From assembly GCF_001061665.1 (NCBI RefSeq), contig NZ_JVSP01000009.1:1-32366 (forward strand): a stretch of DNA of 32,366 nt, read 5' to 3'. This stretch comes from Rothia mucilaginosa (GTDB lineage Bacteria > Actinomycetota > Actinomycetes > Actinomycetales > Micrococcaceae). Of this stretch, positions 1 through 32,366 are shown one piece after another. The position numbers and the translations under genes were made by a program. The notes under the pieces are model-generated. The model had not been told where the DNA came from. It saw nothing but the letters and a program-made list of their open reading frames with translations, and made no database searches. Position 1 is the stretch's first letter; each line of letters begins with the position of its first letter.

Positions 1-270
1 GGGATGAGTAAGCCTGAGGCGATGATGCGTTTCGGTATTGCAAGCGTAACACCGTTGAAGCAGTGGTGCAGGCTGTACCGGCAGGGCGGCGCGCAGGCGC
101 TTAAACCTAAGCCCAAGGGCAGGCCGAAGGGGTCGGTGCGGGCGGTGCCGCCAACGCGTGAGGAGGAACTCGAAGAGCGCGTGCGCAAGCTTGAGGCGCA
201 GGTGGCGTACCTAAAAAAATCGATTGCCCTGAAGGCGCACAGACGCTCCCAAACCGGGACAAAGCCCTAG
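1..270 (+). CDS. IS3 transposase OrfA, 5' end beyond window
   Basis: This is the helix-turn-helix DNA-binding subunit of an IS3-family transposase. The visible part starts inside the HTH (the F-G-I-A-S-x-x-x-L-K-Q-W pattern), followed by a basic linker (KPKPKGRPKGS) and a short leucine-zipper-like helix (E-E-R-V-R-K-L-E-A-Q-V-A-Y-L-K-K). Family members usually have about 25 more residues before this point, and the frame is open to base 1, so the ATG at base 4 is probably internal. The stop at 268-270 overlaps the GTG of orfB by one base. OrfA alone normally acts as a regulator, while the OrfAB fusion made by -1 frameshifting at the A7 run is the active transposase. Confidence 0.85.
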   Translation, partial: GMSKPEAMMRFGIASVTPLKQWCRLYRQGGAQALKPKPKGRPKGSVRAVPPTREEELEERVRKLEAQVAYLKKSIALKAHRRSQTGTKP

Positions 271-292
271 TGGTCGCTGAGCTTTCAGGGCA
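213..292 (+). promoter_or_regulatory. Programmed -1 ribosomal frameshift signal of the IS
   Basis: The heptamer A-AAA-AAA at 213-219 sits in the correct phase for tandem slippage (zero-frame codons CTA AAA AAA). Five bases later a 12-pair stem can form between 225-236 and 281-292, with one G-U pair and a loop of about 44 bases. After a -1 shift the frame stays open through the orfB GTG at 270, giving a continuous OrfAB fusion. Slippery heptamer, spacer and stem match the known arrangement for IS3-family elements. Confidence 0.85.
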
Positions 293-1130
293 GGGACACG
301 CGGTGCGTGATCTCCTCGAAGCTGCTGGCCTTGCCAGGTCGAGCTACTACTACGCGCTGGCTCACCCCCAGCAGCCAACCAGAGTACAGCTACGTGCCAA
401 GGTCGCCCAGATCTTTTCGCGTACCCCCAACGGGTGTGGTCACAGGCAGATAGCTATGTGCCTGCGCGCTGAGGAAGGGGTGCGTATCGCTGATAAGACG
501 GTTTTGAAGATGATGCGTCAGATGGGGCTGCGCTGCGGTATACGCCGTGAGAGGGCCTACCATAGGTACAACTCCTACAAGGGGGAGGTGGGGCAAAGTT
601 TTGAGAACGTCATCGGTCGCGATTTCACGGCGACTGGTCCTTGGCAGAAGTTGGGTACCGACGTCACCGAGTTCAAGCTTTCCTTCGGTAAGGCCTATCT
701 CGCTCCGGTTTACGACTTTGCCAGTAAAGAGATTGTTGCCCACTCGATCTCGATGTGCCCTAATCTTGCCCAGCAGCAAGAGATGCTTCAGGTACTCATG
801 GATGCCAAACCCGAGGGAGCTAAGCCGATTTTGCACTCGGATATGGGGTGGCAGTATCAGCACGAGACCTACATCAGTATGCTCGCTGATAATGGTTTTA
901 TCCAGAGCATGTCACGCAAAGGTAACTGCATCGACAATGGTGCCACTGAGCAGGTCTTTGGACATCTGAAGGACGAGTTTTTTCGCGGGCAGGACTGGCC
1001 AACCTTCGAGAGTTTCAAAGCTGACCTTGAAGCCTATATCACGCACTGGAATACAACAAGACGCCAGGTAAAGCTTAAGGGCCTGACCCCGGTTGAGTAC
1101 CGGGTTCAGGCCCTGCAGGAAGCTGCATAG
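270..1130 (+). CDS. IS3 transposase OrfB, DDE integrase catalytic domain
   Basis: This is the catalytic half of the IS3-family transposase, 286 aa from a GTG that overlaps the orfA stop. The N-terminal part is the HTH_21-like region (R-S-S-Y-Y-Y, then G-H-R-Q-I), followed by a retroviral-integrase fold. The catalytic triad is visible: D131 in LGTDVTEF, D191 in LHSDMGWQY, and E227 in NGATEQVFGHLK, with 35 residues between the second D and the E, as expected for DDE(35)E enzymes. The C-terminus (W-N-x-x-R-R-x-x-L-K-G-L-T-P-V-E-Y) is the normal family ending. Full length and no internal stop suggest a functional enzyme. It is most likely expressed as an OrfAB fusion; independent initiation at GTG is possible, but no clear ribosome site was seen. 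Confidence 0.93.
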   Translation: MVAELSGQGHAVRDLLEAAGLARSSYYYALAHPQQPTRVQLRAKVAQIFSRTPNGCGHRQIAMCLRAEEGVRIADKTVLKMMRQMGLRCGIRRERAYHRYNSYKGEVGQSFENVIGRDFTATGPWQKLGTDVTEFKLSFGKAYLAPVYDFASKEIVAHSISMCPNLAQQQEMLQVLMDAKPEGAKPILHSDMGWQYQHETYISMLADNGFIQSMSRKGNCIDNGATEQVFGHLKDEFFRGQDWPTFESFKADLEAYITHWNTTRRQVKLKGLTPVEYRVQALQEAA

Positions 1131-1151
1131 CGGCTACTATTTAAAGCGTCC

Positions 1152-1171
1152 AAGTTTCGGGGCGCAGTTCA
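1152..1171 (+). repeat. Right terminal inverted repeat (IRR) of the IS
   Basis: The segment ends in TTTCGGGGCGCAGTTCA, whose complement begins TGAACTGCGCCCCGAAA, a form typical of IS3-family termini (TGA at the tip). It lies 41 bases after the orfB stop. The left repeat is outside the window, so the exact boundary is inferred. Confidence 0.7.
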
Positions 1172-1228
1172 TCTCCGGCGCGGGGGCTTTTCGTATAAGG
1201 CTGTTGCGTGGCGATACCTGGAGGTGTG

Positions 1229-1441
1229 CTACTTGGAGGCGCGCGGCTTGGCGAATCGGCGCTCGCCCAGGTAGCCGAGCAGGCTACCGAACGCGGTCCA
1301 CTGCAGGGCAGCTAGAAGCAGGGTGGGCGGGTCGGTCACCTCAAAGGAATTGGGAATGACTCGGAACCACAGCAGCGGCAGGTAAATCAGAAAAAGAATG
1401 GGGGAAGCCCACACAAAGAACGGGACGGAGCGCTTGGCCAT
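1229..1441 (-). CDS. Small two-helix membrane protein, unknown function
   Basis: A 70-aa protein starting at an ATG (M-A-K-R-S-V-P-F-F) preceded by a strong ribosome site (GAGGAGG, about 6 bases upstream); longer in-frame starts lack such a site. It has two hydrophobic segments, roughly residues 7-28 (F-F-V-W-A-S-P-I-L-F-L-I-Y-L-P-L-L-W) and 40-60, joined by a short loop, and a basic C-terminus. The shape resembles the small actinobacterial 'DUF3311-like' proteins, but the match is too weak to name. It stands alone between the IS and disA and reads toward the IS end, so the IS inserted just downstream of it without disrupting it. Confidence 0.7.
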   Translation of the reverse strand: MAKRSVPFFVWASPILFLIYLPLLWFRVIPNSFEVTDPPTLLLAALQWTAFGSLLGYLGERRFAKPRASK

Positions 1442-1543
1442 AGTGACCTCCTCGTGACGTGTTATGGCCTGGACGAGGGGAAACCTCTGTCGACACATCA
1501 TAACCCGGAACCGTTCTCAATTGCTAGGGGTGTACCCGGGTGA

Positions 1544-2605
1544 TTAGAGGTAGCGCTCCAGGCTGCTTTCCGCCATGCGGGTCAGCTGCTCGCGCACCGT
1601 GCGGGCGCGCGCCTCGCCCACGCCGTCCACGGCTCGCAAATCCTCAAGGGAGGCCGCCATGAGGGCCTGAAGGCTTCCGAAGCGCTCCACGAGGCGTTCG
1701 GCAATCGCGTTCGGAATGCTCGGAATACCGTCCAGCAGACGGAAGCCGCGCGGTTGCAGGGGAGTCTCCAAATCGGGGTTCTCGCCAAAGCCGACGGTGC
1801 GGGCAATCGTGCGCAGATCCACGATAGCCATATCGTCCAGGTTCTGAAGCGCCTCAACACCGGCGGTAATCAGCTCGTCGTTCACCTCGGGCAGGTAGTC
1901 GCGCAGAATCAGGTCGCTAGCGGTCATCTCGGGGGCGCGTAGCTCCTCCAGCTGCAGGGCAATCAGGCGGCCGTGCACGCCAAGCTCCAGCACGTAGTGG
2001 CTGACCTCGCGGATAATGCGGTTCACCATCTCCATGCGCTGAAGGGTCATCGCCACATCCGCCAGGGACACGTTCGATTCAATCTCCAGGGCCGAGAGCG
2101 AGGAAAGCACAGAGCGCAGGCGCTTCTTATAGCTTTCAAGGGTCTGAATCGCCTGGTTCGCGCGGGCCATGAGGTACTGGCTGTCCTCGACCGTGTAGCG
2201 GGTGCCGTCAACGTACACCGAAATGACGGACATTGAGGCGCTCACCGAAATCACCGGGAAACCGGTCTGAATCGCGGTGCGCTCGGCGGTGCGGTGGCGG
2301 GTGCCGGACTCGTTTGTCTCAATGGAGGCGTCCGGCATGAGTTGCACTGCGGCGTGCAACAGGCGGGTGGCGTCGCGGTCGCAGATGATGGCGCCATCCA
2401 TCTTCGCCAGCTCGCGCAGGCGGGTTGCCGAAAACTCAGTGTCGATGTTGAAACCGCCCGAAGACATGGAGGAAACGGTGCGGTCGGATCCGAGTACGAT
2501 GAGCGCGCCCGTACGGCCACGCATGATGCGTTCTAAGCCCTCGCGGAGCTCGGTGCCGGGGGCGATTCGGGCGATAGTTTTCAACAAAAGGTCACTATAA
2601 TTCAT
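1544..2605 (-). CDS. disA: DNA integrity scanning diadenylate cyclase DisA
   Basis: DisA makes cyclic di-AMP from two ATP and scans DNA for branched structures, slowing synthesis when it meets damage. The N-terminal DAC domain shows D-G-A (residues 70-72) and R-H-R-T-A-E-R (103-109), the two signature motifs of the nucleotide site. A helical spine follows, and the C-terminus has a helix-hairpin-helix DNA-binding domain (I-P-x-I-P; V-D-G-V-G-E-A-R-A). The ATG at 2605 (M-N-Y-S-D-L-L) gives 353 aa and aligns with the usual family N-terminus. An upstream ATG at 2629 would add 8 residues, and a GTG at 2611 lies 7 bases after TACAAT. No ribosome site precedes any of these. It is divergent from radA, a common genomic neighbour. 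Confidence 0.96.
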   Translation of the reverse strand: MNYSDLLLKTIARIAPGTELREGLERIMRGRTGALIVLGSDRTVSSMSSGGFNIDTEFSATRLRELAKMDGAIICDRDATRLLHAAVQLMPDASIETNESGTRHRTAERTAIQTGFPVISVSASMSVISVYVDGTRYTVEDSQYLMARANQAIQTLESYKKRLRSVLSSLSALEIESNVSLADVAMTLQRMEMVNRIIREVSHYVLELGVHGRLIALQLEELRAPEMTASDLILRDYLPEVNDELITAGVEALQNLDDMAIVDLRTIARTVGFGENPDLETPLQPRGFRLLDGIPSIPNAIAERLVERFGSLQALMAASLEDLRAVDGVGEARARTVREQLTRMAESSLERYL

Positions 2606-2839
2606 CTGCACGAAAACCATTGTACCCATAAGGGTGGTTATTGAGCCAGGTCAGGGGCGAAACGGCGGGCTAAAGTGCCTTAAAAACGAATAGATATTCT
2701 TGATTTTAAACGATGTTGAAATGTTGTTCCCCGGGAGGCACTTGCGGCGGCCCCGGATGGTTTTACGGGTGCGGGCCGCCCCGCTGTACGCCCGTCGCGA
2801 GAGATGACCTTCGCCCCGGTAAGAAAGCGGGCCCGCCCC

Positions 2840-2852
2840 TACAATAGAGCCA
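2840..2852 (+). promoter_or_regulatory. -10 box of radA, predicted leaderless start
   Basis: TACAAT at 2840-2845 is followed by six bases and then the ATG. Normal promoter spacing puts the transcript start at or next to the A of the start codon. No ribosome-binding sequence is present. No convincing -35 box was found. Confidence 0.5.
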
Positions 2853-4318
2853 TGAGCGCCCGCACCAAGACCACCAAAACCGCCCCCGCCTACCGCTGCA
2901 CCGAATGTGGCTGGACCACCGCCAAGTGGGTGGGCCGCTGCGGCGAGTGTCAGACCTGGGGCACCGTCGAAGAAGCCGCCGGGGGAACCCGCGCGCGCAC
3001 CCGTGCCGCATCCAGCGTGCAGAAACCCGCCCAGCCCATCGCCGAGGTCGACTCGCGTGTGGCCGCCTACATGAGCACCGGAAACCCCGAATTTGACCGC
3101 GTACTCGGCGGCGGACTCGTGCCCGGCGCGGTCATCCTCATGGCGGGCGAACCCGGCGTGGGCAAGTCCACCCTACTGCTGGACGTTGCCGCCACCTTCG
3201 CGTGCGGCACCGCCGGGATTGCGGGTCGGAAGGGCGCGCAGAACCGGACGAACACCCCAGCGCAAAACACCTCTGCGCAGAACACCCAGCCGCCGCGCCC
3301 GGTCCTGTACATCACCGGCGAGGAATCCGCCGCGCAGGTCAAGCTTCGCGCCGACCGCATCGGTGCCATCGCGGAAACCCTCTACCTGACCAGCGAAACC
3401 GACCTCGGTACCGCCCTGGCTCACATCGAGCAGATTGACCCGGCGCTGCTGGTCATCGACTCCGTGCAGACCCTCGCCTCCGCGGAAGTTGAGGGTAGCG
3501 CCGGTGGTGTCACCCAGGTGCGCGAGGTCGCCGCCTCCGTGATTGCAGCCGCGAAGGAACGCAATATGTGCACCCTGCTCGTGGGTCACGTGACCAAGGA
3601 GGGCACCATCGCGGGCCCGCGCCTGCTTGAGCACTTGGTGGACGTGGTCTGCCAGTTCGAGGGCGATAAGCACTCGAATATCCGCATGCTGCGCGCGATC
3701 AAGAACCGCTTCGGCCCCACCGACGAGGTGGGCTGCTTTGACATGCACGAGGATGGCATCGCGCCCGTGCTGGACCCCTCCGGCATGTTCGTCTCCAGCA
3801 CCCCGCACCCGGTGGCGGGCACCTGCGTGACCGTCACGATGGAGGGCCGCCGACCCCTGCTCGCGGAGGTTCAGGCACTGCTGGATCAGGCGGTGGCACC
3901 CGCCCCGCGCCGTACCGTCTCGGGCCTGGATTCAGCGCGTATCCAGATGCTGTTGGCGGTGCTGCAGCGCCGCGCCGGGCTGAACGTGGGCAAGCTCGAC
4001 TGCTACGTCTCCACGGTGGGCGGTGCAAAAATTGCCGAGCCCGCCGCCGACCTGGCGTGCGTCATGGCGCTTGCCTCGGCGGCGCAAAATAAGCCGCTAC
4101 CGCGTAAACTCGCGGTCTTCGGCGAGGTCGGCCTGGCGGGTGAGGTGCGCGCCGTGCCGGGCATCCGCCAGCGCATCGCGGAGGTGGGCCGCCTGGGCTT
4201 CACGCACGTGCTGGTGCCCGCCTCCCCGACCGGCGTGGGAGACGTGCCCGAGGGCGTGACCGTGCGTGAGGTGACCACCCTGGGTGAGGCGCTCGCGCTG
4301 CTCTTCCCGCAGAAGTAG
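2852..4318 (+). CDS. radA: DNA repair ATPase RadA (Sms)
   Basis: RadA is a RecA-like ATPase that processes recombination intermediates. The order is a four-cysteine zinc finger (C-T-E-C and C-G-E-C), Walker A GEPGVGKST at residues 99-107, the GEES motif, Walker B (L-L-V-I-D-S-V-Q-T), the RadA-specific KNRFG motif at 284-288, and a C-terminal Lon-protease-like domain. The ATG at 2852 gives 488 aa; a longer frame from 2804 adds 16 unconserved residues. TACAAT at 2840-2845 lies 6 bases before this ATG with no ribosome site, suggesting a leaderless mRNA. An extra low-complexity segment rich in A-Q-N-T lies between Walker A and the GEES motif. It is convergent with the FUSC gene across a shared terminator. 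Confidence 0.97.
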   Translation: MSARTKTTKTAPAYRCTECGWTTAKWVGRCGECQTWGTVEEAAGGTRARTRAASSVQKPAQPIAEVDSRVAAYMSTGNPEFDRVLGGGLVPGAVILMAGEPGVGKSTLLLDVAATFACGTAGIAGRKGAQNRTNTPAQNTSAQNTQPPRPVLYITGEESAAQVKLRADRIGAIAETLYLTSETDLGTALAHIEQIDPALLVIDSVQTLASAEVEGSAGGVTQVREVAASVIAAAKERNMCTLLVGHVTKEGTIAGPRLLEHLVDVVCQFEGDKHSNIRMLRAIKNRFGPTDEVGCFDMHEDGIAPVLDPSGMFVSSTPHPVAGTCVTVTMEGRRPLLAEVQALLDQAVAPAPRRTVSGLDSARIQMLLAVLQRRAGLNVGKLDCYVSTVGGAKIAEPAADLACVMALASAAQNKPLPRKLAVFGEVGLAGEVRAVPGIRQRIAEVGRLGFTHVLVPASPTGVGDVPEGVTVREVTTLGEALALLFPQK

Positions 4319-4354
4319 CCGCCCGCGCATCAACAGCATAGAGATAGCAAGAAA

Positions 4355-4394
4355 GGGGGCTCCCGGCTGGCGTGAATGTCGGCCGGGAGCCCCT
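4355..4394. terminator. Bidirectional terminator between radA and the FUSC gene
   Basis: A perfect 12-pair stem (4356-4367 with 4382-4393, GGGGCTCCCGGC and complement) with a 14-base loop lies between two convergent genes. The T-rich flank (CTTTCTTGC) is on the minus-strand side, so it should stop the FUSC transcript best and radA less efficiently. Confidence 0.8.
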
Positions 4395-4426
4395 CCGCTA
4401 TGCTTTGCGGGTGGTCGCCGACCCCG

Positions 4427-5821
4427 TTAGTCCCGGCGAACCTGCGAGGGACGGTCGGTGCGCGGCTGGGAGGTATTCTCCTCCTCGTTCTCGAACAGCA
4501 TGATGTTGATCGAACGGGTGTGTAGCTGATCGGGCTGTCGCTGGATATTCTCCGAAGCGTTCTCCGGAACGGTACCCGTCACGGTGGCGGCGCCCATTTC
4601 GGCGGCGCGCGCCTCCATCTCTTCAGAGCTCACGTGCAGGTCAATCACCGGCAGGGAGGAGGTGCTCGGGGCGTGCTGCGTAATGGCCTCGCCCAGGGGC
4701 ATTAGCTTGTCCAGAGCCTCCTTGTGGCTCATGCCGGTGGCCTCCATGAAGTCCACCACGATGAGGCGCAGCATCAGCACCAGCGACTCGCCCTCGAAGG
4801 ATGCCACACCCATGTAGTGCGGGTTGAGGGTTCCGGCCAGGCGCACCATGCGGTCCTGCGCCTTCTTCATGTAGTGCTCGCGCTCTTCCTTCTTCGGCGC
4901 AGACATGCCCAGGCCGATGCTTTGGGAGGCCAGCGACAGCTCGTCCAGGGCCTTACTCAGCGAAACCAGCGCGGCCGAACGCAGCTGCACGTGGCGGATA
5001 GTTGAGGCCATGCGACGGTTGAGCACGCGGTCATTACGAATGGCCAGATCCACCGCGGCGAGGGTCTTCGCCAGGCGTTCCAGCTCCTCGCGGTTCTTAC
5101 GGCTCTTCCACGACAGGTCGTTCATGCCCTGCGCGGTAATCAGGTCGCCTCGGCACGCATCATACAGCGGCTGCAGAGCGCGGGCATCAAGCAGGCTCTG
5201 GTACGCCTTGTTGTAGTCGTAGTAGCGGATTGCCTCGGAGGAGAGCTGGAAAACCTTCGCGAAGGCATCCATGAGGGCGATGGCGCGGGCGCGCGGGTTC
5301 TTACGCGGGTCGCGCGGCATCAGGTACATGGCGAGGAACGCGAAAGCGCCACCGACAATGCCGTCGAAACTGCGGGTGAACGCATCGTCAGGTACGGGCA
5401 GTAGCAACGTGAAACAGGCCTGGAAGCTGAGCTGAATCGTAAAAATAATGCCCTTATCAATAAATCGGGCAACAATCACGGTCAAGAAAAGCACCACTGC
5501 CGCCTGCCAGGTACCGTGACCGAGCAGAATCAGCAGAAGGTCGCCAATGAGAATGCCGAGGGTCACGCCGAAGGAGACCTCAAGGATTCGGCGGGCATGC
5601 TTAGCGCCGCTCACATAGCCCAGGGATACGAGGGCAGCGACCGGCGCGAAAATGGGCTCGTGGTGGCCCAGGACGCGCTCAGCGAAAAGCCAAGCGCCCA
5701 TAGACGCCGCAACAATCTGCACAGACTGAAAGAAGTCTGCTCGGACTCGGTGAAGACCCTCACGGACGAACTGTCGGGTGTTCTGTTCAGTAGTGCGTAG
5801 AATGTCTGCGAATTGTGCCAT
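4427..5821 (-). CDS. FUSC / aromatic acid exporter (ArAE)-type membrane protein
   Basis: An integral membrane protein of the fusaric-acid-resistance / ArAE superfamily, 464 aa from the ATG at 5821. The N-terminal half holds about six membrane helices in the FUSC_2 pattern, including the motif around P-I-F-A-P-V-A-A-L-V-S-L-G-Y and R-R-I-L-E-V-S-F-G-V-T-L-G-I-L-I-G-D. The C-terminal half is a long soluble helical domain with a charged, disordered tail. Relatives export small organic acids or act in envelope functions; the substrate cannot be told here. An alternative start at 5833 adds MMVP. TATGAT lies 7 bases before the 5821 ATG and no ribosome site is seen, which supports the shorter leaderless start. 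Confidence 0.85.
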   Translation of the reverse strand: MAQFADILRTTEQNTRQFVREGLHRVRADFFQSVQIVAASMGAWLFAERVLGHHEPIFAPVAALVSLGYVSGAKHARRILEVSFGVTLGILIGDLLLILLGHGTWQAAVVLFLTVIVARFIDKGIIFTIQLSFQACFTLLLPVPDDAFTRSFDGIVGGAFAFLAMYLMPRDPRKNPRARAIALMDAFAKVFQLSSEAIRYYDYNKAYQSLLDARALQPLYDACRGDLITAQGMNDLSWKSRKNREELERLAKTLAAVDLAIRNDRVLNRRMASTIRHVQLRSAALVSLSKALDELSLASQSIGLGMSAPKKEEREHYMKKAQDRMVRLAGTLNPHYMGVASFEGESLVLMLRLIVVDFMEATGMSHKEALDKLMPLGEAITQHAPSTSSLPVIDLHVSSEEMEARAAEMGAATVTGTVPENASENIQRQPDQLHTRSINIMLFENEEENTSQPRTDRPSQVRRD

Positions 5822-5976
5822 GGGAACCATCATACCGTCGAGTCGAGCGGGGCGAGGGGAGGCCGGGTCTCACGGTTCTGTGACGTGCGACCTGCACCCC
5901 CGGCCAGGTCGGGAGCTCCCCCAGGGGTTTGCTGATGCCCCGGAAGAGCGCCCGAGGAGGGGAGGAGTGCCGCGGC

Positions 5977-7677
5977 TTACCCGCGGATGCGGCGGGCCAC
6001 CCGGCGCAGAAAGCCGGTGCGGTTCTCGGGCTCCGGCGGCTCGGGGTTACGCTCGTCCCGGGCTTCCCCTCGAGGTTCGTTGTCGCCGGGGCCGGTCGCC
6101 TCGCGGGGCTCTTCCCGCTCGGCCAGCAGGCGCTCGAGCTCGGTGCGGTGCACGGCATCCCAGGAGTGCGCGCGGTCGGACATGGCCCACTCGAATCCGG
6201 CCGTCAGGCTCGTGGCCGTGAAGAGATCGCGGGCGGCGCGCACCGTGGCGGCCAGCGGCTCGGGGAGTGCCGGGACCTGCTCCACGGTGGGGAAGGGTGC
6301 GGGGGCTTCTGTTTTTCCGGGCTTCTCTTCACCGTGCGCAAGAATCTGCGTCAGCAGGTAGGCACGTTCGGCTTGTAGCGCCTCCAGCAGTTCGGCGCGG
6401 CGCGCATCCGATGCCACCGCCGCATGTCGCAGGGCGGTGGCGACCATCAGCTCGGGAACACCGCCGGCAAGCATACCCAACGGCAGGGTGAACTCGCCCA
6501 GCCCGTACTGGCTCAGCGCGCCGCCCACCCGCATCTGCGTGAACGCATCGGGAATCAGCGCGAGCACCGGAATACCGGCCGCGGCCGAGAAGACCGCCGG
6601 GTGGTAGCGGCTGGTCAGCGTGAACGCCGCCGCACGGTGCACTGCGACGCTCTGGTCGGCGTGCAGAATCGGTAGCAGGGTCGCCGGGGTGGAGGGGCTG
6701 AGCCGCTCGGCGATGCGCTGGTGCGCCTGAATATCGCCGCTGGTCGGGTCCTGCGGGTCACCGTAGTGGCTCAGAAACACGGGCGCGTAGCCGTGCTCGC
6801 GCCACATGCTGTCGAGTAGGCGTGCAATCTGCTGAGCCTGCTGGTCGGTACATTCGTTGACGGTCACGCAGACGTAGTGCTCTGGCAGCTCGTTAAGTGC
6901 CTGACTTGCTGAAATACCCTCCGCATAGTGCAGGGTGCGTGCCGGGTAAACCGTCGGGTAGTCGGTAGCGTCATCCACGCTCAGGCGCGCGTCAATATCC
7001 CGTTCGCGGCACCAGGCGAGTGAGGAGCTTTCGCGTACCGTCACCGAACGGGCGGTGCGGAGCATGCGCTCCAGAACCTGCGCATCCTCGGGGTTGAGGA
7101 CCGGGCCCAAGGACTGGCCGGTCACGAATAGGGGAACACCGGCGTACTCGGCGACGAGAGCCACCGAGGCACGCTCGTAGAGGAGCCAGCCGAAGCGGGA
7201 GTTGAGGTTGCCGCCGCCCGAGATGACGACCGCGTCCATGGCGGCGATGGAGTCCGCGAAGCCCACCATGCGTTCGACGGTCTGCTCCAGCGGATGCAAC
7301 ACCTCGGGCAGCGCCTGCACCTGCGGTAGTGCCAGCAACTCGGCGATGGAGGGCCGCTCCCGGTCGGCGTGCAGCTCAGTCAGGACGCACTCGAGCGCCG
7401 CGAGGGTCAGCTCGCGCTCGGCCGGCGCCCAGGGGAAGAGGAAAAACGGCAGGTAGGAGTAGCCATCGCCCTCTGCGCCGCGGGGCGCGTTGAGGTACCG
7501 CGCCGAGTGTCGCTCGTCGCGGGTCATGAGGGTGACCTCCGCGCCGCCTTCGGCAAGTGCCCGAGCGCTCGCAATGGTCATCGCCTCGTCGCCCACGTGG
7601 TAGGTGTGCTGGCCGATATCGCCGACCACGAGCACGCGCGGCGCGCGGGAATGAGTAGAATGAGCGTTCTCCGTCAT
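5977..7677 (-). CDS. Polysaccharide pyruvyl transferase family protein
   Basis: A 566-aa protein whose N-terminal about 430 residues match the polysaccharide pyruvyl transferase (PS_pyruv_trans) fold. Visible features are V-V-G-D-I-G-Q-H-T-Y-H-V-G-D-E-A-M near the start, V-I-S-G-G-G-N-L-N-S-R-F-G in the middle, and a second Rossmann half with T-S-R-Y-H-P-A-V-F-S-A-A-A-G-I-P-V-L-A-L. Family members add pyruvate ketals to surface glycans such as teichoic acids or capsules. The last about 130 residues are charged and probably disordered, ending in a basic stretch (R-R-V-A-R-R-I-R-G). It starts 3 bases after the glycosyltransferase stop, so the two are co-transcribed and likely act on the same surface polymer. 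The acceptor is unknown. Confidence 0.85.
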   Translation of the reverse strand: MTENAHSTHSRAPRVLVVGDIGQHTYHVGDEAMTIASARALAEGGAEVTLMTRDERHSARYLNAPRGAEGDGYSYLPFFLFPWAPAERELTLAALECVLTELHADRERPSIAELLALPQVQALPEVLHPLEQTVERMVGFADSIAAMDAVVISGGGNLNSRFGWLLYERASVALVAEYAGVPLFVTGQSLGPVLNPEDAQVLERMLRTARSVTVRESSSLAWCRERDIDARLSVDDATDYPTVYPARTLHYAEGISASQALNELPEHYVCVTVNECTDQQAQQIARLLDSMWREHGYAPVFLSHYGDPQDPTSGDIQAHQRIAERLSPSTPATLLPILHADQSVAVHRAAAFTLTSRYHPAVFSAAAGIPVLALIPDAFTQMRVGGALSQYGLGEFTLPLGMLAGGVPELMVATALRHAAVASDARRAELLEALQAERAYLLTQILAHGEEKPGKTEAPAPFPTVEQVPALPEPLAATVRAARDLFTATSLTAGFEWAMSDRAHSWDAVHRTELERLLAEREEPREATGPGDNEPRGEARDERNPEPPEPENRTGFLRRVARRIRG

Positions 7678-7680
7678 GGG

Positions 7681-8745
7681 TTAGCGGCCCTCCCCGTGAG
7701 GCGTTGCGGAACGCATGCGCCGCGCGAGGGAGCGGGCCGCGGAACTCAGAGTGCGCAGGGCGCCGCGTCCCCGCGACCGGTCGGCAGCGAATCGGGCCTC
7801 CAGCTCGCGCTGGCGCGCATCCATAGCGGCCTGACGAGCCTCAATGCGCTCTAGCCGCTCCCCGAGGGAACGCAGAAGATCCAGGGATTCGCGGGTCAGG
7901 TCGTGCCCGTCAATCACGCGACGTTCCAGATCGGCCATCAGGTGCGCCTGATAGAGGTACGGGCCTGGGCGCCCGCCGGACTGCAGGTCGTCGCGAATCG
8001 CGCGGGCGCGCACGCTTGCATCAAAACGGGCGTGCTCGGCCTGGCGCTGCACGCTATTGGCATCCGCGCCGTCGGCCTCCGGGCGTAGCGACCAGTAGGC
8101 GAGGGGTTCGTCCACGAGTAGCACCTCGGTCACGGCGGCGGCACGCAGGTTGAACTCCCAATCGCCGACCACGGGCAGGGACTCGTCGTAGAAACCGACC
8201 AGCTCGTGCAGGCGGCGACGGTAGAGGATGCCAATGGGTACCGCGCGGTTGGTGCGGTAGAGGAACTGCAGCCCGAATCCGGGCAGGCCGTCGTGGAAGA
8301 TGCGCTCCTCGTACACCTCGAACTCGCCCTCGGGGGTTTCGCGTTCATAGCGTTCCACCACGCGGGTCGAGCAGATGAGTGCTTCGCTTGCGCGCAGGGC
8401 CCCGACGGTGCGCTCCAGGAACTCGGGGGCCCACAGGTCGTCATCGTCGTGGATGGCCACAAATTCGCTGTCGGTGGCCGCCAATCCGGCGTTCGAGGCC
8501 GCCTCCATATTCCCGCCGCTGGTGGTGAGTAGCATGAGTCGCGGCGCATCGCCCTCCAGCAGGTGCGCGAGGGGCGAAGCCTGCAGAATGGCGCGGGTGG
8601 CAGACTCGTCCCCGCCGTCGTTGATGACGCAGACCGTGTAGTCGGTGAAGGTCTGCTCGGCGATATTGGCCAGGGCGCGGCGCAGGAAACGGGGGCGGTC
8701 CTTCGTGCGGACCAGAACAGCTACGGTGGGGGAGGGCATAGTCAC
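7681..8745 (-). CDS. Family 2 glycosyltransferase
   Basis: A 354-aa GT-A fold glycosyltransferase. The nucleotide-sugar site begins with V-A-V-L-V-R-T-K-D-R-P, and the metal-binding acidic motif appears as V-A-I-H-D-D-D-D-L-W-A. A probable acceptor region follows (L-P-V-V-G-D-W-E-F-N-L-R). There is no membrane helix; the C-terminus is a coiled coil (E-R-L-E-R-I-E-A-R-Q-A-A-M-D-A-R) and then a basic tail, which may bind the membrane or a partner. The GTG at 8745 or the ATG six bases later (M-P-S-P-T-V-A-V) could both be the start; neither has a clear ribosome site. It leads a two-gene operon with the pyruvyl transferase-like gene. Confidence 0.88.
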   Translation of the reverse strand: MTMPSPTVAVLVRTKDRPRFLRRALANIAEQTFTDYTVCVINDGGDESATRAILQASPLAHLLEGDAPRLMLLTTSGGNMEAASNAGLAATDSEFVAIHDDDDLWAPEFLERTVGALRASEALICSTRVVERYERETPEGEFEVYEERIFHDGLPGFGLQFLYRTNRAVPIGILYRRRLHELVGFYDESLPVVGDWEFNLRAAAVTEVLLVDEPLAYWSLRPEADGADANSVQRQAEHARFDASVRARAIRDDLQSGGRPGPYLYQAHLMADLERRVIDGHDLTRESLDLLRSLGERLERIEARQAAMDARQRELEARFAADRSRGRGALRTLSSAARSLARRMRSATPHGEGR

Positions 8746-8789
8746 TTATCGATTGGGGGAGGCCGTGTGAAGGCTCGTGAACTCACACC

Positions 8790-8819
8790 ATTATGAAGGG
8801 CGTTAGCTCCCGCGCTCAA
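8790..8819 (-). promoter_or_regulatory. Promoter of the glycosyltransferase / pyruvyl transferase operon
   Basis: On the minus strand TTGAGC (8814-8819), an 18-base spacer and CATAAT (8790-8795) form a good housekeeping-sigma promoter. Predicted start is near 8782, giving a leader of about 40 bases. Confidence 0.55.
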
Positions 8820-8880
8820 CCCGCGCCGATCATAGATGAGAAAGGGAATCAAGGGGGGTCTACGGCGGCCCCGCGAAGCC

Positions 8881-9921
8881 TCAGAGAAGCGCCTGAACCG
8901 CCATCATGACCGCCACACCGACAATAAAACACGCCGGAATGGTCACAATCCACACCAGCAGAATCTGAAGCACAATGCGGGGCTTCAACGCGTTGAAACG
9001 CTGGTTAACACCCGCACCCAGGGTCGATGCGGTCGCCAGGTGCGACGAAGAGAAGGGAACCTGCAGCAAAAAGTACCCAAGAATCTGCACGGCGGCGGTG
9101 GTTCCCTGCGCGACGGCGCCGCGGAGGGGATCGATGCGCACCATCTTGTACGCGAAGGTGTAGCCGATGCGCCGCCCGCCGCTGAGCGTTCCCAGGCCCA
9201 GGGTCAGGGCGATGAAGAGCGTGCCGAGGAGCATCCCTGCGGTGTCCAGACGGTACGTTCCGCCGGAGCCTGAATGGTCGCCGAGCAGGGGAACCATGAG
9301 CGACCACAGGAGCAGGTACAGATAGCCTGTCTGCACCCCGTGCAATAGCGAAATCGCGGAGGAGGACACCGCGAGCACCTCGCGGGAGTGCTGGTTGACC
9401 ATGCGCGGGTTGTGCCCCACCACGAGCCGGTAGAAGGGAATCACCATGACCCAGGAGAGAACAAAAATCAGCGGAGGCAGGTAGAGTAGCGGCCAGAGGG
9501 TCGCCTCGAAGATGTGCGGCAGAAACGAGCTGAGGTGCAGTTCCTGGCTGCCCTGCGTGCTGAATCGGGCCCACCAGCTGACCCCGGCCAGCGCGCCGAT
9601 GAGCGCGTGGGTCGAGGAAGAGGGCAGGCGGAGCGCCCAGGTCAGCATGCCCCAGATGGAGCAGACGAGCAACGCGGCGAGGATGCCGCTCAGGCCGGTC
9701 TCGCCCTCGGGGGCGCTCACCCAGGTGGCCGAGTATTCGCCCAACAGCAGGAAGGCGCTCACGACGCCGAGGACGTTGAAGAGCGCCGCCAGGTAGAGGG
9801 CCGAGCGCTCGCCGAGGGCGCGAGTGCGCACGGGCACGGCGACCGTGTTGGAGGCGTCGTGCATGCCGGTCACGTAGACGGCCGCGCCGAACGCGCAGAG
9901 GGCGAAGGGAATCAGGAGCAT
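8881..9921 (-). CDS. pit: Inorganic phosphate transporter, PiT family
   Basis: A 346-aa multi-helix membrane protein of the PiT (PHO-4) family, which moves phosphate or metal-phosphate into the cell with a cation. The N-terminal PiT signature reads G-M-H-D-A-S-N-T-V-A-V-P-V-R-T-R-A-L (the usual form is G-x-N-D-x-A-N-x-x-A). The mid signature S-S-S-T-H-A-L-I-G-A-L-A-G-V is well kept, and a second half-repeat appears near the C-terminus (S-S-S-H-L-A-T-A-S-T-L-G-A-G). Its ATG overlaps the stop of the DUF47 gene by one base, implying translational coupling. DUF47 with PiT is a standard low-affinity phosphate uptake pair. Confidence 0.93.
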   Translation of the reverse strand: MLLIPFALCAFGAAVYVTGMHDASNTVAVPVRTRALGERSALYLAALFNVLGVVSAFLLLGEYSATWVSAPEGETGLSGILAALLVCSIWGMLTWALRLPSSSTHALIGALAGVSWWARFSTQGSQELHLSSFLPHIFEATLWPLLYLPPLIFVLSWVMVIPFYRLVVGHNPRMVNQHSREVLAVSSSAISLLHGVQTGYLYLLLWSLMVPLLGDHSGSGGTYRLDTAGMLLGTLFIALTLGLGTLSGGRRIGYTFAYKMVRIDPLRGAVAQGTTAAVQILGYFLLQVPFSSSHLATASTLGAGVNQRFNALKPRIVLQILLVWIVTIPACFIVGVAVMMAVQALL

Positions 9922-10538
9922 TAGGACTCCTGCACGATGATGCGGCCAATCTCGGTGGAGACATCGCGCATCGCGTTGGAGGCGGCGGTCAGCTGGGCCA
10001 GGAAGGTCACGTAGCGGCGGTAGCGTTCGTGGGTGTAGCGGGTGGAGATGTGGGCTTCGTACTCTTCGGCGGTGCGCAGGGCCTGCCGCGAGATGCGGAG
10101 CATGTCCATCCAGTAGTTGTCGAGGCCGCGGATATCGGCGAGCTTGGGGATGACGGCCGCGGTGAGTACGGCCTGCCGCTGGATGATATCCAGGATTGAG
10201 GTGATGTGCGTGGCAAAGCCGTCAATGCTGTGCAGGGACAGCACGTGCGCGGCGCTCGTGAGCTTTTCAACAGCGGTGGTGAGCTTACGGGCCAGGGTGT
10301 AGATATCCTCGCGCGGAATCGGCGGGGAGAAGGAGCTACGCACCTCGGTGAGGGTGCGGTAGAGCAGGTCGGTGGAGTCGGCCTCGTGCGCGAGCATGCG
10401 CTCGAAGAGGGCGGGGTATTCGGCGACGGGGGAACCCACCATTTCGGAGAGGAGCGCCGCGGCCTCGCCGACCTGGGCCGAGATTTCGGCGAGGGAGGCG
10501 AGGGATTCGTTCGCGTGGGGGAAGAGGCGGTGCAGCAT
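9921..10538 (-). CDS. DUF47 / PhoU-like phosphate transport regulator
   Basis: A 205-aa all-helical protein of the DUF47 (PhoU_div) family, cytosolic, thought to control the partner PiT transporter. The pattern is of PhoU-like helices: H-E-A-D-S-T-D-L-L-Y-R-T-L, then P-P-I-P-R-E-D-I-Y-T-L-A-R-K-L, with the conserved acidic D/E residues of the metal site. It is the first gene of an operon with pit. The start codon is preceded at 7 bases by TAGACT (10546-10551) and no ribosome site, so translation probably starts on a leaderless mRNA. A separate structured RNA gene and its terminator lie about 330 bases upstream on the same strand. Confidence 0.92.
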   Translation of the reverse strand: MLHRLFPHANESLASLAEISAQVGEAAALLSEMVGSPVAEYPALFERMLAHEADSTDLLYRTLTEVRSSFSPPIPREDIYTLARKLTTAVEKLTSAAHVLSLHSIDGFATHITSILDIIQRQAVLTAAVIPKLADIRGLDNYWMDMLRISRQALRTAEEYEAHISTRYTHERYRRYVTFLAQLTAASNAMRDVSTEIGRIIVQES

Positions 10539-10588
10539 AGTTCCCAGTCTAGCGAGTGGTCGGGGCTGAGGAGTATTTTGGACGCGGC

Positions 10589-10640
10589 CCGTGCCCGGAA
10601 CCTATACCCGGAATCCGTGCCCAGAACCTGTACCCGGGGC
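10589..10640 (+). repeat. Two 26-base tandem repeats upstream of the DUF47 gene
   Basis: 10589-10614 and 10615-10640 both follow the pattern CCGTGCCC-R-GAACCT-R-TACCCGG, with about five differences. They lie in the region just upstream of the phosphate operon. Confidence 0.6.
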
Positions 10641-10773
10641 CCATCCGCAATAATGTATTCTCAATTTCGCATATACGGGGTTTGTGGCACGGCGTGAAGA
10701 GATGCGCCAGAACCGAGAGCCAGAACCGGGCGCTGGAACTGGGGTCGAGAGCCCGGACCGGCCCAGACTGAAC

Positions 10774-10813
10774 CGGGCTATCTCGGGCTATCTCGGGCTG
10801 ATTCGGGCCGAGA
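10774..10813 (+). repeat. Four degenerate 10-base tandem repeats
   Basis: Units CGGGCTATCT, CGGGCTATCT, CGGGCTGATT and CGGGCCGAGA follow each other without gaps. They are flanked by a 12-base direct repeat CGGACCGGCCCA on either side (near 10755 and 10816). Confidence 0.65.
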
Positions 10814-10861
10814 TACGGACCGGCCCAAACCAAGATGCAGACCATAAGGTACAGGCCGACA

Positions 10862-10899
10862 ATATAAAACGGTGGGGGTCGATTTCTCGACCCCCACCG
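10862..10899 (-). terminator. Intrinsic terminator of the candidate small RNA
   Basis: A 13-pair perfect stem (10870-10882 with 10887-10899) with a four-base loop (GAAA on the minus strand) is followed on the minus strand by TTTTATATT. The lack of a T run on the plus side shows it serves minus-strand transcription. Confidence 0.8.
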
Positions 10900-11001
10900 G
10901 AACGTTTAGGGATGTCGGGTTGGGAGCGCCTCTCGGCGGAAGGCCGCTCGAAGCGGCTAAAGATTTGGAGCCCGGGGCTACCTATTAGCAACCCGACATC
11001 T
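10862..11001 (-). ncRNA. Candidate stand-alone structured small RNA
   Basis: Read on the minus strand, the 5' end GATGTCGGGTTG (10989-11000) pairs perfectly with CAACCCGACATC (10911-10922), a 12-pair closing stem. Inside are three hairpins: AGCC/GGCT, GCCGCT/AGCGGC with a three-base loop, and CGCC/GGCG with a GAGA (GNRA) tetraloop. This forms a four-way junction. Eleven bases after the closing stem comes a 13-pair hairpin with a GAAA loop followed by TTTTATATT, a strong intrinsic terminator. A promoter (TTGACT, 18 bases, GATAAT) ends 8 bases before the closing stem. Promoter, structured body and terminator together give an RNA of about 140 bases. No known family was recognised; it is not tmRNA, SRP RNA, RNase P or 6C RNA by visible motifs. 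Confidence 0.65.
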
Positions 11002-11008
11002 TGTAATT

Positions 11009-11038
11009 ATTATCCACCCGCACCCGGCGCAGAGTCAA
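11009..11038 (-). promoter_or_regulatory. Promoter of the candidate small RNA
   Basis: Minus strand: TTGACT (11033-11038), an 18-base spacer, GATAAT (11009-11014). The expected transcript start is at about 11001, exactly where the closing stem of the RNA begins. Confidence 0.65.
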
Positions 11039-11267
11039 TCGGAAACAGGCTTTTCAGGTCTTTGCGGCCCAATGTGGAACCTGTGCCAACTCACGAAACC
11101 AACCCGGATATTGAAGCACCGGCCCTTCCCTAAACCATAAAATCTGACGAGGGTGTTGCGCGTTTCAACAAAGCGCCTTATCGGGCCCCTATCGGCAGGG
11201 ATTGAGCGCGGCGCGAACAGCGGCAGCCTGCAAATCGAGGAACCCAGCAGAGTGGGGCACCCGGCCT

Positions 11268-11999
11268 CTACGCGATTTCCTCCGGGTCTCGTCGAGAAGC
11301 CTCCGCGGCGCGCCACTGGGCGGCCACCGCCTCCAGGTCCTGCGCGTCCTGCTCGAGCTGCGCCGCCTGCCGCGGCATGCGCAGGTGACGCTCGACCGCC
11401 TCACGCTTAATCTCGTGGCTTGTCGCCACCGGAGTCACCGGCGCCGGATTACGCGAGTACCGCGCGAAATCCACGCGAATCCCCAGAGCCACAACGCGAG
11501 CGAAGGCCGCGCACCGCTCCATCGCCATATCCAGGTCCCCCGTGTACAGGCCGGCCAGGATCTCGTCAATCGTACGCACAACCTCCTCGGCGCCCGGCGG
11601 ATCCGGCACCCCCGCCACCACGTGCGAGCGGTAGTCCTCCGCCATGCCCAGCTCAAAGGCGCGGCTCACCCCGCGTGGGGAGCGGTGCACCGTGTCCCGC
11701 AGCCGATACATGCGCCAGAGCGCGCCCGGCAGGGAGTGCGCGCTCGCGTGCGACCATAGTTCGGCAAGCATTTCGATGCCGTAGTCGTCGGTGAAGCTGA
11801 CGAGCCGCTCGGTCAGCTCTCGATCCCGACCGCGCCCGCGCGTCAGCAGGATGCGGGCCGAGGCGTGAGCCGCCTCCTCACGGGCGGCGGGGTCCATGCC
11901 GCCCTCGTGCCGTTCGAACTTCTCGGAGGTAAAGAGGACGGGTCGGTGATGCGTGCGGCGGCGGGAGCGTCCGCCGGTGGAAGATGCGGATGTAGACAT
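11268..11999 (-). CDS. Conserved actinobacterial protein of unknown function
   Basis: A 243-aa soluble protein with a basic, disordered N-terminus (R-S-R-R-R-T-H-H-R) and an otherwise helical body. The segment L-P-G-A-L-W-R-M-Y-R-L-R looks like a conserved core, and the C-terminal 40 residues are a charged coiled coil. There are no membrane segments and no recognised catalytic motif. Relatives in Micrococcales have, to my recollection, sometimes been labelled 'RNA polymerase subunit beta' by database error; nothing here supports that name. TACACT lies 10 bases before the ATG. The gene is monocistronic, between the tRNA-Lys gene (divergent) and the small RNA region. Confidence 0.65.
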   Translation of the reverse strand: MSTSASSTGGRSRRRTHHRPVLFTSEKFERHEGGMDPAAREEAAHASARILLTRGRGRDRELTERLVSFTDDYGIEMLAELWSHASAHSLPGALWRMYRLRDTVHRSPRGVSRAFELGMAEDYRSHVVAGVPDPPGAEEVVRTIDEILAGLYTGDLDMAMERCAAFARVVALGIRVDFARYSRNPAPVTPVATSHEIKREAVERHLRMPRQAAQLEQDAQDLEAVAAQWRAAEASRRDPEEIA

Positions 12000-12133
12000 A
12001 GGATTACCCAGTGTACTCCTGCCGTGACCCCGCGCATTTTCGCCCGCCGTGCCGCGCCCCGCACCGTTCCGGAGGCGAGAGCCGTTAGTGTATAGTAGTT
12101 TTTATCTGCAGGCTGTATAGCTATGCGGAAAGA

Positions 12134-12206
12134 GCGCCTTTAGCTCAGTCGGTAGAGCTACGGACTTTTAATCCGCAGGTCGTGGGTTCGAGCCCCACAG
12201 GGCGCA
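12134..12206 (+). tRNA. tRNA-Lys (anticodon TTT)
   Basis: The cloverleaf is complete: acceptor GCGCCTT pairs with AGGGCGC (one G-U), D-arm TAGCTCAGTCGGTAGAGC, anticodon loop CTTTTAA (anticodon TTT), and T-arm GTGGGTTCGAGCCCCAC. The discriminator is A and CCA is not encoded. It has its own terminator just downstream. Confidence 0.97.
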
Positions 12207-12214
12207 CCGAACGA

Positions 12215-12252
12215 CCCGTCGCCTCCCGCTCAGCGGGGGTCGGCGGGTTTTT
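12215..12252 (+). terminator. Terminator of tRNA-Lys
   Basis: A long imperfect GC-rich hairpin (CCCGTCGCC...GGTCGGCGGG) is followed by TTTTT at 12248-12252. It stands between the tRNA and the asparaginase-like gene, which begins 42 bases later. Confidence 0.75.
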
Positions 12253-12294
12253 GCGTCGTTATTGGTTCTGTTGCTCAAGAGATGAGGAGACCCC

Positions 12295-12804
12295 GTGAGC
12301 GTCACCATTAAGAACCCCGAAGAAATCACGATTCTGGCCACCGGCGGCACGATCGACAAGTTTTACTCTGTCGCCGGCACCATGGATATCGGTGAGCCCG
12401 CCGCCAAGGACCTGCTCGACCGCGTCATTACCGACGTGCGCTTCGACATCCGCCCGCTCATCGGCAAGGACAGCCTGGATATGACCGACGAGGACCGCGC
12501 CGAGCTGACCGAGGCCCTGGACGCCGTCACCAACACCCAGGTGCTCATCACCCACGGCACCGATACCATGCCCGAAACCGCCCGCTACCTGCTCGAGCAC
12601 GCGAAGCTGGGTGAGAAGGTCGTGGTGCTGACCGGCGCAATGCAGCCGGCCGTCATGGCGCGCTCCGACGCCGGTTTCAACCTGGGTGCCGCAATCGCCG
12701 CCCTGAACCTGCTGGACCCGGGTGTGTACATCAGCATGAGCGGCCGCATCTTCCCGGCTGAGAGCGTTCGCAAGGACCGTTCCCGAGGTATTTTTGAGGG
12801 CTAA
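12295..12804 (+). CDS. Single-domain asparaginase-like protein
   Basis: A 169-aa protein matching only the N-terminal domain of type I/II asparaginases, which hydrolyse asparagine to aspartate and ammonia. The two threonine motifs are present: A-T-G-G-T-I-D (T16 and T19) and T-H-G-T-D-T-M (T89, D90). The segment L-T-G-A-M-Q-P follows, and a lysine (K160 in V-R-K-D) may be the triad lysine. Full enzymes are about 330 aa; the C-terminal domain is missing here, but short stand-alone members exist, so it need not be a broken gene. The GTG start has a GAGGAG ribosome site. Its end overlaps the next gene by 11 bases. Whether it is an active amidase is uncertain. Confidence 0.82.
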   Translation: MSVTIKNPEEITILATGGTIDKFYSVAGTMDIGEPAAKDLLDRVITDVRFDIRPLIGKDSLDMTDEDRAELTEALDAVTNTQVLITHGTDTMPETARYLLEHAKLGEKVVVLTGAMQPAVMARSDAGFNLGAAIAALNLLDPGVYISMSGRIFPAESVRKDRSRGIFEG

Positions 12805-13393
12805 CGCGCCCGAACCGGCGCAGTCGTCTGAATCGGCACAGTCGCCGGAGGAGCACGGCCCGCGCTCCGCCGCACCGGGGCCCCGCGGCTCGGAACTCTC
12901 CGAGCCAGCGGAGGCCCTCGTTGTGGAGCCTTGGGATATTGGCAGTAGCGAGCCCCTGCCAGCAAAGGTGCTCTACGCGGTGCGCGTCGTACTGCTCATC
13001 GCCCCCGCGCTCGGCATGGTGTACTTCTTCATGCGCGCGGCTCTCTTTCCCGTGGGTGCTGTGCCGCTCGTGTACCTGGTCGTGCAGGGTTGGTTGGCCA
13101 CCATCTACCGCGCCGACCGCTCCGTCATGCTGATTTACTGGGGCAACGCCGTCTCGGCGCTCCTGGCCGCGGTGATGGGTGTCTTCTTCGCGTACCTGCT
13201 ATTCGCCCTGCACGGGCCGGATGCGCTCTTTAAACACTTCGGGGCATTCTACGCGGGAGCCGTATTTACGGTCATGGGGTCATTCGTGCTGGAGTTTTTC
13301 TTCTCGCTGTTCTACGCGGTGGTTCTGCGCCGGGTAATCAGGCGTAACGAGGCCTTCCACCGCGGGCCGTTCTCGGAGAACACCGGCGGCTAA
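12794..13393 (+). CDS. Four-helix membrane protein, unknown function
   Basis: A 199-aa protein with a disordered, Pro/Ser/Glu-rich N-terminus of about 50 residues and then four membrane helices (around V-L-Y-A-V-R-V-V-L-L-I-A-P-A-L; V-G-A-V-P-L-V-Y-L-V-V; G-N-A-V-S-A-L-L-A-A-V; G-A-V-F-T-V-M-G-S-F-V-L). The C-terminus is short and basic. The start is uncertain: the TTG at 12794 has CGAGG nearby and overlaps the asparaginase-like gene; a later GTG before E-P-W-D-I-G would remove most of the tail. It is the first of five consecutive genes of this shape. No family was recognised. Confidence 0.65.
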   Translation: MRANAPEPAQSSESAQSPEEHGPRSAAPGPRGSELSEPAEALVVEPWDIGSSEPLPAKVLYAVRVVLLIAPALGMVYFFMRAALFPVGAVPLVYLVVQGWLATIYRADRSVMLIYWGNAVSALLAAVMGVFFAYLLFALHGPDALFKHFGAFYAGAVFTVMGSFVLEFFFSLFYAVVLRRVIRRNEAFHRGPFSENTGG

Positions 13394-13494
13394 AAGGGCA
13401 CCGGCTGCCCCCTCTTTTCATGTTCGGGAAGCCTTCAACTGCGCATGATACGGTAGAGGCGTAAACTGTCGTCCACGCCGTCAGGAGGAGATAT

Positions 13495-14301
13495 ATGGGT
13501 ACCCCGGACCGGACCACAGACGATTCCGCACCGTCCGTCGAAACCCCGGATGGCACCGCCGTGCGGACCCGGTACCAGGCGCCCATCCGCGACCTGCGGC
13601 CCGCTTCCGCGGAGGTGAGCGTCCCCTCCACCGCGATGCACCGCACGGTTCCCGCGAAGGCCGTGCCTCTTGCATCCCCGAAGGATGCGCCCCTACCCGC
13701 CCCGCACGTAGCGCAGGCCCCGACCACCTCCCTCAACCCCGCGGTGGCACCGGCCGCGCTTCCGGCGTTTCTGCGCACCTACTCCCGCGATGAGATTAGA
13801 ATACGCCAGCGTCAGCTACGCAAAAACCTGCTGGTGCGCGTCGCCATTCTGAGTGTTCTGGGCCTGACGGAGGGCCTCATCATCGCCCAGTACACGCAGC
13901 CGCTGGCGATTTGTTTCTGGCTGCTTGCGGCCCTGTACATCATCGTCCAGGCCTGGCCGCTTCTGCGCCCGCCGAACGACGTTGCCGACACCTCCGTGTA
14001 CAGCATCTGGGCGATTTGCTCGCTGATTGGGTACATTGGCGTGGGGCTGGTGCTCTCACCCATCACGTTCCTGCTTCTCATGCTGGACTGGGCGGGCGTC
14101 TCTATGGGGTTCGACCCGATGCTGGTGCTCTGTGGCCTAGGTCTGGTGTGGGTGAGTGAGGTTGGCCTGTCCCTACTAACGATTTACCGTTTCAACGAGT
14201 TGAGGACCGCGCTCACGCATCCCGCCCCGCAGGACGAGGCCGACGCATCCGAGGCACCCGAAGATTCCGGTACGGGCGCGGAGGCCGCCCCCTCCGATTA
14301 G
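13495..14301 (+). CDS. Four-helix membrane protein with long disordered tails
   Basis: A 268-aa protein with a strong ribosome site (AGGAGGAGA) 5 bases before the ATG. Residues 1-105 are Pro/Ala/Thr-rich and likely disordered. Four membrane helices follow (L-L-V-R-V-A-I-L-S-V-L-G-L; A-I-C-F-W-L-L-A-A-L-Y-I-I-V; I-W-A-I-C-S-L-I-G-Y-I-G-V; M-L-V-L-C-G-L-G-L-V-W-V). The C-terminal 35 residues are acidic. It shares topology with its neighbours, though clear sequence identity is low. Function unknown; it could be a scaffold of the cell envelope. Confidence 0.75.
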   Translation: MGTPDRTTDDSAPSVETPDGTAVRTRYQAPIRDLRPASAEVSVPSTAMHRTVPAKAVPLASPKDAPLPAPHVAQAPTTSLNPAVAPAALPAFLRTYSRDEIRIRQRQLRKNLLVRVAILSVLGLTEGLIIAQYTQPLAICFWLLAALYIIVQAWPLLRPPNDVADTSVYSIWAICSLIGYIGVGLVLSPITFLLLMLDWAGVSMGFDPMLVLCGLGLVWVSEVGLSLLTIYRFNELRTALTHPAPQDEADASEAPEDSGTGAEAAPSD

Positions 14302-14443
14302 GATTCCGCCGGAACGCCCCGGCCGATGCACATAAGCTCACCGAACACACCGTATTTCACCACACCATACGTACCCCGCGCCTACCCGCCGCATCGATGA
14401 ACCGTCGTATATCACGGCGCGCAGGCCCTCGAAAGATCCAACC

Positions 14444-15064
14444 ATGCCTACCCCCGAACCCGCACCGCTCCCCGCGGCTCCGGCCGCTACCTCCCCCGAG
14501 GCGTCCGTGAAGTCCTCGCGCTCTAAACCGCCGACCCCGAACCTCGTGTCGGTTGCCGGCTGGGTGCTCCTGGCCATTTCCGCGGGCTGGGTGGCGCTGC
14601 TGGTGTACACCACTGTGTCGCTGACGACGACCCATCTTCCGCGCCTGTCCACCTGGCATTCCTCCACCCTCGTGGAGGCGCAGGCCTACTACCCGGTGCT
14701 CTTCCTGATGCTGTGCACCCTCGGGAATGTGGTGCTGCACAGTTTCTGCACGGTGGCGTTCATCCGCGGCTACCGCTGGGCCGCGGTGGTGCTTTCGGTA
14801 TCTTTGGTGATGGGCATTATCTCGGCGATGCTGATTATGCTGAGCGTGGGTGCCATGCTCGCCACGCTGAACGGTGCGCCCAGCCAGGAGGTCGAGTTCC
14901 TGCTGAGCACCTCCTCGCCCCTGTACACGCCCGTGTACATCGCCGGGGGTTACCTGGTGGTGTGCGTCATCGCGCTGGCGTTGGTGTGGTCGCGCCAGTC
15001 GCGTGCCTACATGGCGGCCCGCAGCTCGTGGCGTTTGAGCCGCCGCAAGGACTACCTGCTCTAA
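14444..15064 (+). CDS. Four-helix membrane protein, unknown function
   Basis: A 206-aa protein with a Pro/Ala-rich N-terminus of about 35 residues, four membrane helices (V-A-G-W-V-L-L-A-I-S-A-G-W; Y-Y-P-V-L-F-L-M-L-C-T; A-A-V-V-L-S-V-S-L-V-M-G-I-I; V-Y-I-A-G-G-Y-L-V-V-C-V) and a short basic C-terminus. The ATG has no obvious ribosome site (G-A-A-A-G-A lies 10 bases before it). Overall pattern matches the genes on both sides, which points to an old tandem duplication. No family recognised. Confidence 0.7.
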   Translation: MPTPEPAPLPAAPAATSPEASVKSSRSKPPTPNLVSVAGWVLLAISAGWVALLVYTTVSLTTTHLPRLSTWHSSTLVEAQAYYPVLFLMLCTLGNVVLHSFCTVAFIRGYRWAAVVLSVSLVMGIISAMLIMLSVGAMLATLNGAPSQEVEFLLSTSSPLYTPVYIAGGYLVVCVIALALVWSRQSRAYMAARSSWRLSRRKDYLL

Positions 15065-15128
15065 CCTCTGCCGCGGGCCTGCGGCCCGCCGATAGTTTAT
15101 TCACCAACCACCGATAAGGACGAACCCC

Positions 15129-16274
15129 GTGACCCCTACTTCCGACCCCGCACACGAGTCACAAATCCGTATCGACCCCGAAGGGCACGATGACACCGTA
15201 GAGACGCCCGATGACGGCGAGGAACGGATTGAGCCGGTGCAGAAGACTTCAGTGCTAGTCGATATCTCCTTCTGCCTGGGCGTGGGGCTCATGCTCGTGT
15301 ATGCGGGTTTGGACGCGCACCAGGCCCTCGCATCCGCCGGACACGGCTGGGACATCGTCTCATTCTTCACCATTGCCGTGCCTCGCCTTCTGAGCGGAAC
15401 CATCTGGGTGGAACTAATCATCCTGTGCTTCCTGGCGGTCCTGTGCACGGGTAGCAGGGGCGCACGTCAGACGCTGATGCTCTACGCGGCCGTCTGCTGC
15501 CTGAGCGGCATGCTCATCACCGCGGGGTCCTTCGACCTGGCCGGGTTTTTCTTCCCGGCCTTCACCGCGCTGAACCCCGCGACGAGCCCGGCCACCGCCT
15601 CCCTGACCGTGACGAAGGTGCTGGTCATCATCGTGGGCGTTGGCGCCGCACTTTTCATTTTTCTGCTGGGCCTTGTCTCTACTCGGGATGAGGATGTCGT
15701 CCTGTCCGAGGAGCCTCCGGCACCCGCGGCGGAGGGCGCGAAAAACGTGGCCGGGGCCGACGAAGAGGCGGGCATGACCATCGAGGAGAGGCAGGCCGCC
15801 CATTACCTGGAAATGCTCCGGCTGATTGACGAGGAGGAACGGGTGACTCGCACCCCCGCCGAGCAGCGAATCCTCGATCTTCGCGCGAAGATGGCGGTGA
15901 CGGAAAACCCCCTGGAGAAGCAGCGTCTGGAGGGCGAGATTCTGCTGACGCTCCGCGCCGAGCGTGCCGGTCTGGAACCTTATGACGGCGAGCTCGACGG
16001 TGACGAACCGGTCGATGACGAGCTGGTTGATGACGAGCCGGTCGATGAGGAGAACGTCCTCAGTCATCAGAGCGCAGATACAGAAACGCGTGCTCGCCTG
16101 GAAGAAGCACAGGCACATCGGGAAGACGAGGAAGCCAACCGACGGGCTGAAGAGGCCGTTGCTCAGCAGTACGAGACGGCCCGCCGCAAGGCTGACCGGA
16201 AGAAGCCTCGCAAGGAACAGCGCGGCTACAAGGACACCTCGGTGTACACCGAGGAAGGGTACCGCCTCAACTAG
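15129..16274 (+). CDS. Four-helix membrane protein with long charged cytoplasmic tail
   Basis: A 381-aa protein from a GTG with AAGGACG upstream. A short acidic N-terminus is followed by four membrane helices (residues about 45-65, 80-107, 115-140 and 160-185). The remaining 190 residues are very charged: an acidic stretch with imperfect repeats of D-E-P-V-D/D-E-L-V-D (around 290-310), then a Glu/Arg-rich coiled coil and a basic K/R segment. Such a layout suggests a membrane anchor with a rod-like cytoplasmic arm that binds a partner. No known domain was recognised. It is in the same run of genes as its neighbours, 64 bases after the previous stop. Confidence 0.75.
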   Translation: MTPTSDPAHESQIRIDPEGHDDTVETPDDGEERIEPVQKTSVLVDISFCLGVGLMLVYAGLDAHQALASAGHGWDIVSFFTIAVPRLLSGTIWVELIILCFLAVLCTGSRGARQTLMLYAAVCCLSGMLITAGSFDLAGFFFPAFTALNPATSPATASLTVTKVLVIIVGVGAALFIFLLGLVSTRDEDVVLSEEPPAPAAEGAKNVAGADEEAGMTIEERQAAHYLEMLRLIDEEERVTRTPAEQRILDLRAKMAVTENPLEKQRLEGEILLTLRAERAGLEPYDGELDGDEPVDDELVDDEPVDEENVLSHQSADTETRARLEEAQAHREDEEANRRAEEAVAQQYETARRKADRKKPRKEQRGYKDTSVYTEEGYRLN

Positions 16275-16347
16275 CGGTGCGAGCCGTCCCCCAAACAGAC
16301 TATTCGGTTCTCCCGTCGCGGGATGGAGAACATAGAAAGGAACGATA

Positions 16348-16866
16348 ATGTCAGAGTACGGAGCTCCGGGATTAGCCCCTCAATACCAGCAAAGCCAGCC
16401 ACGATCCAACGGTCGTCCTGTTGCTTTGATCTGGGTGACAGCGCTTACTGTGCTGATTATTTTGATTGGGGCGGCACAGTCTACCGTGAGCGCTTTGGAG
16501 CGGAACCATACCGCGATGAATTCAGAGGCGCTGACGCAAGTAACCATCCCTGCACTGGTCAAAATCATCCTGATGGACGCGGTAACTATTATCGCTCTGT
16601 TATTCCTCTGGCTACGGCGTAATTGGGCACGCATCGTCAGCATCGTTTTGAGTATTTTTGGCGCGCTGGGCGGTATTTTATACATTTATGGTTCCGTCAT
16701 ACTCTTCAACTCTGTCGATGTACAGACGCTGAGCGGTGCAGAGTTGGCGCACTTCGTTTTTGTTCTTGTGGTGGTGAATCTGCCTACTGTTTGTAACACG
16801 GTAATAACGGTATTGCTGTTCACCCCCAGTATGCGCCGGTACACGTACGCGGCTGGCGCGTACTAA
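16348..16866 (+). CDS. Four-helix membrane protein, lower GC than neighbours
   Basis: A 172-aa protein with a good ribosome site (GAAAGGAA, 6 bases before ATG). The N-terminal 20 residues are polar and Gln/Pro-rich (Y-Q-Q-S-Q-P). Four membrane helices follow (A-L-I-W-V-T-A-L-T-V-L-I-I-L; I-L-M-D-A-V-T-I-I-A-L-L-F-L-W; I-V-S-I-V-L-S-I-F-G-A-L-G; F-V-F-V-L-V-V-V-N-L). A basic charged pair between helices 2 and 3 (R-R-N-W-A-R) resembles DUF-type proteins of this topology. Base composition is visibly less GC-rich than in the four genes before it. Closed by a strong terminator. Confidence 0.72.
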   Translation: MSEYGAPGLAPQYQQSQPRSNGRPVALIWVTALTVLIILIGAAQSTVSALERNHTAMNSEALTQVTIPALVKIILMDAVTIIALLFLWLRRNWARIVSIVLSIFGALGGILYIYGSVILFNSVDVQTLSGAELAHFVFVLVVVNLPTVCNTVITVLLFTPSMRRYTYAAGAY

Positions 16867-16968
16867 AGGGTTACCTGTGTAAAGGGACGCGATAGGGCCT
16901 GATATGTCAGGTAGTACCGGGGGAAGCAAGCTTTCGGTACCGCTACTTCACAGAGCTTGAGAGAACGC

Positions 16969-17004
16969 AAAAGGTGGGGATACCAGACGGTATCCCCACC
17001 TTTT
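16969..17004. terminator. Perfect bidirectional terminator before dedA
   Basis: AAAAGGTGGGGATACC, loop AGAC, GGTATCCCCACCTTTT: a 16-pair perfect stem with A and T runs on both flanks, between the four-helix membrane gene (plus) and dedA (minus). Confidence 0.92.
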
Positions 17005-17042
17005 CTCGTCCCCGGTTCATTGGCCTAGAGGGACTTCAATCA

Positions 17043-17699
17043 TTACTCAGCGGATTCACGCTTAGCCTTCGAGCGGCCGCGCAGGTACTCGATGAAGACC
17101 GGCACCACGGAAACCAGCACAATAATCACGGCGATGTACTCGATGTTGTTGTGCACGAACGGAATACCGCCCAGCAGCACACCGGCCAGACCAATCACGC
17201 CGATCCACGCAATGGCGCCGACGGTGTTCCACAGGTGGAACTTCTTACGGTCGTACGAAGAGATACCGGCTGCCAGCGAAACGAAGGTACGCACAATCGG
17301 CACGAAACGGCCCAGAACCAGGGCCAAACTACCGCGCTTCTGGAAGAACTCCTCAGTAGTGTGCAGGTTCTTCGTGCTCAGAATCTTCGCGTCATCTTTG
17401 AAGATGTTGCGGCCGTAGCGGGCACCAATCTGGTATCCCACCTCGGCGCCGGCCATTGCCACAATTACCAGCACGGGGAACGCAACCCACAGGGACAGAC
17501 CCATCTGCTGGTGTAGCATACCCAGCGCAAAAATCAGGGAGTCACCCGGGAGAACCGGGAACAGCACACCCGACTCAATGAAAACAATGATCGCCGAAAC
17601 AACCAGAACCCAGGGGCCGGTGTCGAGCAGGAACTGTTCAAGGTTAAGGCCTAGCAGCGCAACCGGAAGCTGCGCGAGGGCGGCGGCAAGAAAAGTCAT
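17043..17699 (-). CDS. DedA-family membrane protein
   Basis: A 218-aa member of the DedA / SNARE-associated family, proteins that act as flippases of undecaprenyl phosphate or phospholipids and need membrane potential. Signature segments are F-I-E-S-G-V-L-F-P-V-L-P-G-D-S-L-I-F near residue 40 and the re-entrant motif G-R-F-V-P-I-V-R-T-F-V-S-L-A-A-G at about 130, which carries the conserved arginines. Several membrane helices flank these. The ATG has AGGA 6 bases upstream. The C-terminus is short and basic. It is monocistronic and its role here is not specified by the neighbours. Confidence 0.93.
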   Translation of the reverse strand: MTFLAAALAQLPVALLGLNLEQFLLDTGPWVLVVSAIIVFIESGVLFPVLPGDSLIFALGMLHQQMGLSLWVAFPVLVIVAMAGAEVGYQIGARYGRNIFKDDAKILSTKNLHTTEEFFQKRGSLALVLGRFVPIVRTFVSLAAGISSYDRKKFHLWNTVGAIAWIGVIGLAGVLLGGIPFVHNNIEYIAVIIVLVSVVPVFIEYLRGRSKAKRESAE

Positions 17700-18030
17700 G
17701 AAAAATCCTGAACTGTGAGTGGACCGCGCGCACGGATTGGCGGCGGCGGAGTAACACCAGCATAGAGAACGTGCCTATGGTGAACATAGTGCAAAACTAT
17801 GCGGAGGCTGTGTAGCACAGAGACAATTCTACCGGGGTTTAGCCCGGATGCACGGGTGAGCGAGGCGTAAATCTCCGGGCCCGAGAACGAAACGGCGCGC
17901 AGTGATGCGGAACTCGCACACCCTCCCAAGAAATGACCGGCTCCGAGGCCAGGATGCGCCGGGTGTGACATGATGGGAAGACAGCGCGTCGGAGCGCCCG
18001 CCCGCGAACCACCCACCGTCGGAGAAAACC
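17700..18030. other. Intergenic region between divergent dedA and recQ-like gene
   Basis: It must contain both promoters. Small symmetric words are seen (CTGTG-TAG-CACAG near 17801; repeated CATAG/CTATG around 17763-17801). No convincing -35/-10 pair or RNA was found. Confidence 0.5.
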
Positions 18031-20190
18031 ATGAACCCCCAGCAGCCGGACACCGCCACCTCCCTGCGCGACGAGGCCCGCGAACTGTTGCGCCGCCTCA
18101 CCGGCGCCTCCGAAGCCGACTTCCACGACGGCCAGTACGAGGCGATTCACGCCCTCGTGGCCGGCCGCGCCCGCACCCTGGTGGTACAACGCACCGGCTG
18201 GGGTAAGTCCGCGGTCTACTTCATCTCCTCGCTGCTCCTGCGCGCCCGGGGTACCGGGCCGGCACTCATCATCTCCCCGCTGCTTTCGCTCATGCGCGAC
18301 CAGGTGGCTGCCGCATCCCGCGCGGGGGTGCGCGCCGCCATGGTGAACTCAGCGAACGTCACCGAGTGGGACCGCATCCGCGAGCAGGTCGAAGCCGACG
18401 AGCTCGACGTGCTCCTGGTTGGCCCCGAGCGGCTCAACAACCCGGCGTTCCGCGAGCAGTGGCTGCCGTTTCTCATGCCTCGCCTGGGCCTGCTCGTGAT
18501 TGATGAGGCCCACTGCATTTCGGACTGGGGCCACGACTTCCGCCCGGACTATCGCCGCATCGGTGCGCTGATTTCTTCTCTGCCCGCCGGCGTGCCCGTG
18601 CTCGCTACGACCGCTACAGCAAACGACCGCGTGACCCGAGATATCGCCGAGCAGCTGAGCGCCGCGGCCGGGGACGCACCCGAGGTGTACGTGGTGCGCG
18701 GCCCGCTCTCCCGGGCCTCCCTGCGCCTGGGCGTGCTCGCACTGCCCGACGAGGGCCAGCGCCTGGGCTGGCTCATGGCGCACCTGAACGAGCTACCCGG
18801 CTCGGGCATCATCTACGCGCTGACCGTTTCGGCGGCGGAGGATACCGCCTCCGCCCTGCGCGCTCGCGGATACGACGTGCTCGCCTACACCGGAAAGACC
18901 GACCCGGATGAGCGCATGGCCGCCGAGCAGGCCCTCAAGGAGAACCGCGTCAAGGCCCTCGTGGCGACCAGCGCTCTCGGCATGGGCTTCGACAAGCCCG
19001 ACCTGGGGTTCGTGGTGCACCTGGGCGCGCCCTCCTCTGCGGTGAGCTACTACCAGCAGATCGGCCGTGCGGGCCGCGGGGCCGCCAACGCGGACGTCCT
19101 GCTGCTACCCGGGCGCGGGGACCGGGCCATCTGGGAGTACTTCGCGACCTCCTCGATGCCGGAGGAGGAGAAGGCCCTGCAGGTGCTGGCCGCCCTCGAG
19201 CAGACCCCCGAGGGCCTGAGCCTTGCCGCGCTGGAGGCGCGTGTGCAGCTGCGCCGCTCAACCCTGGAGCTGCTGCTCAAGGTCCTGGACGTCGAGGGCG
19301 CCGTCGTAAAGGAGAGGAGCCGCTGGTGCCGCACCTCGGCTCCCTGGAGCTACGACCGCGAACGCTACGCGGGGGTTGCGCGTGCGCGCGTGCGCGAGCA
19401 GGAGTCCATGCTGGAGTACGAGCGGACGGAGGGGTGCCGCATGGTGTTCCTCGCCCGCCAGCTCGACGATACCTCCGCTCAGCCCTGCGGGCGATGCGAC
19501 CGGTGCGCCGGACCCTGGTACTCGACGCAGGTTCCCGAGGAGGCGCAGCAGGCGGCGCGTCAGAGCTTTGCTACCGTGGGGGTTCCGGTGGAGCCGCGCC
19601 GCATGTGGCCCACCGGCCTGGACCAGCTGATGGGCGTCTCCGCTCCGCGTGGCCGCCTGTCGAAGGAGGAACAGGCTGAGCCCGGTTATGCGATGGCGCG
19701 CCTGAGCGATATGGGGTACGGAACGCGCCTGCGCGAGCTCTTCGCCACGAACGAGCTTGGTGAGCCGGTTGACTCTGAGGTGCCGACTGACCTGGGCCGC
19801 GCCTGCGTGAAGGTGCTGGCGGCGTGGCAGTGGGGTGCCGCGGGGCGACCGACCGCGGTGCTGACGTTGCCGTCGCCGGTGCGTCCTCGCCTGGCGCAGT
19901 CCCTGGGCCGGGGGCTGGCTACGGTGGGTCGTCTGATGGATTTGGGGCAGGTTTCTTTGGTGGAGGAGCCCCGCTTCTTCGGTGGTAATAGCGCCTTCCG
20001 CTGTGCCGACGTTTTGCGTTCTTACCTGGTTCCGAGCGAGGTGCTGGACTACGTGCGCGAGAACCGCTGCGCGGTTCTGCTGGTTTCGGATCTGGTGGAT
20101 TCCCGCTGGGCTAACACGGTGGTGGCTCGCGCGTTGAGGGAGGCCGGGGCCGCCGCGGTGTATCCTTTCTCTTTGGCCGCTACTCACTAG
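18031..20190 (+). CDS. RecQ-family ATP-dependent DNA helicase
   Basis: A 719-aa superfamily 2 helicase. Motif I is T-G-W-G-K-S (residues 55-60), motif II D-E-A-H (158-161, in V-I-D-E-A-H-C-I-S-D-W-G-H-D-F-R-P, a RecQ hallmark), then A-T-T-A-T-A-N (III), A-T-S-A-L-G-M-G-F-D-K-P-D (V) and Y-Y-Q-Q-I-G-R-A-G-R-G (VI). The RecQ zinc site is visible as C-R-M and C-G-R-C-D-R-C. The C-terminal 200 residues do not look like a standard HRDC domain and resemble the actinobacterial RecQ-like group. It unwinds DNA in recombination and repair. GGAG lies 6 bases before the ATG. tadA follows 37 bases later. Confidence 0.94.
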   Translation: MNPQQPDTATSLRDEARELLRRLTGASEADFHDGQYEAIHALVAGRARTLVVQRTGWGKSAVYFISSLLLRARGTGPALIISPLLSLMRDQVAAASRAGVRAAMVNSANVTEWDRIREQVEADELDVLLVGPERLNNPAFREQWLPFLMPRLGLLVIDEAHCISDWGHDFRPDYRRIGALISSLPAGVPVLATTATANDRVTRDIAEQLSAAAGDAPEVYVVRGPLSRASLRLGVLALPDEGQRLGWLMAHLNELPGSGIIYALTVSAAEDTASALRARGYDVLAYTGKTDPDERMAAEQALKENRVKALVATSALGMGFDKPDLGFVVHLGAPSSAVSYYQQIGRAGRGAANADVLLLPGRGDRAIWEYFATSSMPEEEKALQVLAALEQTPEGLSLAALEARVQLRRSTLELLLKVLDVEGAVVKERSRWCRTSAPWSYDRERYAGVARARVREQESMLEYERTEGCRMVFLARQLDDTSAQPCGRCDRCAGPWYSTQVPEEAQQAARQSFATVGVPVEPRRMWPTGLDQLMGVSAPRGRLSKEEQAEPGYAMARLSDMGYGTRLRELFATNELGEPVDSEVPTDLGRACVKVLAAWQWGAAGRPTAVLTLPSPVRPRLAQSLGRGLATVGRLMDLGQVSLVEEPRFFGGNSAFRCADVLRSYLVPSEVLDYVRENRCAVLLVSDLVDSRWANTVVARALREAGAAAVYPFSLAATH

Positions 20191-20227
20191 TCGCGTTTCA
20201 CGCTCTTTTACTCCCCGACGAGGTTAT

Positions 20228-20755
20228 ATGTCATATTCGGAATATTTAAATTTGACGGTTGATGACGGTTCTTCCACCGTGCTCAGTGACATTCCCGCGC
20301 GTGCCGACCACCGTGAGTGGATGGGCCTTGCCCTGACGGAGGGGAAGGCCGCCGGTGAGCGCGGCGAGATTCCCATCGGCGCCGTCGTCGTGGATGAGCA
20401 CGGGACCGTCGTCGCCTCCGCCGGCAACACCCGCGAGCGGGAACACGACCCCAGTGCCCACGCGGAGGTGAACGCGATTCGGCAGGCGGCGGCGCGGCTG
20501 GGGCAGTGGCGGCTGGAGGGATGCACCCTCGTGGTGACCGTCGAGCCCTGCCTCATGTGCGCCGGCACGATTCTGGCCTCGCGCGTCTCGACGGTGGTTT
20601 TTGGCGCCTGGGAGGAGAAGACGGGCGCCTCCGGTAGCCGCTACGATGTGCTGCGGGACGGGCGGGTGGCGCCGGCTCCCGAAGTGTATGCGGGGGTGCG
20701 CGCCGAGGAGTGCGCACGGCTCATGCTGGATTTTTTCAGGGAGCGTCGCTCCTGA
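20228..20755 (+). CDS. tadA: tRNA adenosine(34) deaminase TadA
   Basis: TadA converts A34 to inosine in tRNA-Arg(ACG). The zinc deaminase motifs are H-A-E (78-80; H78 metal, E80 proton shuttle) and P-C-L-M-C (107-111; C108 and C111). The body is the typical length of about 145 aa, but the annotated ATG adds about 30 residues that are not conserved. That stretch is AT-rich for this genome and holds a 13-base palindrome (ATATTC-G-GAATAT). GAGG lies 5 bases before the ATG, so it may be real; a GTG at 20279 or the ATG at 20321 are alternatives. Confidence 0.9.
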   Translation: MSYSEYLNLTVDDGSSTVLSDIPARADHREWMGLALTEGKAAGERGEIPIGAVVVDEHGTVVASAGNTREREHDPSAHAEVNAIRQAAARLGQWRLEGCTLVVTVEPCLMCAGTILASRVSTVVFGAWEEKTGASGSRYDVLRDGRVAPAPEVYAGVRAEECARLMLDFFRERRS

Positions 20756-21237
20756 GCGCGTTCCTGCCCGCGTTTCTCGGTGGTGTGCCCCTCGGCGGCG
20801 CACCCTTCGGCTGTGCCCTGTCGCCGGTATTCTGTTGCGAATAATTCGGCGAGTGGATTCTGCCGCTCTGCCCTGCCTCCCAGCCCAGTCGCCCCCCCGT
20901 CGCGCCCGGGGCCTGTCACAGGGGCCTGTCACAGGGGTTTGTCACCGGGGCCTGTTCCCTGGGATTGTAGCGGGGGAGGAGGCCTAGTGAAACCGGTCAT
21001 GGGTTCGTGGCTTATTTGAACGAAAAACCCCAATTCTTTGAAAAATACTCCAAAAATTTCAAAAATAGACGCTTTTTCACCCGAAAATCCCCACAAAACC
21101 ACACTTAACCGGGTCTACGATATATAAGCATCGGAGCCTGAGAACCCCTCCGCGTCCTTCAGCAGGTATCGCGGAACGAGGTCCTCGGGCTCGTACTTTT
21201 ACCGTTTCTACCCGTCGTACAAATTGAAGGGACCGCC
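20756..21237. other. Long intergenic region with tandem repeats and an AT-rich block
   Basis: No gene is supported here. It contains four 13-base tandem repeats (20908-20959), then an AT-rich block from about 21016 to 21125 with an inverted pair TTTGAAA/TTTCAAA and the likely promoter area (TATATA at 21121) of the pseudo-ATPase/YhgE operon. Around 110 bases of leader precede the GTG at 21238. Confidence 0.6.
20908..20959 (+). repeat. Four 13-base tandem repeats
   Basis: Units GGGGCCTGTCACA (twice, identical), GGGGTTTGTCACC and GGGGCCTGTTCCC. Each junction makes a near-palindrome CCTGT-C-ACAGG, so the block offers phased copies of a possible protein-binding site upstream of the membrane-transport module. 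Confidence 0.8.
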
Positions 21238-22158
21238 GTGCTTCGCGTTGATAACATCTGGGCCAAGGGGCGTCACCACGCCCTTTTTGGCCGCACCACT
21301 TTCTCGGTAGGTGGGGGCGAAGTCATCATCGTTCAGGCCGACAGCCAGATGGAACGTACCTCCCTGGGCCTGGCCCTCACCGGCCGTTTGCCCCTGTCGG
21401 GCGGCGAGATTTACTGGAGCGCCGGCGATGAGGAGCCTCAGCCGATTTCAATGAAGAAGCTGCGCCGCATCAGCGACATTATCGATTCCCCCGATGTGAC
21501 CTCCCCAGAGCAGCACATGCGCGTGCACGACTACGTCTCTGAGATGCTCTCCTACAATCTGCCGATTTTTGGTCGTTCCCACGCGGGCCGCTGGTTGAAG
21601 GAGCGCGGCCTCGAGGATTTGGACGGCCTGTGGATGGACGAGCTGGACGGCGAGATGAACATCGAGCTCATGGCCGCCCTGGCACAGAGCAGCCCCTCGG
21701 ATCTGCTGGTCTTCGATACCCCGTCGCGCCACCTGAACCACACGCGCATGTGGCTTCCCTTCCTCGAGGAGCTGGCCAACGATGAGGACCGCCCCCGCAC
21801 TGTGGTGGCGATTGTCCCGCATATTTCCGATACCTGGCACGGTGCGCGTGCCGTGGTGGGTAGCGTCCACATGGATCAAGAGGGGAAGTTCGAGGCCCCC
21901 GAGGACGAACCGGCGGAGGAATCGATCGAGCCGGAGATTGACGTGATTGAGGTGCGTGAGGTGGAGGAAATCCCCCTGACCTCTTCGATTCCCCTCACCC
22001 CCGCGGCCGGGGTAGCGGCCGAAGCCACCGTTGTGGCGACCCCCGTTCCCGCGGCGTCCGGCGTGACCGAAGCCGTTCGGGCCGTTGATCAGAAATCCAC
22101 TGATCAGAAACCCGCTGACCAGAAACCCAACACCCAGAAGACCGCTGAGAAGGAGTAA
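21238..22158 (+). CDS. Degenerate ABC-type ATPase (pseudo-ATPase), YhgE partner
   Basis: A 306-aa protein whose first 220 residues follow the layout of an ABC transporter ATPase, but the key residues are gone. The Walker A position (about 33-41) reads Q-A-D-S-Q-M-E-R-T with no glycines or lysine. The signature region is L-D-G-E-M-N-I in place of L-S-G-G-Q. Walker B is L-L-V-F-D-T-P-S with T instead of the catalytic E. H195 may be the switch histidine. The last 85 residues are acidic, then Pro/Ala-rich and end in D-Q-K repeats. It has a GTG start with GAAGGGA, and its stop is 2 bases from the yhgE ATG. Inferred role: non-hydrolysing structural partner of the YhgE protein. Confidence 0.7.
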   Translation: MLRVDNIWAKGRHHALFGRTTFSVGGGEVIIVQADSQMERTSLGLALTGRLPLSGGEIYWSAGDEEPQPISMKKLRRISDIIDSPDVTSPEQHMRVHDYVSEMLSYNLPIFGRSHAGRWLKERGLEDLDGLWMDELDGEMNIELMAALAQSSPSDLLVFDTPSRHLNHTRMWLPFLEELANDEDRPRTVVAIVPHISDTWHGARAVVGSVHMDQEGKFEAPEDEPAEESIEPEIDVIEVREVEEIPLTSSIPLTPAAGVAAEATVVATPVPAASGVTEAVRAVDQKSTDQKPADQKPNTQKTAEKE

Positions 22159-22160
22159 GA

Positions 22161-24767
22161 ATGACTGTTCTGCGTGTTGCTCTTGTTGAGCTTAAGCGCC
22201 TGACCAGCGGTGTTTTGCCGGTCCTGGTGCTCATTGCGATGTCCTGCATCCCCCTGCTGTACGGTGCCCTGTACCTGTACGGCAACTGGGACGCCTACGG
22301 CCACGTGAACGGCATCGTGGGTGCCCTCGTGGTTGAGGATGAGGGCGCGACGGATTCTTCCGGCCAGCAGGTGAATACCGGTGCCGACGTGAAGAAGAAT
22401 CTTCTGGACGCCGGCACGTTTGATTGGCGTCAGGTTCCGACCCGCGAGGAGGCCGTCGACGGTGTGGAGAAGGGCACCTACGATTTTGCATTGGTGATTC
22501 CGAAGAATTTCTCCCGTAACCTGCAGAGCGCGGCCGCGTTTAAGCCGGATGCCAACGGTAATACGGGCACGATTGATCCCCAGTCGGCCGGTATTGAGAT
22601 TGTCACGAATGACGCGAACAACTACGTGCTGACGAATATCGTGACGAAGGCGGGCACATCGGTGCGCGATTCGGTGGCGTCGAAGGTGGGTAATGCCACC
22701 GCGAATGCGTTGCTGGCAAGCTTCACCACGATTCACTCGAAGATGGGGGAGGCGGCCAGCGGCGCAGAGAAGGTGAACACCGGCACGGTCAAGCTGGCCG
22801 ATGCGATTGTTCAGCTCAAAGACGGCTCGGCCACGGTGAACGACGGTGCCCTCAAGCTGAAGGACGGCACAGTCACCCTTTCTGATGGCACGACCCAGCT
22901 GGTGGATGCGCAGAAGCAGCTGGCCGATGGCGCGGATAAGCTGGCAAGCGGTGCGGCAACCCTGGATTCGGGCGCCGCAACCCTGAATTCGGGCGCCGCG
23001 AAGCTGGTGGACGGCTCGACGACCCTGAAGAACGGCACTTCGACCCTGGCTTCTGCCGCGGCTTCGGCTTCTGACGGCGCGTCGAAGCTGAAGGACGGCT
23101 CGGCCACCCTGGCTCAGGGTACTTCTTCGCTGAAGGATGGCTCGGCCACCCTGGCCCAGGGCGCGAACAGCCTGGCTGAGGGCACCCACAAGCTGCGTCA
23201 GGGCCTGGATGAGTCGGGTATCCGCGAGCTGCCGGGCCAGCTGAACGCGATGTGTCAGCACCTGCAGCAGACGGACACCTCCGCCCCGAGCGGTGATTTT
23301 GGCCGCGACCTGTCGAATACCGTGGTGTCGGCGAGTGCGCAGAGGCTTCGCGAGCGTCTGGCGCCGATGGTGGCCGCTGGCACCATGACCCAGCAGCAGG
23401 CCGATGAGCTGGTGTCTTCGGTGGATTCCGATGAGTTTAAGGGTGAGGTGGCAACGCTGAACCAGAAGGCTCTGGAGTCTCATTTAGCCTCGCGCAGTGC
23501 GACTGCCGCAGATGCTATGTCGAAGCTACAAGCCCTGAAGTCGAGCCACTGCGTCGCGGACGGTTCTTCGTCCTCTGCGGCTAAGATTCAGACCCTGGTG
23601 TCGGGCGTGGACGCGCTGGATGCGGCTTCCACCTCGGTGGCGAAGGGCGCCTCTTCCCTGGCTGAGGGTGCGGCCCGCGTTGATAGCGGTGCTTCTTCGC
23701 TTGCTTCGGGCGCGGCTACCCTGGCCGATGGTAACGCCCAGATTGCTTCGGGTGCATCCTCCCTCGCTTCGGGCGCCTCTTCCCTGGCTGAGGGCACCGA
23801 GAACCTGAAGTCGGGTACCGAATCGCTCAAGAGCGGTACCGCGACCCTGAAGGACGGCACGAGCACTCTGGCCGAAAAGGAGCAGAGCGCCGTCGAGGGC
23901 CAGCAGAAGGTGGCCGATGGCGCGTCGAACCTGAAGGACGGCGCGTCCCAGCTCACCGAGGGTACGGAGAAGCTGGCCAGCGGCACGGATCAGCTGAATA
24001 GCGGTGCCTCGGAGCTGAAGGATGGCACCTCCTCCCTGCAGAGCGGCCTGGCCTCTGGCACGAAGCAGGTTCCAAACCTTTCGGAGTCGGAGCAGGCGAA
24101 GGTGGCCGACACGATGTCGAACCCTGTGACGCTCTCGCACGATTCCCTGGCTTCGGGCCGTAACTACGGTGAGGGCATGGGTCCGTTCTTCATGTGCCTG
24201 GCGCTGTGGATTGGTGGCCTGATGCTGGTTCAGACGCTGCGCGTGATGAATAACCGTGCGTTGGCTTCGCACGCCCCGTCGGTTCGCGTGATGCTCGGTA
24301 GCTGGATGCCCTTCGGTCTGGTGGGTATTGCTCAGGCGACGCTCATGTTCGTGGTGATTAAGTTCGGTCTGGGCTTTGAGATGGCTCACCCGTGGCTGGC
24401 GTGGTTGTTCCTGTGCTTTGTGGCTCTGATCTTCACCGGATTTATTCACGGTCTGACGGTGTTCCTGGGTGCTCCCGGCAAGCTGGTGGCTCTGGTGGTC
24501 CTGATTCTGCAGCTGGTGACCGGCGGCGGCACGATGCCGTACGAGACTCTGCCCGAGTCGATTCGTTGGATGCACGATTTCTTCCCGATGGGTTATGCGG
24601 TGACGGGTATGCGTCGCCTGTCGTATGGCGTGAACGAGTCGAGCCTGTGGGGCATCATGCTGGTTCTGACCCTGTGGGGTCTGGCGGGCTTGCTGCTGGG
24701 TTACCTGGGCACGCGACGTGATCGCACCTGGTCGTTGAAGAAGCTCGCACCGGAGATCACTGTCTAA
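22161..24767 (+). CDS. YhgE/Pip-family large membrane protein with heptad repeats
   Basis: An 868-aa protein of the YhgE/Pip (ABC-2-like) family. One membrane helix lies near residues 16-38, then a large extracytoplasmic part, then about five helices from residue 675 to the end. The outer part carries two blocks of L-x-x-G-A/S/T-x-x heptads (about 196-349 and 480-632), which should form a long coiled-coil or stalk, separated by a helical linker with C365 and C464. The C-terminal block (P-M-G-Y-A-V-T-G-M-R-R) is the family core related to ABC-2 permeases. Known relatives include the phage infection protein of Lactococcus. AAGGAG precedes the ATG. Operon with the pseudo-ATPase before and tetR after. 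Confidence 0.9.
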   Translation: MTVLRVALVELKRLTSGVLPVLVLIAMSCIPLLYGALYLYGNWDAYGHVNGIVGALVVEDEGATDSSGQQVNTGADVKKNLLDAGTFDWRQVPTREEAVDGVEKGTYDFALVIPKNFSRNLQSAAAFKPDANGNTGTIDPQSAGIEIVTNDANNYVLTNIVTKAGTSVRDSVASKVGNATANALLASFTTIHSKMGEAASGAEKVNTGTVKLADAIVQLKDGSATVNDGALKLKDGTVTLSDGTTQLVDAQKQLADGADKLASGAATLDSGAATLNSGAAKLVDGSTTLKNGTSTLASAAASASDGASKLKDGSATLAQGTSSLKDGSATLAQGANSLAEGTHKLRQGLDESGIRELPGQLNAMCQHLQQTDTSAPSGDFGRDLSNTVVSASAQRLRERLAPMVAAGTMTQQQADELVSSVDSDEFKGEVATLNQKALESHLASRSATAADAMSKLQALKSSHCVADGSSSSAAKIQTLVSGVDALDAASTSVAKGASSLAEGAARVDSGASSLASGAATLADGNAQIASGASSLASGASSLAEGTENLKSGTESLKSGTATLKDGTSTLAEKEQSAVEGQQKVADGASNLKDGASQLTEGTEKLASGTDQLNSGASELKDGTSSLQSGLASGTKQVPNLSESEQAKVADTMSNPVTLSHDSLASGRNYGEGMGPFFMCLALWIGGLMLVQTLRVMNNRALASHAPSVRVMLGSWMPFGLVGIAQATLMFVVIKFGLGFEMAHPWLAWLFLCFVALIFTGFIHGLTVFLGAPGKLVALVVLILQLVTGGGTMPYETLPESIRWMHDFFPMGYAVTGMRRLSYGVNESSLWGIMLVLTLWGLAGLLLGYLGTRRDRTWSLKKLAPEITV

Positions 24768-24785
24768 TAAAATAGAGGTATACCT
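24768..24785 (+). promoter_or_regulatory. -10 box and palindromic operator before tetR
   Basis: TAAAAT (24768-24773) directly follows the YhgE stop and is followed by the perfect 10-base palindrome AGGTATACCT (24776-24785), which would overlap the transcript start. This is the expected place for an autoregulatory TetR site. A half-like copy, GCAGGTAT, lies at 21162-21169 upstream of the pseudo-ATPase gene. Confidence 0.5.
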
Positions 24786-24809
24786 GCAAAAAGGGAGGGA
24801 GGACTTCTG

Positions 24810-25430
24810 ATGTTGCAGCGACCAGTCGCTGAAGCTGCAAGTCGTCGTCCCGGCCGTACTGGTAAAACTCAGTTGAAGTTGTTCAACGCTGCTATGGATA
24901 TCATGACCCAGAAGGGGCTTGAGTACGCCACTGTTGAAGAGGTGGCTGCTCGGGCGGGTGTTTCTAAGGGAACCGTGTATTACAACTTCGGTTCCAAGAA
25001 GACTATGGTGGATCAGCTGGTTCAGTACGGCACGCAGTTGCTGCTGAGCGATGCGCGCCGCGCGGCGTCGGCCCAGTCCGACCCGCGTGAGGCGTTGCGG
25101 AGTGCCGTTCGTGCCGCGTTTCAGTACCTCGAGGACCGCCCGGGCTTTACCCGGATGTGGCTTTCGGAGGCCTGGAAGGGTGCGGAGGGTTGGACCGAGA
25201 CGATGAGCGATAACCGTCAGGATCTTCTGGAGTATCTGGAGGAGATGACGGAGGCCGTATCTCGCCGCTACACGGTTGATACCGCTCAGAATCCTCGTGC
25301 GATTGCAATCTCTATGTTCGGCGCGATTTACATGCTTGCCATGGATCGCGAGGTCCATCAGGTTGACCGCAACGCTGAGGACGCGACGCGTGCTGTCATG
25401 CTGGTTATAGATGGGTATATCCGTCATTAG
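24810..25430 (+). CDS. TetR-family transcriptional regulator
   Basis: A 206-aa regulator with a TetR N-terminal helix-turn-helix (A-T-V-E-E-V-A-A-R-A-G-V-S-K-G-T-V-Y-Y-N-F-G-S-K at about 40-65) and an all-helical ligand domain. The basic N-terminal extension is common in actinobacteria. A strong ribosome site (GGGAGGGAGGA) precedes the ATG. It lies 42 bases after the YhgE gene on the same strand and probably controls this module and itself. Ligand unknown. Confidence 0.93.
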   Translation: MLQRPVAEAASRRPGRTGKTQLKLFNAAMDIMTQKGLEYATVEEVAARAGVSKGTVYYNFGSKKTMVDQLVQYGTQLLLSDARRAASAQSDPREALRSAVRAAFQYLEDRPGFTRMWLSEAWKGAEGWTETMSDNRQDLLEYLEEMTEAVSRRYTVDTAQNPRAIAISMFGAIYMLAMDREVHQVDRNAEDATRAVMLVIDGYIRH

Positions 25431-25449
25431 ACGAACCCGCCGGGTTCGT
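25431..25449 (+). terminator. Small hairpin after tetR
   Basis: ACGAACCC-GCC-GGGTTCGT forms an 8-pair stem directly after the stop codon. The following T run is short (TTGATGTTG), so it is a possible but weak terminator. Confidence 0.45.
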
Positions 25450-25470
25450 TGATGTTGCCGGGACTTCGGT

Positions 25471-25524
25471 GTCGGGTGTCGAAAAGGGCACGGTAAAAGG
25501 GCCGTGAAAAGGGCGACACCCGGT
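25471..25524. other. Nested hairpin with three AAAAGGG words
   Basis: Outer stem GGGTGTCG (25474-25481) pairs with CGACACCC (25514-25521), inner stem CACGG (25489-25493) with CCGTG (25502-25506). Both internal-loop strands and the apical loop contain AAAAGGG (25482, 25495, 25507), giving a symmetric internal loop. Function unknown; it could be an RNA motif, a terminator part or a DNA site. Confidence 0.55.
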
Positions 25525-25580
25525 TGCCGCACGCGTTTTTGCCCCGGTGGGAGAAGATACATCCCACCCCTGTGCTTTTC

Positions 25581-25610
25581 TTGCCCTTTTGTCTTGGGGT
25601 GTGCTACACT
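25581..25610 (+). promoter_or_regulatory. Promoter of tRNA-Ser(CGA)
   Basis: TTGCCC (25581-25586), an 18-base spacer and TACACT (25605-25610) precede the tRNA by 11 bases, a normal arrangement for tRNA genes. Confidence 0.6.
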
Positions 25611-25621
25611 TTTCCACTGTT

Positions 25622-25708
25622 GGTGGTGTGTCCGAGCGGCCGAAGGTGCATCACTCGAAATGATGTTTGGTGTAAAAGCCAACGGGGGTTCAAATCCCTC
25701 CACCACCG
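25622..25708 (+). tRNA. tRNA-Ser (anticodon CGA)
   Basis: Acceptor GGTGGTG pairs with CACCACC; anticodon stem-loop CATCA-CTCGAAA-TGATG gives anticodon CGA; a long variable arm and T-arm GGGGGTTCAAATCCCTC follow, typical of serine tRNA. Discriminator G, CCA not encoded. Length 87 bases. Confidence 0.96.
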
Positions 25709-25716
25709 CACCAACG

Positions 25717-25747
25717 AAAACCCGTCGAGCTGAGCTCGGCGGGTTTT
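25717..25747 (+). terminator. Terminator of tRNA-Ser(CGA)
   Basis: AAAACCCG-T-CGAGC / GCTCG-G-CGGGTTTT hairpin with a T run at its end, directly after the tRNA. Confidence 0.85.
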
Positions 25748-25810
25748 CTGTTTGCCGAATTACGCGGCTCGCCTGTGAATGTATATGCGAGTGCGAGTAA
25801 AATTTATGCC

Positions 25811-26449
25811 ATGCGTATTAAGATTCTTGACCACCCGCTGGTCGCCCACAAGATTAGTGTTCTGCGCGATAAGAACACCCCTTCCCCGATTTTCCGTCAG
25901 CTGGTTGACGAGCTGGTGACTCTCCTGGCCTACGAGGCTACTCGCGAGATTCGCGTGGAGGAGGTTGAGGTGGTGACTCCGGTGGCTACCACGACCGGTG
26001 TGCGCATCGCCAACCCGAAGCCGCTGGTGGTGCCGATTCTGCGTGCTGGTCTGGGCATGCTGGAGGGCATGACCCGCATGGTGCCGACCGCCGAGGTGGG
26101 TTTCCTGGGTATGGCTCGCAACGAGGAGACCCTGGACATCGTGACCTATGCCGAGCGTCTGCCGGAGGATTTGACGGGTCGTCAGGTGTACCTGCTGGAT
26201 CCGATGCTGGCCACCGGCGGCACCCTGATCGAGGCTATTAAGTTCCTGCGTAAGCGCGGTGCCGAGTCGGTGACCTGCGTGTGCCTGATTGCCGCCCCCG
26301 AGGGTATCGCCGCCCTGGAGAAGGGCGTTGAGGGTATGGAGAACGTGGACCTGTTCCTGGCTGCCCGCGATGAGCGCCTGAACGAGAAGGCCTACATCGT
26401 TCCCGGCCTGGGCGATGCTGGCGATCGCCTGTACGGCCTGGCTGAATAA
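25811..26449 (+). CDS. upp: Uracil phosphoribosyltransferase
   Basis: UPRT makes UMP from uracil and PRPP in pyrimidine salvage. The ATG at 25811 gives 212 aa, the normal length, with the classic N-terminus (L-D-H-P-L-V-A-H-K) and the PRPP loop [11 protein letters not shown] at about residue 130. The uracil-binding C-terminal segment [12 protein letters not shown] is intact. A longer frame from 25775 would add residues not found in the family. TAAAAT (25798-25803) lies 7 bases before the ATG without a ribosome site, which suggests a leaderless mRNA. A strong terminator follows. Confidence 0.97.
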
Positions 26450-26496
26450 TTTTTGATTCGGCTTCGCGAGACGGTTTCGCGAGACCAATTGTGCAC

Positions 26497-26541
26497 CGTC
26501 CCCGCGCTGGCTATTTCGATAGCCCGCGCGGGGACGCTTTT
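26497..26541 (+). terminator. Terminator of upp
   Basis: A long GC stem (GTCCCCGCGC, then GGCTAT with complement ATAGCC and GCGCGGGGAC; TTCG loop, single-base bulges) is followed by GCTTTTGT. Confidence 0.88.
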
Positions 26542-26912
26542 GTCTAATAGGGCGTGCGTACGATGCGGGATGGGTGGTGTCGATGATTCCCCCTCCGTCG
26601 AACGGGGGAGGGATAATTCAAAAAATCTACATGTGACAAGAATCATTTCATGTGGATATTGTTGGGTTAATGAGGGGTATTTGAGGGTCTCTCAAGCTTT
26701 GATTGAGGGCATGAAAATACAGTGCTCCGCGTCATCATGCCGCTTTAGATGAATATTTATGTAGATGGGGCGCGACGGGGCTTGATGCGGGACGAGTCTG
26801 GCCCGGATGAGTGGGGATGTATTGTACTCCTTTTTGGATGCGGGAAGTATCCACGATGCCGAATTCGCTTGATTTATCCGTCAAATAGGAGAAATATTAA
26901 GAGAAAGGATTG

Positions 26913-26999
26913 ATGCTCGAACAGGTATTAGGGACTGTTGGGCCACGCGTCACTTCCGGCGCACCCCACCACCATGTAGGTAAGGCAATTCCTACGTAG
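26913..26999 (+). CDS. Possible 28-residue leader peptide
   Basis: An ATG with a strong ribosome site (AGAAAGGA, 4 bases away) opens a 28-codon frame that includes three consecutive His codons (A-P-H-H-H-V-G-K). It stops 21 bases before the regulator gene. A small hairpin, GTAGG/CCTAC (26976-26995), overlaps its end. The frame is short and its codon bias is weak, so it may be chance. Confidence 0.35.
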   Translation: MLEQVLGTVGPRVTSGAPHHHVGKAIPT

Positions 27000-27020
27000 A
27001 TTTTGAGAGAAGGCTGAACC

Positions 27021-27776
27021 ATGTCAGGTGCTGTACCTGGATACGTCCACATCTCCCAGCGAGGCCGCGCCGCGAAGCGTCAGGCCGTCCAGCCCCATCG
27101 TCCCGCCGCACCTGCCGCAACGTTGCGTCCGATGACATTCTCCGCGGGGGATTCCTCCCCCCACAAGAATGCTCAGGAGAACGAGGCTCGCGGCTTCGTG
27201 CTGTACGTGGGTCTGAATGAGGAGCTCGCCGCCGCAAACGGTACCTCCCTGGTGCGCATCGTTCAGGATCTGCGCACCTACGCCCACCACCTGGCCCCCG
27301 AATCTGAGTCTTACGCCGCCGTGGCGCTGGCTCCCGTGAACGCCGAGGGTAGCGACCTTGAGGTGGTCCGTAACGCGCTGGGTGATCCGACCGCCGTGTA
27401 CACCTACCCGGAGGCGAATACCGCCCGCGAGGCGGAGGGCATGAACGGCCACTCCTCGGGTGTGCTGATTGACCTGGCTCGCCGCGAGGTGTTCCTGGAC
27501 GGTGAGCCGCTGATGCTGACCTTCAAGGAGTTCGAGCTGCTGGCCCACCTGGTTGAGAATAGCTCCCGCACGGTTGGCCGCGAGGAACTGCTGAAGGCCC
27601 TGTGGAGCTCGGGTGACGAGCACCCGCACGAGCGCACGATTGACGTTCACATTCGTCGCCTGCGTTCGAAGCTGGGTCGCCTCTCGGGTACCGTGCGTAC
27701 GGTGCGCGGTCAGGGTTACCGCTTCTTTGAGCACCCCGAGGTCGTCGTCTGGGCGGCCCCGGAGTACTCCATCTAG
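27021..27776 (+). CDS. Winged-helix (OmpR/PhoB-type) transcriptional regulator
   Basis: A 251-aa DNA-binding protein. Its C-terminal part (about 145-240) is a Trans_reg_C winged helix: L-T-F-K-E-F-E-L-L-A-H-L, V-G-R-E-E-L-L-K-A-L-W, R-T-I-D-V-H-I-R-R-L-R-S-K-L and V-R-G-Q-G-Y-R-F. The N-terminal part has no receiver domain with phospho-Asp; it holds a different alpha/beta region (L-Y-V-G-L-N-E-E-L) preceded by a 40-residue basic, disordered tail. This orphan-regulator layout is common in Micrococcales. AGAAGG precedes the ATG. Target genes cannot be told from the context. Confidence 0.88.
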   Translation: MSGAVPGYVHISQRGRAAKRQAVQPHRPAAPAATLRPMTFSAGDSSPHKNAQENEARGFVLYVGLNEELAAANGTSLVRIVQDLRTYAHHLAPESESYAAVALAPVNAEGSDLEVVRNALGDPTAVYTYPEANTAREAEGMNGHSSGVLIDLARREVFLDGEPLMLTFKEFELLAHLVENSSRTVGREELLKALWSSGDEHPHERTIDVHIRRLRSKLGRLSGTVRTVRGQGYRFFEHPEVVVWAAPEYSI

Positions 27777-27795
27777 GCTTGTAGTTTTAGGGTGC

Positions 27796-27834
27796 ACCCC
27801 GGTGCGCCGGCCCCGTGCCGGTGTGCCGGGGTTT
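27796..27834 (+). terminator. Terminator of the winged-helix gene
   Basis: ACCCCGG (27796-27802) pairs with CCGGGGT (27826-27832), with a further GC-rich inner stem, followed by TTT. Confidence 0.7.
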
Positions 27835-27894
27835 ACTCATGCCCGGGTGGCGGGTGCGCGGGATGTATCGGCGCGCTCTGGATAAAATGGGTGT

Positions 27895-28440
27895 ATGGCT
27901 GAGAATTCTTCCAACACTGCATCCGGCTCGCACCGTAGCGGAGCTAAGCGCCTGATTATTATGCGCCATGCGGAGGCCGATTGGGGCCTGAACGATTTCG
28001 ACCGTCCCCTGACCAAGCGCGGTCACGAGCAGGCTGCCGCCGCGGGTGCCTGGTTGGCTTCGCGCGGCTATATTCCCGAGCAGATTATGTCTTCGTCGGC
28101 GTTGCGCACGCGCCAGACGACCACCTGGGTTGCGGACGGCCTGGGTTCGAAGGCCCCGACCGCGCATCTGGATGAGGGTCTGTACGAGGTTTCGGCCGCC
28201 CGCATCATTGCGCGCATTAACGGCGTTTCAGAGAACGTTCATTCGCTGATGGTGGTGTCGCACCTGCCCGGCGTGCAGGATGCCGCGCAGCGTCTGATGA
28301 GCCCCGACTCCGATCCGAACGCGTCGATGGATGTGTACTATGGCTTCCCGCCGTCCTCCATCGCGGTGTTCGAGGTGCCGGGGGAGTGGGCCCTGCTGGA
28401 CGGGGCGGATGCGCGCCTCGTGGACTTCAAGAGCTTCTAG
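27895..28440 (+). CDS. SixA-like phosphohistidine phosphatase
   Basis: A 181-aa histidine phosphatase of the SixA branch. The catalytic motif is M-R-H-A-E-A-D-W (R24, H25 nucleophile) and the second histidine is in V-V-S-H-L-P-G-V-Q-D. S-A-L-R-T-R-Q-T carries the phosphate-pocket arginine. E. coli SixA removes phosphate from the phosphotransfer protein ArcB/PTSNtr; the target here is unknown. TAAAAT at 27883-27888 lies 6 bases before the ATG with no ribosome site, pointing to a leaderless mRNA. It shares a bidirectional terminator with the convergent tRNA-Ser gene. Confidence 0.9.
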   Translation: MAENSSNTASGSHRSGAKRLIIMRHAEADWGLNDFDRPLTKRGHEQAAAAGAWLASRGYIPEQIMSSSALRTRQTTTWVADGLGSKAPTAHLDEGLYEVSAARIIARINGVSENVHSLMVVSHLPGVQDAAQRLMSPDSDPNASMDVYYGFPPSSIAVFEVPGEWALLDGADARLVDFKSF

Positions 28441-28468
28441 GTTGTGCGCCCGATGAAACGGGCATAGT

Positions 28469-28499
28469 AAAAGCCCCGTACCAGCCGGTACGGGGCTTT
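28469..28499. terminator. Bidirectional terminator between sixA-like gene and tRNA-Ser
   Basis: AAAAGCCCCGTACC and GGTACGGGGCTTT form a 13-pair stem with a short loop and A/T flanks on both sides. Confidence 0.9.
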
Positions 28500-28502
28500 C
28501 AG

Positions 28503-28594
28503 TGGCGGAGACGGGGGGATTTGAACCCCCGGTCGAGTTTAACCCCGACCCTTCATTAGCAGTGAAGTCCATTCGGCCGCTCTGGCACGTCTCC
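28503..28594 (-). tRNA. tRNA-Ser (anticodon GCT), CCA encoded
   Basis: Minus strand: acceptor GGAGACG pairs with CGTCTCC, anticodon loop CTGCTAA gives anticodon GCT, with a long variable arm typical of serine tRNA and T-arm GGGGGTTCAAATCCCCC. Discriminator G is followed by genomic CCA (28503-28505), unlike the two other tRNA genes in this window. Confidence 0.96.
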
Positions 28595-28622
28595 ACGGTG
28601 CGCTCGTGAGCGCATCCCTATA

Positions 28623-28651
28623 AGAATATAGGCTGTTTTGCGCTTGGTCAA
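28623..28651 (-). promoter_or_regulatory. Promoter of tRNA-Ser(GCT)
   Basis: Minus strand: TTGACC (28646-28651), a 17-base spacer, TATTCT (28623-28628). Confidence 0.6.
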
Positions 28652-28763
28652 TTCGGTAGGGGCCTCGCGTGAATTAGGCGTGTTGCTCAGGTACGCGAGG
28701 TGTTTTGCCCCAAACCGGCTGAGCCGACGGGGGCTCTACTCCGTGGGATACGGGCCGTGCCCA

Positions 28764-28792
28764 TTGAGGGTTATACGCATTTTCGATAAACT
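28764..28792 (+). promoter_or_regulatory. Promoter of first DUF4190-like gene
   Basis: TTGAGG (28764-28769), a 17-base spacer and TAAACT (28787-28792). Predicted start near 28799, giving a leader of about 90 bases before the ATG at 28891. Confidence 0.6.
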
Positions 28793-28890
28793 GCTACCGT
28801 CCGACCGATAAATAGAGGGCGTCTCTGGCGTGTGAATTTTCCATACAGTGTTGCCAGAGTTGTCTTATTTACTCAACGAAATGAGAAATC

Positions 28891-29217
28891 ATGTCTGAAA
28901 ACCCCAATAACCCCCAGCCGCAGTTCAACCAGGCACCCCAGTATGGTCAGCAGGCTCCTTACGGTGTGCCCGTTCAGACCCCTGAGCAGCTGGCTCAGGC
29001 GAAGAAGGCAAAGACCCTGTCGATTGTCTCTCTGGTGAGCGGTATTGTGAGCCTGTTTATCTTCGGCTACATCCTTGGCGCTGTAGCTATTGTGACCGGC
29101 CGTCTGGCTATGAATAACCCCGAGCTGAAGAACCGTGGCATGGCAATCTCCGGTATCGTGCTGGGTGCTGCCGGCATTATTCTGCTGATTGCTATGAGGA
29201 TTTTCCTTAAGTACTAG
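28891..29217 (+). CDS. DUF4190-like small membrane protein (array member 1)
   Basis: A 108-aa protein with a Gln/Pro/Asn-rich N-terminus (P-Q-P-Q-F-N-Q-A-P-Q-Y-G-Q-Q) and two membrane helices (L-S-I-V-S-L-V-S-G-I-V-S-L-F-I-F-G-Y-I-L-G; I-S-G-I-V-L-G-A-A-G-I-I-L-L-I) joined by a turn with N-P-E-L-K-N-R-G-M. This is the DUF4190 pattern, a membrane family of unknown role in actinobacteria. It is the most divergent member, lacking the D-Y-N-P motif of the next five. Own promoter and terminator. Confidence 0.8.
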   Translation: MSENPNNPQPQFNQAPQYGQQAPYGVPVQTPEQLAQAKKAKTLSIVSLVSGIVSLFIFGYILGAVAIVTGRLAMNNPELKNRGMAISGIVLGAAGIILLIAMRIFLKY

Positions 29218-29253
29218 GATTGGTCTGCTCAAAGCGGCTTTATGACTTGTGAT

Positions 29254-29286
29254 AGCCCGCGAGCGCCCCGTGCGCACGCGGGCTTC
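29254..29286 (+). terminator. Terminator after array member 1
   Basis: AGCCCGCG (29254-29261) pairs with CGCGGGCT (29277-29284), followed by TTCTGT. Confidence 0.7.
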
Positions 29287-29416
29287 TGTGTGCTTGAAGG
29301 GGCATCGTTGGGGTGCCGGGCGGTGTACGCAGCCGAAGCGTGAATATAGCTGCCGCTTCGGTGATAGGCTAGGAACAACACGGGCCAACGCCGACCAACC
29401 ACAAAGGTGAGATGCC

Positions 29417-29839
29417 ATGTCTCAGAATCCGCAGGGTTCAAACCCTGAAGACTCCGACCCCGAATACAACCAGCTGAACGAACAGCTCGCTGAGCTGTCT
29501 GCGCAGGATGGCCAGGATACGTCCGGCCAGCCTGCGATGTTGCCCGCGGATACCGTGCAGAAGATTATCGAGCGGATTGAGGGCGAGCGGGCCGCTCAGA
29601 CTTCCCTGGTACTTGGTCTTGTTAGCCTGGTTTGCCTGGGTTCTCTTGCCGGTGTGCCTTCTTTCATCATGGGCTATATCGGTATGTCTAGAGCAAAGGA
29701 AGCGGAGCGTCTGGGCGTTTCGGCTGTAGCGGGTCGTCGGATGAGTCAGATAGGCGTCTATTTGGCTCTCCTCATTTTCATCTGCACGTGTGTCTTCACG
29801 CTGATGGGGATTATCGGATCCCAGCAGCTTGCCAGCTAA
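29417..29839 (+). CDS. DUF4190-like membrane protein (array member 2)
   Basis: A 140-aa protein: a polar acidic N-terminus with D-S-D-P-E-Y-N-Q-L-N-E-Q (a form of the shared Y-N-x-L motif), then G-E-R-A-A-Q-T-S-L-V-L-G-L-V-S-L-V leading into the first of two membrane helices, with the loop A-K-E-A-E-R-L-G-V-S-A-V-A-G-R-R. AAAGGTGAG precedes the ATG. An upstream GATAGGCTAGG block is shared with the promoter of member 4. No function is known for the family. Confidence 0.8.
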   Translation: MSQNPQGSNPEDSDPEYNQLNEQLAELSAQDGQDTSGQPAMLPADTVQKIIERIEGERAAQTSLVLGLVSLVCLGSLAGVPSFIMGYIGMSRAKEAERLGVSAVAGRRMSQIGVYLALLIFICTCVFTLMGIIGSQQLAS

Positions 29840-29991
29840 TCCCCCTATTAAACTTCCGGGTTGGTTGGCATCTTAGCCCCGGGCGGGCACCATGAGGGTG
29901 CCAAGCCTCGCCGCCGAAAACAGACCATAGATATCGGGGCGTCCCCCGAAATACCTGTCGCGTATATAAATACTGAAAGATCGTGGTTATG

Positions 29992-30471
29992 ATGTCTCAG
30001 ACTCCCCAGCCTCAAGAGCCGGACCCGTTCGACTACAATCCCGCGTACAACCAGCTCTACGAGGGCCGCGATGCCGGGCAGGGCGCGGGCGGCGAGCCGC
30101 GGAATGTCCCGGCTACCTACAAGCCTGCCGGGGCGTACACTCCGCCTCCTGCCTACCCGGAAAGCGTCCCGGGGAATATCGTCACGCCCCCTGGCTTCCT
30201 GGAGGAGGGCCAGAAAGCGGCACAGCGTTCGTTGACGTTTGGCGTCATCAGCGTGGTGCTCATTCTCCTCATGTATTGGATTCCCTACTCCACCCTCGGA
30301 TCAATTATTCTGGGCGCCCTGGGAATTTCGGCCGCGCGAGACGCGGAACGCCACGGTGTGCCGGCAAAGGCGGGGCGCATCCTCAGCTGGATTGGCGTAG
30401 TCCTGCCCATCGCCCTGACGGTCTTTGCGATTATTGCCCTCCTATCGCTCCTGTTCACCCTGAAGGGATAG
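29992..30471 (+). CDS. DUF4190-like membrane protein (array member 3)
   Basis: A protein of 159 aa from the second of two adjacent ATGs (M-S-Q-T-P-Q), chosen because the paralogs begin M-S-Q/R-x-P. The N-terminal 70 residues are Pro/Gly-rich and contain F-D-Y-N-P-A-Y-N-Q-L-Y-E. Two membrane helices follow (S-L-T-F-G-V-I-S-V-V-L-I-L-L; W-I-G-V-V-L-P-I-A-L-T-V-F), with the shared loop A-R-D-A-E-R-H-G-V-P-A-K-A-G-R. A hairpin GGCACC/GGTGCC lies in the region before it (29886-29902). Confidence 0.8.
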   Translation: MSQTPQPQEPDPFDYNPAYNQLYEGRDAGQGAGGEPRNVPATYKPAGAYTPPPAYPESVPGNIVTPPGFLEEGQKAAQRSLTFGVISVVLILLMYWIPYSTLGSIILGALGISAARDAERHGVPAKAGRILSWIGVVLPIALTVFAIIALLSLLFTLKG

Positions 30472-30540
30472 CCGCGTTAGCGGTTCGGCTGGCCGAGCCT
30501 TTTGGAACCGAGCCCACCATCTTTTGTCTGCAACATGTAG

Positions 30541-30574
30541 AAGCCCCGTTTCTCGAATTGAGGCGCGGGGCTTT
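30541..30574 (+). terminator. Terminator after array member 3
   Basis: AAGCCCCG (30541-30548) pairs with CGGGGCTT (30566-30573), ending in TTT. Confidence 0.75.
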
Positions 30575-30641
30575 ACGCATATTCGCGGAATCCCGAACTA
30601 ACGCTCGAGGTGTCTTGCGCGGGTCAGAATGACGGGTGTAG

Positions 30642-30670
30642 TTGCCCCCGTTCCGTTGATAGGCTAGGGT
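30642..30670 (+). promoter_or_regulatory. Promoter of array member 4
   Basis: TTGCCC (30642-30647), 17 bases, TAGGGT (30665-30670). The same layout (TTGTTC, 17 bases, TAGGGT) precedes member 5, so the promoters appear homologous. Confidence 0.6.
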
Positions 30671-30713
30671 GAATATTGTTTAACACACACCTGCCGCACG
30701 AAAGTGAAACGCC

Positions 30714-31361
30714 ATGTCTCGGAATCCGTGGGGTTCTGACTCCTACGATTACAACCCGGACTACAACCACCTGAACGAGCAGTACGATCAGAACAGCCAG
30801 TACGGCCAGTATGGGCAGGGCTCGTACGGCCAATACGGGCAGAGCTCTTACGGTCGGTACGGCCAGGGTTCGTATGGCCAAGGTTCGTACGGCCAATACG
30901 GGCAGAGCTCTTACGATCAGTATCCCTATGACCCGTACGGCCAAGACCTATATGGTCAGAATCAGTACGACCCGTACGGTTACCAGTATGACCAGCCCAT
31001 GATGGTCCCATCGGGTTTTCTGCAGAAGACCCCCGAGCAGTTTTTTGGTGAGAAGGCTGCCCAGACCTCCACTGTGCTCGGCGTTATCGGCTTGATTTGT
31101 ATCGTGACTCTCAATTGGTGGCTGTTCGGTCTGCCCTCCCTAATTCTGGGTGTTATCGGTGTTCTTAAAGCGAATGAGGCGGAACGCTACGGCGCCGCTG
31201 CTTCGGCAGGCCGCATCATGAACTGGATTAACGTAGCCGCTGGTGGCATATTCCTAGTGCTTTTCGGCGGAGCTTTTCTGCTGGCGCTCATGCTGGCTCT
31301 TTCGGATTCTGCCGCTAATTCAGAGTTGGTTGATGCCGCGCAGATACTGGCACTTCTCTAA
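30714..31361 (+). CDS. DUF4190-like membrane protein with SYGQ-repeat tail (array member 4)
   Basis: A 215-aa protein. After the shared start (Y-D-Y-N-P-D-Y-N-H-L-N-E-Q-Y), residues about 25-95 are a low-complexity Tyr/Gly/Gln/Ser tract built from S-Y-G-Q, Y-G-Q and D-P-Y-G-Q units, without charge clusters. Then comes G-E-K-A-A-Q-T-S-T-V-L-G-V-I-G-L and two to three membrane helices, with the loop A-N-E-A-E-R-Y-G-A-A-A-S-A-G-R. A 31-base DNA stretch is repeated exactly at a 63-base distance (30822 and 30885), so the tract may vary in length. The tail should be disordered and cytoplasmic or external; topology is not certain. Confidence 0.82.
   Translation: MSRNPWGSDSYDYNPDYNHLNEQYDQNSQYGQYGQGSYGQYGQSSYGRYGQGSYGQGSYGQYGQSSYDQYPYDPYGQDLYGQNQYDPYGYQYDQPMMVPSGFLQKTPEQFFGEKAAQTSTVLGVIGLICIVTLNWWLFGLPSLILGVIGVLKANEAERYGAAASAGRIMNWINVAAGGIFLVLFGGAFLLALMLALSDSAANSELVDAAQILALL
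30822..30915 (+). repeat. In-frame 63-base repeat inside the SYGQ tract
   Basis: 30822-30852 and 30885-30915 are identical over 31 bases at a distance of 63 bases (21 codons), so gain or loss of a unit keeps the frame. Confidence 0.8.
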
Positions 31362-31388
31362 AAACTTTGCCCTTCTCGAAGAGGTAAG

Positions 31389-31422
31389 AGCCCCGCTCCT
31401 CACAATGAGGAGCGGGGCTTTG
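31389..31422 (+). terminator. Terminator after array member 4
   Basis: A perfect 13-pair stem (AGCCCCGCTCCTC with its complement, 5-base loop) followed by TTT. Confidence 0.88.
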
Positions 31423-31464
31423 CTGTACATATGCCGTATATTTTGCGTATTGGGCCGGACACGC

Positions 31465-31493
31465 TTGTTCCCTCTGATGGGAAGGTCTAGGGT
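31465..31493 (+). promoter_or_regulatory. Promoter of array member 5
   Basis: TTGTTC (31465-31470), 17 bases, TAGGGT (31488-31493); homologous to the member 4 promoter. Confidence 0.6.
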
Positions 31494-31498
31494 GAAGG

Positions 31499-32081
31499 TA
31501 ACACCCGGTATTGAAAGGTTGTGGATGCGATGTCGCAGTTACCCCAAAACAACGAAGCTTTCGATTACAACCCCGAGTACGCCAATCTTTACCGGCAAAA
31601 TGGTAACGGGCAACCCATCGTTGGGTCCGCAGGGGGCCCACTGCAACCCGCGAGTGGGTTCCCGAGTCAGGAAACTGGGCGGAGCGCCGAGAACCTCTCC
31701 TTGCTCTTCGGTATCCTCAGTTTAGTGTGCATCCCGGGTATTCGATGGACGCTGTACGCCATCCCTTTCTCACTGATACTGAGTGTTTTAGGTATCTGGC
31801 AGGCGCGAGTGGCACGACGGCACGGTGCGCGCGCTACCGCGGGTATGATTCTCAGCGCGGTGGGTATAGTCGTTGTCCTTCTTCTCGTTGCCCTCATCAT
31901 ATTGATTCTGAACGCTTTGTCGGGCATCCACTAATCACAGCGGCTCGATGTCGAGCCTAAATGCTCTCTCAACCCGATAGGCACTTAACACCCGGTATTG
32001 AAAGGTTGTGGATGCGATGTCGCAGCTACCCCAAAATAACGAAGCTTTCGATTACAACCCCGAATACGCCAAGCTTTACCA
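31499..32081 (+). repeat. Near-identical direct repeat covering 5' ends of members 5 and 6
   Basis: 31499-31594 and 31986-32081 match over about 96 bases with about five differences. They include the ribosome site, the start codon and the first 22 codons of both genes, at a distance of 487 bases. Confidence 0.85.
31530..31934 (+). CDS. DUF4190-like membrane protein (array member 5)
   Basis: A 134-aa protein from the ATG at 31530 (M-S-Q-L-P-Q-N-N-E), matching paralog starts; GAAAGG lies 11 bases upstream and a GTG at 31521 is the alternative. It has the motif F-D-Y-N-P-E-Y-A-N-L-Y, a short polar linker, A-E-N-L-S-L-L-F-G-I-L-S-L-V, and two or three membrane helices with the loop A-R-V-A-R-R-H-G-A-R-A-T-A-G. 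The first 22 codons and the upstream region are almost identical to member 6. Confidence 0.8.
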   Translation: MSQLPQNNEAFDYNPEYANLYRQNGNGQPIVGSAGGPLQPASGFPSQETGRSAENLSLLFGILSLVCIPGIRWTLYAIPFSLILSVLGIWQARVARRHGARATAGMILSAVGIVVVLLLVALIILILNALSGIH

Positions 32082-32366
32082 GGAAGATGACAGCGTACAG
32101 TCCGACGCTGATGATATGGACGACAGGCTGCTACGTGCAAGCGAGCCCCCTTCCGATGTGCGGAGGGCGCAAGCCGGTGAAAGAGCAGCGAACTTCTCCC
32201 TGCTTTTCGGTGCCCTTGGCCTGCTATCTTTCTTCATAGGGTTTTGGTGGTCTGCCTATGGCATTGAAATCGGTATACTCATGGTCATCGTCGCACCATT
32301 CCTGAGTATCTTAGGTCTCCGGCAGGCATTCGTGGCACGACGGCACGGTAAGCACGCCATCGGGGG
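32017..32366 (+). CDS. DUF4190-like membrane protein (array member 6), cut by window end
   Basis: A frame opens at the ATG at 32017 and stays open to the last base, so the 3' end is outside. It begins M-S-Q-L-P-Q-N-N-E-A-F-D-Y-N-P-E-Y-A-K-L-Y, followed by an acidic linker rather than a Gly/Pro tail, then G-E-R-A-A-N-F-S-L-L-F-G-A-L-G-L and membrane helices with the loop A-F-V-A-R-R-H-G-K-H-A. About 115 residues are visible. It is the partner of member 5 by recent duplication. Confidence 0.8.
   Translation, partial: MSQLPQNNEAFDYNPEYAKLYQEDDSVQSDADDMDDRLLRASEPPSDVRRAQAGERAANFSLLFGALGLLSFFIGFWWSAYGIEIGILMVIVAPFLSILGLRQAFVARRHGKHAIG

Follow-up and report, generated by a model that had tools for sequence, protein, structure and literature searches.

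A predicted small RNA gene of Rothia mucilaginosa belongs to a structured RNA family found in much of the class Actinomycetes

We analyzed a stretch of 32,366 nucleotides from Rothia mucilaginosa (contig NZ_JVSP01000009.1; hereafter, the window), in which an initial annotation had proposed a small RNA gene on the minus strand. At the upstream end of this gene, a promoter scan identified a -35 element, TTGACT (11033..11038, minus strand), separated by an 18-base spacer from a -10 element, GATAAT (11009..11014, minus strand). This promoter (11038..11009), located where the annotation had placed it, matches the consensus at 10 of 12 positions and is the best of three promoter-like sites found in 801 bases, compared with a mean of 0.3 in shuffled sequences. 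From the spacing, transcription is predicted to start at about 11001-11003.

The minimum-energy fold of the window copy (-72.6 kcal/mol, z = -6.62, with none of 200 shuffled sequences equally stable) consists of a 12-pair closing stem, three inner hairpins, one of them with a GAGA tetraloop, and a 13-pair terminator hairpin with a GAAA loop, all of which had been proposed for this site. The closing stem, P1, pairs a 5' arm, GATGTCGGGTTG (10989..11000, minus strand), with a 3' arm, CAACCCGACATC (10911..10922, minus strand). It encloses a conserved strand, CCCCGGGCUCCA (10966..10977, minus strand), and two hairpins seen in both the fold and the alignments, P3, GCCGCUUCGAGCGGC (10943..10957, minus strand), and P4, CGCC-GAGA-GGCG (10927..10938, minus strand). 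The intrinsic terminator (13-pair stem, GAAA loop and TTTTATATT; 10861..10899, minus strand), which was recovered by the fold and by a terminator scan, places the predicted 3' end at about 10862, and the predicted ends of the window copy delimit an RNA of about 140 nt. Within 801 bases this is the sole terminator-like site, which is close to the chance expectation of 0.8, and therefore its weight rests on the relatives.

Upstream of the RNA gene, the window encodes a 243-aa predicted all-helical protein, denoted UP (11268..11999, minus strand), with no match in Pfam or NCBIfam. Downstream, and outside the RNA gene, lie a DUF47-like gene (9921..10538, minus strand) and a Pit-type phosphate transporter gene (8881..9921, minus strand; PF01384, E 2.3e-44). 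The assignment of the former is based on the similarity of its product to a DUF47-annotated Arthrobacter plasmid protein; the product has no Pfam match of its own.

A DNA search detected homologues of the RNA in all 59 genomes from genus to order level, the source genome included, and in distant genomes the matches cover about 10922-10982. We built a covariance model (R1) from 42 sequences and searched the class with a cut-off of E 0.001, obtaining matches in 233 of 394 genomes and 77 of 137 genera. Separate searches at order level matched 73 of 121 genomes in the order of genome G308 and 49 of 60 in the order of G397. The remaining 161 of the 394 class genomes gave no R1 match at E 0.001 with search filters that lose weak matches; the RNA is therefore not needed everywhere. 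A wider model, R2, matched 31 of 396 genomes of the phylum at E 1e-4, every one within the class of Rothia. The 13 negatives listed belong to other classes, as do 345 further negatives judging by list order, so this search doubles as a specificity control. A pattern scan of named genomes found at least 119 stretches with the RNA. Among the matches listed are Arthrobacter, Rothia, Kocuria, Microbacterium, Cellulomonas, Bifidobacterium, Actinomyces, Nocardioides, Tessaracoccus, Geodermatophilus, Modestobacter, Jiangella, Gordonia and Williamsia. Matches were also obtained on plasmids from Arthrobacter, Gordonia and Rhodococcus, some of them at E near 0.2.

The weaker plasmid matches fall in up to three places per record. 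Tandem copies of the RNA occur in three distant loci (L222, L248 and L253), with starts 100-182 bases apart. Because it contains UP, the RNA and a Pit-like gene, record MT835541, which was deposited as a phage, looks like a fragment of a bacterial chromosome. The terms Streptomyces-like and Mycobacteriales-like are used here for lineage readings inferred from gene content.

We compared the homologues in two alignments. The first (A1), made with MAFFT alone, included 63 of 64 loci (all except L058), that is, 52 distinct sequences reduced to 42 at an identity cut of 96%. The wider one (A3) has 103 rows, 102 of them distinct, and was built with 100 of 294 loci hand-picked for diversity and fitted to model R1, so that it leans towards the model. 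In the 42 sequences, compensatory changes are present at all 12 pairs of P1, as expected of the proposed closing stem, and 88 compensatory cells were counted vs 21.6 in shuffled alignments and 4-13 in slid-partner controls, which count the whole structure. In the 103-row alignment, the count was 327 vs 40-70 in slid controls. The inner hairpins change far less: in the 103 rows, three pairs of P3 are invariant and one changes on both sides, C-G becoming U-A, in 16 sequences; in P4, three pairs are invariant and one varies from C-G to U-G. An extra outer pair that the model draws in P4 is unpaired in 35 of 102 sequences and absent from the window copy. Thus, the sequence of P1 varies freely, whereas P3, P4 and the CCCCGGG strand hardly vary. 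CCCCGGG is invariant in 42 of 42 sequences of A1; across the 103 rows, the CCCCGGGCUCCA strand shows no change at CCCC, at the second and third G or at the final A; the first G is retained in 96 rows and the C next to that A in 102.

The initial annotation had described the RNA body as a four-way junction, which holds for the predicted fold of the window copy but not for the family. The consensus fold of the 103 rows is a three-way junction of P1, P3 and P4, in which the first inner hairpin, P2, is open: a 4-bp P2 is possible in just 33 of the 103 rows, its two inner pairs being invariant. The 42-sequence consensus draws a P2 of 3 pairs, two of them invariant. Because P2 is not conserved, CCCCGGGYYCCA is better viewed as a conserved strand that, according to the consensus model, is probably unpaired in the family.

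We then compared the regions upstream of 260 distinct copies, found by the core pattern in 294 loci and having at least 130 bases upstream; copies without the core pattern or with a shorter upstream region are outside these counts. Single-base shuffling served as the motif control; since the copies are related to one another, their counts cannot be read as independent events. In every one of the 35 genus copies, TTGAC lies 57-62 nt ahead of the core; 0.27 would be expected for the 34 distinct upstream regions. A different motif, GGAAY-N18-GTT, was found in 61 of the 260 distinct upstream regions vs 0.3 in base-shuffled copies. The spacer length peaks at 18, with 8 copies at 17, 16 at 19 and none at 20-22; 17 copies have a match with a spacer of 14-15, and all 17 also contain one with 17-19. 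Overall, GGAAY-N17-19-GTT is present in 85 of the 260 distinct copies and absent from 175, and the exact GGAAT-N18-GTT form is present in 45. The window copy and all 33 distinct genus copies lack GGAAY-N17-19-GTT. The motif was found in 23 of 28 copies from the Streptomyces-like order, 13 of 20 from the order search around G308, 12 of 17 other distant copies, 27 of 109 named stretches, 6 of 27 other relatives, 2 of 23 class-search copies, both plasmid copies (Gordonia and Rhodococcus) and not in the single viral contig. In 40 of the 44 motif-bearing A3 rows, the GTT ends 6-14 nt before P1 (34-36 nt in the other four), and the RNA would therefore begin at or near P1 in most of them. In some families (loci L043, L048, L054, L223 and L224), GGAAY-GTT lies about 25 nt further upstream, from which a longer 5' leader would follow.

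GGAATN18GTT is reported as the motif of SigR in Streptomyces coelicolor, and its Mycobacterium tuberculosis orthologue, SigH, has a close one (PMC2375139). A SigH_actino sigma factor scored above the curated cut-off in 21 of 23 genomes tested, including that of the window itself. By motif alone, a SigR/SigH-type promoter cannot be told from those of other ECF factors. Judging from the upstream sequences, control by a stress sigma factor is likely in the lineages with GGAAY, and SigR/SigH, which responds to disulfide and heat stress, would drive the RNA in Streptomyces-like, Mycobacteriales-like and several other lineages. In the genus of the window, transcription would instead depend on the housekeeping sigma factor; in both cases the RNA would have a promoter of its own.

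At the other end of the gene, strict terminators were detected in 52 of 259 copies (one copy was dropped because of a short flank) vs 9.0 in shuffled copies, and in 16 of the 35 genus copies. Within the genus, unrelated hairpin sequences occupy the same place, with the hairpin and the T-run kept; thus, the terminator hairpin of the window, although its sequence changes, is retained in relatives. The covariation, the fixed promoter position in the genus, these terminator hairpins with unrelated sequences and the differing neighbours all agree with the original proposal of an independent RNA gene. That the site is non-coding is likewise suggested by the gaps in alignment A1, which include ones of 1, 3, 4 and 5 bases among others and do not fit a conserved reading frame. 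We conclude that this locus is almost certainly an independent small RNA gene.

The surroundings of the RNA differ between lineages. The DUF47-Pit operon follows it in Micrococcaceae and some other groups, not generally, and many other loci have no DUF47 or Pit relative on the flank examined. Two Streptomyces-like genomes have a HelD/HelR-type helicase gene on one side of the RNA and a malic enzyme gene on the other; HelD/HelR models, the Bacillus-type one excepted, match the helicase at E 1e-92 or better, all below their curated cut-offs. In the Mycobacteriales-like locus L220, the RNA is beside a carboxyl transferase gene (PF01039). HU-type and EPSP-synthase-family genes are located further out in the Streptomyces-like locus L216. 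In this same locus, a zinc-finger gene (zf-HC2, anti-sigma-like) lies beyond the gene for the HelD/HelR-type RNA polymerase helicase.

Rfam 15 yielded no match at the RNA at gathering thresholds, three tRNAs being the only matches in the window. These tRNA genes are at 12134, 25622 and 28506. Up to E 10, matches at the RNA were at chance level, with no 6S among them, and in six distant loci, a search up to E 1 gave nothing at the RNA besides a chance microRNA match at a terminator. The claim of novelty thus stands with respect to Rfam, but the Streptomyces member is probably a small RNA already detected and left uncharacterized, scr2952; novelty is judged here against Rfam 15 and the open-licence literature alone. 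The expression of scr2952 is reported as confirmed, with conservation in over half of the Streptomyces tested and inclusion in Rfam (PMC8388888), although Rfam gave no scr2952 match on three Streptomyces-like loci. The name places this sRNA next to SCO2952, which is listed as HelD (PMC10719064), and SCO2951 is described as malic enzyme (PMC7244524); in Streptomyces-like genomes, the RNA studied here likewise lies between HelD/HelR-type and malic enzyme genes, so the S. coelicolor copy would be scr2952. The sRNAs scr3559 and scr0792 take their numbers from the higher-numbered of the two genes bounding their intervals (PMC9130861, PMC11077062). By position and naming, the Streptomyces member is therefore probably S. 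coelicolor scr2952. The passages on scr2952 in PMC8388888 draw no connection with other genera or with SigR.

The promoter, the covarying P1-P3-P4 fold, the terminator, the distribution in the class and the SigR/SigH-type motif in many lineages are all computational observations. We interpret the Rothia RNA as a member of a family of structured RNAs of Actinomycetes that act in trans, are often controlled by stress and have a fixed core met by a conserved partner (probability roughly 0.6). In this interpretation, the RNA would act as a structural RNA, with P1 serving as a sequence-free clamp that presents the fixed core, that is, the CCCCGGG...CA strand, P3 and P4. The core would be recognized by a single conserved partner, for which a protein or complex found throughout the class is the likeliest candidate, and binding would change the activity of this partner under stress. 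Recognition by a partner is suggested because the stem sequences of P3 and P4 hardly vary while P1 varies freely; such fixity would be expected if the core is specifically recognized, but not in an RNA that base-pairs solely through a seed. On these sequence patterns, we lean slightly towards a conserved partner, and not mainly mRNA, as what binds the core.

A serious competitor, which we nonetheless regard as less likely, is a regulatory RNA that base-pairs through the unpaired C-rich strand CCCCGGGYYCCA with G-rich ribosome-binding sites in several mRNAs. Such binding has been proposed for other C-rich RNAs from high-GC bacteria, and the strand in question is unpaired in the consensus and near invariant in an RNA that has its own promoter and terminator, like trans-acting sRNAs. 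Moreover, the 12-base complement, TGGAGCCCGGGG, occurs 8, 5 and 6 times in three GC-rich genomes vs 1, 1 and 2 times for the reversed control, the RNA gene itself being counted where it fits; the excess sites (L302-L321) are possible targets or reflect mere composition. However, the C strand is no more fixed than the stem sequences of P3 and P4, whose constancy pairing with mRNA does not require, and among perfect matches in two Rothia genomes, the 12-base complement was present outside the RNA gene once in one and not at all in the other.

An improbable alternative is that the RNA and UP form a two-part unit, either a ribonucleoprotein or a regulator and its target. UP is the most frequent of the three window neighbours tested: of the 119 named stretches listed, 87 carry it no more than 1 kb from the RNA (same strand in 71, opposite strand in 16), and 30 of the 119 have less than 1.2 kb on one side. 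Furthermore, UP was found in 114 of the 394 class genomes, and 112 of these also have the RNA (G063 and G392 do not). Against such a unit, 121 of the 233 RNA-bearing class genomes, including Streptomyces-like and Mycobacteriales-like ones, have no UP match at E 1e-6, and the linkage is explicable by shared ancestry alone. The predicted helical fold of UP, for which we assembled a set (A2) of the window protein and 49 of 83 UP proteins, also has no clear match suggestive of RNA binding.

It is very unlikely that the RNA is a divergent form of Ms1 or 6S RNA sequestering RNA polymerase. The RNA is structured and widespread in Actinomycetes, as this explanation would have it, and in Streptomyces-like genomes it adjoins a gene of HelD/HelR type, a group with members that act on RNA polymerase. 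On the other hand, Rfam gave no 6S match up to E 10, and Ms1 is reported at the sco3558-sco3559 locus, linked to a HAD hydrolase gene and about 230 nt long in S. coelicolor, with no intergenic region able to hold it found in Bifidobacterium and Actinomyces (PMC9130861), where the RNA described here does occur. The RNA polymerase section of an S. coelicolor RIP-seq study names scr3559 and scr0792 alone (PMC11077062) and not an scr2952-type RNA, which, if scr2952 is the RNA described here, speaks against RNA polymerase as the partner. The least credible explanation is that the RNA serves the DUF47-Pit phosphate operon as a cis-acting leader, either a riboswitch or an attenuator. It is suggested by Micrococcaceae (for example Arthrobacter, Sinomonas, Kocuria and the majority of Rothia loci) in which the operon lies downstream of the RNA in the same orientation, but we dismiss it because a terminator separates the two in the window, malic enzyme is the next gene in the Streptomyces-like loci and no DUF47 or Pit relative was found on the flank examined in many other loci. 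Across loci, we found no fixed tie to one downstream gene class; the RNA is kept with different neighbouring genes and therefore is no riboswitch, a role that the initial annotation had also considered less likely.

Returning to the trans-acting family with a fixed core, a bolder form of this interpretation, which we put forward tentatively, is that of a class-wide disulfide- and heat-stress RNA, driven by SigR/SigH, whose invariant core binds a conserved machine, making it an actinobacterial counterpart of 6S in the thiol-stress regulon. The machine might be, for example, the ribosome, or RNA polymerase in a state missed by RIP-seq of unstressed cells. The same tentative reading would include carriage of the RNA by Gordonia and Rhodococcus plasmids. 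Conservation well beyond a single genus is known for few actinobacterial sRNAs, with Ms1 and 6C as examples from the literature. If the proposal is correct, a further family spanning much of the class, with an invariant core and a recognizable stress-sigma promoter, would add to the SigR/SigH response an RNA component open to immediate testing in Streptomyces, and scr2952 would be explained as a member of this family.

Among known RNAs, Ms1 (MTS2823, scr3559) resembles the RNA described here in being a structured actinobacterial sRNA shared by many genera, but it occupies another locus, is larger and adopts a 6S-like fold, compared with a three-way fold of about 140 nt. The neighbours noted here (UP, DUF47-Pit, and HelD with malic enzyme) do not include the HAD hydrolase linked to Ms1, and the fold is not the 200-300 nt 6S-like one that characterizes it; in addition, going by the account in PMC9130861, Ms1 was not found in the Bifidobacterium and Actinomyces groups in which this RNA is present. 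The 6C RNA is likewise an actinobacterial sRNA with exposed runs of C, described as lying in two stem-loops (PMC4046766), whereas the C strand of the present RNA is in the junction, and no Rfam match to 6C was obtained at the RNA. Two adjacent hairpins are shared with the ANTAR-target RNAs. The latter carry two six-base loops; the hairpins of the RNA described here, by contrast, have loops of 3 and 4 bases.
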